Source: a virus. From it: DNA of 64,000 bases. The DNA is taken from positions 1 to 64,000 of the IMG/VR virus record IMGVR_UViG_3300034073_003071; one strand, given 5' to 3'. Every line of letters starts with the position of its first letter. Position 1 is the stretch's first letter. The position numbers and the translations under genes were made by a program. Positions 1 through 64,000 of this stretch are shown here, piece by piece. The notes beneath the pieces were generated by a model, which had not been told where the DNA came from, searched no databases, and saw nothing but the letters and a program-made list of their open reading frames with translations.

Positions 1-55
1 TGGGTTGCATAAACCCATCTTTTTTAGTATAATTATATTGTACATATATCTCTTT

Positions 56-718
56 ATGATTATTAATAAATTTTATGTAAATAGTTTTGATAATAAAACT
101 GATCTTTGTAAAATAGGAGCAAAGTATGGAACTGATAAGTCTCCGTATAATGATTTGACTGAAAAATATTATAGGCATTCTTATACACCTTTCTATTCTA
201 TTTTATTTTCAAAGTATAGATATCAAAAAATAAATTTTGGAGAAATTGGAATATTACATAATTCATCAATTAAAATGTGGAGAGAATATTTTTTAAATGC
301 AACCATATATGCTTGGGATGGGCATAATGGTCATATTGAAAATGGTAAAAGAAATAATTTAAATAATGTATTTTATGATTATATGCATACAACTTTTGAA
401 GAATCAATCAAAGAGTCATTTGTAAAATCTAATGTCAAATTTGATATATTAATAGATGATGCTAGTCATTTGTTTTGGGATCAAATTAGATTAATTAGAG
501 GATGTGTTCAATACTTATTACCTGGATCTCTTTTAATAGTTGAAGATATTGATAAAAATAATTCTGAACAGTTATATATTGATGAAATAAAAAATTATGG
601 TCATGATAAGTATTATGATGAAATTTCTTTTATAGAATTTAATCATAATAATAAAAATTTGATTGATTATGATAACGATAAAATTTTACTAATGACTAGA
701 TCAAACTATGATGTTTAA
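56..718 (+). CDS. SAM-dependent methyltransferase-like protein
   Basis: Probable class I S-adenosylmethionine-dependent methyltransferase that would modify a sugar or a glycan precursor. The segment KIGAKYGTDKSPYN, then a GEIGI glycine-containing motif followed by MWREYF, and later DILIDDASH, resembles small sugar O-methyltransferases encoded in glycan clusters. The reading frame is open to the left edge, and an upstream TTG at position 5 would add a hydrophobic N-terminus. The ATG at 56 is preferred because the family normally begins shortly before the KYGTDK motif. It is the first visible gene of the locus and lies 9 bp before gmd. The substrate is unknown. Confidence 0.6.
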   Translation: MIINKFYVNSFDNKTDLCKIGAKYGTDKSPYNDLTEKYYRHSYTPFYSILFSKYRYQKINFGEIGILHNSSIKMWREYFLNATIYAWDGHNGHIENGKRNNLNNVFYDYMHTTFEESIKESFVKSNVKFDILIDDASHLFWDQIRLIRGCVQYLLPGSLLIVEDIDKNNSEQLYIDEIKNYGHDKYYDEISFIEFNHNNKNLIDYDNDKILLMTRSNYDV

Positions 719-727
719 TATAAAATT

Positions 728-1729
728 ATGAAAACTGCATTAATTACTGGTATTACCGGACAAGATGGATCATATCTTGCGGAACTTTTATTGGAAAAAG
801 GTTATGAAGTTCATGGAATTATTCGTCGTGCTTCATTAATTAATACACATAGAATTGATCATATTTACGATCAGATTAAACTTCATTATGGAGATCTTAC
901 TGATTCTACAAATCTCGTAAGAGTTATTCAACAAGTTCAACCAGATGAGATTTATAATTTAGGTGCTCAGAGTCACGTTAAAGTCTCTTTTGAGATGCCT
1001 GAGTATACGGGACAAACTGATGGATTGGGAACTCTTCGTGTTCTTGAAGCGGTTCGTCTTTTGGGAATGGAGAACAAAACAAGAATTTATCAGGCATCTA
1101 CGTCTGAGATGTTTGGTAAGGTTCAAGAAATCCCACAATCAGAAACAACACCTTTTTATCCTCGCTCACCTTATGGAGTTGCAAAAGTTTATGGATACTG
1201 GATCGTCAAAAACTACAGAGAATCTTATGGATTACATGCAAGTTCTGGAATTCTTTTCAATCACGAATCCCCTAGAAGAGGAGAAACTTTTGTCACAAGA
1301 AAAATCACTCGCGGATTATCACGCATTTCAGTTGGCCAACAAGATGTATTATATCTCGGGAATCTGAATGCAAAGCGTGACTGGGGACACGCTAAGGACT
1401 TTGTAGAAGCAATGTGGTTAATGCTTCAACAAGATGAACCAGATGATTATGTGATTGCTACGGGAAATCAATACTCTGTGAGACAGTTTGTTGAAGAGGC
1501 AGCACCTTACTTTGGAATGAAAATTGCTTGGGAAGGTGAAGGTATTGAAGAAGTTGGTATTGATAAACTTACTAAAAGAACCGTTGTCAAAGTGAGTCCT
1601 AAATATTTTAGACCTGCTGAAGTAGAAACCTTATTAGGTGATGCCACTAAGGCAAAAGAAAAATTAGGTTGGGAACCTAAAATTTCATTTAATCAATTAG
1701 TTGAGGATATGTGCATTTATGGACAGTGA
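728..1729 (+). CDS. gmd: GDP-mannose 4,6-dehydratase
   Basis: Converts GDP-D-mannose to GDP-4-keto-6-deoxymannose, the first step of GDP-L-fucose synthesis. It is an extended SDR enzyme with an N-terminal NADP-binding motif GITGQDG (residues 8-14), an active-site STSE segment (about 124-127) and the YGVAK catalytic Tyr149/Lys153 pair. At 333 residues it is close to full length for Gmd. The next gene, GDP-fucose synthase, overlaps its 3' end by 11 bp, so the two-step pathway is translationally coupled. Marine cyanophages commonly carry gmd/fcl pairs. Confidence 0.95.
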
Positions 1730-2651
1730 TTCTAAAATATTTGTTGCGGGACATAAAGGACTTGCTGGTTCTGCAATTGTTAGAGCGTTATTAAAAAATG
1801 GATTTACTAATGTCATTACTAAATCTAAAAGTGAACTTGATCTTAGAAGTCAAAGTAATGTAAGGGACTTCTTCGAACAAGAAAAACCAGAGTATGTCTT
1901 TGATGCTGCGGCAAAAGTTGGTGGAATACATGCCAACGATACTTATTCTGCAGATTTTATCTATGATAACTTAACAATCCAAACAAATTTAATTGATAGT
2001 GCATATAGGTCTGGAGTCAAGAAGTTTTTGTTTTTGGGTTCAGTCTGCATTTATCCAAAGTTTGCTCCTTTGCCTATTGTTGAGGATTGTCTTCTCACAG
2101 GATTTTTAGAACCAACTAATGAAGCATATGCGGTTGCTAAAATCTCTGGAATCAAAATGTGCCAGGCATATAAAAAGCAGTATGGGTTTAATACAATTTC
2201 TCTAATGCCTACAAATCTTTACGGACCTGGAGACAACTATCATCCAGAAAACAGTCACGTAATGGCTTCTATGATACGAAAGTTTTCTCACGCTAAAGAT
2301 AATAATTTAGATGAGGTTATCTGTTGGGGAGATGGAAGTCCTAAGAGAGAGTTTTTGTATTCTGATGATTTGGCAGAAGCGTGTTTAATCGCTATGCAGA
2401 ATCTCAGTGAATATGATGTTATGAATGTCAGTACTGGTGAGGAAGTATCGATCAAAGAAACTGCAGAAATTGTTTCTGAAGTAGTTGGTTATTCTGGTAA
2501 AATTTCTTGGGATACTACAAAACCCAACGGTACTATCAAGAGACCTCTATACGTGGATAAAATTAAATCTCTTGGATGGAAACCAGAAATTACTCTTCGT
2601 GAAGGTGTTCAATCCGCTTATAATTGGTATAAAAAAAATGTTATCATTTAA
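1719..2651 (+). CDS. fcl: GDP-L-fucose synthase
   Basis: Epimerase/reductase that turns the Gmd product into GDP-L-fucose. NADP-binding motif GHKGLAG (residues 11-17), catalytic Ser108 in LGSVCIYP and the YAVAK Tyr137/Lys141 pair are all present. Length is 310 residues, as expected. The ATG at 1719 is chosen over an upstream in-frame TTG because it gives the usual short overlap with gmd. Its product is the donor for the GT11 fucosyltransferase, which starts inside its 3' end. Confidence 0.95.
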
Positions 2652-3444
2652 TAGTATTGGTAATTTGGGAAGAATTGGAAATCAAATGTTCCAATTTGCA
2701 TCATTAAAAGGTATATCTAGGAATCGTGGATATGATTTTTGTATTCCTCCACGCGAATACTTTGGTGTAAATGATGACAATGTAAAGTCATCAGATTTGA
2801 TTATGTATGATTTATTTCATATTGAAGAAAATAATAATATGTCTCTAGGTAATTTTCCGAGATTACCTGAAAGAATGTTTAGTTTTGACACTGAGTTATT
2901 TACTAATTGTCCAGATAATGTTGACCTATTTGGATATTATCAATGTGAAAAATATTTTGAACATATAGAAGAAGAGATTAGAAAAGATTTTACTTTTAAA
3001 GATCAAATACAAGAGATTTCTAAAGATTGTTTTGATCAGTTGTTTTCAAATAAAGAAGTAATTTCATTACATATTCGTAGAGGTGATTATGTAATTAATC
3101 CAAATCATCCATTACAAACTCTAAATTATTATGAAAGTGCATTAAAAAACTTTGATGAAGATATTCCTGTTTGTATTTTTTCTGATGATCCTGAGTGGTG
3201 CTATCAACAAAAGATATTTGAGTCTGATAGATTTTTTATATCAGATACTAAAAACACTGGGATTGATCTTTGCTTAATGACAATGTGTACTTATCATATA
3301 ATTGCTAATAGTTCTTATAGTTGGTGGGGTTCTTACCTTGCTAAAAGTAAGAAGACAGTTGCTCCTAGTGATTGGTTTGGTGATGAATTAAAAAAAACAA
3401 AAGATATTAAAGATTTGCATCGACAAGGATGGGAGATTATTTGA
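2638..3444 (+). CDS. GT11 fucosyltransferase (alpha-1,2-fucosyltransferase family)
   Basis: Predicted to transfer fucose from GDP-fucose to galactose. The N-terminal GRIGNQMFQF (residues 11-20), the GDP-fucose-binding HIRRGDYV (145-152) and a C-terminal ANSSYSWWG are the hallmark motifs of GT11, which in bacteria makes H-antigen-like Fuc-alpha-1,2-Gal. The 268-residue length is typical of a complete enzyme. The start at 2638 aligns with the family N-terminus; the frame is open further upstream but overlaps fcl. Linkage is inferred from the family, not from any direct evidence. Confidence 0.9.
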   Translation: MLSFNSIGNLGRIGNQMFQFASLKGISRNRGYDFCIPPREYFGVNDDNVKSSDLIMYDLFHIEENNNMSLGNFPRLPERMFSFDTELFTNCPDNVDLFGYYQCEKYFEHIEEEIRKDFTFKDQIQEISKDCFDQLFSNKEVISLHIRRGDYVINPNHPLQTLNYYESALKNFDEDIPVCIFSDDPEWCYQQKIFESDRFFISDTKNTGIDLCLMTMCTYHIIANSSYSWWGSYLAKSKKTVAPSDWFGDELKKTKDIKDLHRQGWEII

Positions 3445-4175
3445 TGTCTGATCTCACTGTTATACTTCCTTGTGCTGGAGAAGGAACTCGTTTATCTCTC
3501 CCATTTCCAAAAGAAGTTTTTTCAATAGAAAAACATAAATCGTTAATTGATTATAGTTTTGATTTATTTTCAAACTATGGACGTAGAGATGTTCAGTTTG
3601 TTATTACTTTAAATGAAAATAAGACTGAAATTATTAAGTACTTAAGTCGTTATAAGCATAGATTTAATATTTCATTTACATATTTTAATCCAACTGAAAC
3701 CGAATATACTGGATCTATCAAAAGTGCTAAACATCTTTTTGGTGAGAAAAATTTAGTTCTTCTTCCAGATACTTTCTTGAAAATGAAAACATCTGAAGAT
3801 ATTCTTGAATTAGTAAATACTAGTTTAAATGAAACTGGATTTACTTTCTTTTTTAAAAGAGAAAAATTTCATGATATGCTAAGGACAAAAGGAGCACTTA
3901 TAATTTCTGAAGATAATTTAGTTCTTGATTATGAAGATAAACCACAAGAAAATCTTGATAGATTTAATTCTTTTTGGTGTGCTTTTGCATTTAGAAAAAG
4001 AGTTTTTGATTCCTGTATAGAATTTATGGAAAAGTCAACTCTTAATCATAGATTATTAGTTGATGAGATTAAAAATACACCAATATATAATTCAAAGGCA
4101 ATCGAAGTTGACGAATATATCGATCTTGGAACTTGGGAACAAATCTATAAATTCATTTCAGAAAAAAATGGATAA
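3444..4175 (+). CDS. Sugar-1-phosphate nucleotidyltransferase
   Basis: Likely makes a nucleotide-activated sugar from a sugar 1-phosphate and an NTP. The N-terminus ILPCAGEGTRLSLPFPKE matches the GxGTR...PK signature of the RmlA/ManC/GlmU-like nucleotidyltransferase fold, and a metal-binding aspartate is plausible in LLPDTF. The C-terminus VDEYIDLGTWEQ is typical of the family. Length is 244 residues with no acyltransferase domain. The ATG at 3444 overlaps the previous stop (TGATG) and is preferred to an in-frame ATG 15 bp upstream. Base and sugar specificity cannot be read from the sequence. Confidence 0.8.
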   Translation: MSDLTVILPCAGEGTRLSLPFPKEVFSIEKHKSLIDYSFDLFSNYGRRDVQFVITLNENKTEIIKYLSRYKHRFNISFTYFNPTETEYTGSIKSAKHLFGEKNLVLLPDTFLKMKTSEDILELVNTSLNETGFTFFFKREKFHDMLRTKGALIISEDNLVLDYEDKPQENLDRFNSFWCAFAFRKRVFDSCIEFMEKSTLNHRLLVDEIKNTPIYNSKAIEVDEYIDLGTWEQIYKFISEKNG

Positions 4176-4752
4176 AAAAATAATTGTTGATTGTGATGGT
4201 GTACTTTTAGATTGGGCATATGCATTTGATGTTTGGATGGGTGAGCATGGATATCAGAGAATACAAAACACTAATCAACATTATGGGCAAGCGTTAAGAT
4301 ATGGAATAACTGAAGATGAAGCGTCTAGACAAATTAAAAAATTTAATGAGTCTGGATGTGTTGGATTTATCCCTGCTTATAAAGATGCTGTTGAATATGT
4401 AACTAAGTTACATAGATTAGGATGGAAATTTGAAGTTATAAGTTCTCTAGACAAAGATAAGTACGCTCAAAGACTTAGAGAAAAAAATTTATTTCATCTT
4501 TTTGGAAATGTATTTGATTTTATTGATTGTGGTTTGGATTATAATATAGGTAAAGAAAAATATTTAATAGACAGATATTCTGGAAAAGAATATTATTGGA
4601 TTGAAGATTCTGTTAAAAATGCTGAGTCGGGATTGAAAGCAGGACTAATAAGTGTTATAATGGATAATGATTATAATAAGGAGTGGCAAGGACTCCGAGT
4701 TAAAAATTGGAAAGATATTTATCAGTTAATACCAAATGACCCCACATATTGA
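4168..4752 (+). CDS. HAD-superfamily phosphatase
   Basis: Predicted haloacid-dehalogenase fold phosphohydrolase. Motif I is DCDGV near the N-terminus (nucleophile and acid/base aspartates). Motif II is probably the serine in EVISS, and motif IV lies in WIEDSVKNAE. Similar small HAD proteins act as 5'-nucleotidases or sugar-phosphate phosphatases. It overlaps the nucleotidyltransferase gene by 8 bp and the nucleoside phosphorylase gene by 17 bp, so the three are probably co-translated. The ATG at 4168 is chosen because motif I follows directly. Confidence 0.75.
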   Translation: MDKKIIVDCDGVLLDWAYAFDVWMGEHGYQRIQNTNQHYGQALRYGITEDEASRQIKKFNESGCVGFIPAYKDAVEYVTKLHRLGWKFEVISSLDKDKYAQRLREKNLFHLFGNVFDFIDCGLDYNIGKEKYLIDRYSGKEYYWIEDSVKNAESGLKAGLISVIMDNDYNKEWQGLRVKNWKDIYQLIPNDPTY

Positions 4753-5419
4753 AGCAAAATTAGAAGATTACGCAGAAACAGTATTAATGCCTGGTGATCC
4801 ACTAAGAGCAAAATACATTTCCGAATATCTTGATAATGTTGTACAAGTAAATTCTGTTAGAAATTGTTTAGGATATACTGGATCTTACAAAGGGAAAATA
4901 GTATCAGTTCAGGCAAGTGGAATGGGTCAACCTAGTTTGGCAATATATGCTTACGAACTTTATTCTTATTATAATGTAAAAAGTATTATTAGAGTTGGAA
5001 GTTGTGGTGGAATATCTAAAAAATTAAGTGTTGGGGATATTGTGGTTGCTATGAGTGCTTCTACTGATAGTTCTATGACTCAAAATATTGTTCCTGGATT
5101 TAATCTTTCTCCGTGCTGTGATTATTCTCTATTGAAAAAATATATGAACATAAATCCATCAGCAACTGTAGGGCAAATATTATCGAATGATTATTTTTAT
5201 CATCCAAATAGTAATTGGTATAAACCATTTGTTGATCTTGGTATTTTGGCAGTCGATATGGAAACTCATGTTCTTTATAGTCTTGCAATGAGGACAGGAA
5301 ATAAAGCATTATCAGTTAATACTGTTTCTGATCATTTACTTAATGGTGGGGAAATGACAAGTAAAGAAAGAGAAGTGGGATTAAATACTATGATTGAAAC
5401 TGTACTTGAAAGTTTATGA
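4736..5419 (+). CDS. deoD: Purine nucleoside phosphorylase, DeoD type
   Basis: Reversibly phosphorolyses purine (deoxy)nucleosides to a base and (deoxy)ribose 1-phosphate. Compared with the E. coli hexameric enzyme, the expected residues are present: His4, Gly20, Arg24, Arg42, Arg86 with Ser89, the VDMET nucleoside-binding segment (173-177) and VSDH with Ser198 and Asp199. Length of 227 residues is slightly short but complete. Its place inside a glycan cluster next to a nucleotidyltransferase and a HAD phosphatase is unusual. It could salvage host purines or feed pentose phosphates (inference). Confidence 0.9.
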   Translation: MTPHIEAKLEDYAETVLMPGDPLRAKYISEYLDNVVQVNSVRNCLGYTGSYKGKIVSVQASGMGQPSLAIYAYELYSYYNVKSIIRVGSCGGISKKLSVGDIVVAMSASTDSSMTQNIVPGFNLSPCCDYSLLKKYMNINPSATVGQILSNDYFYHPNSNWYKPFVDLGILAVDMETHVLYSLAMRTGNKALSVNTVSDHLLNGGEMTSKEREVGLNTMIETVLESL

Positions 5420-6141
5420 AAATATCATTGTTTGTTTCTGGTTATCCTAGAACATTATTTTATAAATTCTCTGATAATTTAAAACTCATAAAAAACAAAG
5501 TCGGAGAATGTCAAATAGATATTTTTTATTCATTATGGGATGATTTAGTTAGATATAATAAGATAAATGATCCTTGGCATTTTTTTGTCGAATCTTATAA
5601 TCCACCAGAATTAACAAAAAATATTATTGATGAATATTTTATTGAATGTGGTGCAAGTAAAGTTGATGGTGAAATTGAGTCTATTGAATTGATGAGAGAA
5701 ATTATGGAAGAAAGTCCGTTTGATTATCAAAAATCTCTTTCTTCGCAGTATTATAAAACATACAAAGTAGTTGAAAAATATTTCAACTTAGACTATGATT
5801 TTTATGTAAGAATAAGACCAGATATTATTATTAATGATTTTCCGTCAAAAGATAAAATAAACGAAATGCAAAATAAAAAGTCATTACTTGTTAATGATTA
5901 TTATTGGTACAACGCTCCATACAAAGGAGATCATGTAAATGAAATGGTATGGGCATCTACAAAGGATGTATTTTATATTACTAATGCTATGTTTTTAGAA
6001 CAAAATAATATAGAAAAACAAAGAGGTGGTGGAGATGGATGTGGAGAACGTCATAGTGCCAGATATTTTAATAGTTTACTTGATTCGAATATTTTAAATT
6101 CAATAGAATCGTTTAATTTTGATTATAGGGTTTTCAGATGA
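5416..6141 (+). CDS. Putative glycosyltransferase
   Basis: Not assigned to a named family. The N-terminus KISLFVSGYPRTLF followed by DIFYSLWDD, and the central FYVRIRPDIII, resemble GT-A-type proteins in which a DxD-like element precedes a hydrophobic strand. The RGGGDGCGERH segment is probably a loop near the active site. The start overlaps the previous stop (ATGA), and the next gene overlaps its stop, so it sits in the same translational chain as the flanking transferases. The transferase role is inferred from context and weak motifs. Confidence 0.5.
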   Translation: MKISLFVSGYPRTLFYKFSDNLKLIKNKVGECQIDIFYSLWDDLVRYNKINDPWHFFVESYNPPELTKNIIDEYFIECGASKVDGEIESIELMREIMEESPFDYQKSLSSQYYKTYKVVEKYFNLDYDFYVRIRPDIIINDFPSKDKINEMQNKKSLLVNDYYWYNAPYKGDHVNEMVWASTKDVFYITNAMFLEQNNIEKQRGGGDGCGERHSARYFNSLLDSNILNSIESFNFDYRVFR

Positions 6142-6794
6142 AATTAGATCTTAGAGAAGTTCCAGCAGTATACATGAACTTGGAAAAGCATACTGAAAAA
6201 AATGAAAGTATGTATTCAATGTTAAATGGAATGGGATTTAAAAATATCAATAGAGTTGAAGGTGTTTTAGATTCTGAAAATTCTGTTGCTGGTTGTTCTA
6301 AAGCACATCATAAAGCACTTTGTAATTTTAAGACTCCATTTATTCTTTTTGAAGATGATTGTGGAATTGCTTATGATGACTATAATTTAGAAATTGAAAT
6401 TCCTGATAATGCTGATGCAGTTTATTTGGGTGTCTCTGACTGGGGAAGGATGAATAGCCATAATGGATTTTATAATCAATATGATCTCAATGAAGATCAT
6501 AATAATTTATTGAGAATATATAATATGCTTGGTGGACATGCAGTATTATATTTGTCTGAAATTTATAGAGAAATGTGTGTTAGAATTGCATATCATGCGG
6601 GATATGTAATCAAAAACTATCAAGATGTTGGATTTGCAGAAATACAAAGATGGTTTAATGTCTATTGTTTTAATAGACCAATGTTCTATCAAGTAGATCA
6701 TCCTATTGGAACTAGGAATCTTCTTACTTCATATCAAACTACAGCATGTATGAATATTAATCCCTCACAGTTTTATCCTTATACAATAAAATGA
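6138..6794 (+). CDS. GT25-like glycosyltransferase, copy A
   Basis: Resembles family 25 (LPS/procollagen-type) glycosyltransferases: an N-terminal VYMNLEKHTEKNESM strand-helix, the GCSKAHHKAL segment, then ILFEDDC with the acidic metal-binding triplet. It is a clear paralogue of the gene at 9322-10074; shared segments include EIEIPD-ADA-YLG-S-WGR, YNML and GFAEI. It has lost the longer C-terminus of that copy. It is linked to the following gene by an ATGA overlap. Donor and acceptor are unknown. Confidence 0.6.
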   Translation: MKLDLREVPAVYMNLEKHTEKNESMYSMLNGMGFKNINRVEGVLDSENSVAGCSKAHHKALCNFKTPFILFEDDCGIAYDDYNLEIEIPDNADAVYLGVSDWGRMNSHNGFYNQYDLNEDHNNLLRIYNMLGGHAVLYLSEIYREMCVRIAYHAGYVIKNYQDVGFAEIQRWFNVYCFNRPMFYQVDHPIGTRNLLTSYQTTACMNINPSQFYPYTIK

Positions 6795-7708
6795 ATAATA
6801 GAAAAGTAATTATCTGGGGGCATAAATTCCCAAGCGATACATATTTTTATATTCAAAATGCCTATCATAGGGCATCAAAATATATTGGTTTTGATACCCA
6901 TTGGTTTGATGATAATGATGATGTTTCTTCATTTGATTTTTCAAATTCAATTTTTATTACGGAACATCGTGCTAGAAATAATATGCCAATCTTAGAAGAT
7001 TGTGTATATTATGATCATTTTTCGGACGAACCTTTTGAAAATAAAAATAGACCAGAGCACCCAAATTATTATAACTTTGCATTTTTTGGAGACAGTTGGA
7101 ATTGGCCTCCAGAAGAAGAGTTAGTAGAAATCGGTACAAAACATTTTTTCCATAAAAAAACAAATACTTTAATTACTATTTGGGGTACAGATCTTCTTCC
7201 TTCAGAAATTAACTCTTTAGAACCTAAATTGCATGACGAAAGTTTAAATAACATTTATTTCGTTGGAACAATTCACGGAGAAAATAATTTAAACTTTGAA
7301 AGAATATGTAATTCAAATGGTAAATATTTTACAAGAGCAGGTGGATGGTTTGCGATTGATTATGGAACTCCTTTAACTATAGAACAAAATATAGAAATAG
7401 TTAGAAATTCTTATATTTCTTTTGATATTAGAGATACTGCTCATCTTTATGAGCATGTAAGATATTATCCTTGTCGTTTATTTAAAAATATTAGTTATGG
7501 TAAGTGGAGTGGATCTAATGTTCCTGCAATTGCAGATGTTTTTGGAGACTACTACACTACAGATTCTGACTTAGAAACTTTGTATCATAAGTTGGTTGAA
7601 GATTCTAGAAATTGTACTTATGAAAAAATGAGAAGTGCTATGGACTTCGTTAGGGATCATCATACATATGTTAGTAGATTAAAAACAATGTTTTCTATTT
7701 TGGTTTGA
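6791..7708 (+). CDS. GT-B-like glycosyltransferase, copy A
   Basis: Probable glycosyltransferase with a GT-B-like layout. An N-terminal Rossmann-like strand (KVIIWGHKFPSDTYFYIQ) and a C-terminal CRLFKNISYGKWSGSN plus HHTYVSRL recall the C-terminal domain of CgeB/GT1-like proteins. It is a paralogue of the gene at 8414-9325, with matching start (K-VIWG), middle (ITEH) and end (DHHTYVSR versus QHHTYINR). 305 residues. It sits directly before the GT6 gene. Confidence 0.5.
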   Translation: MNNRKVIIWGHKFPSDTYFYIQNAYHRASKYIGFDTHWFDDNDDVSSFDFSNSIFITEHRARNNMPILEDCVYYDHFSDEPFENKNRPEHPNYYNFAFFGDSWNWPPEEELVEIGTKHFFHKKTNTLITIWGTDLLPSEINSLEPKLHDESLNNIYFVGTIHGENNLNFERICNSNGKYFTRAGGWFAIDYGTPLTIEQNIEIVRNSYISFDIRDTAHLYEHVRYYPCRLFKNISYGKWSGSNVPAIADVFGDYYTTDSDLETLYHKLVEDSRNCTYEKMRSAMDFVRDHHTYVSRLKTMFSILV

Positions 7709-7712
7709 ATTT

Positions 7713-8417
7713 ATGAAAATTTGTATTCTGAACATTGCGACAAACAAATATATTCAGTTTGTTGAACCTCTTCTCGATTCTATCGAAGAGAATTTTTTAA
7801 ACGGTCATGACATCTCTGCATTAGTTTTTACTAATCATGAAATTGAAGAGACCTCTGATAATGTAAAAATTTCTCAAATAGAACATGAGCAGTGGCCCAT
7901 TCCCACTTTAAAAAGATATCATTATTTTCTAAAAGAAAAGGAATATATCTCTCAGTTTGATTACTGCTTCTATATGGATGTAGATATGCGAATTGAGGGT
8001 AAAGTTGGGGATGAAATTTTAGGAGATCTTGTTGCAACTCAGCATCCTGGTTTTTGGTTTAAGACCAATCAAGAATTTTCATATGAGCGTCGTTCAGAGT
8101 CAACTGCATATGTTCCTTTTGGTGAAGGAAAGATGTATTATGCTGGAGGATTTAATGGTGGAAAAACAGAACATTTTTTGAAGATGACGGAAACTATTGT
8201 TTCTAATATTGAAAAAGATTTTAAAAATGGTCTGATTGCAGTTTGGCATGACGAATCTCATATGAATCGTTATTTAATTGATAATCCACCATCATTGGAA
8301 TTAAACCCATCATATTGTTATCCTGAAGCAGTTAGATTCAATCCTGATGGATGGAATGTTCCTTTTGAACCTAAGATTGTTGCTCTTGAAAAAAATCACT
8401 CGGAAGTTAGAAAATGA
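7713..8417 (+). CDS. GT6 glycosyltransferase (ABO/alpha-1,3-Gal(NAc) transferase family)
   Basis: Predicted retaining alpha-1,3-galactosyl- or N-acetylgalactosaminyltransferase. The catalytic core follows the vertebrate ABO enzymes almost block by block: DVDM with the DXD metal site (Asp89, Asp91), HPGFW (111-115), EFSYERR (121-127), YYAGGFNGG (142-150), VWHDESHMNRYLI (177-189, with catalytic-type Glu181) and a C-terminal KNHSEVR. By alignment from memory, the donor-selecting positions 235, 266 and 268 of human GTA/GTB are Gly113, Ala144 and Gly146 here. GTA has Gly/Leu/Gly and GTB has Ser/Met/Ala. At 234 residues it lacks the vertebrate membrane anchor. Bacterial GT6 proteins usually replace DXD with NXN; this one keeps DXD. 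It belongs to the same locus as fucose and 4-epimerase genes. Confidence 0.9.
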   Translation: MKICILNIATNKYIQFVEPLLDSIEENFLNGHDISALVFTNHEIEETSDNVKISQIEHEQWPIPTLKRYHYFLKEKEYISQFDYCFYMDVDMRIEGKVGDEILGDLVATQHPGFWFKTNQEFSYERRSESTAYVPFGEGKMYYAGGFNGGKTEHFLKMTETIVSNIEKDFKNGLIAVWHDESHMNRYLIDNPPSLELNPSYCYPEAVRFNPDGWNVPFEPKIVALEKNHSEVRK

Positions 8418-9325
8418 TTAAAAAAGTTGTTATTTGGGGTTATCCTCCTGATACTCATACACATTCTTATATTCATTTAGGATTTGCAAAAGCTTTTTCT
8501 GAAATGGATTATGATGTTGTTTGGTATGACGATTCTCCAGAATATTCAAATGAAGATTTGCAAGATTCGATAGTTATTACTGAACATAACTGTTGCAAAT
8601 ATATGCCTTTTGAAAAAACATCAAAATATTTTATTCATAATATTGAAGATGGTTTTTATAAGCAAAATAAGTTTGAACAAGAAAATGTTTATAATCTTTT
8701 AGTTTATCATGAAAATTATAATTGGAATGAAAATATAAGTAAATTAAATGATTTCTCGTGGTTTGATAGTGAAACCAATACTGCTGTTATTATGTGGGCA
8801 TCTGATCTGACCTCTAGTGAAATTGATGAACAAGTGGAAGTTTTATTTGATTCGACAAAAAACAATGTAAATTATATTGGATCAATCACGTATGAGTATT
8901 CAAAGGATTTAATTGAAACTGTAAAATCCAATAATAAGAAATTTATTAATTATGGTGGATATACGGGGACAAGAAGTAAAACTACAACATCTGGATTTAC
9001 AAGTAATGGTGAGATGATGGAACTTACTAAAGAATCTTATTTGAATTTTGACATTAGACCGAAGTGTCATCTTGATAATGGATATGTTCCTTGTAGAATA
9101 TTCAAAACAATGAGTTATGGTTGTTGGGTTGGGTCGAATTCTGAAAAAATTTCTAAATTTTTTGGTGATAGAATAACTGTGAATTCTAACCTTACTGATT
9201 TGTACTATCAGACAGAACAAGATAGTAAAAAAGCTACTAAAGAAATTTTAAGAGATAACATGAATTATATAAAACAACACCACACTTATATTAATCGAGT
9301 TGAAAGTATTTTATCCGTTTTATGA
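8414..9325 (+). CDS. GT-B-like glycosyltransferase, copy B
   Basis: Paralogue of the gene at 6791-7708: same length (303 residues), same K-VIWG start, the ITEH motif around residue 57, and a closely matching C-terminal block (VPCRIFKTMSYGCWVGSN, then QHHTYINRVESIL). Probably a glycosyltransferase of the CgeB/GT1-like type acting on the same glycan. The start overlaps the GT6 stop (ATGA). Function is inferred from fold-like features and context only. Confidence 0.5.
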   Translation: MIKKVVIWGYPPDTHTHSYIHLGFAKAFSEMDYDVVWYDDSPEYSNEDLQDSIVITEHNCCKYMPFEKTSKYFIHNIEDGFYKQNKFEQENVYNLLVYHENYNWNENISKLNDFSWFDSETNTAVIMWASDLTSSEIDEQVEVLFDSTKNNVNYIGSITYEYSKDLIETVKSNNKKFINYGGYTGTRSKTTTSGFTSNGEMMELTKESYLNFDIRPKCHLDNGYVPCRIFKTMSYGCWVGSNSEKISKFFGDRITVNSNLTDLYYQTEQDSKKATKEILRDNMNYIKQHHTYINRVESILSVL

Positions 9326-10074
9326 AATTAAATTTACTTGATATTCCAATTTATTATGTAAATTTGGATGATGAAGATCAAAAAAGAAAAAATACTGAAT
9401 CGATGCTTAAATGTATTGGATTCAAATATGTCAATAGAGTTTCTGCCATAAAACACGAAAAGGGCAGAATTATTGGATGTGCAAGATCCCACTATGAAGT
9501 TTTAAAGGACACAAAACCTCCTTTTATCATTATTGAAGATGATTGTGCTCTCAATAAAGACTTTGTAAATGAAATCGAAATTCCAGATGATGCCGATGCT
9601 CTCTATCTTGGAATTTCACATTGGGGTAGGTATCTCAATCATTCTGGACCTTATGTCCATTATCAAAGTGTAAATGATGAGATTGTAAGAGTTTACAACA
9701 TGCTTGCAACTCATGCAATTATGTATTTGTCACAACAGTATGTTGACATTTGTAAAAGGATATCTTATCATTATGGTTATGAAGTAGAAGGTCATCTTGA
9801 TATTGGATTTGCAGAAATCCATAAGTTTTATAATGTTTACAGTTATGATGAACCTCTCTTTAGACAATATGATTGGAGTGCAGTAACGTCTGGAAAACTG
9901 AGTGAAGTTTCAATTGATAAGGAAAAATCTGAGTCCTTATTCAATAACATTTTGAAGTCAGATGAAAATTATTATAAACTCAATTCGGAATTCAAATCTC
10001 CAATCAAACCTCTTATCGAAATGAGAGATGTAAATGGAATTCCAGGATACTATTTACCAACGAGGATAATGTAA
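9322..10074 (+). CDS. GT25-like glycosyltransferase, copy B
   Basis: Paralogue of the gene at 6138-6794 with a C-terminal extension. The GT25-like blocks are YYVNLDDEDQKRKN, GCARSHYEVL and IIEDDCAL (acidic metal site), followed by the shared EIEIPD-ADALYLGIS-WGR. 250 residues. Together with 6138, 6791 and 8414 it forms a mirror-order arrangement around the GT6 gene. It ends just before the epimerase gene. Confidence 0.6.
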   Translation: MKLNLLDIPIYYVNLDDEDQKRKNTESMLKCIGFKYVNRVSAIKHEKGRIIGCARSHYEVLKDTKPPFIIIEDDCALNKDFVNEIEIPDDADALYLGISHWGRYLNHSGPYVHYQSVNDEIVRVYNMLATHAIMYLSQQYVDICKRISYHYGYEVEGHLDIGFAEIHKFYNVYSYDEPLFRQYDWSAVTSGKLSEVSIDKEKSESLFNNILKSDENYYKLNSEFKSPIKPLIEMRDVNGIPGYYLPTRIM

Positions 10075-10971
10075 ATGAAAAGTTTAGTTACAGGTGGTGC
10101 GGGATTTATTGGTTCTAATCTTGTCGATAGACTTCTAGAACTTGGTCATGAAGTTGTCGTTATTGACAATGAGTATTCTGATGCTCATGATCATTTTTAT
10201 TGGAATGAGAAAGCGCAAAATTATAAGTATGATATTCGTGACTATGAAAATACACGATCTCTGTATGATGATGTAGACTATGTATTTCATTTTGCTGCAG
10301 AAGCACGTATTCAACCAGCAATTTTAAATCCAATTGAAGCTGTAAGTATCAATGCAGTTGGAACTTGTACAGTGTTACAGTGTGCAAGAGAAGCTGGTGT
10401 AAAAAGAGTGATGTATTCGTCAACATCATCTGCTTATGGTATGAATGAAACTCCAAATATAGAAACACAATATGAAGATTGTTTGAATCCTTATTCTGTT
10501 TCTAAAGTTTCTGGTGAAAAGTTGTGCAGGATGTATACTAAATTGTATGGACTTCCTACTGTAATTTTTAGATACTTTAATGTTTATGGTGAGCGTCAAC
10601 CTCTTCGTGGTCAATATGCACCAGTAATTGGAATTTTCCTCAGACAAAAATCTAATAATGAACCTTTAACGATTATTGGTGATGGAAATCAGAGAAGGGA
10701 TTTTACTTATGTTGGTGATGTATGTCAGGCAAATATCTTGGCGGCAACAACAGAAGTTGATTTTGATTCCTTTGGACAGGTATATAATGTTGGAACTGGT
10801 AATAATTATTCAGTGAACCAAATCGCAAGAGTAATTTCTAATAATACTGTCAATATTCCTCCTCGTCCAGGTGAAGCACGAATCAGTCTTGCTAATAATA
10901 AAAAACTTCGTGAGACTTTTGGTTGGGAACCAACAATGAATCTTTATGAGTGGATTGTAAAAAATTCATAA
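10075..10971 (+). CDS. NAD-dependent UDP-hexose 4-epimerase (GalE/Gne-like)
   Basis: Extended SDR sugar epimerase. NAD-binding GGAGFIG (residues 7-13), catalytic Ser/Thr segment YSSTSSAYG (114-122) and YSVSK with Tyr140/Lys144 are present, as is the typical GDGNQRRDFTYVGDV block. The pattern best fits enzymes that interconvert UDP-Glc/UDP-Gal or UDP-GlcNAc/UDP-GalNAc. 298 residues, slightly short. Its likely products are exactly the donors used by GT6 enzymes. A UDP-glucuronate or dTDP-sugar enzyme is the main alternative. Confidence 0.82.
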   Translation: MKSLVTGGAGFIGSNLVDRLLELGHEVVVIDNEYSDAHDHFYWNEKAQNYKYDIRDYENTRSLYDDVDYVFHFAAEARIQPAILNPIEAVSINAVGTCTVLQCAREAGVKRVMYSSTSSAYGMNETPNIETQYEDCLNPYSVSKVSGEKLCRMYTKLYGLPTVIFRYFNVYGERQPLRGQYAPVIGIFLRQKSNNEPLTIIGDGNQRRDFTYVGDVCQANILAATTEVDFDSFGQVYNVGTGNNYSVNQIARVISNNTVNIPPRPGEARISLANNKKLRETFGWEPTMNLYEWIVKNS

Positions 10972-10977
10972 TAAATT

Positions 10978-11973
10978 ATGAAAATATTTCATTATTCAAT
11001 GCACGATGGATGTGCTAGTGATATAAAAAATTTTTTAAAAAAATATGACGCATCATTAAAGACTATTTTACCAAAAGAAAGACCAACTGAAAAATATATC
11101 ATTACAAAAGAAAAGGCAGATGAATTGTGGAATTTGTATAATGAAGATTTTTTAAATTCTGATGTTCTTATTTTTTCCGATACAATTCCATTTTCAAGAC
11201 CAGTTCTTGAAAATTTGGAATCTATACCAAAAAATACAAAAATTATTTTGTGGGTTACTAATAGATTTAATTATGCAATTGAATCGGATCAAAGTTATTA
11301 TGATCTTTTAGATCGGGTTAAAAATGATTATAGGATTTATTTTCTATATTCAAACAAATTTGAAAAAGTTTACTTGAATAATTTTGTAAAAATACCCGAG
11401 AATAAACAATTCTTTTTTACTCCTTATGGTAAAAGAAGTAGGATAGATTTTAATTTTAAAAATAAAAAAGACCATAACCAAAAACTTTTTGTGATGTCAT
11501 ATCAAAATGAAAAGGAATTTTATCCACTTTTTGATGAATTAAATAATTTGGATATAGATTTTTATTGTAAGAAAGATTGGATTCCCAATGAAGAATATTG
11601 TGGTCCATATGATATTGAAACATGCTCTGCGGTTTTACATATTCCTTATGCATGGGGGACAATAGCACTGTGGGAATATATGTCCTTAGGTAAAACTTTT
11701 ATACTTCCAAGTTTAGCGTGGTTAAATAGAACATATCAAGAGCGTTATTTATTCTTTCAAACTAATAAATCAATTGATATGATATCAATTTTCAGTGATT
11801 GGTATTGTAAAGAAAATGAAAATTTATTTGTTTATTTTGATGAAATATCTCAGATTAAAGATATTATTCAAAATAAACAAATGCTTATTAATAAAGGAAA
11901 ACTTTGTTTTAAAAAAGTTCAAGAAAGTAACTTGATTAATCATGCAATATTTGAAAATATTATAAATTTATAA
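10978..11973 (+). CDS. Putative glycosyltransferase
   Basis: 331 residues with a GT-B-like pattern: a short N-terminal strand (KIFHYSMHDGC), central strands such as KIILWVTNRF and KLFVMSYQNEKEFYPL, and a C-terminal region HIPYAWGTIALWEYMSLGK that resembles the donor-binding helix of GT1/GT4 enzymes (GxxxxEAxxxG). No family-defining motif is certain. It lies between the epimerase and a GT25 gene in the same direction. Confidence 0.5.
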   Translation: MKIFHYSMHDGCASDIKNFLKKYDASLKTILPKERPTEKYIITKEKADELWNLYNEDFLNSDVLIFSDTIPFSRPVLENLESIPKNTKIILWVTNRFNYAIESDQSYYDLLDRVKNDYRIYFLYSNKFEKVYLNNFVKIPENKQFFFTPYGKRSRIDFNFKNKKDHNQKLFVMSYQNEKEFYPLFDELNNLDIDFYCKKDWIPNEEYCGPYDIETCSAVLHIPYAWGTIALWEYMSLGKTFILPSLAWLNRTYQERYLFFQTNKSIDMISIFSDWYCKENENLFVYFDEISQIKDIIQNKQMLINKGKLCFKKVQESNLINHAIFENIINL

Positions 11974-11976
11974 ATT

Positions 11977-12771
11977 ATGGATAAAAATAAATCTTCTTAC
12001 AAACTCAAAGGCATTCCCCCAATTTATTATATCAATCTGGACGATCAGCCAGAAAGAGCACAATATATGGAGGAACAATTTAAATACTGGGAAATAGAAA
12101 ATTATACTCGTATTTCTGCATATGATGGAAGAGATGATAAAGACCTTGGAGATATTTTAAAGGGTCGTTATCCAGATATGATGTCATCTGGTGAAGTTGG
12201 GTGTACAACCTCACATCTCAAAGCCATTCATCATTTTCTTGAAAACACTGATCATCCATGTGTATTAATAATGGAAGATGATTGTGATTTAGAGACTGTT
12301 AAGTATTGGCCTTTTACTTGGAAAGATTTTTATTCAAAAATACCATATGCATATGATGTAGTTCAACTTGCAATTATTAGTACAACTCCGGTGCATATAT
12401 CACTTCATAGAAGATTTGTAAATGATTTTTCAACAGCTTGTTATTTAATTACTCGTCATCATGCACAAAAATTAGTTAATCTTCATATACGTGGAGATAA
12501 GTATAAAATTGATAACGGGGTAAAACCACGTGCTGTTGCAGATGACTTGATTTATAATTCTGGTAACACCTTTGCAATTCCATTATTTCTTTATAAAATT
12601 GAACTTGGGTCATCCATTCATGATGACCATATTGATACTTATCATAAAAAAACTTATGATAGTCTTTGGAATTTTTGGAAATATGAAGCGGTAGATGTTG
12701 AAAATTGGGAAAAAATATTTGATTATAATCCATATTATGGAACACTTCCACCAGGATATGAAAGTGAATAG
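11977..12771 (+). CDS. GT25-family glycosyltransferase
   Basis: Clear GT25 (LOS/procollagen type) pattern: YYINLDDQPERAQYM near the N-terminus, GEVGCTTSHLKAI, then VLIMEDDCDL with the acidic metal site and a later ADDLIYNSG. 264 residues. It is related to the N-terminal domain of the fusion protein at 43367-45235 (both have ETVKYW after the EDD motif). It is the last gene of the first glycan cluster; a weak TAAGTAA/TTACTTA hairpin (12772-12787) lies directly after its stop, before the terminator at 12805. Confidence 0.7.
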   Translation: MDKNKSSYKLKGIPPIYYINLDDQPERAQYMEEQFKYWEIENYTRISAYDGRDDKDLGDILKGRYPDMMSSGEVGCTTSHLKAIHHFLENTDHPCVLIMEDDCDLETVKYWPFTWKDFYSKIPYAYDVVQLAIISTTPVHISLHRRFVNDFSTACYLITRHHAQKLVNLHIRGDKYKIDNGVKPRAVADDLIYNSGNTFAIPLFLYKIELGSSIHDDHIDTYHKKTYDSLWNFWKYEAVDVENWEKIFDYNPYYGTLPPGYESE

Positions 12772-12804
12772 TAAGTAATTTTACTTATATTTTTATATTA
12801 AAAC

Positions 12805-12834
12805 AAAGGGGGGGCTTGACACCCCTTTCTTTTT
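12805..12834 (+). terminator. Intrinsic terminator with embedded promoter -35
   Basis: AAAGGGG (12805-12811) pairs with CCCCTTT (12822-12828), followed by CTTTTT. It would end transcription from the glycan cluster. The hairpin loop contains TTGACA, the -35 box of the next promoter. Confidence 0.75.
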
Positions 12835-12844
12835 GCTATATAAT
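12816..12844 (+). promoter_or_regulatory. Sigma70-type promoter of the hli-psbA module
   Basis: Perfect consensus boxes TTGACA (12816-12821) and TATAAT (12839-12844) with a 17-bp spacer. It lies 27 bp upstream of the first hli start codon. The -35 box is the loop of the preceding terminator and the spacer is its T-tract. Confidence 0.85.
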
Positions 12845-12871
12845 TGTGTAACAATTCTTAACGAATTTACA

Positions 12872-13066
12872 ATGACTGTAACAACTAATGATCGTGGGCA
12901 ACAGAATATGTGGGCAAAAGAACCCACTATGTACTACGAAAACTACGGGATGGATACTCCCAATCAAGTAAAGGAGAGGTATAATGGGCGTTGGGCAATG
13001 GTCGGCATTATTGCTGGTGCTATTTCTTATGCTCTCACTGGCAAACTCTTCTTCGGAATCTTCTGA
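12872..13066 (+). CDS. hli: High-light-inducible protein
   Basis: Small thylakoid protein of the chlorophyll-binding Hli/CAB superfamily, thought to protect photosystems and bind free chlorophyll. The single transmembrane helix carries the chlorophyll-binding motif ERYNGRWAMVG (residues 35-45). It ends with ALTGKLFFGIF, the usual cyanophage Hli terminus. 64 residues. The ATG at 12872 is chosen because an upstream in-frame start at 12833 would lie inside the promoter. First gene after the sigma70-type promoter. Confidence 0.93.
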   Translation: MTVTTNDRGQQNMWAKEPTMYYENYGMDTPNQVKERYNGRWAMVGIIAGAISYALTGKLFFGIF

Positions 13067-13152
13067 TGACTGAACTTATTTGGACAGTAACCACTGTTGC
13101 TTTTTTTGTGACTTTGGGTTATGCTGTGGAGAAACTTGCTGAAACTTATTGA
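13066..13152 (+). CDS. Small single-helix membrane protein
   Basis: 28-residue ORF starting on the last base of the hli stop codon (TGATG) and sharing a TGATG overlap with the next gene. It reads MTELIWTVTTVAFFVTLGYA followed by VEKLAETY, which gives one hydrophobic helix and a charged tail. Size and topology resemble the small subunits of photosystems or cytochrome b6f, but no named family is recognised. The tight coupling to hli supports its reality. Confidence 0.55.
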   Translation: MTELIWTVTTVAFFVTLGYAVEKLAETY

Positions 13153-13349
13153 TGAGTGCTAATATGCTTGGGCAACTTGGAGTTGCTCTTCAAGAGGTTG
13201 GTTGGGATCGAGATGTAGAACTAGAAGTCAAAGTCGCAGGCACCCTCAAAAATGATAAGTTTATTGTAATTAAACCTATCAAAGAAAAACTGGTTTCTAA
13301 TCTAGATCCAAGTCTTAAACAACAACACCCTTATAAAGGAGAAAACTAA
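13152..13349 (+). CDS. Hypothetical protein in photosynthesis module
   Basis: 65 residues, soluble and lysine-rich, with no recognised domain. The ATG at 13152 overlaps the previous stop (TGATG) and its TAA overlaps the next ATG (TAATG), so it belongs to a four-gene translationally coupled unit with two hli genes. A GGAG ribosome-binding site for the next gene lies inside its 3' end (ATAAAGGAGAAAAC). Confidence 0.6.
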   Translation: MSANMLGQLGVALQEVGWDRDVELEVKVAGTLKNDKFIVIKPIKEKLVSNLDPSLKQQHPYKGEN

Positions 13350-13468
13350 TGGAAAAAATTTTTACTGAAAAAGCAGAACGCCTGAATGGTCGTCTTGCAA
13401 TGCTAGGATTTGTTGCCGCTGTTGGTGCATATCTCACTAGTGGGCAAGTGATTCCGGGAATTTTTTGA
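13349..13468 (+). CDS. hli: High-light-inducible protein, short form
   Basis: 39-residue Hli with the chlorophyll-binding motif AERLNGRLAMLG (residues 9-20) and a single membrane helix ending in GQVIPGIF. The short N-terminus is typical of phage Hli proteins. Good Shine-Dalgarno AAAGGAG 7 nt upstream of the ATG. Second Hli of the operon, followed by a strong terminator. Confidence 0.92.
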   Translation: MEKIFTEKAERLNGRLAMLGFVAAVGAYLTSGQVIPGIF

Positions 13469-13514
13469 GTATTAGAAAATCAACACACCTTTGAAATAAC
13501 ACTTAATGATTCTT

Positions 13515-13546
13515 AACTCTGCCCCTAAATAAGGCAGAGTTTTTTT
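13515..13546 (+). terminator. Intrinsic terminator carrying a late-promoter-like motif in its loop
   Basis: AACTCTGCC (13515-13523) pairs with GGCAGAGTT (13533-13541), followed by a T-run to 13546. It ends the hli unit. The loop contains CCTAAATA (13524-13531), close to the T4-type late -10 octamer, 20 bp upstream of the next start codon. Confidence 0.85.
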
Positions 13547-13550
13547 GTAT

Positions 13551-13712
13551 ATGCCACGAGGACAACTGACCAAGCAAGAAATAAAGAGAATATTGTTGAT
13601 GTATAAAAACGAATTATACGAAGAAAATATCGGATACACTTCAGACCCAAAGGGACTTGCTCACAAGTATTTGAACAAGGTATTGGATAAAATTGAGGAG
13701 TATGCCAGATGA
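13551..13712 (+). CDS. Small hypothetical protein
   Basis: 53 residues, MPRGQLTKQEIKRILLMYK then a charged helical C-terminus (KVLDKIEEYAR). Predicted to be mostly helical. No named family, but its placement between a terminator and the psbA promoter is compatible with an independent small gene. It starts 5 bp after the terminator T-run with no clear Shine-Dalgarno site, so expression would depend on the late-like motif in the terminator loop or on readthrough. Confidence 0.55.
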   Translation: MPRGQLTKQEIKRILLMYKNELYEENIGYTSDPKGLAHKYLNKVLDKIEEYAR

Positions 13713-13725
13713 GCAATTGGACCTA

Positions 13726-13754
13726 TTGACAGGATTTCCTGACAATGCTATGAT
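13726..13754 (+). promoter_or_regulatory. psbA promoter
   Basis: TTGACA (13726-13731), 17-bp spacer, TATGAT (13749-13754) with a TGC extended -10 element directly before it. GATAAATA (13752-13759) overlaps the -10 and matches the T4-like late octamer, so the same site could serve early and late polymerase. It lies 171 bp upstream of the psbA start, which leaves a long leader. Confidence 0.75.
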
Positions 13755-13768
13755 AAATAGGTAAACAA

Positions 13769-13902
13769 ATGTTAAGAAATCCTCATAATTCTTAACATTG
13801 TTCCTCTACCTAACCGAGACCTATGGGGAGGTTAAACACAGTCTCTCATACCCACAATGGAGGGTGTTGTGGGAAATACTATACTATCCAGTTCCCCCTG
13901 GA
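13769..13902 (+). promoter_or_regulatory. Structured psbA 5' leader (three hairpins)
   Basis: No ORF supported here. Three perfect inverted repeats follow each other: AATGTTAAGAA/TTCTTAACATT (13769-13779 / 13789-13799), CCCACAA/TTGTGGG (13851-13857 / 13867-13873) and TCCAG/CTGGA (13887-13891 / 13898-13902). The last ends 23 nt before the start codon. A role in mRNA stability or translation control is inferred. Confidence 0.5.
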
Positions 13903-13925
13903 CTTTATTTACCCTTTAACGAAAA

Positions 13926-15218
13926 ATGACTGCTACTATTGCTACACGCCGTTCTGGCGAAAACCTCTGGGAACAATTTTGCCAGTGGGTTACTTCAACG
14001 AACAACCGTCTTTATGTCGGTTGGTTCGGAACTCTGATGATTCCTACATTGCTTGCTGCTACTGTATGTTTCATCGTCGCCTTCATTGCAGCCCCACCAG
14101 TGGACATTGATGGCATTCGTGAACCTGTTGCTGGTTCACTCATGTACGGAAACAACATCATCTCTGGTGCCGTTGTTCCAAGTTCTAATGCGATTGGATT
14201 GCATTTTTACGCAATCTGGGAAGCAACAAGTCTTGATGAATGGCTTTATAATGGCGGACCTTTCCAACTGATTGTGTTCCACTTCCTCATTGGCATCTAT
14301 TGCTATATGGGTCGTGAATGGGAACTCTCATATCGTTTGGGTATGCGTCCTTGGATTATGGTTGCTTACAGTGCTCCTGTTGCTGCTGCATCTGCTGTAT
14401 TCCTAGTATATCCTTTTGGACAAGGTTCATTCTCTGATGCGATGCCTCTTGGTATCTCTGGTACTTTCAACTATATGTTTGTGTTCCAGGCAGAGCACAA
14501 TATCCTGATGCACCCATTCCATATGCTTGGAGTTGCTGGTGTCTTCGGTGGTTCTCTGTTCAGTGCTATGCACGGTTCTCTTGTTACTTCTTCACTGGTT
14601 CGTGAAACCACTGAAACTGAATCGCAGAACTACGGTTACAAGTTCGGTCAAGAAGAAGAGACTTATAACATCGTTGCTGCTCACGGTTATTTTGGTCGTC
14701 TAATCTTCCAATATGCATCGTTCAACAACTCTCGTAGTCTTCACTTCTTCCTTGCTGCCTGGCCCGTTGTAGGCATCTGGTTTGCTGCTCTTGGTGTGAG
14801 CACCATGGCATTCAACCTGAATGGTTTCAACTTCAATCAGTCAATTCAAGATAGTCAAGGTCATGTTATTAACACTTGGGCGGACATCTTGAATCGTGCT
14901 GGACTCGGAATGGAAGTTATGCATGAGCGTAGATTTGGGTATTGCGCTCTTTAAATCGGATGAATTGCTGGAAACCCCAAGTGGGCAATCAGCAGCCAAG
15001 TCTTAGATACATCTAAGAAAGGTTCAGAGACTACCTGAGGAATAAAGTTTCCTTAATAACAGGGTTAGCGTCCGACACCAGAAATGGTGATGATATAGTC
15101 CAATCCTGGTAGTAATACCAGATTTCAAGAGGTTTATAAGAATGCCCACAATTTCCCTCTTGACCTTGCATCAGTTGAAGCAACTCCTGTTGCCTTGACT
15201 GCTCCAACCATCGGTTGA
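13926..15218 (+). CDS. psbA: Photosystem II D1 protein, interrupted by a group I intron
   Basis: Reaction-centre protein D1 of photosystem II, which would replace the host copy during infection. Exon 1 is 13926-14930 (335 codons) and exon 2 is 15141-15218 (25 codons plus stop). Joined they give a 360-residue D1 with the usual five membrane helices and the C-terminal ligand segment [15 protein letters not shown]. Numbering runs one ahead of the standard D1. The intron falls right after the codons for the standard His332-Glu333-Arg334, so the ligands His337, Asp342 and Ala344 are encoded only by exon 2. Without splicing the frame reads RFGYCAL and stops at 14954, giving a D1 that lacks these ligands. 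A terminator follows the gene. Confidence 0.96.
14931..15140 (+). ncRNA. Group I self-splicing intron in psbA
   Basis: 210-nt intron without its own ORF. Exon 1 ends in U (GAGCGT), which pairs with an internal guide GCGCTC (14944-14949) to form P1 with the expected U-G at the splice site. The intron ends in G (15140). Core: P7 strands GACTA (15029-15033) and TAGTC (15096-15100) within the canonical GATATAGTCC; P8 CACC/GGTG (15076-15079 / 15086-15089); P9-like CTGGTA/TACCAG (15106-15111 / 15116-15121) capped by a GUAA tetraloop; a peripheral CTTAGA/TCTAAG stem at 15002-15017. A psbA intron of about this size and site is known in cyanophage S-PM2. Confidence 0.93.
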
Positions 15219-15228
15219 TATAATTAGG

Positions 15229-15253
15229 AGGAACTCTTCGGAGTTCCTTTTTT
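15229..15253 (+). terminator. psbA terminator with UUCG tetraloop
   Basis: AGGAACTC (15229-15236) and GAGTTCCT (15241-15248) enclose TTCG, followed by a T-run to 15253. It starts 10 nt after the psbA stop codon. Confidence 0.9.
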
Positions 15254-15260
15254 ATAAATA
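15253..15260 (+). promoter_or_regulatory. T4-type late promoter
   Basis: Exact TATAAATA octamer that begins on the last T of the psbA terminator. It is 23 nt upstream of the endonuclease VII-like gene. Confidence 0.65.
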
Positions 15261-15283
15261 ATTATGCACGAAAGAAAACACGA

Positions 15284-15712
15284 ATGACTAAACTTTACTC
15301 CGAACTTTATAGAAACTGCATGACCTGTGGCAAGGAAAAACTTGCTACGGATTTTTATGTGAGAAATAAAGTGAATATGGTTCGTCATTCATCTTGCAAA
15401 GAATGTGATAAAGCAAGGGTTAGAAAAAGACATCAAGATAATCCAGAACGCACAAGAAATAATGACCTAAAAAGAAACTATGGTATAACTCTCCAAGAAC
15501 ATCAGCAGATGTTTGACGAACAAAAAGGTGTTTGTGCTATTTGTAAAGGTGAAGGTGATGGTAAATGGAAAAAACTTTGTGTAGACCACGATCACGAAAC
15601 TGGTAAAGTTCGTCAACTTCTTTGTAGGAATTGTAATATGGTATTGGGACAGGTTGGAGATAATATAAATCTTCTGGAGGAAATGATTAAATACTTACAA
15701 AAGCACTCATAA
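15284..15712 (+). CDS. Endonuclease VII-like (HNH-type) free-standing homing endonuclease
   Basis: Predicted DNA endonuclease of the T4 endonuclease VII fold. An N-terminal zinc-knuckle-like pair CMTC...CKEC (around residues 13-39) is followed by the endo VII core: YGITLQEHQQMF, CAIC, the catalytic VDHDHETGKVRQLLC and a second zinc pair CRNC, ending in LLEEMIKYL. 142 residues. It lies directly downstream of the intron-containing psbA, as does the homing endonuclease F-CphI in phage S-PM2, which cuts intronless psbA. The same role is inferred here. It is not inside the intron. Confidence 0.88.
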   Translation: MTKLYSELYRNCMTCGKEKLATDFYVRNKVNMVRHSSCKECDKARVRKRHQDNPERTRNNDLKRNYGITLQEHQQMFDEQKGVCAICKGEGDGKWKKLCVDHDHETGKVRQLLCRNCNMVLGQVGDNINLLEEMIKYLQKHS

Positions 15713-15714
15713 AA

Positions 15715-15789
15715 ATGCTACTCATCCTACTACTCTTCCAACTCTTTGGATTCTTCCTTTTCCTGATGTCCCTCACACAAGAACTTTAA
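15715..15789 (+). CDS. Very small hydrophobic peptide
   Basis: 24-residue ORF (MLLILLLFQLFGFFLFLMSL then TQEL), almost entirely one membrane-spanning helix. It starts 2 bp after the endonuclease stop codon. No ribosome-binding site is clear. It could be a genuine micro-membrane protein or chance, and no family is recognised. Confidence 0.35.
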   Translation: MLLILLLFQLFGFFLFLMSLTQEL

Positions 15790-15814
15790 TACATACAATA
15801 GTTACTCTTTAACT

Positions 15815-15976
15815 ATGAAAACCCTAACCTTCACAGAAGAACAAGTTAAACTTTTGGTAGATGCTGTGTGGATGCGCCAGAGATGTTTTATCGCAGGAGA
15901 TAAAAGATTCAGAGAATATGGGGAAATGCTGGATAACCTAACCAAAGATACGGAATATAAACCATCAAGATTTTGA
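15815..15976 (+). CDS. Small hypothetical protein
   Basis: 53 residues, MKTLTFTEEQVKLLVDAVW followed by a charged helical stretch that ends in KDTEYKPSRF. The start TFTEEQ-x-LLVDA pattern is common among short phage proteins of unknown role. It ends 2 bp before the metallophosphoesterase start codon and is probably cotranscribed with it. Confidence 0.55.
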   Translation: MKTLTFTEEQVKLLVDAVWMRQRCFIAGDKRFREYGEMLDNLTKDTEYKPSRF

Positions 15977-15978
15977 TT

Positions 15979-16686
15979 ATGACTTACGATACAGTTTTTA
16001 TTTCTGATGTACATTTGGGAACAAACAGATGCAATATCAAAAAGTTTTTACAGTTTTTAAAACAACTTAAAACAAAGAAGTTGGTGTTAGTCGGAGACAT
16101 TATTGACATTGCTTGTTTGGAGACGCATCATACGCATTGGAAGAAAGATCATACAGAAGCTCTTCATCAAATTTTAAACCTTGCCAAGAAAGGCACAGAA
16201 ATCGTTTATGTTTTAGGAAATCACGAAGGGCAGATTCGTCGTTACTGTGATTTTGAGCATAAGAATTTTAAAATGGTAAATGAATACACACATAAAGATT
16301 CGAAGGGTAATAAATTTCTTTGTGTGCATGGAGACAAGTATTCAGAGTATTCTTCTGGATCTTGGAAGCAACTGATATTCAATAAGGGATATGAATTCAT
16401 CACACCATTGAGTTTGTTTCTAGAAAGATTCTTTCGTTTCTCATTGGTGTATGCTCTGAAGAATACCATTCGTGGAAAGAGATACATCAATCAATATGAG
16501 ACTGATATTGCATCATATTGTGTGCAAAGATATAAGAAGTATAATGGTGTAATCTGTGGGCATATTCATCACGCAAACATTCGTTACTTTAATAAACTTC
16601 TTTATATGTGCTGTGGTGATTGGTGTGATACCTGCTCTGCGATTGTGGAGAAGAATGGAATCTATGCTCTTGAAAAATACAAATGA
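15979..16686 (+). CDS. Metallophosphoesterase, LpxH-like
   Basis: Calcineurin-like dinuclear metal phosphoesterase. The five motifs are in order: SDVH (residues 9-12), GDIID (39-43), GNHE (80-83), HGD (117-119) and GHIHH in the C-terminal third. The layout is closest to UDP-2,3-diacylglucosamine hydrolase (LpxH) type proteins, which act at membranes on lipid A precursors, but specificity cannot be claimed. 235 residues. The ATG at 15979 is preferred to a TTG two codons earlier because the family begins just before the SDVH strand. Confidence 0.8.
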   Translation: MTYDTVFISDVHLGTNRCNIKKFLQFLKQLKTKKLVLVGDIIDIACLETHHTHWKKDHTEALHQILNLAKKGTEIVYVLGNHEGQIRRYCDFEHKNFKMVNEYTHKDSKGNKFLCVHGDKYSEYSSGSWKQLIFNKGYEFITPLSLFLERFFRFSLVYALKNTIRGKRYINQYETDIASYCVQRYKKYNGVICGHIHHANIRYFNKLLYMCCGDWCDTCSAIVEKNGIYALEKYK

Positions 16687-16805
16687 TTAGTTCGGAGACA
16701 CCTTATAAACTCGCAGAAATTATAAGGGATACTTTTCCAAACCTTTACAGAAAACCAGAAGTACCTTATAATGAAGAAAAGAAATCAAAAGATGAAAAAG
16801 TATAA
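16683..16805 (+). CDS. Small hypothetical protein
   Basis: 40 residues, starting in an ATGA overlap with the phosphoesterase stop. The N-terminal half is helix-like (PYKLAEIIRDTFPNLYRK) and the C-terminus is highly charged. Its 3' end overlaps the start of the next gene. Existence is supported only by the overlap pattern. Confidence 0.4.
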   Translation: MISSETPYKLAEIIRDTFPNLYRKPEVPYNEEKKSKDEKV

Positions 16806-17097
16806 TGAAGAATATTTTTCAGTGATTGACAAAAGAACTGGAAGAAAGATTGTTGATTGTGGTGATGAGATGGACGCACTGACAATGGTTTCCTTTGATT
16901 CACAAAACCGAACGATTACAAGAAATAAGATTTTGATGAGTCCTGTGATTGATATAGAAATGCCAAAGGCACTTCCAACCAGTTTGATTGATACTACTGG
17001 TTATAAGGAGCATCAGGACAATTGGATTGTGGATAAAATTAATGAACTGCCACAAATTAAACTTCCAGAAGGTCAAGGAGAACCTGTGGTGGTATGA
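16792..17097 (+). CDS. Hypothetical protein
   Basis: 101 residues from the ATG at 16792 (an alternative in-frame ATG at 16771 would add seven basic residues). The N-terminus YFSVIDKRTGRKIVDCGDE looks like a small beta-rich domain, followed by a proline-containing tail. No family recognised. It shares an ATGA overlap with the next gene. Confidence 0.55.
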   Translation: MKKYNEEYFSVIDKRTGRKIVDCGDEMDALTMVSFDSQNRTITRNKILMSPVIDIEMPKALPTSLIDTTGYKEHQDNWIVDKINELPQIKLPEGQGEPVVV

Positions 17098-17291
17098 ACC
17101 ATCGTAAACATAAACAAGCAGAGAATCTCAAAAAGAAAAAGATGTATACACCTGAGGGTTACGTTGGAGACCCCCCAGATGCTAAATGTCCACACTGCGG
17201 GGAATCTAAAAAATCTTGTTCTTATGTAAATAATTTAAGTCGTGCTTGGGCGAGAGATGCTTGTGCTAAAAAAAATTCAAAATCTTCTTGA
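17094..17291 (+). CDS. Small protein with zinc-knuckle-like motif
   Basis: 65 residues, very lysine-rich. CPHCGESKKSC resembles half of a zinc ribbon, and a lone cysteine follows near the C-terminus (RDACAKK). It could bind nucleic acid, but this is inference. The start overlaps the previous stop codon. Confidence 0.5.
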   Translation: MNHRKHKQAENLKKKKMYTPEGYVGDPPDAKCPHCGESKKSCSYVNNLSRAWARDACAKKNSKSS

Positions 17292-17376
17292 AAGAGATAG
17301 TGACATAACATATTATGATGAGTTTCATTATATTTTTATAACATTGTATGAATTAATAAAAGTTATTATTCGTAGA

Positions 17377-17384
17377 AATAAATA
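17377..17384 (+). promoter_or_regulatory. Late promoter-like octamer before HNH gene
   Basis: AATAAATA, 20 nt upstream of the HNH endonuclease start codon in an AT-rich 113-bp gap that holds no ORF. Confidence 0.4.
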
Positions 17385-17404
17385 ATTATAAGTCGCAGAT
17401 ACTT

Positions 17405-17776
17405 ATGGTTCCTCTCCATTCGCCTCAAGACTATTTGTTTAATCTTTATGCGACAAATTCTGGAGAAGCAAAACGAATATGGAGAAAACATATTAAAGAA
17501 CAATGGAATTATCAATGTGCTTATTGTGGATCTGTAGAAAATTTAACCATTGATCACATAGTTCCACAATCAAAGGGTGGAAAGGACATTACTAAAAATG
17601 TAGTCTGTTGTTGTCATTCTTGTAATCAAGATAAATCACATACCCCTTGGGAACAGTGGTACTTATCACAAGAATTTTTTTCTGAAGAAAGATATGAAAA
17701 AATAAATGATTGGATGAAACCAGAACCTCCTACGAACTTGTTTACTTATAAGCAAAGAAAGACTATTTCCGGTTAG
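17405..17776 (+). CDS. HNH endonuclease
   Basis: Predicted metal-dependent DNA endonuclease of the HNH family. Core: CAYCG, then LTIDHIVPQSKGG (the H of the DH pair), NVVCCCHSCNQDKS with the second cysteine pair and the asparagine-containing segment. 123 residues with a tryptophan-rich C-terminus (HTPWEQWYL). It sits right before the giant collagen-like fibre gene, so it may be a free-standing homing endonuclease that promotes inheritance of this adhesin region (inference). No intron is visible nearby. Confidence 0.88.
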   Translation: MVPLHSPQDYLFNLYATNSGEAKRIWRKHIKEQWNYQCAYCGSVENLTIDHIVPQSKGGKDITKNVVCCCHSCNQDKSHTPWEQWYLSQEFFSEERYEKINDWMKPEPPTNLFTYKQRKTISG

Positions 17777-17783
17777 ATAAATA
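17776..17783 (+). promoter_or_regulatory. Late promoter for the fibre gene
   Basis: GATAAATA overlapping the HNH stop codon, 42 nt upstream of the fibre start. A small ATACTC/GAGTAT hairpin (17799-17804 / 17814-17819) lies in the leader. Confidence 0.5.
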
Positions 17784-17825
17784 ACTTTAATAAAGCACAT
17801 ACTCATAATCTAAGAGTATTCTAGA

Positions 17826-20800
17826 ATGCCTGATATTAGAGTAAATGTAAATCCATCAAATGTTACTAATGTAAGAGTTGGCCCGGAAAATGCTATTAAA
17901 GTAGTATCTAGTGCTACTGGACCTTCTGGTGCTCAAGGAATTCAAGGCACTCAAGGATTTACTGGATCTGGTGATCAGGGTGTTCAGGGAACACCTGGAG
18001 GTTTTGCTGGTAAGGGAGATCAAGGAGCTCAAGGTCTTCAGGGATATCAGGGGATTCAAGGACTTGGTGCCCAAGGACTTCGGGGTGATCAAGGTACTCA
18101 AGGTTTACAAGGTACTCAAGGTTTACAAGGAACTCAAGGATCACAAGGTACTCAAGGTGTTGGATCACAGGGTACTCAAGGTTTACAAGGAACTCAAGGA
18201 TCACAAGGTACTCAAGGTGTTGGATCGCAGGGTACTCAAGGACTTCAGGGTTATCAAGGTACTCAAGGTTTACAAGGAACTCAAGGATCACAAGGTACTC
18301 AAGGACTTCAGGGTTATCAAGGTCTTCAAGGACTCCAAGGTTCTCAAGGATCACAAGGCACTCAAGGACTTCAAGGTGATCAAGGTATTCAGGGAACTCA
18401 AGGACTTCAGGGTTATCAAGGTCTTCAAGGACTCCAAAGTTCTCAAGGTCTTCAAGGACTCCAAGGTTCTCAAGGTTTACAGGGTTCTCAAGGTCTTCAA
18501 GGTACTCAAGGACTTCAGGGTGATCAAGGTATTCAAGGAATTCAAGGTTCACAAGGAATTAAGGGTGATCCTGGAATTGCTGGTGAAACATATTGGGAAA
18601 AAAATTCAACAGGAATTAATACCTCTTCTAATGTTGGTATTGGAACTACAAATGCTCAATATACACTTTCTGTTACTAATAACACATCATCAACACAAGA
18701 TCTATCAAATGTTCTTGCGGATTTTAGTGGAAATGTAAATTCATTTACCCAAGTCAATATTCGTAATGCGTTTTCTGGATCAAATTCATCATCTGATTTA
18801 GTTTTTACTGCAGATAATGGTAATAATGAATTAAACTTTTTAAATCTTGGAATTAATAATACTGGATTTGGAACTGATACTTGGACTATTAATGGACCAA
18901 CTGATGGATACTTATATGCTTCTGATGGTAATCTATCTTTGGGTGTTGGAAAAACTACATCATATCTTTCATTATTTTCTGGTGGAACATTAGCAGAAAA
19001 TGAGAAAGTTAGATTTACTAATAATGGAGTTGGTATTGGTACTACATTAACTCCAGCATTCCTTAATGTTTCTGGTGATGTTATTTTTGAAGGTGTAACA
19101 ACTACAGAACTTCTTCGTGTAACACAACTTGGAACTGGTCCTGCTTTTCTTGTTGAACATGGATCACGTAATGATACAAATGCATTTACTATTTTAAACA
19201 GTGGTCAAGTTGGTATTGGTGTTCTGACTCCTGCTGAACAATATGTTCTAGAAGTTGATGGTGGAGATATAAGATTTGTAAAAGGAGGTGAAGGTGATGT
19301 TGTAATTACTCATGAAAATTTAGTATCTAATGTACGTGCGGAAGGAACTGTCCAACTTGGTCTAGGTGCCAATGGACAAAATGATGCTATAAGAATTGAC
19401 TTAAATCAAAACGTTGGTATAGGTTCTACACTTCCAAAATCAAAATTGGATGTTACTGGAAATGCAAGAATTTCTGGTATTTTAACAGTTGGGTCTTCAA
19501 GTATTACTCTTGATGGTAATACTAATATAATGAATGTTGGTGCTGGTGTTACACTTTATGGTAATACTGGGATTGTAAGTGCAACTAGTTTTTATGGTGA
19601 TGGATCAAAATTAACTGGGGTCGGGTCATCACTTACTGTTAGTACCAGAACTGGATATGCTGGAATTAATAGTACTGATGCTATAACAAATGTAAGTGCT
19701 ATTAGATTTGATAAAAATACTGGATTTGCAGTTACCGATCTTGGAAACGGTGAAGTTTTTGTTGAATTTGGAAGCACTTTTAAAACTTGGACTGTTGATG
19801 GGCAAACTTCACTTGAGGCAGTTGGTGAAGATACTGTTGAGTTTGTTGCTGGTCCTGGAATCGCAATTACAACTAGAGCTAGTGATCCTAAAAAAATAAC
19901 TTTTTCAACAACTTCTGGTATTGGTTCAACAGGATCTCAAGGCACTCAAGGACTTCAAGGATCTATTGGTTCTCAAGGATTCCAAGGACTTCAAGGATCT
20001 ATTGGTTCTCAAGGATTCCAAGGACTTCAAGGTGATCAAGGTATTCAAGGTATTCAAGGATTACAAGGTAGCCAAGGTCTTCAAGGTGATCAGGGATCTC
20101 AAGGATTACAGGGAACCCAAGGACTACAGGGTATTCAAGGTATTCAAGGTCTTCAAGGACTCCAAGGTGATCAAGGTATTCAGGGAACTCAAGGTCTTCA
20201 TGGTGATCAAGGTACTCAAGGACTCCAAGGTTCTCAAGGATCACAAGGATCACAAGGCACTCAAGGACTTCAGGGTATTCAAGGTTTACAAGGTTTACAA
20301 GGTTTACAAGGAACTCAAGGTCTTCAGGGATCTCAAGGATTTCAAGGTCTCCAAGGTCTCCAAGGAACTGGTTCTCAGGGAAATCAAGGTCTTCAGGGAG
20401 TTGGGTCTCAAGGAAATCAAGGTCTTCAAGGTCTTCAAGGATCTATTGGTTCTCAAGGATTCCAAGGTCTTCAAGGTGATCAGGGTATTCAAGGTTCACA
20501 AGGAACTCAAGGTCTTCAAGGATCTATTGGTTCTCAAGGATTTCAAGGTCTTCAAGGTCCTATTGGACCAAAGGGTACTGATGGTACTTCTGTTACTATT
20601 AAAGGATCTTTGGCATTAACTCCAGGTAATGAGCAAACACAATTAAATGATTCTGGAAACTCTTGGTATCCACCCCAAAGTGGAGATGGTGTTATTGATA
20701 GTAATACTGGAAATTTATGGGTTTATAATGGTTCTACATGGAATAATGTTGGAAGTGTAAGAGGTCCTCAAGGAACTCAAGGAACTCAAGGATCACAAGG

Positions 20801-23800
20801 ATCGCAAGGTAACCAAGGTCTTCAAGGTGATCGGGGAGTTCAGGGAACTCAAGGATTGCAAGGTCTTCAAGGTACTCAAGGACTTCAAGGTGATCAAGGT
20901 ACTCAAGGTACTCAAGGTACTCAAGGTATTGGATCCCAGGGTACTCAAGGGCTACAAGGTAATCAGGGAACTCAAGGTTTACAAGGTGATCAGGGTACTC
21001 AAGGATTACAGGGTACACAAGGTTTACAAGGTGATCAGGGTACTCAAGGATTACAGGGTACACAAGGTTTACAAGGTGATCAGGGTACTCAAGGACTTCA
21101 GGGTACTCAAGGTGTAGGTACTCAAGGTACTCAAGGTACTCAAGGATTACAAGGTCTTCAGGGAACACAAGGTACTCAAGGACTGCAGGGTGATCAAGGT
21201 ACTCAAGGATTACAGGGAATTCAAGGTACTCAAGGTCATCAAGGAACCCAAGGATTCCAAGGTACTCAAGGATTACAAGGTCTTCAAGGTCTTCAAGGTC
21301 TTCAAGGTCTTCAAGGTCTTCAAGGTAATCAAGGAATTCAAGGATTACAAGGTACTCAAGGTGTTGGAGCGCAGGGTAATCAAGGTTTACAAGGATTGCA
21401 GGGTACTCAAGGATTGCAGGGTAATCAAGGTACTCAAGGACTACAAGGTAATCAGGGCACTCAAGGATTGCAAGGATTGCAAGGTAATCAGGGTACTCAA
21501 GGATTACAAGGCACTCAAGGTTTACAGGGTGTTCAAGGATTAAGTAATCAAGGTGTTCAAGGTTCTCAGGGATTACAAGGTACTCAAGGTCTTCAAGGTA
21601 CTCAAGGTGTTGGATCGCAAGGTACTCAAGGATTGCAAGGTGATCAAGGTACTCAAGGTTTACAGGGATTTGAAGGTTCTCAAGGAACTCAAGGACTGCA
21701 AGGTAATCAGGGTACTCAAGGAGTTCAAGGACTCCAAGGTACTCAGGGTGTTGGATCACAGGGTTCTCAAGGACTTCAAGGACTTCAAGGTGATCAGGGT
21801 ACTCAAGGCACTCAAGGTACTCAAGGAGTTCAAGGTGATCAGGGTATTCAAGGATTAAGTAATCAAGGTGTTCAAGGTTCTCAAGGATTACAAGGTACTC
21901 AAGGATTGCAAGGTGACCAGGGAACTCAAGGTAATCAAGGTGTAGCTGGTCCAGTAGTAGGTTCTGCAAATCAGATTGTTTATAAGGATGCTTCTAATAA
22001 TCCTACTGGTTCAAATAATCTAACTTTTGATGGGAATAATCTCTTTGTTAATGGAAACATTACTATTGGTGGAACCACGGCATTTCTTGCAGTAAATGAA
22101 CTTAAAGTAAAAGATAAAGATATTATAATTGGTATTACTACAGATGCTTTTGGAAATGATGTTTCAACTGATACGTCAGCAAATCATGGTGGTATCGCAA
22201 TTGCTTCTACTGAAGGTTCTCCATTAGTTAATTTTCCAATATCCGGAATTAATAGTTTACCTACCACATATAAACAAATTATGTGGGTTAAAGGGGGAAC
22301 TTATGGTGCTGAAACAGCAGATGCTTGGCTATTTAATTATGGTGTTGGTATTGGTTCTACTCAAGTTCCTAGTGGAGTTGTATTGTCTGTTGGAGGACCA
22401 ATTAAATTTGATAGTACTATTCGTGATATTTACAATAATGTTGGTATTGCAGGATCTATACTTATTTCAACAGGAATTGGAGTAAGTTGGGCAACTCCTT
22501 ATGATGCTGGATTGCAAGGGTCACAAGGAACCCAAGGTCTTCAGGGATCACAAGGATCGCAAGGTAACCAAGGTACTCAAGGTGTTGGATCACAAGGTAC
22601 TCAAGGTACTCAAGGTCTTCAAGGTGATCAAGGAATACAAGGTCTTCAAGGTTCTCAAGGACTTCAGGGAGATCAAGGTACTCAAGGTGCTCAAGGTTCA
22701 ATTGGTTCTCAAGGAACTCAAGGATTCCAGGGAATACAAGGAAATCAAGGTCTCCAAGGTAATTTTGGTAATCAAGGAGTACAAGGAGCACAAGGATCTC
22801 AAGGAGTTCAAGGACTTCAGGGAGATCAAGGTACTCAAGGTGCTCAAGGTATTCAAGGTGGAATCGGTATAGGAACTACATCTTTATGGAAAGGTGTTAG
22901 ACAAAGTTTTACCGCTGCTAATTTAACTGCGACTAGTTCTTGGACCAAATTTGTAGGCTATGCTTCCACAGACATAGATACGGATTCTTTTGCAAATGGA
23001 AATTATGGATATACTATACCTGCTAATGTATCAAAAATAAAATTTACAGTAAGTGTCAGACCATCTTCTTCGGTAAGTAATCAATGGGCATTATATAAGG
23101 ATGGTAATGTAGTTAGTCCTAGTGCATTTTTTATTGAAGCAGAATCTGGAGCTGGATATAGTAATGGTAGTGCGACAGGAGTTAGTGCAACATTAGATGT
23201 TTCTGAAGGTGAAATATTTGATCTTAGATATTTTGTATCATCAACTACTCCAACATGGACTGGATTTTTTGAAATGCAAGTTCTTGAAGGAAAACTTCTG
23301 GGAACATATTATGGTGGAATAGGTCCACAAGGTACTCAAGGTCTCCAAGGTCTTCAAGGTGTTGGATCCCAGGGTACTCAAGGACTCCAAGGTGATCAAG
23401 GAATTCAAGGAGTTCAAGGATTCTTAAGTAACTTCCAAGGAACGCAAGGTATTCAAGGTTCTCAAGGTACTCAAGGACTTCAAGGTGATCAAGGTACTCA
23501 AGGAATGCAGGGTACTCAAGGAATGCAGGGTACTCAAGGAACCTTTATTCAAGGACTTCAAGGACTTCAAGGTGCTTCTATTCAAGGTGCTGCAGGATCT
23601 GGTGGTGGGGGTGGAGGATCAATTGCTATTCTTGACGACACCTCTACAAATGATACATTTTATGTTGGTATTGCATCAACCACGACTGGAAATCTTGCGA
23701 CTTTAAATGTATCCTCATCTAAACTTACATTTAATCCATCAACAGGAAATCTTGTTGCGGGTGGTACAGTTACTGCAAACTCTGATGAAAGACTCAAGAC

Positions 23801-24050
23801 AAATGTTAAGACGATTTCAAATGCTCTTGAAAAAGTATTATCATTACGTGGAGTAGAATATGATCGTATAGATAATGGAGATCATCAGATTGGTGTGATT
23901 GCTCAAGAAGTCGAACAGATTATTCCCGAAGTTGTATATCCAAAATCACCAAGTCCAGATTATGAAACAAAATCTGTTGCTTATGCAAACTTAGTTGGTC
24001 TTTTGATTGAAGCAGTCAAAGAATTGAATGAAAAGATAGAGAGGAAATAA
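17826..24050 (+). CDS. Giant collagen-like tail fibre with S74 autoprotease chaperone
   Basis: 2074-residue virion fibre. Five Gly-X-Y collagen-like blocks dominated by GxQ triplets (GLQ, GTQ, GDQ, GSQ) lie at about residues 33-255, 700-920, 980-1379, 1562-1683 and 1833-1929. Between them are globular modules: one with repeated VGIGTT segments (255-700), a short GTSVTIKGSL module, and a jelly-roll-like module after residue 1683. The C-terminus (1986-2074) is a Peptidase S74 intramolecular chaperone beginning SDERLK, where Ser1986 and Lys1991 form the expected dyad; self-cleavage would release it just before Ser1986. The N-terminus MPDIRVNVNP probably anchors to the virion. No lysyl hydroxylation is expected. 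Confidence 0.9.
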   Translation: MPDIRVNVNPSNVTNVRVGPENAIKVVSSATGPSGAQGIQGTQGFTGSGDQGVQGTPGGFAGKGDQGAQGLQGYQGIQGLGAQGLRGDQGTQGLQGTQGLQGTQGSQGTQGVGSQGTQGLQGTQGSQGTQGVGSQGTQGLQGYQGTQGLQGTQGSQGTQGLQGYQGLQGLQGSQGSQGTQGLQGDQGIQGTQGLQGYQGLQGLQSSQGLQGLQGSQGLQGSQGLQGTQGLQGDQGIQGIQGSQGIKGDPGIAGETYWEKNSTGINTSSNVGIGTTNAQYTLSVTNNTSSTQDLSNVLADFSGNVNSFTQVNIRNAFSGSNSSSDLVFTADNGNNELNFLNLGINNTGFGTDTWTINGPTDGYLYASDGNLSLGVGKTTSYLSLFSGGTLAENEKVRFTNNGVGIGTTLTPAFLNVSGDVIFEGVTTTELLRVTQLGTGPAFLVEHGSRNDTNAFTILNSGQVGIGVLTPAEQYVLEVDGGDIRFVKGGEGDVVITHENLVSNVRAEGTVQLGLGANGQNDAIRIDLNQNVGIGSTLPKSKLDVTGNARISGILTVGSSSITLDGNTNIMNVGAGVTLYGNTGIVSATSFYGDGSKLTGVGSSLTVSTRTGYAGINSTDAITNVSAIRFDKNTGFAVTDLGNGEVFVEFGSTFKTWTVDGQTSLEAVGEDTVEFVAGPGIAITTRASDPKKITFSTTSGIGSTGSQGTQGLQGSIGSQGFQGLQGSIGSQGFQGLQGDQGIQGIQGLQGSQGLQGDQGSQGLQGTQGLQGIQGIQGLQGLQGDQGIQGTQGLHGDQGTQGLQGSQGSQGSQGTQGLQGIQGLQGLQGLQGTQGLQGSQGFQGLQGLQGTGSQGNQGLQGVGSQGNQGLQGLQGSIGSQGFQGLQGDQGIQGSQGTQGLQGSIGSQGFQGLQGPIGPKGTDGTSVTIKGSLALTPGNEQTQLNDSGNSWYPPQSGDGVIDSNTGNLWVYNGSTWNNVGSVRGPQGTQGTQGSQGSQGNQGLQGDRGVQGTQGLQGLQGTQGLQGDQGTQGTQGTQGIGSQGTQGLQGNQGTQGLQGDQGTQGLQGTQGLQGDQGTQGLQGTQGLQGDQGTQGLQGTQGVGTQGTQGTQGLQGLQGTQGTQGLQGDQGTQGLQGIQGTQGHQGTQGFQGTQGLQGLQGLQGLQGLQGLQGNQGIQGLQGTQGVGAQGNQGLQGLQGTQGLQGNQGTQGLQGNQGTQGLQGLQGNQGTQGLQGTQGLQGVQGLSNQGVQGSQGLQGTQGLQGTQGVGSQGTQGLQGDQGTQGLQGFEGSQGTQGLQGNQGTQGVQGLQGTQGVGSQGSQGLQGLQGDQGTQGTQGTQGVQGDQGIQGLSNQGVQGSQGLQGTQGLQGDQGTQGNQGVAGPVVGSANQIVYKDASNNPTGSNNLTFDGNNLFVNGNITIGGTTAFLAVNELKVKDKDIIIGITTDAFGNDVSTDTSANHGGIAIASTEGSPLVNFPISGINSLPTTYKQIMWVKGGTYGAETADAWLFNYGVGIGSTQVPSGVVLSVGGPIKFDSTIRDIYNNVGIAGSILISTGIGVSWATPYDAGLQGSQGTQGLQGSQGSQGNQGTQGVGSQGTQGTQGLQGDQGIQGLQGSQGLQGDQGTQGAQGSIGSQGTQGFQGIQGNQGLQGNFGNQGVQGAQGSQGVQGLQGDQGTQGAQGIQGGIGIGTTSLWKGVRQSFTAANLTATSSWTKFVGYASTDIDTDSFANGNYGYTIPANVSKIKFTVSVRPSSSVSNQWALYKDGNVVSPSAFFIEAESGAGYSNGSATGVSATLDVSEGEIFDLRYFVSSTTPTWTGFFEMQVLEGKLLGTYYGGIGPQGTQGLQGLQGVGSQGTQGLQGDQGIQGVQGFLSNFQGTQGIQGSQGTQGLQGDQGTQGMQGTQGMQGTQGTFIQGLQGLQGASIQGAAGSGGGGGGSIAILDDTSTNDTFYVGIASTTTGNLATLNVSSSKLTFNPSTGNLVAGGTVTANSDERLKTNVKTISNALEKVLSLRGVEYDRIDNGDHQIGVIAQEVEQIIPEVVYPKSPSPDYETKSVAYANLVGLLIEAVKELNEKIERK
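17922..23610 (+). repeat. Tandem 9-bp-based collagen-coding repeats
   Basis: Five arrays of GGT-NNN-CAA-type triplets, with longer near-identical units such as ACTCAAGGTTTACAAGG repeated several times (for example at 18100-18250 and 20980-21100). They encode the GxQ blocks of the fibre. Their near identity makes slippage and recombination likely. Confidence 0.9.
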
Positions 24051-24051
24051 T

Positions 24052-26835
24052 ATGCCAGTAGGAATTGGATCTACTCAGATTACTGGAATCAGCGTAGTTG
24101 CTAATCCAGCAGACGCTGCAAATAAACAATATGTGGATTCTTCTTCCGGTGGATTGCCATCTATTGATGGTAATGAAAATGAGTTTTTATTCACTGATGG
24201 TTCTACTGTATCGTGGCAACCAATACAAGGTTATCAAGAATATACGACTGCGGGAAATTATGTATTTGATATCCCAACACAAGCAAAAGAACTGTTCATA
24301 GAAGCAACAGGTGCCGGAGGTGGTGGAGCACCAGGTTCGGCAACTACATCAACAACTTATACAAGTCGTGGAGAATTTTGGTTTTTAAGAACTTCTGGAA
24401 CAACAAGCAATTTTACTGGAAATGGTAATGTTGGAAATCCACTCGGATCCTATGGACTTGGTTTTTATGTAATGGGAACTGGTAGTGGGACAATATTTGC
24501 ATCTACAGACTCAATTACTTGGGTTGCAAGAACTTCTGGGTTTGGAACTTCCGTAATTTGGACTGTAAATTATGGATCAAATATTTTTATAAGTACGTGT
24601 GCCATTACTGGTACTGGTCCATTAAGAACTTCAACGGATACGATTCACTGGATTTTGAGAACAAGTGGTTCTGTTTCACAAATAATAACGACAATATCAA
24701 CTGATAATAATTTTCATCTGTATGCTGATCAAAATGGGCAGATTAGATCTTCCACAGATGGAATAACCTGGAATATCAGAACAACACCAACTAGGGCTAC
24801 ATTTTCTTTGTACGCTCGTGCATACTCTGCTTCTCCGAGTACTAATTATGTATTTGCGGGGAGTACGGGAATTGTTGCATCAACAGATGGAATAGTATGG
24901 CAATTAAGAACTTCTGGACTAGGTTCTGTTACATTTTATCGTGGAACATATGGAAATGGCATATATCTTTTTGGAACTAGTGGTGGAACTTTAATTGCTT
25001 CTACCGATACAATTGTTTGGACTTCTAGAAATTATCCTAGTGGATCTTCTAATCAAATATCTGATGTAATTTTTGGAAATAATACTTATATTGTTAATCA
25101 GTATAACAATAGGTATTTAATTACCTCAACAGATTCTATAGTATGGATTGTAAGAACTTCTCCTGCAGTATCAGTTCACTACTGTGCAGGTATTTTTGGA
25201 AATTCAATATTTGTTTATGGTTCTGAAACTGGTCGTATAATAGCATCTGATATACCATCAGGTAATGCTGGATCTGGGGGTGGTGGAGGGGCATCTATAG
25301 GATCTATAATCTCAAGATCAAATATTTCAGGATCAACTCTTAATGTAAATGTTGGATCTGGTGGAACTTCAGGAACTGCTGGCGCAGCATCAACAGTATC
25401 TTGGACAAGTCCTGGAGGAAATTTTTCAATTACTGCAAACGGTGGATCTGCAGGAGTGAATACATTCTTAAGTACAAGTAATATTGTTCCTGGTGGTGCT
25501 GGCGGAACGGTAACAGTTTCAAATAATTATGTTTATTCTTCTGCAGGAACTGCTGGTGGTAATGGAGGATATTTTGAATCATCAACGAATAATATGCAAG
25601 GTTTAGCAGGATCGGATGCGACTTCAACAACTCTTGTATATCAAACTACTGGTGGTGGAGGTGGAGCATCTTCTTTATTTGATGGACAATTTGGAACTTT
25701 TGGTGGAACAATAAACTATTATGGAAATACATATCAAAACTCAAAAACTATATCTGCTTTAATGAATGGTACAAGTTCATTACCAATAAGTGGTCTTTCT
25801 TATGGAAATGGTGGAAATGGTGGTGGAGCACAACATGGTGCAGTTGCTTGGGTTTTAAGAACTTCTGGATTTGGAGCGACTGCTTATGAAATTGGTTATG
25901 GAAATGGAATTTATATACTTTGTGGAAATGGAGGAAGATTATCTACTTCTACTGATACCATAACCTGGATCGCAAGAACATCTGGATTTGGAACATCTAA
26001 TATAAATGCAACACTGTATGCCAACAATAATTATCTTATATTTGGAAGTGGTGGAGCAATAAGTATTTCCACAGATTCTATTGGATGGACAGCAAGAACA
26101 ACTGCCGGTGCTGCCACTGGTATTCTTGGAAATCCTAATAATGGTGGACCATCGGCAATTTATGCAAATGATTTATATTTTATTTGCGGTTCTTCTATGA
26201 TATTATTAATATCTACTGATTCAATTGTATGGACACAAAGAACAACAAATATGTCAACTTTAGATGTAAGATCTATTGCATATGGAAGTGATAAAACGGA
26301 AAAATATGTTATATCTGGTTCTAGTAGTAACATACGTAGTTCTACGGATACTATTGTTTGGACTTTAAGAACACTTGGTCAATCTGCAACAACTGTAGGA
26401 TCTCTACAATATTTTAATCAAAATTATTATGCATTTACCCAGGGAGGTTTATTTGTTACCTCAACTGATGCAATAGTTTGGACTTTACTTAGAAATAGTG
26501 GCGTTCAATATACTTCTGCAATTTCATCTAATTCATTAATAGTTGGTGGATCTTTAGGGTGGATTACAACATCTACAAATGGCATTTCGTGGGTATTGAG
26601 AACGTCTGGAGTTTCTACAAATGCTTTTTCTTGTGCTTATGGTAATGGATTATTTTTAGCAACTTATGGTGCAGGTGCTCAAGTAATTGTTGCTGACTCA
26701 AATATAAATGGTGGAAATGGTGGTGCTGGAACTAAAGGTGGTGGTGGAGGTGGTGGAGGTTATAATTTAGCAACAAATACTGTTGGAACTGGTGGAACTG
26801 GTGGTGATGGATATGTTCGTATTAGTTGGCAATAA
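24052..26835 (+). CDS. Asp-box/glycine-rich repeat adhesin 1
   Basis: 927-residue virion protein, probably a tail fibre or spike. The N-terminus has the phage fibre motif NPADAANKQYVD. Next is a module YQEYTTAGNYVFDIP...FIEATGAGGGG that recurs in the two following genes. The body is a run of about 40-50-residue repeats of the form W-x-RTSGFGTS-x-I-x-YGN-x-Y-x-G-x-STD-x-I-x-W. The STD(x)xxW element resembles the Asp-box (BNR) of beta-propellers. Glycine-rich loops interrupt and end the protein (GGGGGGGGYN, then GYVRISW). It starts 1 bp after the collagen fibre stop, so the two are coupled. No S74 domain. Confidence 0.75.
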   Translation: MPVGIGSTQITGISVVANPADAANKQYVDSSSGGLPSIDGNENEFLFTDGSTVSWQPIQGYQEYTTAGNYVFDIPTQAKELFIEATGAGGGGAPGSATTSTTYTSRGEFWFLRTSGTTSNFTGNGNVGNPLGSYGLGFYVMGTGSGTIFASTDSITWVARTSGFGTSVIWTVNYGSNIFISTCAITGTGPLRTSTDTIHWILRTSGSVSQIITTISTDNNFHLYADQNGQIRSSTDGITWNIRTTPTRATFSLYARAYSASPSTNYVFAGSTGIVASTDGIVWQLRTSGLGSVTFYRGTYGNGIYLFGTSGGTLIASTDTIVWTSRNYPSGSSNQISDVIFGNNTYIVNQYNNRYLITSTDSIVWIVRTSPAVSVHYCAGIFGNSIFVYGSETGRIIASDIPSGNAGSGGGGGASIGSIISRSNISGSTLNVNVGSGGTSGTAGAASTVSWTSPGGNFSITANGGSAGVNTFLSTSNIVPGGAGGTVTVSNNYVYSSAGTAGGNGGYFESSTNNMQGLAGSDATSTTLVYQTTGGGGGASSLFDGQFGTFGGTINYYGNTYQNSKTISALMNGTSSLPISGLSYGNGGNGGGAQHGAVAWVLRTSGFGATAYEIGYGNGIYILCGNGGRLSTSTDTITWIARTSGFGTSNINATLYANNNYLIFGSGGAISISTDSIGWTARTTAGAATGILGNPNNGGPSAIYANDLYFICGSSMILLISTDSIVWTQRTTNMSTLDVRSIAYGSDKTEKYVISGSSSNIRSSTDTIVWTLRTLGQSATTVGSLQYFNQNYYAFTQGGLFVTSTDAIVWTLLRNSGVQYTSAISSNSLIVGGSLGWITTSTNGISWVLRTSGVSTNAFSCAYGNGLFLATYGAGAQVIVADSNINGGNGGAGTKGGGGGGGGYNLATNTVGTGGTGGDGYVRISWQ

Positions 26836-26848
26836 GGAGGAACTATAA

Positions 26849-29557
26849 ATGACAACTGCAGGACCTAATTATATTTCTGGTATTACCACATCAACATTTG
26901 AGAATACTGACGTAGTGAATAAATCTTATGTTGATAATCTTTCTAGTAGTTCTTTGCCATCACAGACAGGAAATAATGGAAAGTTTTTCACTACAACTGA
27001 TGGTACTAATGTTTCTTGGGATTATGTTTCTAATTATCAAGAATTTACAACTTCAGGATCACAAACATTTACAGTTCCGTCTCAAGCAAATCTTTTATAT
27101 ATTGAGGCAGTTGGTGGTGGGGGTGGAGGGAGTACTGGAACGACAGGATTTACATATGCAAAGAATGGACTTACTTGGTCATTAAGAACTTCTGGATTTG
27201 GTTCATCTTCAATTACAAATGTTTTATTTGGTGGGTCAACTTATGTTGCGAGTGGTGCTTCATATCTTGCAACATCTACAGATAATATTACTTGGATCTC
27301 AAGAACTTCTGGATTTGGAACTTCAAATATTAATGGATTGACTTATTCTAATAATGAATATTTGATTGGTAGTGTTGGTGGTAGTGGACAAATTTGGACT
27401 CAAAGAACAGTTGTTGGAACTTCAACGGGTCTTGGTGCTCTTGCATATGGTAATGGATTTTACCTTGCTGGAGGTTATGGGACAAATGCTCATGTTCAGG
27501 TTTCTACAGATACTATTCGGTGGGTTTTAAGGACCTCTGCAAACAGGGCTACAGCATCAGTTATGCAAACGATGGTCTTTGGTGGAGGTATCTATGTTGT
27601 TGGAGACTCTTGGCCACAGATAAGAACTTCGACAAATACTATTCAATGGTCTTTAAGAACTGGTGGATTTCTTGGTTCTGGAGTAATTAATAGATTTGCT
27701 TACAGTGAAACGCCAACAGAAAAATATGTTGGGGGCAAAAGTGGAGGAGGAGTAATATCTTCTACAAATGCTATTCAGTGGACTTTAAGAACATCTGGAT
27801 TTGGTACTTCTCCTATTAGTAGTCTTATTTACGGAACTGATAGTTATATTGCTGGTGGAGTCGGTGGAATAATAAGAATTTCAACTGATGCAATTTCTTG
27901 GACTTTAAGAACATCGGGATTTGGAACTTCTACAATTAGTGCTCTTGTTTATGGGAGTGTTTATGTTGTTGCTGGAGTTTCTGGAACTTTATTATCTTCA
28001 ACAGATACGATTGTTTGGTCTTTAAGAACATCGGGATTTGGAACTTCTACAATTAATTTCCTTACATATGGCAATAACTTTTATGTTGCTGGTGGTGCAT
28101 CAGGAACTAATACATTTTCTACTGATGCGATTGTGTGGACTTTAAGAACTTCAGGATTTGGAACCACCTCCATTAACTCATTATTGTTTGATGGTGCTAG
28201 TACTTTTGTTCAGTCATCTATTGCTTCAAATACTCTTTCAACATTTTCAACTACTACTACTACTAGTGCTACATTAAGTTCATCTACTGATGCAGTATCG
28301 TGGTCTTTGAGAACTTTTAATACAGGTTCTCAAACAATCACATTATTGAATTCATTTGGTTCTTATTCCCTTGCTCATGGAACAGATTATTTTGCTGAAT
28401 ATAATTTATTGAGTGTATCTACAGATAATATAAATTGGGAATTAAGAACATCTGGATTTGGAAGCAATCAAATTACTTCATTTGGATATGATGGTACTTC
28501 TTATCTTGCTGTAGGACAATCTGGAGCATTAACTGTTTCGACTGATACGATTACTTGGATCTTAAGAACTTCTGGATTCGGAACAACTTTAATTGATGCA
28601 TTAACTTATGGAAATGGAGTATATGTTGCTGGAGGTTTATCTGGCACTTTGACATCTTCTACAGATACAATAGTTTGGACTTTAAGAACTACTGGTAATG
28701 GAACATATACTATAAACTCTTTATCATATTCAAATACTGCAAGCAACTTTATTTTTGCTGGAGATTTTGGGGATATATTTACTTCTACTGATGCAATTGT
28801 ATGGAGAATGAATACTTCTCTTACGACTGCAAATCTTTTAACTTCAGTTCATACAAATAATACTTATTTGGTTGCTGGAGCATCTGGAACTTTATCGCAA
28901 GCAGTTACTCAACTCTCTGGAATTGGCGGTTCTGGTGGATCTTATACTTCTTGGTATATTCCAAAACCTATTGTGACTTCTGATATAACTGTGAATATTG
29001 GCGTTGGTGGAACTGGGGCAACAACTGAAAGTACTTCCGGATCTGCTGGCGCGGGAACAACAATATCATGGACTGGACCTGGAGGAACTTATACACTAGT
29101 TGCAAATGGTGGTGGTGCTGCCGGAGTTGCTGGAATTGCTCAAACTAATATTACGAGTTATTTTTATACAACTGCTGGTGGATCTGGTGGTATTGCAACT
29201 AGTGGAATTGGAGTTACTGCAACTGCACAAATAAATCAATATCAATCAACAGGTGGTGGTAGTGGAGCAGGAACACCATCTTCCGCAGGGGGTTCTGGTG
29301 GTTCAATCACTTTTTATGGAAATACTATTTTCTCTGCTGGCGGTGATAATACGGGAACAAATGGTGCAACTGGTATTGCCATCACTTCATTACCTTATGG
29401 TTTTGGTGGAGGAGGTGGTGGTGCTGGAGCATCAACTGCAGGATCTGGCGGTAATGGAATTCGTGGAGGAGGTGGAGGTGGTGGTGCTGCCATTGGTTCT
29501 ACCTTTGGAAATGGTGGTGATGGTGGTGATGGATTCGTGAGAATCACATGGTGGTAA
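26849..29557 (+). CDS. Asp-box/glycine-rich repeat adhesin 2
   Basis: 902 residues and paralogous to its neighbours: VVNKSYVD near the N-terminus, YQEFTTSGSQTFTVP, repeated RTSGFGTS...STDTIVW units, and a distal poly-glycine domain ending in GDGFVRITWW. A strong Shine-Dalgarno AAGGAGG lies 8 nt before the ATG. The distal glycine-rich part resembles receptor-binding tips such as T-even gp38, which use glycine-rich loops (comparison by pattern only). Confidence 0.75.
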   Translation: MTTAGPNYISGITTSTFENTDVVNKSYVDNLSSSSLPSQTGNNGKFFTTTDGTNVSWDYVSNYQEFTTSGSQTFTVPSQANLLYIEAVGGGGGGSTGTTGFTYAKNGLTWSLRTSGFGSSSITNVLFGGSTYVASGASYLATSTDNITWISRTSGFGTSNINGLTYSNNEYLIGSVGGSGQIWTQRTVVGTSTGLGALAYGNGFYLAGGYGTNAHVQVSTDTIRWVLRTSANRATASVMQTMVFGGGIYVVGDSWPQIRTSTNTIQWSLRTGGFLGSGVINRFAYSETPTEKYVGGKSGGGVISSTNAIQWTLRTSGFGTSPISSLIYGTDSYIAGGVGGIIRISTDAISWTLRTSGFGTSTISALVYGSVYVVAGVSGTLLSSTDTIVWSLRTSGFGTSTINFLTYGNNFYVAGGASGTNTFSTDAIVWTLRTSGFGTTSINSLLFDGASTFVQSSIASNTLSTFSTTTTTSATLSSSTDAVSWSLRTFNTGSQTITLLNSFGSYSLAHGTDYFAEYNLLSVSTDNINWELRTSGFGSNQITSFGYDGTSYLAVGQSGALTVSTDTITWILRTSGFGTTLIDALTYGNGVYVAGGLSGTLTSSTDTIVWTLRTTGNGTYTINSLSYSNTASNFIFAGDFGDIFTSTDAIVWRMNTSLTTANLLTSVHTNNTYLVAGASGTLSQAVTQLSGIGGSGGSYTSWYIPKPIVTSDITVNIGVGGTGATTESTSGSAGAGTTISWTGPGGTYTLVANGGGAAGVAGIAQTNITSYFYTTAGGSGGIATSGIGVTATAQINQYQSTGGGSGAGTPSSAGGSGGSITFYGNTIFSAGGDNTGTNGATGIAITSLPYGFGGGGGGAGASTAGSGGNGIRGGGGGGGAAIGSTFGNGGDGGDGFVRITWW

Positions 29558-29563
29558 TAAATA
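29556..29563 (+). promoter_or_regulatory. Late promoter-like octamer
   Basis: AATAAATA overlapping the stop codon of adhesin 2 and 22 nt upstream of adhesin 3. Confidence 0.4.
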
Positions 29564-29585
29564 CTCTTATATAAAAGTCGAATAA

Positions 29586-32500
29586 ATGGCAATATTAGAC
29601 AGCAATCGAGTTACTGGTGTTAGTACTGTAGTAAATGCGACTGATGCTGCAAATAAGTCGTATGCCGATTATGTGTTGAGTGGTGGTGGAGGATCCGCAT
29701 ATCCAAGTACAACAGGTAATGATGGTAAATTTTTGAGTGTTAGATCTGGATTGCCTTCTTACACTCAATGGACATCAATAAATTCAACTTCTTCATCTAA
29801 CACTGAACCAACATATAAAGGTTATCAAGAATTTACAACTTCTGGAGCACAAACATTTTATATTCCACCAACTGCAACACAGTTTTATATTGAAGCAATT
29901 GGTGGAGGTGGTGGAGGAGCATCTGGAAGAACAACTGGAACTGTTGGATCTGGAGGTGGTGGAGGATCTGGTGCTTATAACTCGTGGTTAATTCGTCGTT
30001 CAGAACTTGGAAATGCTTCATCTATTACCGTAACTCCAGGTGCTGGTGGTGCAGTTGCATCTAGTGGAGGAAATACAACAGTAACTTGGACTGGAAATAG
30101 TCCAATAGGAACCGCAACTTATACACTCACATCTTCTGGTGGAACTGGAGCATCCCCATCTGCTGTAACTGCAGGTAGTGCGGGTGCGGCGGCTGATGCG
30201 ACTTTAAATCCACTTTATACAACTGCTGGTCTTGCTGGTGGTACTGGATTGACATCATGGTCAAGTGTAAATAATGTAACGCAAGTAAATCCATTTCAAG
30301 TTACTGGTGGTGGTGGGGGTGCATATAATACAAGAGAAGGTGGAAACTCTCTCACATATTATTATGGAAATGCTTATAATACTGCAGGAAGTGCTTCTGG
30401 TGGTGCAGGTTCAGATGGTATTCCAGGATCTTATACTGGATCTTATGGATCTGGTGGAGGTGGAGGTGGAGCACTTTCGACTGGAATTAATAGTTGGTAT
30501 TTAAGAACTTCTGGATTTGGTTCAACCGCGATTGATTCTCTTGCATATGGTAATGGGAATTACGTTGCTGGTGGATTTTCACCAACGATTTCTTGGATTT
30601 TGAGAACTGTAGGATTTGGTAGTTCCTCAATACAAGGATTAATTTATGGAAATGGTCTTTATGTTGCTTCCGTAATCTCTAGTGGTTTCTTAAGAGCATC
30701 AACTGATGGTGTGACTTGGGTCGCAAGAACATCTCCTGCTATAGCACCTTTTAGTGATACTATGGGTGGAATTTATGATGGGTCTAATTACTTTATCTCT
30801 GGTGGTGCTGTAACACCTGGAGGTCTTCTTACTTCAACAGATACAATCTCTTGGACCTTAAGAACTTCTGGGTTTTTTACTTTATGGATGGGATCTATTT
30901 CTTATGGATCTGGTGAAACGGAAAAATATATTATTGGTGGTCAAAGTGGTCGATTAAGTTCTTCTACTGATTCTATTTCTTGGGTTTCGAGAACTTCTGG
31001 ATTTGGAACATCTGGTATCATGTCCAGTGTGTATGATGGTTCTAATTATTATATTGGAGGTGCTGGACCACTTTTAAGAGTATCCACAAACGGAATTGCT
31101 TGGGTGACAAGAACAGCACCTATGAGTGGATATTATGTAAATATGATTTATGGTTTAAACACTTATGTTGCTTCTGGTTCTAGTGGTTCGGTAATTTCTT
31201 CAACAAATGGTATTGAATGGACTTTAAGAACTTCATCTCTGGGAGTTGCTGGAAGTGCAGTATATGCTTTATTATATAATAATAATCTTTATTATGCGGG
31301 AGACGGAACAGGTAGGATCGTAACTTCTACAGATACGATTACTTGGATTACCAGAACTTCTGGAAAAAGTGTTGTTATACATGAAATAGCATCTGATGGA
31401 ATTAACTATGTTGTTGTAGGTAATAGTGGAGTATCTCTTACATCAACGCAAAGCACTTTAAGTAATCTTGGAAATGGTGGATTACTAACTGCTTCAACTG
31501 ACGGAATAACTTGGACTTTAAGAACAAACTTTAATATTCAGACAATTCAATTATTATCTGCAAGTAATAGTTATTATGTTGCGGCTGGATCAAACTATAT
31601 TTCAGAACCAGCACTGATTTCTTCTACTGATAATATCAATTGGTTTTCAAGAACTACTGGATTTGGTACTACTAGTATTTCTGCAGTTGGATATGGAAAC
31701 AATGAGTTTCTGATTGGAGGATCTGCAAATAATGTCACTTGGACTTTAAGAACTTCTGGATTTGGTACTAGTCAAATTTCCAGCGTGATATATGGTGGAG
31801 ATTCTTTTTTGATTGGTACTCCTTTTGTAACTGGATTCATAAGAGCATCCACAGATGGTGTATCATGGGTAACTAGAACTTCTGGATTTGGATCTACTGG
31901 AATCAATTTTTATTCTTATTTTAATGGCGAATATTTGATTGGAGGTAACTCAGCATTTATAACCTGGACTTTAAGAACTTCAGGATTTGGAACAACTAAT
32001 ATTTTTAGTGTAAATTTTGGCGGATCTCATTTTATTGCTCATGGAGTATCTGGAACTCTAACTGCATCAACAGATGGAGTTTCTTGGTCTTTAAGAACAT
32101 CAGGATTTGGTACATCGCAAATTATTAATGCTACTTATTTTAATGGTGAACATTTAATTGGTGGTGCTGGAGCACTTATAAGAGCATCAACAGATACAAT
32201 AGCATGGATATCAAGAACTGCTCCTCTCAATACACTTTCTTTTTACAATTTTAATGGTATTAAGACTTTAAATTCTTCTGGATCTTATGTGTTTGGAATG
32301 ACTCAAGATTCTTTAAATAATTATGGAATGATAGCATCTACCGATAATATTAACTGGGAATTTAGAACTTCTGGAAGAGGAAATGTTATACACTATACAA
32401 CTGCTTTTGGTGTAAGCACATATGCTCTGGGTGTTAATGGTGGTGTTTCTACATCAACTGATAGTATTTCTTGGACAATAAGGACTGCCACTGCGTCACC

Positions 32501-34166
32501 ACAGTATATGGTTTATGGTGATCAGTTTGTTACAACTACTGGCACATCTTTACTGGCATCAACAAATGGAATAGTATGGAGAATAAGAACTGTTCCAGGA
32601 AACTTGATGCAAAAAATATCTTATAATAATAACTTATATGTAGTTTCTGTTGATGCTAATGATGCAAACACTGCAATATCCACTGATACAATTGTTTGGC
32701 AAATAAGAACTTCGGGATTTGGAACTAGTCAAATTGGTGGAGTAACAAATAATGGAACAGTTTGGGTTATTGCTGGTAGAACAGGAACTTTAGCAACTTC
32801 TACACAAGATACATTTAGTTCTACTGGTAGCGGAGCATTCTTAAGAGCATCAACTGATAGTATATCTTGGATCACCAGAACTACACCACAAGGAACTTTA
32901 AATATTGGTTCAAATGGAGGATTTTCTTCTGCTGGTTCTTATACATTGGCATGGGGAACTAACTCAATATTTAATTATTTCTTAATAGCATCTACTGATA
33001 ATATTGTTTGGCAAATGAGGACTGCAATATTCCCTACTAATATTTACAGTTTTACTTATGGAAATGGTATTTACTTATATACAACTCAAGGATCTGGTGG
33101 TGTTGCAACTTCTACTGATACAATTGTTTGGAATTTAAGAACCTCTGGATCAACATCAGCATTATTTTCTTCTGTATATGGATCATTACCAACAGATACA
33201 TTTATAGTTGCTGGTTCTTTAGGTTATCTTGCAACTTCTACTGATTCTATTAACTGGAGATTAAGAACAACGGGATTTGGAACAACAAATATTAATTCAT
33301 TTGGATTAACTTATAATGATGGTCTTTATACTGCAACGATACCTCAACAACAAAGAACATCGACTAATGGTATTACTTGGGTCTTAAGAACCTCTGGATT
33401 TGGATCTACATCAATTAATGCTATTGCTTATGGTAATAATAATTATGTAATTGTTGGTCCTGTTGGTACTTTAGCAACCTCTACTCAAACTCTTTTGAGT
33501 TCTTATGGTACTGGTGCATTATTACAAGCATCCACAGATACAATAATATGGACAACTAGAACAGTTGCAAATAATACTATATCAATCACTGCTTTAGCCG
33601 GTGAAAGTTCTTATTCGTTGGCATCGGTAACAAATATTATAAATGACAGTAGTGTTATGGTTTCTACGGATAACATTAACTGGGTTTTAAGAACTTCTGG
33701 ATTTGGTACGACTGCGATTAATGCCTTTACTTATGGCAATTTTTATGTTGCTGGCGGTAACAGTGGAACCATCTCTACTTCTACAGATACGATTGTTTGG
33801 TCATTAAGAACATCAGGATTCGGTACATCTGCGATTAATGCTCTTGCTTTCAATAATAACATTTATGTCGCCGCTGGTGTAAGTGGATCAATCAGAACAT
33901 CAACTGATGGAATTTTTTGGATTGTAAGATCTTCTGGATTTGGAACAACTAATATTAATTCATTAATTTATGGAACCGATTTTGTTGCTGGTGGTCTTGC
34001 AGGAACTCTTACTTCTGCATCATCCACAACACAATCTGTGGCAGGAAATGGTGGCGCTGGAATTCGTGGGGGTGGTGGAGGTGGTGGAGGATACTCTCAG
34101 GAAACAAATCTTGCAGGAACAGGTGGAACAGGTGGAACTGGATATGTTAAAATTTCATGGTGGTAA
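29586..34166 (+). CDS. Asp-box/glycine-rich repeat adhesin 3
   Basis: 1526 residues, the largest of three tandem paralogues. It has the fibre N-terminal motif NATDAANKSYADYV, the YQEFTTSGAQTFYIP...IEAIGGGGGG module, and then a glycine-rich domain ending about residue 300. Roughly 20 or more Asp-box-like repeats follow (STDTIVW, STDGVTW, STDNINW with RTSGFGT). It closes with GGGGGGGGYSQETN and GTGYVKISWW. The repeats are so similar that internal expansion seems recent. Likely a host-contact protein of the virion; enzymatic sialidase activity is not suggested because no sialidase catalytic residues are recognisable. Confidence 0.75.
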   Translation: MAILDSNRVTGVSTVVNATDAANKSYADYVLSGGGGSAYPSTTGNDGKFLSVRSGLPSYTQWTSINSTSSSNTEPTYKGYQEFTTSGAQTFYIPPTATQFYIEAIGGGGGGASGRTTGTVGSGGGGGSGAYNSWLIRRSELGNASSITVTPGAGGAVASSGGNTTVTWTGNSPIGTATYTLTSSGGTGASPSAVTAGSAGAAADATLNPLYTTAGLAGGTGLTSWSSVNNVTQVNPFQVTGGGGGAYNTREGGNSLTYYYGNAYNTAGSASGGAGSDGIPGSYTGSYGSGGGGGGALSTGINSWYLRTSGFGSTAIDSLAYGNGNYVAGGFSPTISWILRTVGFGSSSIQGLIYGNGLYVASVISSGFLRASTDGVTWVARTSPAIAPFSDTMGGIYDGSNYFISGGAVTPGGLLTSTDTISWTLRTSGFFTLWMGSISYGSGETEKYIIGGQSGRLSSSTDSISWVSRTSGFGTSGIMSSVYDGSNYYIGGAGPLLRVSTNGIAWVTRTAPMSGYYVNMIYGLNTYVASGSSGSVISSTNGIEWTLRTSSLGVAGSAVYALLYNNNLYYAGDGTGRIVTSTDTITWITRTSGKSVVIHEIASDGINYVVVGNSGVSLTSTQSTLSNLGNGGLLTASTDGITWTLRTNFNIQTIQLLSASNSYYVAAGSNYISEPALISSTDNINWFSRTTGFGTTSISAVGYGNNEFLIGGSANNVTWTLRTSGFGTSQISSVIYGGDSFLIGTPFVTGFIRASTDGVSWVTRTSGFGSTGINFYSYFNGEYLIGGNSAFITWTLRTSGFGTTNIFSVNFGGSHFIAHGVSGTLTASTDGVSWSLRTSGFGTSQIINATYFNGEHLIGGAGALIRASTDTIAWISRTAPLNTLSFYNFNGIKTLNSSGSYVFGMTQDSLNNYGMIASTDNINWEFRTSGRGNVIHYTTAFGVSTYALGVNGGVSTSTDSISWTIRTATASPQYMVYGDQFVTTTGTSLLASTNGIVWRIRTVPGNLMQKISYNNNLYVVSVDANDANTAISTDTIVWQIRTSGFGTSQIGGVTNNGTVWVIAGRTGTLATSTQDTFSSTGSGAFLRASTDSISWITRTTPQGTLNIGSNGGFSSAGSYTLAWGTNSIFNYFLIASTDNIVWQMRTAIFPTNIYSFTYGNGIYLYTTQGSGGVATSTDTIVWNLRTSGSTSALFSSVYGSLPTDTFIVAGSLGYLATSTDSINWRLRTTGFGTTNINSFGLTYNDGLYTATIPQQQRTSTNGITWVLRTSGFGSTSINAIAYGNNNYVIVGPVGTLATSTQTLLSSYGTGALLQASTDTIIWTTRTVANNTISITALAGESSYSLASVTNIINDSSVMVSTDNINWVLRTSGFGTTAINAFTYGNFYVAGGNSGTISTSTDTIVWSLRTSGFGTSAINALAFNNNIYVAAGVSGSIRTSTDGIFWIVRSSGFGTTNINSLIYGTDFVAGGLAGTLTSASSTTQSVAGNGGAGIRGGGGGGGGYSQETNLAGTGGTGGTGYVKISWW

Positions 34167-34180
34167 AACGTGCCTAGATA

Positions 34181-34189
34181 TGTTATAAT
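34181..34189 (+). promoter_or_regulatory. Possible extended -10 promoter
   Basis: TGTTATAAT (TG-n-TATAAT) 22 bp upstream of the first gene of the second glycan cluster. No good -35 box is seen at 17 bp. Confidence 0.3.
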
Positions 34190-34211
34190 CATTCGTATCT
34201 GACTTTAGTTT

Positions 34212-34928
34212 ATGCTAAATTATTCGAATCAACCGAAGACTGATTTCAAAGGAAAAACAATCGCATTTTGTCTTCCTGGATTTTCATATTCAGGAACCTT
34301 TATGACTCAGATGATCCGCCTTTTGTTTGATCTGAATCAAATGGGGATCAACTTTTATATTTCACAAAAATACAGTTCGATGGTTAACTTTGCCAGAACT
34401 GATTGTTTGCAGGCAGATAACTTTGCAGGGACCATGCTGACTCCTTGGAGGGGTCAAGTTCCTTATGATTACATCATGTGGATTGATAGTGATATTATCT
34501 TTAAAACAGAAGATCTTCTAGAACTTCTAAAGATGGATAAGGATATTTCGACTGGATGGTATGTTCAGTCGAATGGAACTCCAGTATCCAATCAATCAAC
34601 AGTAGTTGTGGATATGGATAAAAAACTTCTTTTGGAGAAGGGTTCTTATTATTTTGAAACTATTGAAGATATGCAACGCCGTTCAGAACCATTTAAAATC
34701 GAATACTGTGGATTTGGTTGGGTTCTGATGAAAAAAGGTATTTTTGAAAAAATTCCTTATCCTTGGTTTGCACCAAAGAAAGTTCAACTCATTCGTGAGG
34801 ATGGAATCGTTCTTGAAGATATGTGTTCTGAAGATGTAGCAATGTGTGAAGATATTCGTGAGCATGGATTTGACATCTGGTGCAATCCAAAAGTTCGTGT
34901 CGGTCATCAAAAAATGGTAATTCTATGA
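34212..34928 (+). CDS. Putative GT-A glycosyltransferase
   Basis: 238 residues. The sequence YDYIMWIDSDIIF holds a DSD metal-binding motif after a hydrophobic strand, as in GT-A enzymes, and EDVAMCEDIREHGFDIW near the C-terminus is a typical acceptor-side acidic block followed by VGHQK. It is related to the next gene (FCIDSDIVW and GEDLDWCERVAEKGHDVY). First gene of the second glycosyltransferase cluster. Confidence 0.65.
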   Translation: MLNYSNQPKTDFKGKTIAFCLPGFSYSGTFMTQMIRLLFDLNQMGINFYISQKYSSMVNFARTDCLQADNFAGTMLTPWRGQVPYDYIMWIDSDIIFKTEDLLELLKMDKDISTGWYVQSNGTPVSNQSTVVVDMDKKLLLEKGSYYFETIEDMQRRSEPFKIEYCGFGWVLMKKGIFEKIPYPWFAPKKVQLIREDGIVLEDMCSEDVAMCEDIREHGFDIWCNPKVRVGHQKMVIL

Positions 34929-35584
34929 TGCATTTTAATGTTGTTATTGCAACTCCAGGCAATAAACTTACAGCAGAATATGTAAAATCATTACTTGGAA
35001 CAATTCAAGTAATGCAGGCAAATAATATTTCTTGGCACTTTCAAAATGAATATGCTTCTTTAGTTACAAATGCAAGAGAAGCAACAATTACTGGAAGTCG
35101 TCAATTAGAAGTTTTTAATAAATCACCTGGTAAAGGTCAATATACATACGATAAAATCTTTTGTATTGATAGTGATATTGTTTGGAATCCCGATCATTTT
35201 CTTAAGTTGTATTCATCAGATAAAGATGTTATTTCTGGCGTTTACTTTGAGGCACAAGGTGCCGATGCGATGATTCACCAAACAAAAGAAAGTCATCGTC
35301 CTATGACTAGAGATGAAGTTTTTTCTCTTGCTCAAGTAGGAAATCCTTTTAAAGTATGGGGAGTTGGACTTGGATTTGTTTGTATAAAGCAAGGAGTTTT
35401 TGAAAGTATTCAACGTCCTTGGTATCGCCTTGGAAAAATTATTCAAGAAGTTGATGGTGTAGTTTATGAACTTCCTCTTGGTGAAGATCTAGATTGGTGT
35501 GAACGAGTTGCAGAAAAGGGACATGATGTTTATGTTGATCCAACTGTAGTAGTTGGACATATGAAAACTAATATGGTATTATGA
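34925..35584 (+). CDS. Putative GT-A glycosyltransferase
   Basis: Paralogue of the preceding protein, about 219 residues. It has IDSDIVW (DSD metal site) and EDLDWCERVAEKGHDVYVDPTVVVGH. The ATG at 34925 overlaps the previous stop; a second ATG follows directly at 34928. The next gene overlaps its stop. Substrate unknown. Confidence 0.65.
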   Translation: MMHFNVVIATPGNKLTAEYVKSLLGTIQVMQANNISWHFQNEYASLVTNAREATITGSRQLEVFNKSPGKGQYTYDKIFCIDSDIVWNPDHFLKLYSSDKDVISGVYFEAQGADAMIHQTKESHRPMTRDEVFSLAQVGNPFKVWGVGLGFVCIKQGVFESIQRPWYRLGKIIQEVDGVVYELPLGEDLDWCERVAEKGHDVYVDPTVVVGHMKTNMVL

Positions 35585-36294
35585 AAAAACTTGCAGTCTT
35601 TTATCATCTAGGGGCAATCAATAGTCTCTGGGATAAATTTTTGGATGAACAACTTGGTTTGATTAAATCATCTGGTCTTGCAGATGTGGCAACCATAAAC
35701 ATGTGCTATGCTTGCCCAGATCATGCTGTAAATGAAATCAAGATCTATGTTCGTCAGAAGTATCCTTTTGTAAATATTCTTTCTTCCAGAATCCTTGAAG
35801 GTAAAGGAGAACAGGAGAACTTATTTGAAGGGCAAACATTAAAAGAACTTCAAACATATTCAAAAACAAACGATGGATATGTTCTTTATATTCATTCTAA
35901 AGGAATGCTTCATGCAGTAAATTCATATCAAACCATCCCAACAAGAGATTGGCGTCATTATATGAATTATTGGTGCATCGAAAGATGGAAGGACTGTATT
36001 CAAAAATTAGAAGATGATCAGGTGGATGCAGTTTCGACAAATTGGACTCGTGATCCTTATCCACATTTTGCGGGAAACTTCTGGTGGGCAACGACTGATT
36101 ATATTAAAACTCTTCCAAATGTTCTGGACAGAAGTTTATATTATGATGAGAAGTTTACGGAAAAGTTTGATGGTCATCGATTCTGTTATGAAGTATGGAT
36201 GGCAACCAATAGTCCAAAGGTAAGATCGATTCATTATAGTGCGATTGATCATTACTATGCACCCTATCCGAGAGAGCGTTATGTTACAGTATAG
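35581..36294 (+). CDS. Glycan-cluster protein of the FYHL/HFAGNFWWA type
   Basis: 237 residues. Blocks AVFYHLGAINSLWDKFLDEQ, YVLYIHSKGM, DWRHYMNYW and HFAGNFWWATTDYI are shared with the N-terminal half of the next protein. Such blocks are seen in proteins of phage and bacterial glycan loci that are probably glycosyltransferases, but no CAZy family is assigned. FCYEVWMATNSPK near the C-terminus is also shared. Confidence 0.5.
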   Translation: MKKLAVFYHLGAINSLWDKFLDEQLGLIKSSGLADVATINMCYACPDHAVNEIKIYVRQKYPFVNILSSRILEGKGEQENLFEGQTLKELQTYSKTNDGYVLYIHSKGMLHAVNSYQTIPTRDWRHYMNYWCIERWKDCIQKLEDDQVDAVSTNWTRDPYPHFAGNFWWATTDYIKTLPNVLDRSLYYDEKFTEKFDGHRFCYEVWMATNSPKVRSIHYSAIDHYYAPYPRERYVTV

Positions 36295-37714
36295 AAATCA
36301 AATCGAAAAACCAAAATCAATCACAGTTTTTTATCATCTATTCATTCCTGATACTAATAACATGTGGGTATGGTGGATTGATGAGCAGATGGGTTTGCTG
36401 AAATCTTCAGGACTTGCTGATAAGGCAAAGATTAATATGTGTATGACTCTTCCTCTTGGATTGTATAACTCCAAGACTGGGCATTCTTATGATGAAATGG
36501 TTATTGGTTATATTAAAGACCGTTATCCTTTTGTGAATATTGTTGATATATGTCCAACAGGAGAACAACCAAATCTTTATGAGGGTCAAACTCTTGCGAA
36601 GATTTATGAGCACTGTCAAGAATATGATGGATTTGTTTTCTACTTCCATAACAAAGGAATGAGTTCTTATTCAACTCATATTCCTGGTGCCATTAAAGAT
36701 TGGCGACACTACATGCAGTATTATAATATTGAAAAGTGGGAAGATTGCGTTGCCAAACTTGAAGAAGGATATCAGTGTTGTGGTGTTGATTGGGTTGAAC
36801 GCCATGATATTAAACTTGACTTTGTGGTTCAGCACTATGCTGGAAACTTTTGGTGGGCACGAAATGATTATATCCGTACTCTAAAGCATCCAATCAAGAT
36901 CGAAGAGTACATGGATGTAGAAGCGATGATGCGAGAACTGCAAAACTATCGTTATTGTTTTGAACTTTGGATGGCAACTGGTAATCCAAAGCAACACTGC
37001 TTCCATTATCGCCGTCATCATCAGTATGATAATCAGGGACTGGAAAGATACTTTACATACTTCCCACCCGAAATGTATCGTGAAGATGTTGAAACTGATG
37101 AAACGAAATATACAAGAAATAAACTTGATGTATTGTTAGAAATTGGAAGACAAAATATGTTTAATTGGAGAGATCATCGTCGGTTTGCTGATTGGATTGT
37201 TCGTCGTAAGCAACCAGAAACGATTGTGGATCTTGGAGTTGATTATGGTTATTCGACATTCTGTTTCGCAATTCCCGAGATTGGACATGTTTATGGTATT
37301 GATAGTTTTGAAGGAGATGTTTGTGCAGGAGAACGAGATACTTATGAATATGTGATTAATAAGCAAAAAGAACTTGACTTAAACAACATTACAATCATTA
37401 AAGGATTCTTTGATGATATTGTGAAAACTTGGGATAAGCAGATTGATATTCTCCATATTGATGGTCTTCATACCTATGAGGCAGTCAAGAATGATTTTGA
37501 GAAGTGGTCGCCATTTGTAAAAGAAAATGGTATAATACTAATGCATGATACTATGGTTGAAGATCCAAAGTTTGGTGTGAGCAGATTCTTTAAAGAAATT
37601 AATCTTCCTAAAACTAACTTTGGACATTGTAATGGACTGGGTGTTGTGAGTAAAGACATAAATCTTATTAACGAAATCAAAAATAATTTTGGAGAGTTTA
37701 TTCGTGAAATTTAA
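36281..37714 (+). CDS. Fusion: FYHL-type glycan protein plus SAM methyltransferase
   Basis: 478 residues in two parts. Residues 1 to about 270 repeat the architecture of the preceding gene (FYHLFIPDTNNMW, FYFHNKGM, DWRHYMQYY, HYAGNFWWARNDYI, FELWMATGNPK). Residues about 285-478 form a class I methyltransferase: IVDLGVDYGYSTFCFA (SAM-binding glycine loop), YGIDSFEGD, then ILHIDGLHTYEAVKND and IILMHDT. The start ATG 36281 overlaps the previous gene by 14 bp. Probably a bifunctional glycan-modifying enzyme. Confidence 0.65.
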   Translation: MLQYRNQIEKPKSITVFYHLFIPDTNNMWVWWIDEQMGLLKSSGLADKAKINMCMTLPLGLYNSKTGHSYDEMVIGYIKDRYPFVNIVDICPTGEQPNLYEGQTLAKIYEHCQEYDGFVFYFHNKGMSSYSTHIPGAIKDWRHYMQYYNIEKWEDCVAKLEEGYQCCGVDWVERHDIKLDFVVQHYAGNFWWARNDYIRTLKHPIKIEEYMDVEAMMRELQNYRYCFELWMATGNPKQHCFHYRRHHQYDNQGLERYFTYFPPEMYREDVETDETKYTRNKLDVLLEIGRQNMFNWRDHRRFADWIVRRKQPETIVDLGVDYGYSTFCFAIPEIGHVYGIDSFEGDVCAGERDTYEYVINKQKELDLNNITIIKGFFDDIVKTWDKQIDILHIDGLHTYEAVKNDFEKWSPFVKENGIILMHDTMVEDPKFGVSRFFKEINLPKTNFGHCNGLGVVSKDINLINEIKNNFGEFIREI

Positions 37715-38546
37715 TCTGTGTCGTATTGTACCTGATAATGGTTTTTATATTCATTCTCAAGTTTTCCATGAGATTGAAGCGGCGATGTTTTTTACCCTTC
37801 AAAGGATGGGGTATGAAGTTACGAATAGTGTAAATGACTTCAAAAGAGATGCTAGAAATATTGTGTTTGGAATGCACCACTGCCCCGTAGATGTTGTTCG
37901 GCATGATGTTCCTAAAGATACAATTGTATATTCTTTAGAACAAATGAGAGATTCTCCAGAGTGTATTCGATGGTGTAGAAAATATCGTGGATTAGAAGTA
38001 TGGGATTATTCTATGAGGAACGTAGATGTTCTTCGTAAGGCAGGTGTAGAAAATATCAAGCACTGTAAAGTTGGATATGTCCCAGAAATTTCTTACTTTG
38101 AAAGGAACAAACCAGAAGAAAGAGATATTGACATTCTTTTTTATGGTTCTCCATCTCCTAGAAGAGTTGCTGTAATGGATGTTTTTGATAAAGATCCAAA
38201 CATCAACTTTGTTCATGTTCAATCAACTTATGGTGATGATCGTGATAAGTATATTCAAAGAGCAAAGTTGGTAATTAATTTGCACAATCACGATAATCAA
38301 ATCTTTGAAATCATTCGCGTATCGCATTTGATTCAAAATAAAGTTCCTGTTCTTTGTGAGAGAAATTCTTATACAGATTTTCCAGATTATATGGAAGGAA
38401 CAGTGTTTACTGCGCCATATGAACAGTTTGTTGCGAAGGCATATGAACTTCTGAAAAATACAAAAGAACTAGATGAGCAAGCAGAAAGGGGATTGGAAAT
38501 TTTTAAAAAATCTCCCATGGAAAATTTTCTTAAGGAGGTTTTATGA
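37704..38546 (+). CDS. GT-B-like glycosyltransferase
   Basis: 280 residues from a GTG start at 37704, which has GGAGAG 8 nt upstream and overlaps the previous stop. The central DIDILFYGSPSPRR and the C-terminal AKLVINLHNHDNQIFEIIRVSHLIQNKVPVLCE match CgeB/GT1-like C-terminal domains, where a glutamate-containing helix binds the nucleotide sugar. The N-terminal donor half is short. The transferase role is moderately supported. Confidence 0.6.
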   Translation: MKFNLCRIVPDNGFYIHSQVFHEIEAAMFFTLQRMGYEVTNSVNDFKRDARNIVFGMHHCPVDVVRHDVPKDTIVYSLEQMRDSPECIRWCRKYRGLEVWDYSMRNVDVLRKAGVENIKHCKVGYVPEISYFERNKPEERDIDILFYGSPSPRRVAVMDVFDKDPNINFVHVQSTYGDDRDKYIQRAKLVINLHNHDNQIFEIIRVSHLIQNKVPVLCERNSYTDFPDYMEGTVFTAPYEQFVAKAYELLKNTKELDEQAERGLEIFKKSPMENFLKEVL

Positions 38547-40396
38547 AAGTAATTGATGGTTTTTCATTCTTTAATGAATTTGATATTCTTAAGTTGAGAT
38601 TGGAATATCTCCGCGATGTTGTAGATTATTTTGTTATTTCTGAATGTAACTATACACATTCTGGAAAACCAAAACCATATTATTTGGATCAAATAATTGA
38701 TCAATTTGATGATGAATTAAAGTCTAAAATTATTCGTCTTAAATATGAACCCAATATTGATGGGTATGATTTTAGTAATAGGGATGAATGTAATTTTGAA
38801 TCTGGTTTTTGGAAATTAGAACAGGGGCAACGAGATCATATCAGTAAAGGATTATTTCAATTTGGATTTGATGATCTTTTCATGTTAAGTGATGCTGATG
38901 AGATTCCGAAGAAAGAATTGATTCTTTATATGAAAGATAATATTTCTAAAGAATCATTTGCCACTGCTATGTGTGAAAACTTTTATTATAATTTTAATAC
39001 ATATGAAAATGATACGTGGGCAGGAACAGTATTTACTACAGTTAAGAATGCACTAGAAAATGGATGCAATTACTTAAGAGCAAACTGTTTTACTTTTCCT
39101 TTTGCAGAAAAGTCTGGGTGGCACCTTACATTCTTTGGTGGAATTGAACAAATTAAAACAAAGTTGGAATCCTATGCTCATCAAGAATTTAATCGTGATG
39201 ATATTAAAAATGAAGAGCATATTAAAACCGCGATTAAAACTGGGACTGATCTTCTAGATCGTAAGCATGAACATAAACAGTTCATCAAGTATAATTTTTC
39301 AAACTTTCCAGAAGACTTTAAAAGTGCTATAATTAAAACATTCGCAGAAGAATACTATAAGATGCCAGAACCCGAAGTTGTAACACGACCAGAGTTTCTT
39401 CATAATAATATGCCACCACTTCTTGAGGCATCGTTGAATCCTGATGGAACTGGTGGTACGGAGATTATGGGTCGTGCTTGGCAAGATCTTGTTCTTCCTG
39501 CGGCACCAGATCTTGCCGATTGGCACTGGTGTGTGATTCCTGGTGATAATATTATTGCGCCAGATAATTCTAATATTGTTTGGTTGCATCCCCATCATAA
39601 TGAGGTTGGTCTTGAACAGTTGATGGACAAGCAGTTCCAGAAACATTTTAAAGCATATGTTTTTGTTTCTGATTGGCAATATGGGAGATTTGGTGAAAAG
39701 TTTAATCTTCCCATGGAGAAATGTTTTGTTCTTAAGAATGCAATTCATCCTTTTGAACCTCATAAGAAACCTGAAGGAAAACTTCAACTGATGTTCCATC
39801 CTAATCCAATCCGTGGATTGGATCTTCTTTTGGAAGGTATTAAATTGATTCCGGAAGAGGACTTTGAACTTCATATTTTCCATGAACTTGATCCTGATGA
39901 GCGTAAAAAACAATATGCTCAAGGGTTACAAACATATGAATATTCTCATGTTTGTGAACAAGAAGAAAAGTTTCTTCGTTACTGTTTAGCACTCGCAAAT
40001 GATGATAAGCGAGTTGTTCGTCATACACGAACAAATAACTCTAAAATTCGTGAGCAATTGATGAAGACTCATATCTTTGCTTATCCATCATACTTTCAGG
40101 AGACATCTTGTATTTGTTTGATTGAAGCACTTTCTGCTGGATGTTCTGTAGTTGCAAGTAATCTTGCGGCACTTTCTGAAACTTCTCTGGGATTTGCTCG
40201 TCTTTATGGGTATATTCCTGATCGCCAAAAACATATTGAGCGTTTTGCGGAAGAACTTAAACAAACTATTACAGAATACCGAAATGGGCAGTTTGATAGC
40301 ACCGCTCAAGTACAGGTAATAAATAACTACTACAGTTGGGATACTAGAATCCAAGACTGGGTTAAATTTTCAAAAGAACTTTGGAGGAAATTTTAA
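38543..40396 (+). CDS. Bifunctional glycosyltransferase: GT17-like plus GT4
   Basis: 617 residues. The N-terminal part (1 to about 260) begins VIDGFSFFNEFDILKLRL and has DYFVISECNYTHSGKPKP and FMLSDADEIPKK, the hallmarks of family 17 (N-acetylglucosaminyltransferase-like). The C-terminal part (about 290-617) is a GT4 enzyme: GGTEIMGRAW near its start, MFHPNPIRGLDLLLEG, and the EX7E motif from Glu520 to Glu528 within a SYFQETSC...EALSAGC block. Such a fusion could add two residues in sequence to one glycan. Overlaps the preceding gene by ATGA. Confidence 0.8.
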   Translation: MKVIDGFSFFNEFDILKLRLEYLRDVVDYFVISECNYTHSGKPKPYYLDQIIDQFDDELKSKIIRLKYEPNIDGYDFSNRDECNFESGFWKLEQGQRDHISKGLFQFGFDDLFMLSDADEIPKKELILYMKDNISKESFATAMCENFYYNFNTYENDTWAGTVFTTVKNALENGCNYLRANCFTFPFAEKSGWHLTFFGGIEQIKTKLESYAHQEFNRDDIKNEEHIKTAIKTGTDLLDRKHEHKQFIKYNFSNFPEDFKSAIIKTFAEEYYKMPEPEVVTRPEFLHNNMPPLLEASLNPDGTGGTEIMGRAWQDLVLPAAPDLADWHWCVIPGDNIIAPDNSNIVWLHPHHNEVGLEQLMDKQFQKHFKAYVFVSDWQYGRFGEKFNLPMEKCFVLKNAIHPFEPHKKPEGKLQLMFHPNPIRGLDLLLEGIKLIPEEDFELHIFHELDPDERKKQYAQGLQTYEYSHVCEQEEKFLRYCLALANDDKRVVRHTRTNNSKIREQLMKTHIFAYPSYFQETSCICLIEALSAGCSVVASNLAALSETSLGFARLYGYIPDRQKHIERFAEELKQTITEYRNGQFDSTAQVQVINNYYSWDTRIQDWVKFSKELWRKF

Positions 40397-40642
40397 ATGG
40401 CTACAAAAACTGAAACCCTTACAATGCCTTTAATGCATGTATATCACTTAACTGCGGATCCTGCAAATGATACTGGTTATACGATTGAAGAGGTAACAAA
40501 GTTAATGGAAGAGCATGGATCCGATTATAAGATTGAAGTAACTGTGACTCATCCAATTCCAGATCCACAACCAGAAGAAATAGAAGTATCTTCGGAAGTA
40601 GTAGAAGAAAATTCGGCAACATCTCAAGAAGTAACAGAATAA
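40397..40642 (+). CDS. Hypothetical acidic protein
   Basis: 81 residues starting directly after the previous stop with GGAGG 8 nt upstream. The N-terminal half has a small mixed fold pattern (LMHVYHLTADPANDTGYTIE). The C-terminal half is acidic, low-complexity and serine/glutamate-rich. No family recognised and no obvious link to glycan synthesis. Confidence 0.6.
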   Translation: MATKTETLTMPLMHVYHLTADPANDTGYTIEEVTKLMEEHGSDYKIEVTVTHPIPDPQPEEIEVSSEVVEENSATSQEVTE

Positions 40643-40659
40643 TTTTTATTTAAATCATT

Positions 40660-41646
40660 ATGAATTTTGTAAAATTTGCTTTGGAAAATGGTGGAAGTAT
40701 TCATCCTCTTTTAATACCATCTTCAGAATTAAAGGGACCTGCTCTCACTAATCCTTCAATATACAATGATAATGGTAGGATTTTATTAAACTTAAGGAAT
40801 ATTAATTATACCCTATACCATTCAGAAAAGAAAAAGTTTGAGCACCATTGGGGACCATTAGTTTATATTCATCCAGAAAATGATCTTCGTCTTCGCACAA
40901 AAAATATTATGTGTGAAGTTGATGATAATATGAATATTAAATGGTATAATCATATCGATACTTCAAGTTTTCCTGATAAAGAATTGTGGGAATTCGTTGG
41001 TCTTGAAGATGCTCGAATTGTTCGATGGGATGGAAAACTCTATATTTGTGGTGTAAGAAGGGACTTAGAAACTACTGGTATAGGTAGAATGGAACTTTCT
41101 GAAATTGAAATCACAGGAAGTGGAGTTAAAGAACTTGCTCAATATAGGATTCCTACACCAGGTCATACTGGTAATGAAGGTTCTTATTGTGAAAAAAATT
41201 GGATGCCAATTCTTGACATGCCATATCATTTTGTAAAATGGACAAATGGTACAGAAGTAGTTAAATATGATATTGAATCTAATAAAACAGAACAAGTTTT
41301 AGTTAAAAACTGGAGAGATTTAGGTTGTATAGATTTACGGGGAGGATCTCAAGTAATTCCTATTGGTGTTTATCGTTTTTGTCTTAATCATGAAACTTAT
41401 CTTTTCCGTAGTCCTGCAGACAGAAAAGATGGAACATATCGTCATAGATTTATAGTCTGGGATGAAAATTGGGATATTGTAAAAGTTTCCAAACAATTTG
41501 CATTCTTAAATGCTGAAGTAGAATTTGCAGTCGGGATGTGTGAATATAATGATGACTATTTGATTACTTTTGGTTTTCAAGATAATGCAGCTTATTTGTT
41601 AAAAGTTCCACAAAAATTTGTTTATGATTTCATTTTTGAAGACTAA
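40660..41646 (+). CDS. GH130/GH43-like beta-propeller protein
   Basis: 328 residues with the sequence rhythm of a five-bladed beta-propeller glycosidase/phosphorylase: TNPSIYNDNGRILLNLRNINYT, FVGLEDARIVRWDGKLYICGVRRD (about residues 113-137), CEKNWMPIL and LRGGSQVIPI. The GLEDAR block is typical of GH130-related proteins, and Asp/Glu of this block could be catalytic. In a glycosyltransferase cluster it may trim or phosphorolyse a glycan, or only bind it. Family assignment is by pattern. Confidence 0.6.
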   Translation: MNFVKFALENGGSIHPLLIPSSELKGPALTNPSIYNDNGRILLNLRNINYTLYHSEKKKFEHHWGPLVYIHPENDLRLRTKNIMCEVDDNMNIKWYNHIDTSSFPDKELWEFVGLEDARIVRWDGKLYICGVRRDLETTGIGRMELSEIEITGSGVKELAQYRIPTPGHTGNEGSYCEKNWMPILDMPYHFVKWTNGTEVVKYDIESNKTEQVLVKNWRDLGCIDLRGGSQVIPIGVYRFCLNHETYLFRSPADRKDGTYRHRFIVWDENWDIVKVSKQFAFLNAEVEFAVGMCEYNDDYLITFGFQDNAAYLLKVPQKFVYDFIFED

Positions 41647-41670
41647 TAAAATAATTTTTTATATTTCTAT

Positions 41671-43374
41671 ATGAATATTTCTGTACTTTTTTTAAATTTA
41701 TCTTCTAGAGATGTAATCTTAACTCATGATTTCATATTGAATGACTTGTTAAATGATTATGAAAAATCAATTTCATATTTAAATTCTGATCAAATAACGG
41801 ATCAAAAATTTGATGTGCTTGTTTATAGTTGTAGAAATCCAACAATTGAAGTTCACTTTGGGTATGCTCCACCATTTGAAGTTGTTTTAGATGTGGTTAA
41901 AAAAGTAAAACCAAAAATTATTATTCAATTGTCTGATGAATTTTGGCAAGAAAATAATAATATTCATAATTCTCTTGCTGATCATTGCAAGTTGTTTATA
42001 AAAGAACATTTCCATTGGAATCATTCTTATACTTCAAATACAATTCAAAAACCATTAGGTTACTTAAATGATTTTCCTGTTGACTTAGAAAATATTAAAC
42101 CAATTAATGATAGGAAATATTTTTGGTCATGGGTTGGTTATTTAAAAGGTGATCGACAAGACATGATTAATAAATTCATGAGAATCTGGTATCATGTTTG
42201 TGCGTCTAATGGTGGATTAAGTAGACCTGAAATTCATGAACTTTATAGTAATTCTAAATTTGTTCCTATTGGTAGAGGAAATTCATCTGTAGATTGTTGG
42301 AGAATTTATGAAGCAATAGTTTGTGGTGCTATTCCTGTAATAGTATCTTATGAAGATGAAATAAACTGGTCTTTTCAATATAAAGAAAAACTTCCAGCAA
42401 TATATGCTTCAAATTGGGATGAAGCATCTGATATCTGTATACGATTATCAGATGATCCTGAAGCAATGTCTGCTAAGCAGGAAGAACTTTTAAATTGGTG
42501 GAAAAATACAATAGCATATACTAAAGAAGAAATTAAAAAAGTATTTTATGAAACATCAATAACTGTCATATGTGCATGTAAAAATAGAGATCCTGCTTTA
42601 AAAGTTTCTCTTAGATCTTGGTTAAATTTTGATCAAATATCTGAGATTATTATCGTTGATTGGAGTTCTGATAATTCATTAGAATATTTAACGTCTTGGG
42701 ATAAAAGAATTAAAGTAGTATCAGTACCTAATCAAAATTATTTTAACCAACCACAACCATTAAATTTGGCAACAAAATTAGCCGAAAGTAAATATATTCT
42801 CAAGCTTGATTGTGATTATATCTTAAATCCCTATTTTAAATTTTTTGAAAATAAAGAATATTTAATTGATGATCAATCTTTTGTTTGTGGACAAAATACA
42901 GTTGATCGGGGATTTGATCCTTATTACAAGTATCTTTTCGGATTCCTTTATGTTTCTAAATCGAACTTTATGAAAATAAACGGATTTTCTGAACGTTTTT
43001 GTAAATGGTATGCATCTGAAGATCAGGATATTATGATGAGATTAGAAAATCTGGGTCTGAAGAAAAGGGGAATGGATTATGATCATAACGTAATTCATAT
43101 ACCTCATTCAGATAAAAAACGGACAGAAAATTTTGAAGCGACAGTAATTGAAAAAGAATATGAAGACGACATAAGAGAAAGAATGAAGCATAGGGGATTT
43201 GATGGTGAAGAATTGCAATGGCAAACTGAATTTTCTCTAGCTCAAATGCATGTGAATGCAAATCAAGGATGGCTTTCTCAAATGGGAAATGATTATGTTT
43301 GTACGGATCCAATGACCGAATGGGATATTGAAAGGATAAATTCACAATATTATATTGCAAAGAAACATGAATAA
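41671..43374 (+). CDS. Bifunctional: exostosin-like plus GT2 glycosyltransferase
   Basis: 567 residues. Residues 1 to about 285 resemble exostosin/GT47-like domains: KYFWSWVGYLKGDR, FVPIGRGNSSVDCWRIYEAIVCGAIPVIV (the donor-binding block). From about residue 297 a GT2 domain begins (ITVICACKNRDPALKVSLRSW, IIIVDWSSDNS, LKLDCDYIL with the DCD metal site, and KWYASEDQDIMMRL near the catalytic aspartate). Fusions of GT47 and GT2 recall glycosaminoglycan polymerases, but polymerase activity is not shown. Confidence 0.75.
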   Translation: MNISVLFLNLSSRDVILTHDFILNDLLNDYEKSISYLNSDQITDQKFDVLVYSCRNPTIEVHFGYAPPFEVVLDVVKKVKPKIIIQLSDEFWQENNNIHNSLADHCKLFIKEHFHWNHSYTSNTIQKPLGYLNDFPVDLENIKPINDRKYFWSWVGYLKGDRQDMINKFMRIWYHVCASNGGLSRPEIHELYSNSKFVPIGRGNSSVDCWRIYEAIVCGAIPVIVSYEDEINWSFQYKEKLPAIYASNWDEASDICIRLSDDPEAMSAKQEELLNWWKNTIAYTKEEIKKVFYETSITVICACKNRDPALKVSLRSWLNFDQISEIIIVDWSSDNSLEYLTSWDKRIKVVSVPNQNYFNQPQPLNLATKLAESKYILKLDCDYILNPYFKFFENKEYLIDDQSFVCGQNTVDRGFDPYYKYLFGFLYVSKSNFMKINGFSERFCKWYASEDQDIMMRLENLGLKKRGMDYDHNVIHIPHSDKKRTENFEATVIEKEYEDDIRERMKHRGFDGEELQWQTEFSLAQMHVNANQGWLSQMGNDYVCTDPMTEWDIERINSQYYIAKKHE

Positions 43375-45235
43375 ATTTAAAAATTTTCCTACTGCATATT
43401 ACTTATCTTTAGAGGAATCAATTGAACGTCAAAAAAATATTGAGAACGAATTTCTTAAATATAATATAAAATTAAATCCTATAATTTCAAAAAGATTTTC
43501 AGAATCTAATGATAAAATTTTTGGAAAACATCTGAATCAATTAAATTCTGGAACAGCAGGATGTTGTGTTTCTCATCTCAAAGCAATTAAAGATTGGTAT
43601 GATAATTATAATGACGACTATGCCTTTTTTTGTGAGGATGATCTGTCATTAGAAACTGTAAAGTATTGGAATTTTTCTTGGGATCAATTTATTGAAAATG
43701 TTCCTAAAGATTATGATTGTATTCAGCTATTGACAATTCGTAAAAATTTTGATACATTTACAATACGTGAAAGATATTGGGATGATTGGGCTGCAACCGC
43801 ATACATCATTAGAAGAGAGTATGCAAAAAAAATTATAGATACTTACATAAAGGAAGACACTTTTAATTTAGAAATACCAAATGTAGAAGTGATGCCCTTA
43901 ATTGAAAATATTTTATTTACTATAGGTAAAACATATACTATTCCTTTATTTGTGGAAAATACAGAATTTGATTCTACATTTTCCAAAGCACAAGATGATG
44001 ATGTAAATGAAGGGCAAAAAAATAATCATAAGATAGCACATGATATTGTTTTAAATTATTGGAAATCTAAAATGAATACTAATTTATCAACATTATTAAC
44101 TGAATTTTCATTAGATACTGAAAATGCAATTAATAATTTTAATCTTGGAGTTTGGTATGAAAATAGTGGACATACTGCTCCTGCTTTATCTTATTTTTTA
44201 AGATGTGCAGAAAGATCTGATGATGATCATCTTGCATATGAAGCTTTGATTCGAGCTTCATATTGTTATGATAAACAAGGAACTAGAGATGGAAGTGCAA
44301 AGTCTTTGCTTGAACAAGCATTGTGTTTGTTACCTACTAGACCCGAAGCATACTTTCTTTTAAGTAGATTTGCAGAGAGGCGTCAATGGTGGCAAGACTG
44401 TTATATTCATGCCAATAATGGATTAATGTTTGCTGAGCATGATTCTCATCCAGATTTAATTACTGATGTTGAATATCCCGGATATTATGGATTGCTTTTT
44501 GAAAAGGCAATTTCTGGATGGTGGTGGGGTAAAAATGAAGAATGTAAAAATATTTTGTTAGATATCAAAGATAACTATACATTAAATGAAGTATATCAAA
44601 AAAGTGTTTATGATAATTTAAAAAAAATTGGAGTAGAAATTTTAGAAGAATCTTCTAATTATTTTCACAATGAGTATTTGAATGCATGTAATACACCTAG
44701 TGATATAAATGAAAATCTTCACATTCTTTTTGATCTTGCTAATGAATGTGAACATGTTACTGAATTTGGAGTAAGATCTGGTGTTAGTACTAGGGCATTT
44801 TTAAATACAAATGTATCTTTAAGATCATACGATTTGGAAAAAAATTCGGTCGTAACTGATCTGTTTGAGATGGCAAATAGTATTGGAAAAGATGCCAAGT
44901 ACTATGAAGAAGATGTATTAAATGTCGAAATTGAAGAAACTGATCTTCTGTTTTTTGATACTTGGCATCATTATGAACAGCTAAAGCAAGAGTTGAATAA
45001 ACACTCCAGCAAAGTAAGGAAATATTTGGTTTTTCATGATACACATACTTATGCGATGTCTGGTGAGAAATGTTCTAATGCAAGTAGTGGAAATATATTA
45101 ACAGATACTATTGAAAATCCTGAAGGTTTATTGCCAGCAATTATAGAATTTATGGTGTCTAATTCAAATTGGATTTTTAAAGTTTATAAAAAAAATAATA
45201 ATGGATTAATTGTTCTTGAAAAAAAAACTTTATGA
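43367..45235 (+). CDS. Trifunctional fusion: GT25, helical repeat, SAM methyltransferase
   Basis: 622 residues. Domain 1 (to about 235) is GT25-like: AYYLSLEESIERQKN, GTAGCCVSHLKAIKDW and FFCEDDLSLETVKYW. Domain 2 (about 245-430) is a TPR-like helical repeat (NFNLGVWYENSGHTAPALSY, AYFLLSRFAERRQWW). Domain 3 (about 440-622) is a methyltransferase-like fold: VTEFGVRSGVSTRAFL, LRSYDLEKN, DLLFFDTWHHYEQLKQEL, YLVFHDTHT. The ATG at 43367 overlaps the previous gene by 8 bp. It may act as a scaffold and enzyme for one decorated sugar (inference). Confidence 0.75.
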   Translation: MNKFKNFPTAYYLSLEESIERQKNIENEFLKYNIKLNPIISKRFSESNDKIFGKHLNQLNSGTAGCCVSHLKAIKDWYDNYNDDYAFFCEDDLSLETVKYWNFSWDQFIENVPKDYDCIQLLTIRKNFDTFTIRERYWDDWAATAYIIRREYAKKIIDTYIKEDTFNLEIPNVEVMPLIENILFTIGKTYTIPLFVENTEFDSTFSKAQDDDVNEGQKNNHKIAHDIVLNYWKSKMNTNLSTLLTEFSLDTENAINNFNLGVWYENSGHTAPALSYFLRCAERSDDDHLAYEALIRASYCYDKQGTRDGSAKSLLEQALCLLPTRPEAYFLLSRFAERRQWWQDCYIHANNGLMFAEHDSHPDLITDVEYPGYYGLLFEKAISGWWWGKNEECKNILLDIKDNYTLNEVYQKSVYDNLKKIGVEILEESSNYFHNEYLNACNTPSDINENLHILFDLANECEHVTEFGVRSGVSTRAFLNTNVSLRSYDLEKNSVVTDLFEMANSIGKDAKYYEEDVLNVEIEETDLLFFDTWHHYEQLKQELNKHSSKVRKYLVFHDTHTYAMSGEKCSNASSGNILTDTIENPEGLLPAIIEFMVSNSNWIFKVYKKNNNGLIVLEKKTL

Positions 45236-46005
45236 ATAAAAAATCAATTCCTGTTATTGGAGTTCCGATTGTAAATGGAGTTCATTGGTTAAAAAGATTA
45301 ATCGATAGTATTGATTATCCAACAGATAATCTTTTTATTATCAATAATAATGGGAGAGATCAAATAACCAAAGAGTTAGATGATCTAACAAAGATCGATC
45401 ACAAGTTTATAAAACAAATAAAAGTTTGTCATCTTCCATCAAATATTGGTTGTAGCGGGGCTTGGAATTTAATCATTAAGTGTTATATGATGTGCCCATA
45501 TTGGATTATTGCAAATCATGATATTTGTTTTTCTCCTGGGCTTCTTGAAAACATGGTTAATAGTTCTGAAAATGAAGATATTGGAATTGTAAAGGGTAAA
45601 AAATTTCAATGGGATTTATTCTTGATAAAGGATTTTGTAATTCAAGAGTGTGGTTTATTTGATGAAAATTTTTATCCAGCATATGTTGAAGATTGTGATT
45701 ATCATATCAGATTAATGTTAAAAAATATTGAAACTTCGGTAGTAGATATTCCTTATTTACATGGAGATGTTGATTATGAAACTACTGGATCTCAAACTTG
45801 GAGAACCGATTATTCATTAAAGGAAAAATTAGATTATTCTCACGATTGTAATATGTATTATATTGCTGAAAAATGGGGTAGTAATTGGAGAGATTCTAAT
45901 TGGGAATATCATCCATATGATTATCCATATAATAATTCAAGTATACCAATTTCATATACTACTTACGATTTAAAATTTGTTCGTAGAAAAAATATTGGTT
46001 TTTAA
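45232..46005 (+). CDS. GT2-family glycosyltransferase
   Basis: 257 residues, GT-A fold: IPVIGVPIVNGVHWLKRLIDSI, FIINNNGRD, NIGCSGAWNLIIK and WIIANHDICF at the metal-binding position, then FYPAYVEDCDYHIRL with the catalytic acidic cluster. The pattern resembles rhamnosyltransferase-type GT2 enzymes. Overlaps the previous stop (ATGA). Last gene of the second cluster. Confidence 0.75.
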   Translation: MNKKSIPVIGVPIVNGVHWLKRLIDSIDYPTDNLFIINNNGRDQITKELDDLTKIDHKFIKQIKVCHLPSNIGCSGAWNLIIKCYMMCPYWIIANHDICFSPGLLENMVNSSENEDIGIVKGKKFQWDLFLIKDFVIQECGLFDENFYPAYVEDCDYHIRLMLKNIETSVVDIPYLHGDVDYETTGSQTWRTDYSLKEKLDYSHDCNMYYIAEKWGSNWRDSNWEYHPYDYPYNNSSIPISYTTYDLKFVRRKNIGF

Positions 46006-46027
46006 ATATATAATAAAAAATACAATT

Positions 46028-46264
46028 ATGAACTTTACTGTCTATTCAAAACCAGGTTGCCCATATTGTGATAAAGTAAAAGAAGTATTAAACTTGACAA
46101 AACAAACGTATGTGGTTTATACTTTAAATGATAACTTTACCAAAGAAGAATTTTATGCAGAATTTGGTGAAGGATCAACATTCCCACAAGTTTTGTGTGA
46201 TGATAAAAAAATAGGAGGTTGCGTTGACACGATCAAATTCCTCAAAGAAAATAAAATTGTCTAG
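46028..46264 (+). CDS. nrdC: Glutaredoxin
   Basis: 78-residue thiol-disulfide oxidoreductase with the CPYC active site (residues 11-14, in SKPGCPYCDKV), the TFPQVLCDDKKIGG substrate/cis-proline block and a typical thioredoxin fold length. In T4-like phages it reduces ribonucleotide reductase or related enzymes. The ATG at 46028 is chosen because the domain starts there; the frame extends upstream only into the previous gene. Confidence 0.92.
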   Translation: MNFTVYSKPGCPYCDKVKEVLNLTKQTYVVYTLNDNFTKEEFYAEFGEGSTFPQVLCDDKKIGGCVDTIKFLKENKIV

Positions 46265-46442
46265 TAAAGATATAAATAACTCAGAGTCCCATGATATTAA
46301 TCGTGGGTTTGATATTATACTTAATGGAGGAAAGAAAAAGCAAACCAAACCGTTTCATATCATTTTCGAGAAAATGGTTTGCTTTCTCAATCGGGAGACG
46401 ACCATTCATTTCGAGTTTTTCTTTAATACTAGAAAGAAATAA
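46224..46442 (+). CDS. Small hypothetical protein overlapping glutaredoxin
   Basis: 72 residues from a TTG at 46224, overlapping the glutaredoxin 3' end by 41 bp. The C-terminal half (KPFHIIFEKMVCFLNRETTIHFEFFF) looks like a genuine beta-rich protein, and a GGAGG inside it probably has no role. A competing frame at 46291-46470 (59 codons, ATG start, hydrophobic N-terminus) covers the same DNA. Either could be real and neither is recognised. Confidence 0.4.
   Translation: MTRSNSSKKIKLSSKDINNSESHDINRGFDIILNGGKKKQTKPFHIIFEKMVCFLNRETTIHFEFFFNTRKK
46271..46278 (+). promoter_or_regulatory. T4-type late promoter
   Basis: Exact TATAAATA just after the glutaredoxin stop codon. It could drive the genes from 46464 onward. 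Confidence 0.5.
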
Positions 46443-46463
46443 AGTAGTTTTCCGGAGAAACAC

Positions 46464-46688
46464 ATGTTAGCACCCAGCTTAGTATTTGGTTCATTTTTAA
46501 CCATATTATTTTTTATAGTTGGACTATTAGCGGGATGGGTTGCCAGAGAGTATATGTTAAATTATCAGGAAGTTCCGAAAATGCATCCTGAATTTTATGA
46601 TAATCATGGGAATGTTATTCCCGACGAAGTAATTGCATTTAGATTTGATAATAACTATGACTACGATGACACAGAAGACGAAGAATAA
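46464..46688 (+). CDS. Single-pass membrane protein
   Basis: 74 residues: one N-terminal transmembrane helix (LVFGSFLTILFFIVGLLAGW) and a strongly acidic C-terminal tail (DDTEDEE). Shine-Dalgarno GGAGA lies 8 nt upstream of the ATG. The topology is conserved in many T4-like cyanophages at this position, but the role is unknown. The next gene overlaps its 3' end. Confidence 0.7.
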   Translation: MLAPSLVFGSFLTILFFIVGLLAGWVAREYMLNYQEVPKMHPEFYDNHGNVIPDEVIAFRFDNNYDYDDTEDEE

Positions 46689-47277
46689 CGTCTCAGCACA
46701 AAAAGAAAAAATTAATTCAAAAAAGGTAGTTGTTGAAAAACCAATTACCGAACTTCCTGCAAATCCATTTGCATTTGAAGTTTTAAATTTAATTTCCAAA
46801 CAAAGAAGTAATTCTAAAAAAATTGAACTTTTAACGAAGTATTCTGACGATTCTTTAAAAACTATTTTTATTTGGAATTTTGATGAGAGTATTATTTCGC
46901 TTCTTCCTCCAGGAGAAGTTCCATATTCTAGCGTAAGTGAACAAAATTCTTTCAGTGGAACAATCAGTGATAAAATTAGTGATGCTGTTGGAAAAATGAA
47001 TGAAATGGGATCTGCATCATTGGGATCTCAAGATCAAGGATACTCTTCTATTCGTAAAGAATATTCTAAATTTTACAATTTTGTAAAAGGTGGTAATGAT
47101 AGCTTGAGTTCTCTTCGTAGAGAAACAATGTTTATCAACATTTTGCAAGGATTGCATCCTCTTGAAGCTGAAATACTTTGTTTGGTTAAAGATAAGAAAT
47201 TAGAAACAAAATATAAAATTACAAAAGAAATTGTTTCACAAGCTTACCCAGATATTATTTGGGGTGGAAGATCTTGA
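46666..47277 (+). CDS. Conserved cyanophage protein (DUF6433-like)
   Basis: 203 residues from the ATG at 46666; ATGs at 46657 and 46633 are also in frame and the true start is uncertain. It has a basic N-terminus, then PANPFAFEVLNLISKQRSNSKKIELL and GLHPLEAEILCLVKDKKLE, matching a widespread T4-like phage family of unknown function. It overlaps the preceding membrane protein gene by 23 bp. Confidence 0.7.
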   Translation: MTQKTKNNVSAQKEKINSKKVVVEKPITELPANPFAFEVLNLISKQRSNSKKIELLTKYSDDSLKTIFIWNFDESIISLLPPGEVPYSSVSEQNSFSGTISDKISDAVGKMNEMGSASLGSQDQGYSSIRKEYSKFYNFVKGGNDSLSSLRRETMFINILQGLHPLEAEILCLVKDKKLETKYKITKEIVSQAYPDIIWGGRS

Positions 47278-47315
47278 GGAAAGAATTAGTAAAAACTAAG
47301 GAGGAACTTGATGTT

Positions 47316-47618
47316 GTGGAATGGACAACTGAAGAAAAAACAAATTTACCTCCTAAGTATGGATGTCAGATTTTAGTTGAAAATGCCTCATATGAAGAAC
47401 AAAGAGATACTTCTTTTCCTACTGATGCACATTTAGTATATTACATTGTAAATGAAAAATCCTATGTTGATGTGTGCAGGGGAACTAGAGTAAAAATTTT
47501 TGATTTGTATTATGATAAATTTGGTTCTGGTGCAATCAAAAAAATATATTGGGGATATGGGAGAGTTAATCCTAAAATTTGGGGATATAAAGCACCCGAA
47601 AAGAAAAAAAGAAAGTAA
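47316..47618 (+). CDS. Hypothetical protein
   Basis: About 100 residues with no recognised domain. Blocks are NLPPKYGCQILVENASY, FPTDAHLVYYIV and a C-terminal WGYGRVNPKIWGY, ending in a lysine cluster. The start is uncertain. The GTG at 47316 follows an AAGGAGG site by 11 nt, while TTG codons at 47274 and 47259 extend the same frame into the end of the previous gene. Confidence 0.55.
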   Translation: MEWTTEEKTNLPPKYGCQILVENASYEEQRDTSFPTDAHLVYYIVNEKSYVDVCRGTRVKIFDLYYDKFGSGAIKKIYWGYGRVNPKIWGYKAPEKKKRK

Positions 47619-47702
47619 TTTTCCAAAAGCTGGAAAAAAAATTCGCCAAAATTTTTTCGCACGAAGGTTTTTTAAAATTGTAACATCTTATACATAAAAA
47701 GC

Positions 47703-47731
47703 TTGCTATATAGATTGAATAGGGTTATAAT
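47703..47731 (+). promoter_or_regulatory. Sigma70-type promoter
   Basis: TTGCTA (47703-47708), 17-bp spacer, TATAAT (47726-47731). It precedes a 62-nt leader and a block of three very small genes. The 84 bp before it hold no supported gene. Confidence 0.65.
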
Positions 47732-47793
47732 AATCCTCTAACGTTCATCCCTTTGGGACGGAAGTAAGCCGACTCGGAACGGATCGTTCATCT
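47732..47793 (+). promoter_or_regulatory. GC-richer structured leader with direct repeats
   Basis: Richer in G and C than its surroundings. CGTTCATC occurs at 47742-47749 and again at 47785-47792, the second ending 1 nt before the start codon. Between them are TCCC-TTT-GGGA and CCG-ACT-CGG hairpins and repeated CGGAA. May be a cis-regulatory RNA; no known riboswitch is recognised. Confidence 0.4.
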
Positions 47794-47946
47794 ATGGAAA
47801 CACTCATTCTGACATGCTTACAAGCACACTTAATTGCTGGGAGAGTTCATCAACAGAACATTTCCAAACAGGTAAAGAATGATTTAATTTGGGAAATAAA
47901 ACAGATCTCTCCAAAGGAGTGTAAAATAGACGCAAAAGCCGACTGA
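47794..47946 (+). CDS. Small conserved-type hypothetical protein
   Basis: 50 residues: METLILTCLQAHLIAGRV then a charged helix with WEIKQI and a C-terminal KECKIDAKAD. The first part is amphipathic rather than a true membrane span. It is the first gene after a sigma70-type promoter and an unusual leader, so it is likely expressed early. Confidence 0.6.
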   Translation: METLILTCLQAHLIAGRVHQQNISKQVKNDLIWEIKQISPKECKIDAKAD

Positions 47947-47985
47947 AGGAACGCTCTTTAACCTAAACCATTAAGGAGAAACCTA

Positions 47986-48120
47986 ATGTCTAAAGTCGTA
48001 TATCGCGGTGTCGAATATGATACCGAAGTTCGTCGCCAGCAACAGCAGGCACAACAGCAACCCCAACAATACAACGAAACCTATCGTGGTGTTAAGTTTG
48101 TGAAGGAGGGGCAAAAATGA
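47986..48120 (+). CDS. DUF4278-like small protein
   Basis: 44 residues starting MSKVVYRGVEYDTE and ending ETYRGVKFVKEGQK, with a glutamine-rich middle. The YRGVxY/YRGVKF double motif matches DUF4278, a small family common in cyanobacteria and their phages. Good Shine-Dalgarno AAGGAG 8 nt upstream. Function unknown. The next gene starts in an ATGA overlap. Confidence 0.75.
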   Translation: MSKVVYRGVEYDTEVRRQQQQAQQQPQQYNETYRGVKFVKEGQK

Positions 48121-48218
48121 ATACTTACTTCGTTCGATATTTAAAAAGAAAAGCAAAGAAGGAACAACTCCTTCATAATGCACAACTGAATATGGCAAAG
48201 CAACCACAAATTGCTTGA
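48117..48218 (+). CDS. Very small basic protein
   Basis: 33 residues, MNTYFVRYLKRKAKKEQLLH and a glutamine-containing tail. Highly basic helix. Overlaps the previous stop (ATGA) and is followed 5 nt later by a strong terminator, so it is the last gene of the unit. No family known. Confidence 0.5.
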   Translation: MNTYFVRYLKRKAKKEQLLHNAQLNMAKQPQIA

Positions 48219-48223
48219 TTTGG

Positions 48224-48250
48224 GAGGGGACTTGATCCCCTCTTTTTTTT
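48224..48250 (+). terminator. Intrinsic terminator with embedded promoter -35
   Basis: GAGGGGA (48224-48230) and TCCCCTC (48236-48242) enclose CTTGA, followed by eight Ts. Same design as the element at 12805-12834. Confidence 0.88.
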
Positions 48251-48260
48251 ATGCTAAAAT
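48232..48260 (+). promoter_or_regulatory. Sigma70-type promoter overlapping terminator
   Basis: TTGATC (48232-48237), 17-bp spacer, TAAAAT (48255-48260) with a TGC extended -10. The -35 spans the terminator loop and the T-run is the spacer. It lies 21 bp before the next start codon. Confidence 0.6.
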
Positions 48261-48281
48261 GAATTGAAGTAACTATAAAGT

Positions 48282-48434
48282 ATGGACAAAGAAAAACTAA
48301 AACTTATTGTTCGTAATCTTGAATTACTGATTGATTCTTTGAAAGTAGAAATTTACTCTGATACTTCTGCATCTAAAGCACCAAAAAGAGTTATTGATGA
48401 TTATGACGAAATTTTCGAGGAATATGACAACTAG
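48282..48434 (+). CDS. Small hypothetical protein
   Basis: 50 residues. An N-terminal amphipathic helix (KEKLKLIVRNLELLIDSLK) is followed by an acidic tail (DDYDEIFEEYDN). First gene after a terminator-promoter element. The next gene overlaps its 3' end by 11 bp. No family recognised. Confidence 0.6.
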   Translation: MDKEKLKLIVRNLELLIDSLKVEIYSDTSASKAPKRVIDDYDEIFEEYDN

Positions 48435-48594
48435 TAGAGCAAAAAAACTGGTTAAACTTCTGGAAAGAATGTTGAAACAAGATCATCTATTTTCAGAAGA
48501 GCAACTGGTAGAAATCAAACAACAAATGCGAGTAGTAAAACAAGAACTTGCAGAATTTGAGACACAAACATCAAAAGGATTTGGAAAGAAATGA
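48424..48594 (+). CDS. Small helical protein
   Basis: 56 residues, almost wholly helical and charged (AKKLVKLLERMLKQD, EQLVEIKQQMRVVKQELAEFE), with a likely coiled coil. The ATG at 48424 is chosen because earlier ATGs would extend far into the previous gene. It overlaps thyX by ATGA. Role unknown. Confidence 0.6.
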   Translation: MTTSRAKKLVKLLERMLKQDHLFSEEQLVEIKQQMRVVKQELAEFETQTSKGFGKK

Positions 48595-49343
48595 AACCCA
48601 TTAAAGCAAAAGACCTTCTTGAACTGGATAAAAGACTTGAAGTTGTAAAACTTCAGGGATACCCAATCCCAGAACAAGTTATTTGGCAGGCAGGAAAGGG
48701 CGATTATTCTGAAGTTCCGATTCATAATGTTCCAGTTCCCAACCATCATGAATGTGGTCAGTGGATTGTTGAACAATTGTTAGCTAATGAGAGGGGGCAT
48801 TGGGGTCCAATTGAGCACCCTGGCATTACTTTTTCTTGTGCTGGATTTGTTCATAATGTTATCGTTCAGGCAAGAACTCATCGTATCGGAACCAGTTGGG
48901 ATGTTCAGTCTCAGCGTTACACTGGAAAACGTGTTCTTAAAGTTGCCAAGCGTGAACTCCATGTTGAGGAAGTCTTCTACGTGCGCCCTCAGGGGTACTA
49001 CACTAACCGTAAGGGTAAGAAGTATGAATGGGCCGAAGAGCACCGACAACGCAAGTTAGAGCGCATTTTGAGTGAGTGTGAGGAGTATGCTGATTACTAT
49101 GAGCAGGGTATGTGTGAAGAGCATATTCGGGATTATCTTCCTCAGGCAATTCGTCAGAACTTTGTAGTCTCATTTAATCTTCGTTCAGTTCTTCACTTTA
49201 TGGATCTTCGTTCTAAACTTGATGCTCAAATTGAAATTCAAGCACTTTGTGATGCAATTGCTCCCGAACTTCAAAAATGGTCTCCTAATGTTTGGAGGTA
49301 TTATGAAGAGAAGCGTCTTCACAAGGCACGTTTGAGTCCATAA
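48591..49343 (+). CDS. thyX: Flavin-dependent thymidylate synthase
   Basis: Makes dTMP from dUMP using methylene-tetrahydrofolate, FAD and NADPH, for phage DNA synthesis. Signature block ARTHRIGTSWDVQSQRYTG is a variant of the ThyX motif (RHR-x7/8-S), with His/Arg and Ser in place. Other family blocks: HHECGQWIVEQL, EHPGITF, LPQAIRQNF and LRSVLHFMDLR. 250 residues, full length. Typical auxiliary gene of T4-like cyanophages. Confidence 0.95.
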   Translation: MKPIKAKDLLELDKRLEVVKLQGYPIPEQVIWQAGKGDYSEVPIHNVPVPNHHECGQWIVEQLLANERGHWGPIEHPGITFSCAGFVHNVIVQARTHRIGTSWDVQSQRYTGKRVLKVAKRELHVEEVFYVRPQGYYTNRKGKKYEWAEEHRQRKLERILSECEEYADYYEQGMCEEHIRDYLPQAIRQNFVVSFNLRSVLHFMDLRSKLDAQIEIQALCDAIAPELQKWSPNVWRYYEEKRLHKARLSP

Positions 49344-49346
49344 ATA
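49339..49346 (+). promoter_or_regulatory. Late promoter-like octamer
   Basis: CATAAATA overlapping the thyX stop codon, 24 nt before the next start codon. Confidence 0.4.
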
Positions 49347-49370
49347 TTTTTGTGTTGATTTTGTAACTTT

Positions 49371-49613
49371 ATGGCAATATATCCAATTATTAACAAAGAG
49401 ACTGGTGAGAAAAAAGTCATTGAGATGAGTGTTAATGATATTATGCAGTGGTATAAAGACAATCCTGAATGGAAAAGGGATTGGTCTGAAGGATGTGCTA
49501 CTCCAGGAGAAGTTGGTGATTGGAGGAATAAACTAACCTCCAAGCATCCTTCGTGGAATACCGTCCTAGAAAAAGCATCAAAAGCACCAGGTTCAACTGT
49601 TAAGAAACTCTAA
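49371..49613 (+). CDS. Conserved hypothetical phage protein
   Basis: 80 residues. The segments YPIINKETGEKKVIEMSV, MQWYKDNPEWKRDWSEG and GEVGDWRNKLTSKHPSWNTVLEKASK are characteristic of a small family in tailed phages, with no known function. Separated from phoH by 1 bp, probably in the same transcript. Confidence 0.65.
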   Translation: MAIYPIINKETGEKKVIEMSVNDIMQWYKDNPEWKRDWSEGCATPGEVGDWRNKLTSKHPSWNTVLEKASKAPGSTVKKL

Positions 49614-49614
49614 T

Positions 49615-50367
49615 ATGGCAAGAAGAAAAAGAACAGAGCAACCAATCGGAGTTGGTCTTACTACTCGTCAAACAAAGCGTAAAAAAACATTGAGTTCTGA
49701 ATATCTAATTGATATAGAACCACTTACAGAAAATCAAAGAAAACTTTTTGAATCTTATTCGGAACAAAAGCATATAGTTGCTTATGGTTGCGCAGGAACA
49801 GGTAAAACTTTTATCACACTTTACAATGCTTTATGTGAAGTTTTGGATGAAAGATCTCCATATGAAAAAATTTATTTGGTTCGTTCATTAGTTGCTACAC
49901 GGGAAATTGGCTTTCTTCCTGGTTCATATGATGATAAGTCAGATATTTATCAAATTCCCTATAAGAATATGGTAAAATATATGTTCCAACTTTCAAGCGA
50001 TGCGGAGTTTGAGATGCTCTATGGAAATCTCAAATCGCAGGAAACGATTAAGTTCTGGTCAACTTCTTTTCTTCGTGGAACAACATTAGATAATGCAATT
50101 ATCATCGTGGATGAGTTTCAAAATTGCACAATGCATGAATTGGATTCTATTATTACTCGTGTCGGTGAAAGTTCAAAAATTATGTTTTGTGGAGATGCAA
50201 CCCAATCCGATTTGCAAAAAACAAACGAGCGAAATGGTATCATAGATTTTATGACAGTATTGCGAAAAATGCCATCTTTTGATATAATTGAGTTTGGTGT
50301 AGACGATATTGTTCGTTCTGGACTTGTTAAAGAATACATTGTTGCAAAAATGGATGCTGGTTTTTGA
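49615..50367 (+). CDS. phoH: PhoH-like P-loop ATPase
   Basis: 250-residue ATPase of the PhoH family. Walker A GCAGTGKT is at residues 58-65 and Walker B IIIVDEFQNC near 158-167. The further block RVGESSKIMFCGDATQSDL is a helicase-like sensor. The basic N-terminal tail is typical of phage copies. PhoH is very common in marine phages; its role, possibly RNA or phosphate-stress related, is unresolved. The next gene starts on its stop codon. Confidence 0.92.
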   Translation: MARRKRTEQPIGVGLTTRQTKRKKTLSSEYLIDIEPLTENQRKLFESYSEQKHIVAYGCAGTGKTFITLYNALCEVLDERSPYEKIYLVRSLVATREIGFLPGSYDDKSDIYQIPYKNMVKYMFQLSSDAEFEMLYGNLKSQETIKFWSTSFLRGTTLDNAIIIVDEFQNCTMHELDSIITRVGESSKIMFCGDATQSDLQKTNERNGIIDFMTVLRKMPSFDIIEFGVDDIVRSGLVKEYIVAKMDAGF

Positions 50368-51047
50368 TGTTTAATCATATTGATATTGAACTCCCACAGT
50401 TGGAGCGTGAAACAATCGATGGCGTAAGATATTACAAAGTCCCTGACGCAGAAGAACTTCTCCGACTGGTCTCCATCACTTCGGTGACCAGTCATTTTAA
50501 TAAAGAAATTTTTGTTAAATGGCGTAAAAAAGTCGGTGAAGAAGAAGCAGATAAGATTACTCGGCAGGCAACTAGTCGGGGAACTGATATGCATACTTTA
50601 GTTGAGCATCTTTTAAAAAACGAAGACCTTCCATCAGTTCAACCTCTTTCTGAGTTTTTATTTAAAATTGCAAAACCAGAACTCAATCGTATAAATAATA
50701 TTTACGCCCTTGAGGGGTCCCTATATAGTAAGCAACTGGGAATCGCGGGAACAGTTGATTGTATTGCCGAATATAATGGTGAGTTAGCGATAATCGACTT
50801 TAAGACTTCTAAAAAACCAAAACCACGTGAGTGGATTGAGCATTATTTTGTTCAGTGTATGGCATATGGATGTATGCTTTACGAATTGACTGGAATTTCA
50901 GTCAAAAAACTTGTAATCATTATGGCTTGCGAAAATGGAGAATGTATCGTTTATGAAGAATATGACAAATCAAAATACATCAAACTACTCACCCAATATA
51001 TTAGAAAGTTTGTTAGAGATAAATTGGAACTCTATGGAAACGAATAA
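50367..51047 (+). CDS. PD-(D/E)XK exonuclease (MGME1/RecB-like)
   Basis: 226-residue nuclease. Motifs: RGTDMH (around residues 71-76), Glu116, GIAGTVDCIAEY with Asp131, IIDFKTSKKP with Asp144 and Lys146, and a helix with Gln (YFVQCMAYG). This is the order of RecB/Cas4-like and mitochondrial MGME1 exonucleases. Cyanophages carry such an exonuclease near phoH; it may degrade host DNA or process recombination ends. The ATG at 50367 overlaps the phoH stop; a TTG one codon earlier is not preferred. Confidence 0.8.
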   Translation: MFNHIDIELPQLERETIDGVRYYKVPDAEELLRLVSITSVTSHFNKEIFVKWRKKVGEEEADKITRQATSRGTDMHTLVEHLLKNEDLPSVQPLSEFLFKIAKPELNRINNIYALEGSLYSKQLGIAGTVDCIAEYNGELAIIDFKTSKKPKPREWIEHYFVQCMAYGCMLYELTGISVKKLVIIMACENGECIVYEEYDKSKYIKLLTQYIRKFVRDKLELYGNE

Positions 51048-51294
51048 AGAATTAGAAAAAGCAATAGAAAATAAATTTTTAACACCTTCTAAGTTTGCTC
51101 TTGAAATTGAAAAAATTGTTGCTGAAGAAAATTTTAACTATATTGATGCAATTGTTCATTATTGCGAAATCAATAATCTTGAAGTAGAATCAGTTACGAA
51201 ACTCATTTCAAAACCTTTGAAAGAAAGATTAAAGTGGGACGCAACTCGTCTTAACTTTATGAAAAAAACTTCGAGAGCACGACTTCCACTATGA
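51034..51294 (+). CDS. 33: Late promoter transcription accessory protein gp33
   Basis: 86 residues, similar to T4 gp33, which bridges RNA polymerase, the sliding clamp and the late sigma factor gp55 for late transcription. Blocks: FLTPSKFALEIEKIVAEENFNYIDAIVHYC and a C-terminal LKERLKWDATRLNFMKKTSRARLPL. The ATG at 51034 overlaps the exonuclease end. Presence of gp33 fits the late octamers seen across the window. Confidence 0.88.
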   Translation: METNKELEKAIENKFLTPSKFALEIEKIVAEENFNYIDAIVHYCEINNLEVESVTKLISKPLKERLKWDATRLNFMKKTSRARLPL

Positions 51295-51881
51295 GTCCTT
51301 TTGAGACATATCAAACTTATCTTTCTATGAAAAGTCATTTTACTAATAGTAAATATGACTTTTTTAAATATGGGGGTAAATCTAGAGCAACCGTTACTTC
51401 TTTTAACAAACGGCGCGATAAATATTTTTTTGAGAAGACAAGTCGCAAGTATTCTGATAAAGAAGTCGTAGATTTTTTAGTATCAAACTTTGTAGCATCG
51501 GATTCCCCTAGCAACTTATGGATTGGAGAAATTATCAATTCTGGAGAAAGGACCTACGCAGATTGGATGCGGAGACAGCAGAGTTTGACTTACTTGTTCA
51601 AAGAACAATCAACGGAATTGTTCTCCGAAAGCGAATTGGAAACTGTGTTCAACTGCTCCAAAGGACATCCTATAGTCCTCAAAAGATTTCTAAGCGGGAA
51701 ATTATCACCAGAAACATTCGTAATTTACGACAAAATATTTTCAATCGTAAAAGATTTTGACAAGAAACTGTTGGATCCCGTATGGGAAACTGTTAGTTTA
51801 AAGATTAAAAAGTATTCTTCGTTTCTAAATATTGATGTATTTCAGTACAAAAAAATTTTAAGGGAAATCATAGATGAGTAA
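51291..51881 (+). CDS. 59: Loader of DNA helicase gp59
   Basis: 196 residues. T4 gp59 loads gp41 helicase onto gp32-coated forks. The N-terminus SPFETYQTYLSMKSHFTNSKYDFFKYGGK is diagnostic of the family. Slightly shorter than T4 gp59 (217). It lies three genes upstream of gp32, as expected for functional partners. Overlaps gp33 by ATGA and the next gene by 8 bp. Confidence 0.92.
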   Translation: MSPFETYQTYLSMKSHFTNSKYDFFKYGGKSRATVTSFNKRRDKYFFEKTSRKYSDKEVVDFLVSNFVASDSPSNLWIGEIINSGERTYADWMRRQQSLTYLFKEQSTELFSESELETVFNCSKGHPIVLKRFLSGKLSPETFVIYDKIFSIVKDFDKKLLDPVWETVSLKIKKYSSFLNIDVFQYKKILREIIDE

Positions 51882-52206
51882 CTTTTTTGACTCCGATATT
51901 ATTCAAGACGAATTGAAAGAAATCAATAAGTTGCAAGAAGAGATTTACGGTAGTATTCTCACTTTTGGTGGAATGACCCGCGAAACAAAACTGGAACATA
52001 TTGAAAAACTTGAAATCTTGTTAGAAAAACAAAGAGTGATGTACACTAGATTATCCCTTTCAGATGATCCAAAGGCGGTCGAAATGAAAGAGAACCTACG
52101 CAAATCAGTTGCACTGATGGGTTTCCCACCAGAAACTGATATGAATATATTATTCTGTAGTATGAATAAAACAATCGAATCTCTCAAGCAATATATTGAC
52201 CTCTGA
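51874..52206 (+). CDS. DUF1825-like protein
   Basis: 110 residues, helical. FFDSDIIQDELKEINKLQEEIYGSI and the region near ETDMNILFCSMNKTIESLK match a family shared by cyanobacteria and cyanophages. Function unknown. Located between gp59 and gp32; the gp32 promoter starts within its last codons. Confidence 0.75.
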   Translation: MSNFFDSDIIQDELKEINKLQEEIYGSILTFGGMTRETKLEHIEKLEILLEKQRVMYTRLSLSDDPKAVEMKENLRKSVALMGFPPETDMNILFCSMNKTIESLKQYIDL

Positions 52207-52224
52207 GAGCATCTTTGCTATAAT
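52196..52224 (+). promoter_or_regulatory. gp32 promoter
   Basis: TTGACC (52196-52201), 17-bp spacer, TATAAT (52219-52224) preceded by TGC (extended -10). It starts inside the end of the preceding gene and gives a leader of about 35 nt. Confidence 0.8.
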
Positions 52225-52267
52225 ATCTAAGTAAATCACTCGAATCCAATTTATCCGAGGTAATCTA

Positions 52268-53197
52268 ATGGGCTTTGCCGATCTTAAAAAACAATCTAAA
52301 CTGGGCTCTCTGACCGCCAAACTGGTCAAAGAAGTCGAAAAAATGAATACCACCAATAGTTCTTCTGACGAACGTGTATGGAAGTTAGACGTAGATAAAA
52401 GTGGTAATGGTTTCGCAGTAATTCGTTTTCTTCCTGCTCCTGATGGGGAAGATCTTCCGTTTGTAAAGCTTTATAGCCACGCATTCCAAGGCACTGGTGG
52501 TTGGTATATTGAAAACTCCTTAACCACTATCGGCCAAAAAGATCCAGTTTCTGAATATAACACTCAACTCTGGAACAATGGAACTGATGCTGGTAAAGAA
52601 TTAGCGCGTAAGCAAAAGCGCAAATTAACTTATATTAGCAACATTTATGTTGTGAAGGATCCTGCTAATCCCGAAAACGAAGGTAAAGTCTTTCTCTTTA
52701 AGTACGGTAAAAAAATCTTTGACAAACTGACTGCAGCTATGCAACCCGAGTTTGAAGATGAAGAAGCAATTGATCCTTTTGACTTCTGGCAAGGTGCCAA
52801 CTTCAAGTTGAAGGCAAAAAATGTTGCTGGTTATCGTAACTATGATTCCAGCGAGTTTGCAAATCCCGCTCCTATGCTGGACGATGATGATGCAATGGAA
52901 GCGGTATGGAAGAAGCAATATTCACTTGCCGAACTAGTTGCTGCCGATCAGTTCAAGACTTATGATGAACTGAAAAAGCGTCTTGATTCTGTTCTTGGTT
53001 CTAAGTCTTCTGTTCGTTTAGATGAAGAAGTTGAGAATGAGGAAGAGTATTCTCGTGGTTCTGTGAAGGAACTTGATGATGATCTTCGTTCAGAACTTAA
53101 CAATCTGAAACCTACTCGACGTGCTTCTGCACCTGTGGAGGAAGATGAGGATGATGATGCCCTCAGTTATTTTGCAAAACTTGCATCAGACGATTGA
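52268..53197 (+). CDS. 32: Single-stranded DNA-binding protein gp32
   Basis: 309 residues; cooperative ssDNA-binding protein for replication and recombination. It has a basic N-terminal helix (ADLKKQSKLGSLTAKL) for cooperativity, an OB-fold core with DKSGNGFAVIRFLPAPDGEDLPFVKLYSHAF, and an acidic C-terminal tail (EEDEDDDALSYFAKLASDD) for partner binding. T4 gp32 is 301 residues. The usual zinc-binding cysteine/histidine set of T4 gp32 is not evident, as in other cyanophage homologues. Confidence 0.95.
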   Translation: MGFADLKKQSKLGSLTAKLVKEVEKMNTTNSSSDERVWKLDVDKSGNGFAVIRFLPAPDGEDLPFVKLYSHAFQGTGGWYIENSLTTIGQKDPVSEYNTQLWNNGTDAGKELARKQKRKLTYISNIYVVKDPANPENEGKVFLFKYGKKIFDKLTAAMQPEFEDEEAIDPFDFWQGANFKLKAKNVAGYRNYDSSEFANPAPMLDDDDAMEAVWKKQYSLAELVAADQFKTYDELKKRLDSVLGSKSSVRLDEEVENEEEYSRGSVKELDDDLRSELNNLKPTRRASAPVEEDEDDDALSYFAKLASDD

Positions 53198-53205
53198 TTT
53201 TGTGC

Positions 53206-53228
53206 GGGGGGGGAAACCCCCCTTTCTT
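53206..53228 (+). terminator. gp32 terminator near convergent gp53
   Basis: G8 (53206-53213), AAA loop, C6 (53217-53222), then TTTCTT. It touches the end of the convergent gp53 gene (stop at 53227), so it separates the two converging units. Confidence 0.85.
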
Positions 53229-53880
53229 ATATTAAAGTATTTCTAGTATTTTCGGTGCGAATTAATTTTTCATCAATGTATTGTGACGATTGATCATACA
53301 ATAATGAAGTTCTCATATCTTTAACTACTTGTTTTAAATAACCAGGTTTAAGAACATATATTGTCCTTTTTTTATTATTTTTTTCCACCTCATATTCATA
53401 ATTTGATATTCCAATAACTGGTGGTGGACTAATAACTGCTAATCTATTAGATGGATCTGGTATAGTAAAATTTGAATCTACAGTTTTACCTTTTGGTAAA
53501 ATTAATCTATTGTTTGAATCTAACACTTCTATAGTTTCGTAATGATGAATTGAATTTAATTCATTTCCATATTTTTCTAGACAATATTCATATAGATCTT
53601 TATCAGATAGTGGCCATTGATCTCTTATATTTGTTATTCCAGCACTAATTAAGATAACCCAATCATATTGAGTGCTATTATATAATTCCTTAGCTACTAA
53701 ATCTGGTCTAGAACCATCTGGAATTTGGTATTTGTAAAATATTGTAAATACATTTTGAAGGTCATCTCTAAGTTTAGCCCTACGAAATAAATTTTTAACA
53801 GTTACATACTCGTCAGATGAAACTCTGGAAGATAATGGTGATTGATATTCTAAATTTGGAAGTTCTCTAAAGTAAGACAT
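53227..53880 (-). CDS. 53: Baseplate wedge protein gp53
   Basis: 217 residues. The N-terminus MSYFRELPNLEYQSPL and the core YKYQIPDGSRPDLVAKELYNSTQYDWVILI match the gp53 family that joins wedges in the baseplate; the C-terminal half is more divergent. It overlaps gp48 at one base (53880), so the two are cotranslated on the minus strand. Confidence 0.88.
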   Translation of the reverse strand: MSYFRELPNLEYQSPLSSRVSSDEYVTVKNLFRRAKLRDDLQNVFTIFYKYQIPDGSRPDLVAKELYNSTQYDWVILISAGITNIRDQWPLSDKDLYEYCLEKYGNELNSIHHYETIEVLDSNNRLILPKGKTVDSNFTIPDPSNRLAVISPPPVIGISNYEYEVEKNNKKRTIYVLKPGYLKQVVKDMRTSLLYDQSSQYIDEKLIRTENTRNTLI

Positions 53881-54794
53881 TAGTAACCTACCCCTTCTTT
53901 TCCTTCTTCTTCATTATAATCTTCAGCATATACAACAGATAGTTCTTGAAAAGCTAATGATAGTTGTAAATGTACTGGAGTTGCATCTGGATATGTTGCA
54001 TACATTCCAGAAGCTGTATAATTAACTCCCATATTAATAAGAGCACAAGGTTTAAATCTATTTAAAAATGGATGATTTCTTCCACCACTCATGTATGAAA
54101 GTAAAAAAACGTTTGGAGATTTAACAAAAAATCCTCCGCCAGAAGATTCTGCAGAACCTTTACTTGCACTCATATTTTGTTTAAAAATTCTAATAATATT
54201 TTTTACTATTTCAGATTCTTCTTTTGATCTTGGAATCAAATCATATGTAAATTGGAATGGTGTTCTAATTGTTACTCCACCAAATAACAGTTCAACATTT
54301 TGGTTTACAACAGCACCAGTTGCTCTTGATACCAATTGATTAATATCAGCACTTCCATTTAAAAGAGTTTGTACAGCTAATCCTGCAAAAGTTGTTGATG
54401 CAGCTTTTTGACCCGTTGCATCAGTTACTGCTCCAGATATTTTATCTAAAGCTCCTTGAACTGCTTTTAGTCCTGTATTAAAAGGATTTGAGGATGTTAT
54501 TACCTTCTCAGTACCACTCAACAATCCTCCAGCAAGAGAATTTAAACTATTTTCTCCCCAACTAGCAGAATTTGAATCGCTAATATTTTGTGGTATTGGT
54601 AAAATAATTGTTTGCAATAATACTTTATTATTTTTTATAGATTGGTCTGCGCTACCCAAAGCAAATCCAGAACCCTGTTGTCCCAATCCAGGAGGAACAT
54701 ACTGTACAATTTCGATTTTAAGATAATCATCCCTTTCCCCTATATTTTTAAGAGGATACCTCAATTGTTGTGGTGGCGAGGAATTTGGTGCCAT
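53880..54794 (-). CDS. 48: Baseplate tail-tube cap protein gp48
   Basis: 304 residues. Resembles T4 gp48, which caps the baseplate and starts the tail tube: RYPLKNIGERDDYLKIEIVQYVPPG near the start and VTIRTPFQFTYDLIPRSKEESEIVKNIIRIFKQNM in the tail-tube fold part, with YATYPDATPVHLQLSLAFQEL at the end. T4 gp48 is a little longer. On the minus strand between gp53 and an unknown protein gene. Confidence 0.8.
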   Translation of the reverse strand: MAPNSSPPQQLRYPLKNIGERDDYLKIEIVQYVPPGLGQQGSGFALGSADQSIKNNKVLLQTIILPIPQNISDSNSASWGENSLNSLAGGLLSGTEKVITSSNPFNTGLKAVQGALDKISGAVTDATGQKAASTTFAGLAVQTLLNGSADINQLVSRATGAVVNQNVELLFGGVTIRTPFQFTYDLIPRSKEESEIVKNIIRIFKQNMSASKGSAESSGGGFFVKSPNVFLLSYMSGGRNHPFLNRFKPCALINMGVNYTASGMYATYPDATPVHLQLSLAFQELSVVYAEDYNEEEGKEGVGY

Positions 54795-54813
54795 TCTTTT
54801 TTGTAATTATTTA

Positions 54814-55371
54814 TTACCTATTTGTAATAAATCTTGCATATGGTAATTCTCTTAAAGAAGAAAATTCATATAAAGAAACTGGAAATAAAGGACTTGCAAC
54901 TTCTGGATAGGTATACTGTCTTATTTTACCCCAATGATAATTAAATCCAAAAAACCCGTTTTCGGTTTTGTTTCCAGCCAATATTAGAGGATGGCGATCA
55001 TAAACTATCTTTGGTGTTTTTGCATAATAAACAAAAGTATAATACTTACCAGAAGAAATGGTATTAGATTCTTTTTCCGATAAAGCTTCTATAATTGCAT
55101 CCATAAGTTCTTCTGGACTTTCAGTTCCATATAAACTGTTAACCAATCTTTGAATTCTATTTTCTGGTTTATTTTGGATTTTTGGATTTGCATTTTTATA
55201 ATCCGTATCATTTTTAATAATTTCAATTAATTTTTCTTTTGATAACTTAGAATATCCAGTAGTTTTTCCTTGACCAGATTCTCCAATATAGTAAATTGTA
55301 TGGTTCTTTGCAATTTCAACTAACTCATTTTTTGTGTATTGCTCTAAAGGCTTTTCGTATCCTGATATCAT
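54814..55371 (-). CDS. Hypothetical protein in baseplate cassette
   Basis: 185 residues. The N-terminal third has two similar short helices (QYTKNELVEIAKN and KLSKEKLIEIIKN) reminiscent of SAP/LEM-like DNA-binding repeats. The C-terminal part is beta-rich (YYTFVYYAKTPKIVYD, GFFGFNYHWGKIRQYTYPEV). No family recognised. It overlaps gp4 by 4 bp, so a virion assembly role is likely (inference). Confidence 0.6.
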   Translation of the reverse strand: MISGYEKPLEQYTKNELVEIAKNHTIYYIGESGQGKTTGYSKLSKEKLIEIIKNDTDYKNANPKIQNKPENRIQRLVNSLYGTESPEELMDAIIEALSEKESNTISSGKYYTFVYYAKTPKIVYDRHPLILAGNKTENGFFGFNYHWGKIRQYTYPEVASPLFPVSLYEFSSLRELPYARFITNR

Positions 55372-55808
55372 TTAATGATTCCTAATTCGTCTTCTGTAAA
55401 AATTTTAAATTCCCAATTTCTATCCTCACAAAATTCTTTAGCAGCTTTCCATTTTTCTTGGTTCTTAGCCCATTCAGTGACTTCAAAAATATATCCTTTT
55501 GTTTTTCTTTTTTGCGGAATTGGTTCTATTGTTTGCTTTTTAGGTTTTATCTCAATAATATATTTTTTAATTTTTCCATTTGATTCTTTTACTTTAACAT
55601 AAAAGTCTGGGAAGTATCTATGAATTTTTCCATCTAAAGGTGAGCGATATGGTAATGCAATTTCTTCACTTCCCCATTCAAGAACATTTTGATTCAAATC
55701 GCAATACTTCATAAATTTTCTTTCCCACAATGATCTATAACAAATATTTGTTGGATCACCCTTGTATTTTTGTGGATAAGTAGGTTTATATTTTCCCTTA
55801 TATGACAT
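55368..55808 (-). CDS. 4: Head completion protein gp4 (TnsA-like nuclease fold)
   Basis: 146 residues. T4 gp4 is needed to complete heads after packaging. The sequence keeps a PD-(D/E)XK-like constellation: SLWERKF with Glu29, RYFPDFYV with Asp68, and IIEIKPKK with Glu86/Lys88, as in TnsA-type endonucleases. The start codon lies beside a divergent promoter pair. Confidence 0.9.
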   Translation of the reverse strand: MSYKGKYKPTYPQKYKGDPTNICYRSLWERKFMKYCDLNQNVLEWGSEEIALPYRSPLDGKIHRYFPDFYVKVKESNGKIKKYIIEIKPKKQTIEPIPQKRKTKGYIFEVTEWAKNQEKWKAAKEFCEDRNWEFKIFTEDELGIIK

Positions 55809-55815
55809 CTAAATA
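55808..55815 (+). promoter_or_regulatory. Late promoter for rightward tail genes
   Basis: TCTAAATA on the plus strand, 33 nt before the GTG start at 55849. It overlaps the gp4 start codon region on the other strand. Partner of the minus-strand octamer at 55841-55848. Confidence 0.55.
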
Positions 55816-55840
55816 GTTAATAACTAAAACTACCTTAAGG

Positions 55841-55848
55841 TATTTAGA
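55841..55848 (-). promoter_or_regulatory. Late promoter for leftward gp4-gp53 cassette
   Basis: TATTTAGA on the plus strand, that is TCTAAATA on the minus strand, 32 nt before the gp4 start. It is the mirror image of the octamer at 55808 and abuts the opposing start codon. Confidence 0.55.
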
Positions 55849-56670
55849 GTGTCATATCCTCGTAGAATATCCGATATTAAACCTCTTTTTACAAATCTTG
55901 CCCAAACATCTCACTATGAAGTTCAATTCGGGGGTCTTAGTAGAGAATTATTGGCTTATCTTGCGGTAAGAGGAGTTGATGCTGGATTTATATATCGCGA
56001 TGCGGGGCTTTTGTGTTCTTCCACAAGTATTCCAACATTTCAACTTGGATCTGGTGAAATTTATAATCACATTGGAGTTCAAGAAAAATTTGCATATTCA
56101 AAAAATTATTCACAAGTGAGTATGGAATTTTATGTTGACAACGATTATAAAATAATAAAATTTATGGAACATTGGATGGAATTCATTAGTAGTGGATCTC
56201 ATAATCCAATAGATGGGGTTTCTCCTCCAGTTGGTCAAGAGTCATCAGCTTATTTTGTTAGGATGCAATATCCATCATATTATAAATCTGATTCAACAAA
56301 ACTTATAAAATTTGAACGTGATTATTTTAGCGAAATAGAATATAACTTTATTGGACTTTTTCCACTGAGCATATCTTCAATGCCTGTTTCTTATACTGCT
56401 TCAAATATATTGACAATGGGTGTCACTTTTCAATTTGATCGATATATTGCTGGAAGAAAAACAAGTGACTCTATATATCAGAGCACTGATAATAATAAAC
56501 AAGCTACTCAAATACAAACACAACAAGATCCAGGAAAAGAACCTCTTGTTCCAATTTCTCCTGGTGCTGCTGGAGCAGGTGGTGTTAGATTTGTAAGAAG
56601 AGGATCTACTCCTTATGAAACTGCATCTGAACAATATTTTGATATTCAAGGAACACGCAGAGCTCCATAA
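55849..56670 (+). CDS. Tail-tube-fold baseplate protein (probable gp54)
   Basis: 273 residues with a GTG start at 55849. The sequence YEVQFGGLS, FQLGSGEIYNHIGVQEKFAYSKNYSQVSMEFYVD, and MPVSYTASNILTMGVTFQFDRY have the tail-tube rhythm; T4 gp54 initiates the tube on gp48. Identity as gp54 rather than another tube-fold protein is not certain. A glutamine-rich and then flexible C-terminal tail (GAAGAGGVRF) follows. Confidence 0.6.
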   Translation: MSYPRRISDIKPLFTNLAQTSHYEVQFGGLSRELLAYLAVRGVDAGFIYRDAGLLCSSTSIPTFQLGSGEIYNHIGVQEKFAYSKNYSQVSMEFYVDNDYKIIKFMEHWMEFISSGSHNPIDGVSPPVGQESSAYFVRMQYPSYYKSDSTKLIKFERDYFSEIEYNFIGLFPLSISSMPVSYTASNILTMGVTFQFDRYIAGRKTSDSIYQSTDNNKQATQIQTQQDPGKEPLVPISPGAAGAGGVRFVRRGSTPYETASEQYFDIQGTRRAP

Positions 56671-56673
56671 ATA
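56666..56673 (+). promoter_or_regulatory. Late promoter-like octamer
   Basis: CATAAATA overlapping the preceding stop, 25 nt before gp26. Confidence 0.45.
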
Positions 56674-56698
56674 ATCATACTGAACTTTGCAGGTTATT

Positions 56699-57418
56699 AT
56701 GCCTTTACCAAAAATTTCTACACCAACATATGAGTTGGAAATACCATCATTAAAAAAAACGATTAAATATAGACCTTTTCTTGTTAAAGAAGAAAAAATC
56801 TTAATCATTGCAATGGAAAGTGAAGATACAAAACAAATTGCCGAAGCGGTAAAAACAGTAATTGGAAATTGTATTCTTACACGAGGAATTAAAATTGAAA
56901 ATCTGGCAACATTTGATATTGAATACCTCTTCTTAAATATTCGTGGAAAATCAGTAGGAGAAAATGTTGATATTTTGATTACTTGTCCGGATGATGGAAA
57001 AACACAAGTTCCAGTGAGTATTAATTTGGATGAAATAAAAGTACAAATTGGAAAAGATCATTCTAGAGATATAAAGCTTGATGATAAATTAATTCTTCGA
57101 ATGAAATATCCATCCATGGAAGAATTCATTAAAAGTAATTTTTTAAATGAAAATAGTATTAGTGTAGATGATACTTTTGATTTAATATGTTCATGTATTG
57201 AGCAAGTTTATGATGAAGAAGAATCATGGGCAGCATCTGATTTTACAAAAAAAGAACTTGTTGAATTTTTGGAGCAATTAACTTCAAATCAGTTTAAATT
57301 AATTGAGAAATTTTTTGAAACAATGCCAAAACTTTCTCACACTTTAACAATTAAAAATCCAAATACAGAAAATGAAAATACAATCGTATTGGAGGGTTTA
57401 TCAAGTTTTTTCGCCTAG
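56699..57418 (+). CDS. 26: Baseplate hub protein gp26
   Basis: 239 residues matching the T4 gp26 hub family: LPKISTPTYELEIPSLKKTIKYRPFLVKEEKILI, GNCILTRGIKIENLATFDIEYLFLNIRGKSVGE and a C-terminal helical region with LEQLTSNQFKLIEKFF. The ATG at 56699 is chosen since the family starts there; a TTG 12 bp upstream is in frame. Followed 2 bp later by gp51. Confidence 0.9.
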   Translation: MPLPKISTPTYELEIPSLKKTIKYRPFLVKEEKILIIAMESEDTKQIAEAVKTVIGNCILTRGIKIENLATFDIEYLFLNIRGKSVGENVDILITCPDDGKTQVPVSINLDEIKVQIGKDHSRDIKLDDKLILRMKYPSMEEFIKSNFLNENSISVDDTFDLICSCIEQVYDEEESWAASDFTKKELVEFLEQLTSNQFKLIEKFFETMPKLSHTLTIKNPNTENENTIVLEGLSSFFA

Positions 57419-57420
57419 CG

Positions 57421-57594
57421 ATGGCGCATGAAAATCTTGCGTCATACTATAAAACAAATTTTGCTTTAATTCAGCATCATAAATATTCTTTGACAGAATT
57501 AGAAAATATGATACCTTGGGAAAGGGAAGTTTATATTTCTCTTCTCCAGCAGTATATTGAAGAAGAAAACCTAAAGAATCAAACGAATGGCTGA
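57421..57594 (+). CDS. 51: Baseplate hub assembly protein gp51
   Basis: 57 residues. T4 gp51 catalyses hub assembly. The block HHKYSLTELENMIPWEREVYISLLQQY is the diagnostic part. It begins 2 bp after gp26 and overlaps the next gene by 8 bp, matching the T4-like gene order. Confidence 0.8.
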   Translation: MAHENLASYYKTNFALIQHHKYSLTELENMIPWEREVYISLLQQYIEEENLKNQTNG

Positions 57595-59335
57595 GGTTGA
57601 TTTAAATTCGGTTGCTACTGCTGGGGTTGATCCAATTACAGGATCTCCTTTATCTAAAGAAGTGCGTCAAGCAATATTTAATAAAACAAGAATTTCTAGC
57701 TCAGCCTTCACATCAGATAGTAGATTTGTATCACAATATACTCAAGATAATAATAAAAATTTAGAACTTATTGAAAATAATAGGCAATCATTAATAACTC
57801 TTGATTCACAGATTCAAAATTTAAATCAACAAATTGTAAATTTAAATTCTGGATTAGATAAAATTTCTACATTATTGCAGGAAGATAGTTTTGCCGACCA
57901 AAAGAGAATTAATGATCAACTTGAAAAAGAAAGAAGATATGCCGAACAAAAAATAAGAATTGGAAAAGAGAATGAAGTTGAAAATAAAATACAATCTGCT
58001 GTTTTACTTCCAGTACAAAGGATAGCACCAAAGGTTGAAAATATTTTTGATAATACTAAACGAGCATTATTAATTCTTTTTAGTGGATGGTTAACAAACG
58101 AAATAGTTAAATTATTTGATGCAAAGCAAAGAGGAGATACTGATAGTCTAAGAGATATTAAAAATAATATCTTAAAACATTTAGGTATAGCTGGAGGAAT
58201 TTTATTAGCTATTAATGGTGGATTTAGTGTTATTATTAAAACAATGGGAACCGTTATTACAAAGGTATCATCATTAATTGGGAAAACAATTACCGCACCA
58301 TTTAAAGCAACTGCAGATGCTGCAAAAAGTATTTTTAAAAAATCTCCAAAAACAAGCAATATTAAAGGAGAGGCTTCTGCTACGGAAAGAAGTATTGCAT
58401 CATCTGCGGAAAAGGGAATTGGAAGTAAAGTCTTATCAGGAACTGGAAAGGCATTAACATCAGTTGGTGGTGCAGCTCTTACTACATTTTTTGGAGTTTC
58501 TGAGTTTAAAGAAAGAAAGTCTGAAGGACAAACAAATATTGAAGCTGGCGCCGGAACTGCTGGAAGTTTATATGGTTCTAGTCTTGCAACTGGATTTGCA
58601 TCTAAATTACCGTTACCTCCTATCATTAAATTTCCATTGATGATTGGTGCTGGAATTGGTGGATGGATGGGAGGTGGAAAACTAGTAGATACTTTTACTG
58701 GTGCAAATCAACCAAAATTATCTGAAGATGTAAAAAGCACATCTCCACCACCTTTACCTCAACCAAAATCATCTAAAGAAGCTTCCGTTACTTCTATTAT
58801 TCCACCGTTATCATCAAAAGAAAATAATGCACCTCAGGTTATTCAACCTTCAACAAATCAATTGAGTGCAACTAAAATTCAACCACAAACTCCATTGGCA
58901 TCAGAAGTTGCTAATTTTTCTTTTGGAATTGATAAATCTAATCAAATTAACACAAATTTTGAAGGACTTGAAAGTTCTTTCACTTCAAAAAATCAACCTC
59001 AAGAAATTGAAAATGTAAGCAATAATAATAAGTTATCTCAATCATTCTTTGAAACTCAATCTCAAACTTCTAAAAAAGATGATAATAAATTTAGTGCAAA
59101 TATAGAACCTTTGCAAATTAATAATATACCAAAACAAGCTCCTAATATTGGAACTTTACCGGAGCCAAAGCCAAACGTTATTGTTGCACAAAGTTCTCAA
59201 CCAAAAAATCAAATGCCAATTCAATCATCCTCACAAAGTGATGAAAGTGTAACTGATATTCCATTGATAAAATCATCAAATCCAGATAATTTTTATATAT
59301 TATATTCACAATTAAATTATAACGTGGTAACGTAA
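57587..59335 (+). CDS. Large tail/hub structural protein (possible tape measure, gp29-like)
   Basis: 582 residues, close to T4 gp29 (590). An N-terminal coiled coil (about 60-130, NRQSLITLDSQIQNLNQQI) precedes hydrophobic stretches (ALLILFSGWLTNEIV, GIAGGILLAINGGFSVII, FPLMIGAGIGGWMGGG) that could insert in a membrane. A long Ser/Gln/Pro-rich linker follows, ending FYILYSQLNYNVV. It shares the basic helix and GWL-xx-E layout with the next protein. Position gp51-this-gp27 fits a hub or tape-measure component, but no motif proves it. Confidence 0.55.
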   Translation: MAEVDLNSVATAGVDPITGSPLSKEVRQAIFNKTRISSSAFTSDSRFVSQYTQDNNKNLELIENNRQSLITLDSQIQNLNQQIVNLNSGLDKISTLLQEDSFADQKRINDQLEKERRYAEQKIRIGKENEVENKIQSAVLLPVQRIAPKVENIFDNTKRALLILFSGWLTNEIVKLFDAKQRGDTDSLRDIKNNILKHLGIAGGILLAINGGFSVIIKTMGTVITKVSSLIGKTITAPFKATADAAKSIFKKSPKTSNIKGEASATERSIASSAEKGIGSKVLSGTGKALTSVGGAALTTFFGVSEFKERKSEGQTNIEAGAGTAGSLYGSSLATGFASKLPLPPIIKFPLMIGAGIGGWMGGGKLVDTFTGANQPKLSEDVKSTSPPPLPQPKSSKEASVTSIIPPLSSKENNAPQVIQPSTNQLSATKIQPQTPLASEVANFSFGIDKSNQINTNFEGLESSFTSKNQPQEIENVSNNNKLSQSFFETQSQTSKKDDNKFSANIEPLQINNIPKQAPNIGTLPEPKPNVIVAQSSQPKNQMPIQSSSQSDESVTDIPLIKSSNPDNFYILYSQLNYNVVT

Positions 59336-59336
59336 T

Positions 59337-61328
59337 ATGGCTATATCTGATTCCCTTAGAATTTCTATACTATCCTCACAAAATGTAGGTAGATCTGTTA
59401 GTCAATCAAAATCACAATTATTAAGATCAAATATTTCTTTAAATAAAATATCTCAAGTTATATCAAATAATACCAAACAAAAAGAAAGTATTGCGTATAA
59501 ATCAAATATTTTAGATTTAAAAAGGAGAGAAGCATCTAAAAGAAAAGAAATAGAAGATAGAATTGAAGCTTCTAATGTTACTACAAATGCATTTTCTTAT
59601 TCTGCTCGTTCTATAGTTAATTCTACTTCTGGTGGTCCACTAAAACGTTTAATTTCATTTCTTGGTTTTATAACTGCTGGTTGGCTAGTTGAAAATCTAC
59701 CAACAATTATTTTTACCGGAAAAGAATTTATTTCCAGAGTATTAAAACTTTCTAATTTAATAACATCTTTTGTAAGTAATACATTTTCAATTATTACTAA
59801 TTTTGGTTATTTACTTCAAAGCGTATCTTCAAATATTTTATCTCTTGATTTTACTGATAAATCAGAAAAAATTAAAAATTCATTTAATGAATTGAATTTA
59901 TCAATAGAATCTGTAAATAATGATATAATAAACGCTTATAAGTTATTAACCGCTCCACTTACACAATCTTCTGATGTTGAAGAAGAGGCTCCCGATTCTT
60001 TATACCCACAACCATATCAACCACCAGGACAACAATCTTCTTCTGGATCTGGTGGTTTTGGTGGATCCGGTCTTTCAAAAGGCACTCAAATCGCAAAGAG
60101 ATTGCAAAAAGATCTAGGACTTAAAGATTATCAAGCCTCTGCGGTTGTTGGAAATTTATTACAAGAAAATACCAATCTAGTTCCAGATTTACTTGAAGGT
60201 AGTAAAAAAGGTCTTTTAACTGATGCGATGAGAAAGGGTATTGGGTATGGATGGGCACAATGGACAGATCCTGGTAGACAAAAAGAATTATATCAACTTG
60301 CTCAAAGTATGGGAGTCGATCCTTCTAAACAACCTTTAACTGATGAAATTAATTATGCGATGTTAGTTAGAGAACTTCCAAGATATGATAGTGGTGGTAG
60401 ATTTCGCAATTCAAAGAGCATAGAAGAAGCATCGAATTGGATTTTATTTCAATATGAAAATCCTGCAGATAAAAGTGCTAGGGAACAAAGTGAAAGAATT
60501 AATGATAGTAAAAAAGTTTTTCAAACATTAAAATCTGCCCCATCATCAACTATATCACAAACACCAACAGCACCACCAAGACCAATATCTACTGGAACAA
60601 TGAATTTGATTCCACAAACTGGAGCGGGTGGTTTTATTCAAGGTGGTTCTGGATCAAATGAAATGAGCTATGCTACACATTTTCATTTAGATTATAAATC
60701 TAAAACAAATGATCCATCAATTCTTTCTAGAATACGTGAAGTAGCATTCCATGCAGTAAAATCAATGTTTGCTAGAGGATCTACTGTTTATTTTGGAAAC
60801 TTAGGACAGTTTGCATCTAAAAATGATATTGCTCTCAAAAATCAAATTATGGCAGAGCAAAAAGCTCATGGAGCTAGAAGCACTATGTCTGTTGATATAC
60901 AAGAGCAAAATCGATCAATTCAAAGAACTTTTCCATCTCAACCAGGCTCTGCATCAAAGTTCCCTTTTCAGGTTGGAGCTGTTTATTGGAGAGGTGGATA
61001 TGGAAGAGAAGCAGAAATTATAGGAAGTGGTGGAATAACAGTATCTCATGGTGCTGCTGGTTCTAAAGGTGTAGAAAGTTTTCCTACATCTAGAACAACA
61101 AAACCAGATTTATATCCCACAGTAAAAACAGAAATACCTAAAACTATAACTCCAGAAAGACAGGGACAACAAGTTTTAATTGTAGATGTTCCTTCTTCAG
61201 ATCAACAAGTAAAACCACAAACACAAATGGTGAGTAAAAAAGAACAATATTCTCAAGAAATTGATGAGATTTATTTGTTAAATAAATTTATAAAACAGAA
61301 ATTTTTGCTAGAATTAGCTTATCTATAA
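59337..61328 (+). CDS. Hub-associated protein with phage tail lysozyme domain
   Basis: 663 residues. The N-terminal part resembles the preceding protein (basic helix, then ITAGWLVENLPTI and hydrophobic stretches). From about residue 245 to 400 lies a tail-lysozyme-type domain: QIAKRLQKDLGLKDYQASAV, GNLLQENTN with the probable catalytic glutamate, GIGYGWAQWTDPGRQ, and WILFQYENPAD. This would cut peptidoglycan during entry. A further domain has HFHLDYKSKTND and AVYWRGGYGREAEI. gp27 starts on its last base. Confidence 0.78.
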   Translation: MAISDSLRISILSSQNVGRSVSQSKSQLLRSNISLNKISQVISNNTKQKESIAYKSNILDLKRREASKRKEIEDRIEASNVTTNAFSYSARSIVNSTSGGPLKRLISFLGFITAGWLVENLPTIIFTGKEFISRVLKLSNLITSFVSNTFSIITNFGYLLQSVSSNILSLDFTDKSEKIKNSFNELNLSIESVNNDIINAYKLLTAPLTQSSDVEEEAPDSLYPQPYQPPGQQSSSGSGGFGGSGLSKGTQIAKRLQKDLGLKDYQASAVVGNLLQENTNLVPDLLEGSKKGLLTDAMRKGIGYGWAQWTDPGRQKELYQLAQSMGVDPSKQPLTDEINYAMLVRELPRYDSGGRFRNSKSIEEASNWILFQYENPADKSAREQSERINDSKKVFQTLKSAPSSTISQTPTAPPRPISTGTMNLIPQTGAGGFIQGGSGSNEMSYATHFHLDYKSKTNDPSILSRIREVAFHAVKSMFARGSTVYFGNLGQFASKNDIALKNQIMAEQKAHGARSTMSVDIQEQNRSIQRTFPSQPGSASKFPFQVGAVYWRGGYGREAEIIGSGGITVSHGAAGSKGVESFPTSRTTKPDLYPTVKTEIPKTITPERQGQQVLIVDVPSSDQQVKPQTQMVSKKEQYSQEIDEIYLLNKFIKQKFLLELAYL

Positions 61329-62659
61329 TGTCAATAAAAAGATCAGTATTTGAAGGGTTTATTTTAGAATCAAACGATCAGAAAAGAACAGTTGATATTA
61401 CTTCTGGTGCAATTGTTTTTGAATATTTTGAAGATATTTTTTCACCAACAATTACTGCAAAAGTAAAAGTAGTTAATACTGGAAACGTAATACCTTCTGA
61501 AAAAAATTCTGATGGTGTTAAACAATCAATTTACAATGGCCTTCCTCTTCGTGGTGGTGAAAGGTTGTCTATAAAAATATCTGGTAACAGTGAAAAAAAT
61601 CCAGGATTAGATTTTTCAAAAAAAGTTGAAGATTATTTTTATGTATCAAGTATTACAGATGTAATTTCAGAAACGCAAAAAGAAAGTTTTACGTTACATT
61701 TAGTTTCTAGAGAAGCAATTACCAACGAAACATCTAGAATTCCAAAAAAATATCCTACATCATCAAGTATTGATACTTCAGTTAGAAAAATATTAACAGA
61801 ATATTTAAAAACTAATAAATTTGGAATAATTGATAAAACATCCAATAAGTATGGATTTATTGGCAATATGCGAAAACCATTTACGATTTTAATATGGCTA
61901 GCATCAAAATCTGTACCAGTATCATCTGGGGATGGTACTGCAGGATTTTTATTCTACCAAACAGTAGATGGATTTCAATTCAGATCAATTGATGGATTGA
62001 TTGACCAAGAACCAAAGGCAATTTACACATATAGTGAAGCTACAGTTACATATGATTCCGAAAATACAAAAAATGATAATGATTTTAAAATATTAAATTA
62101 TATTGTTGATAGGAATCAAAATTTAATTGAAAAATTAAGAACCGGGACGTATTCGAGTCAAAGATTATTTTTTAATCCATTGGACTTTAATTTTTCAAAC
62201 AGTGTATTTAAATTAAGTGATTATATCAAAAAAACAAATAATCTTGGATCAGAAATAAAATTGCCGAAAATTTCAAATAGTTCCAACATTGGTCTAGGTG
62301 ATATTCCAACAAGAATTATGAGCCAAATTATTGATATTGGTATTATGGATCCTGATGTTTCTACCAAACCAAATGCAGATCCAGGAAAATATCAATCTCA
62401 AGCCTTAATGAGATACAATATTTTATTTACTCAATCTTTAAGTATCATAGTACCATCAAATACTAATTTGAGAGCAGGTGATATTATTGAATGCAATTTC
62501 CCAAAAATTTCTGAAAGTGATTCAAAAGAATATGATCCAGAAACAAGCGGTCTATATATGATAAAAGAATTATGCCATCATTTTGATGTTGAAAGATCAT
62601 ATACATCAATGAAACTTGTTAGAGATACTTTTGGACCAAAATCGAACACAAAAAAATGA
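61328..62659 (+). CDS. 27: Baseplate hub protein gp27
   Basis: 443 residues. Matches the T4 gp27 hub ring family, which forms a trimer holding the gp5 needle and has tube-like domains. Blocks: ITSGAIVFEYFEDIFSPTITAKV, RGGERLSIKISGN, LLFTQ-like SLSIIVPSNTNLRAGDIIECNFPKI and the end DVERSYTSMKLVRDTFG. The next gene overlaps its stop (ATGA), as for gp27-gp5 partners. Confidence 0.88.
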   Translation: MSIKRSVFEGFILESNDQKRTVDITSGAIVFEYFEDIFSPTITAKVKVVNTGNVIPSEKNSDGVKQSIYNGLPLRGGERLSIKISGNSEKNPGLDFSKKVEDYFYVSSITDVISETQKESFTLHLVSREAITNETSRIPKKYPTSSSIDTSVRKILTEYLKTNKFGIIDKTSNKYGFIGNMRKPFTILIWLASKSVPVSSGDGTAGFLFYQTVDGFQFRSIDGLIDQEPKAIYTYSEATVTYDSENTKNDNDFKILNYIVDRNQNLIEKLRTGTYSSQRLFFNPLDFNFSNSVFKLSDYIKKTNNLGSEIKLPKISNSSNIGLGDIPTRIMSQIIDIGIMDPDVSTKPNADPGKYQSQALMRYNILFTQSLSIIVPSNTNLRAGDIIECNFPKISESDSKEYDPETSGLYMIKELCHHFDVERSYTSMKLVRDTFGPKSNTKK

Positions 62660-64000
62660 TAGATCAATCATTACTTCAAAGTAATTTTATAGGAAGAGAT
62701 GGATTTAAATGGTGGGTTGGACAAATTCCACCAATTGATTCTAATGGAAAGCAGTCAAATGGTGGCGGTTGGGGAAATAGAACAAAGGTTCGTATTTTTG
62801 GTTATCACCCTTACAATACCACTGACCTTTCAAATGATGATCTTCCATGGGCTCAGATTCTTTTACCAACGACCTCTGGATCTGGTGGAGCAAATTATGC
62901 AGTAAATCCAAAACTTAGACCTGGGGATGTTGTTTTTGGCTTTTTTCTTGATGGAGATAATGCACAAACTCCAGTAATTATTGGTTGTTTTGGTAGAACT
63001 GATCAAGTACCAAGTAACGAATTTATAGCCCCATTTGTACCCTTTACTGGTTATACTAATAAAGTTTCTAGACCTAATGGATCTTTATATCCAAGTGAAG
63101 CAAGTGAAGATAATACTAAAGCTCAAAAATCCCCAAGAGATGTTCCCCCTTCGGTTATTGAAAAAATAAATTCCACAAAAGAAACTAAGGATGAGATTCC
63201 TTATTTTACTGGAGTTGGAAAAAAGATTGTATTTGCAAATACTTGCGATGATACTGCAATTAAAGGAATAATATCAGAAGTTACAAATTTATTAGATAAA
63301 GTACAAAATGGGTTAAGTAAAGTATTAAATGTTGCAAATGAAATAAGTCGTTCTGTTGAAAAAATAGTTTCAATTGCAAATAATATTGTTGGACAAATGT
63401 TCAATTCTCTTTATAATGCTTTAATACCAGTTCTTCAGAAAGGTCTAGATTTATTATATAAACAAGTTTATGCAAAAGTTCTTGCATTAACTTCAAATCC
63501 AATCGCAGCTCATTTAGCTGGAGTAGCAGCTCAAACTGCAATGGTTCCACCTGTTAAAACTCTAGAGCAAGCAATTCCTTGCGTAGCATCAAATGTTGTT
63601 AATGCTCTTGGTGGAGTTGTAAAAGATCTTTTAAATTCTGTTTTAAAAAATGTTGAAAATTTTGTTACATGTGTGGGTACTCAATTTGCAGGGACACTTA
63701 TTAATCAAATTATAGAAAGCATTATGAGTGGTCTTTCGGGAGCTTTAAATGGTGTATCCAAAATATTATCTCCAGCATTTAATATTGTAAGTTTTTTACG
63801 TAGTGGAATTGATATTATTAAATCAATTGGAGGATTATTTGATTGTAATCAATCCAAAACCAAATGTTCTGGTTTAGTCAAAGAATGGACAATTGGAAAA
63901 GGTGCAAAAAGTAGTGAAAATGAAAATGATTTGTTCAATAAAATAGTAAATGATATGAATGTTTCGGGATCTATTGGTCAAATTGATTTTGACCCATTTA
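62656..64000 (+). CDS. 5: Baseplate hub/needle protein gp5, N-terminal part
   Basis: Partial; 448 codons are visible with no stop before the window end. The N-terminal OB-fold segment (GFKWWVGQIPPI, TKVRIFGYHPY, LRPGDVVFGFFLDGDNAQTPVIIGCFGR) matches gp5 hub proteins. A long alanine- and valine-rich helical region (about 180-430) follows. The lysozyme domain found in T4 gp5 is not seen so far. The preceding gene carries a lysozyme, which suggests the activity has moved to a separate protein (inference). Confidence 0.85.
   Translation, partial: MIDQSLLQSNFIGRDGFKWWVGQIPPIDSNGKQSNGGGWGNRTKVRIFGYHPYNTTDLSNDDLPWAQILLPTTSGSGGANYAVNPKLRPGDVVFGFFLDGDNAQTPVIIGCFGRTDQVPSNEFIAPFVPFTGYTNKVSRPNGSLYPSEASEDNTKAQKSPRDVPPSVIEKINSTKETKDEIPYFTGVGKKIVFANTCDDTAIKGIISEVTNLLDKVQNGLSKVLNVANEISRSVEKIVSIANNIVGQMFNSLYNALIPVLQKGLDLLYKQVYAKVLALTSNPIAAHLAGVAAQTAMVPPVKTLEQAIPCVASNVVNALGGVVKDLLNSVLKNVENFVTCVGTQFAGTLINQIIESIMSGLSGALNGVSKILSPAFNIVSFLRSGIDIIKSIGGLFDCNQSKTKCSGLVKEWTIGKGAKSSENENDLFNKIVNDMNVSGSIGQIDFDPF

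Follow-up and report, generated by a model that had tools for sequence, protein, structure and literature searches.

The glycosylation island and its GT6 gene

The stretch of DNA analysed here, called the window, is 64,000 nucleotides in length and makes up positions 1 to 64,000 of a virus record of 100,242 bases. The virus is a T4-like cyanophage near Synechococcus phages S-SRM01 and S-PM2, with P-SSM2 also among its relatives. A glycosylation island occupies one strand from approximately position 5 to position 12771, and many of its genes overlap by four bases or almost touch. The following genes were assigned:

728..1729, + strand: GDP-mannose 4,6-dehydratase (gmd), first step to GDP-L-fucose (TIGR01472, 566 bits, cut-off 415)
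1701..2651, + strand: GDP-L-fucose synthase-like epimerase/reductase, second step (NF047922; start uncertain, possibly 1722)
2638..3444, + strand: GT11 fucosyltransferase, alpha-1,2-FucT family (PF01531, phrog_2644)
6138..6794, + strand: GT25-like protein A (phrog_24091), outer GT6 flank, 44% identical to 9322-10074
6791..7708, + strand: glycosyltransferase-like protein A, inner GT6 flank, 33% identical to 8414-9325
7713..8417, + strand: GT6 glycosyltransferase, ATG start, 234 aa (PF03414, PDB sequence and fold matches)
8414..9325, + strand: glycosyltransferase-like protein B (Glyco_trans_1_2), inner GT6 flank (PF13524, 26.9 bits, cut-off 25)
9322..10074, + strand: GT25-like protein B (phrog_24091), outer GT6 flank
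10075..10971, + strand: GalE/WbpP-like nucleotide-sugar 4-epimerase (Epimerase, PF01370)
11977..12771, + strand: GT25-family 'glucosyltransferase' closing the island, used as control anchor (PF01755, E=2.6e-13; phrog_2835, E=1e-129)

The ORF at 7713-8417 is a GT6 well beyond chance. Its PF03414 match scores 159 bits against a Pfam cut-off of 25 (E=1.6e-46), and sequence matches in the PDB include Bacteroides ovatus BoGT6a (E=6e-52) and human GTA and the ABO enzymes (~1e-39). The AlphaFold2 model has a mean pLDDT of 92.4. The best Foldseek match to this model is BoGT6a with UDP-GalNAc (E~1e-28, TM 0.93), followed by GTA/GTB (GTA E~1e-25) and bovine alpha3GT. By both sequence and fold, BoGT6a (4AYJ, 4CJ8) is the best solved relative, with an identity of 40-42%, compared with ~33% for human GTA. 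The NCBIfam model NF041524 (Gltr_6) gives 214.6 bits (E=1.3e-63), under its curated cut-off of 250, and by this profile the protein is related to that NCBI subfamily but lies outside it as curated.

Vertebrate ABO enzymes are membrane-anchored proteins with a stem. That layout, a type II membrane protein with the stem first, is absent in the phage GT6, which consists of the catalytic domain only. The 234-aa ORF starts at the catalytic domain, and the PF03414 match begins at profile position 79. A single GT6 is present in the whole 100,242-base record. Relatives with 80-93% identity occur on separate viral contigs and have DVD, AGG, and WHDE intact.

The GT6 family is already known from cyanophages, and the protein described here adds a further member. 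Cyanophage GT6 had been noted by 2014 (PMC3961637), and the family is annotated in many cyanophages, including P-SSM2 ('glycosyltransferase family 6'). In the literature searched, no published enzyme activity was found for any cyanophage GT6. The GT6 proteins of the Prochlorococcus phages P-SSM2 and P-SSM5 belong to the same type I clade at 61% identity, and share DVD, AGG, WHDE, and the C-terminal Lys and Arg. They differ in having Tyr (HPYQ) at human position 235, where the present protein has Gly (HPGF). In P-SSM2, a GT11 lies three genes upstream of the GT6 and an epimerase two genes downstream.

The four genes flanking the GT6 gene are two pairs of paralogs, all on one strand and arranged in mirror order around it (6138 with 9322, and 6791 with 8414, at the identities listed above).

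Upstream, the ORF at 1701-2651 scores 452.5 bits (E=7.5e-136) with NF047922 (GDPFucSynFcl), which is below the cut-off of 500 yet by far the best model. For the GT11 gene, PF01531 matches the longer ORF 2485-3444 with 85.5 bits (cut-off 23.9), and phrog_2644 matches from residue 1 of the start at 2638 (E=9e-109). A sequence search of the PDB gave no relative of this GT11. The enzyme is predicted from its family to make a Fuc-alpha-1,2-Gal acceptor.

The PDB relatives of the epimerase at 10075-10971 are UDP-glucose 4-epimerase (4zrm) and WbpP (1sb8), and it could possibly supply either UDP-GalNAc or UDP-Gal. A Ser in this protein aligns with the Ser of the WbpP 'RHSLAD' motif and, in view of Ser306 in WbpP, is compatible with N-acetylated substrates. 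The aligned Ser may be read as a weak pointer to such substrates. Among the island ORFs scanned with Pfam, no lipid-linked initiating transferase, flippase, or polymerase was matched, and because of this the island probably modifies a pre-existing acceptor.

Active-site residues and the donor loop

The codons of interest within the GT6 gene are as follows:

7977..7985, + strand: DXD motif, Asp89-Val90-Asp91 (alignments)
8049..8051, + strand: Gly113, human position 235 (alignments; the position varies in phage relatives)
8142..8150, + strand: donor tripeptide, Ala144-Gly145-Gly146, human positions 266-268
8253..8255, + strand: catalytic Glu181, human E303, BoGT6a E192 (alignments; invariant)

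The sequence-only reading had aligned this protein with the human enzymes by eye, and alignments with known GT6 sequences place every residue it named at exactly the same position. The Asp89-Val-Asp91 motif that it reported is intact. D89-V90-D91 corresponds to D211-V212-D213 of GTA, G113 to G235, and A144-G145-G146 to L266-G267-G268. E181 lies in the WHDE motif. The C-terminal cationic residues K227 and R233 correspond to K346 and R352 of GTA and to K359 and R365 of alpha3GT; roles of the C-terminal Lys and Arg in GT6 enzymes have been described (PMC3961637).

Human GTA/GTB share with the phage protein the DVD motif, HPG, an XGG loop, the catalytic Glu, the KNHxxVR end, and the retaining GT-A fold; GTA differs in having LGG in place of AGG. 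BoGT6a shares the AGG loop (A155-G156-G157), HPG, WHDE, Lys231, and the single-domain form. It differs in having NAN in place of DVD and is metal-independent (PMC3961637).

Donor contacts were compared using the BoGT6a residues tabulated in PMC3961637, as far as these could be placed. Apart from the NXN/DXD pair and Asn69, which is Pro64 in the phage protein, all are either retained or replaced conservatively. Thr10, Tyr13, Trp66, Thr70, Arg73, and His122 of BoGT6a are kept as T10, Y13, W61, T65, R68, and H111, while Gly157, Trp189, His190, Asp191, Glu192, and Lys231 are kept as G146, W178, H179, D180, E181, and K227. In addition to the NAN to DVD and Asn69 changes, Thr134 (T245) is replaced by Ser123.

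Ala144 had been described as neither A nor B, which was wrong. Ala-Gly-Gly at 266-268 is an A-transferase tripeptide that occurs frequently in the A transferases of vertebrates other than primates (PMC6351642), and Ala144 is thus ruled out as an atypical donor residue. As read from its residues, the donor loop is wholly A-type, because AGG is the A-transferase tripeptide and BoGT6a has AGG as well. The tripeptide is invariant in type I phage GT6 (64/64 distinct sequences). Gly113 and Gly146 had also been given as A-type residues, and their alignment with human 235 and 268 stands. As a sign of the donor, position 235 says little; codon 235 influences the choice of sugar only slightly (PMC5278553), and type I phage sequences have Tyr there in 40 of 64 cases and Gly in 21. 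G235 carries little weight for the donor.

The type II cyanophage GT6 proteins (S-CAM9, Bellamy, B23, ACG-2014f, and DSL-LC02/03) resemble the present one in having DXD and in lying in phage islands with GT11. They differ in their identity to it (~32-36%), in their QGC/QGS loop, and in the C-terminal Arg, which is mostly lost. The QGC/QGS tripeptide (loci L006-L011 and L036:6027-6761) is unlike the characterised LGG, AGG, MGA, GGA, and HAA. Some viral contigs contain two GT6 genes (L036, L037, L044, L049, L056, L063, L071, L073, and L074), and in those checked the pair consists of a type I (AGG) and a type II (QGC/QGS) gene.

The DXD motif among phage and bacterial GT6 proteins

All 76 distinct cyanophage GT6 sequences collected have DXD, which rules out the motif as a peculiarity of this phage. 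The sole N-type phage record comes from human feces and is an unverified scaffold. The bacterial sample covers 80 loci, with one genome scanned per species using a phage-derived query. Its 80 scorable sequences comprise 45 NXN, 5 NXT, and 30 DXD, and the phage origin of the query inflates the DXD share. The sequence-only reading had contrasted the phage motif with an NXN in most bacterial GT6 proteins; this holds for the commensal clade, but not for these 30. The bacterial DXD proteins are found mostly in Dependentiae/Babeliales and Chlamydiae, plus some others. In the genomes of these two groups DXD GT6 is common (L173-L200, L211, and L250), mostly without a nearby GT11.

GT6 trees were built without the two Asp columns. 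In a 116-row tree, the DXD and N-type enzymes are split by one change, and a careful 66-row tree again has one change between them. In the latter, the phage protein lies within a 25-row DXD clade with bacteria (among them Dependentiae and Chlamydiae sequences), with support of 100/98. The motif had been called vertebrate-like. It is a state shared with the vertebrate enzymes and marks no special kinship, as the phage protein has its closest non-phage relatives among DXD enzymes of bacteria. A quick tree without human GTA needs two DXD/N-type changes. A clade uniting phage types I and II is not rejected (p-AU 0.88), and because it gives a better fit than this quick free tree, the quick tree is regarded as a poor search; the careful 66-row tree takes its place. 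Separate origins of the two phage types are thus not demonstrated. In these trees, all sampled NXN enzymes appear to be set apart from the rest by a single DXD/NXN change, with the cyanophage enzymes on the DXD side.

The DXD enzyme of Parachlamydia acanthamoebae, a bacterial GT6 to which the phage protein was likened by description, requires Mg/Mn (PMC3961637). The phage enzyme is very probably metal-dependent as well, because its DXD is intact, because of its placement in the tree, and because of this precedent. These trees bear on how the metal-free NXN and metal-bound DXD forms arose in the family that makes the ABO antigens.

Donor, acceptor, and a candidate pathway

The A-type loop points to UDP-GalNAc, which is probably the donor. 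BoGT6a, the nearest solved AGG enzyme, is a GalNAc transferase that uses UDP-GalNAc (PMC3961637), and human A transferase carrying AGG gives strong A activity and no B (PMC6351642). AGG is not by itself selective evidence or proof of GalNAc use, because XGG prevails among bacterial GT6 proteins and because rat iGb3 synthase with AGG retained weak iGb3S activity, a transfer of Gal (PMC6351642). Positions 266-268 are MGG in 21, AGG in 9, SGG in 6, and CGG in 5 of the 50 N-type bacterial sequences, and AGG in 21 of the 30 DXD ones. These observations, with an epimerase in the island that could supply either UDP-Gal or UDP-GalNAc, would fit a metal-dependent GT6 whose donor is UDP-Gal or a sugar specific to the glycans of cyanobacteria, in which case the A-type loop would be an ancestral default and no sign of GalNAc use. 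Set against the BoGT6a and human precedents, such an enzyme is rather unlikely. A decayed or inactive GT6 kept by chance is highly improbable, given that the frame is intact, that all catalytic residues are kept, and that the 80-93% identical relatives retain their motifs. Both the sequence and published precedent support the earlier suggestion that the enzyme needs metal and leans to UDP-GalNAc.

For the acceptor, Fuc-alpha-1,2-Gal has about an even chance. The characterised bacterial enzymes BoGT6a, BgtA, and WbnI act on Fuc-alpha-2-Gal (PMC4202792). GT11 is found in all 14 whole cyanophage records with GT6, compared with 5 of 18 cyanophage genomes without it (Fisher p=2.5e-5; 1.3e-4 after thinning the GT6 genomes to 11), and the GT6-less control took in some phages already known for GT11, which works against the difference. 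GT11 is also directly upstream of GT6 in several type II phages, and is nearby in 52 of the 80 bacterial GT6 loci. The same chemistry on another phage or host glycan, with GT11 acting elsewhere in the island, is nevertheless a substantial possibility, though somewhat short of an even one. In the window, six genes lie between GT11 and GT6, including other glycosyltransferase-like genes; 20 of the 30 DXD bacterial loci are without GT11; and the identities to BoGT6a and GTA are distant enough for a different acceptor. Among loci with relatives of the anchor gene at 11977-12771, GT11 is present in 29 of 43 with GT6 and in 16 of 16 without it. A specific GT6-GT11 pairing inside islands sharing this anchor is unsupported by these counts, and because GT11 occurs in all 16 GT6-less islands, the two genes may merely share an island class. 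The co-occurrence fits a GT6 that needs GT11, and it also fits both genes belonging to large islands.

The metal need, donor, and acceptor that we infer for the protein combine in one candidate reading, which we favor slightly: the protein would be a retaining, metal-dependent alpha-1,3-GalNAc transferase whose acceptor is Fuc-alpha-1,2-Gal. The Pro64 and Ser123 changes at donor contacts, the distant identities to BoGT6a and GTA, and the Gltr_6 score below its cut-off weigh against it. The phage may build a blood-group-A-like sugar, because a GT6 with a metal site and an A-type loop lies near genes for making and attaching fucose. In this pathway, the phage GMD and fucose synthase would make GDP-fucose, and GT11 would add fucose to give a Fuc-alpha-1,2-Gal end. 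As in the ABO enzymes, Asp89 and Asp91 of the soluble single-domain GT6 would hold a divalent metal through which the UDP-sugar is bound, and Lys227 and Arg233 would close over its diphosphate. The Ala144-Gly145-Gly146 loop would admit UDP-GalNAc. The sugar would then be transferred via the Glu181 site with retention of configuration. The predicted product is GalNAc-alpha-1,3-(Fuc-alpha-1,2)-Gal, an A-antigen-like cap. Its carrier might be a host surface polysaccharide altered during infection or a phage structural protein; cyanophage genes of the LPS type are generally assumed to modify the surface of the host (PMC9602691).

It is conceivable, though doubtful, that many T4-like cyanophages combine GDP-fucose synthesis, GT11, and an A-type DXD GT6 in a compact pathway that places a true blood-group-A-like trisaccharide on a host or virion glycan during infection. 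In that case, much A-like antigen and many metal-dependent microbial GT6 enzymes would come from marine and freshwater viruses. Should the fucose-plus-GT6 path be real, an A-like epitope may be presented by phages, either on their own particles or on cyanobacteria. The combination of a fully A-type loop with a GDP-fucose/GT11 path appears less discussed in the literature searched, and an earlier mention is possible. Small soluble phage DXD enzymes with an A-type loop would lend themselves to tests of metal dependence and donor choice.

Two more large proteins with glycosyltransferase domains (38543-40396 and 43355-45235; phrog_2170 and phrog_2835) are encoded far downstream of the GT6 island and could mark a second glycosylation region. 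A PhotoRC-II RNA (RF01717, 77 bits) is located at 13793-13887, just upstream of psbA. A group I intron (RF00028, 89 bits) is located at 14881-15122, at the 3' end of the psbA ORF, and is followed by an endonuclease VII-like gene at 15284-15712. A weak match to a glutamine riboswitch (RF01739, 36.0 bits, cut-off 35) is present at 47740-47785.
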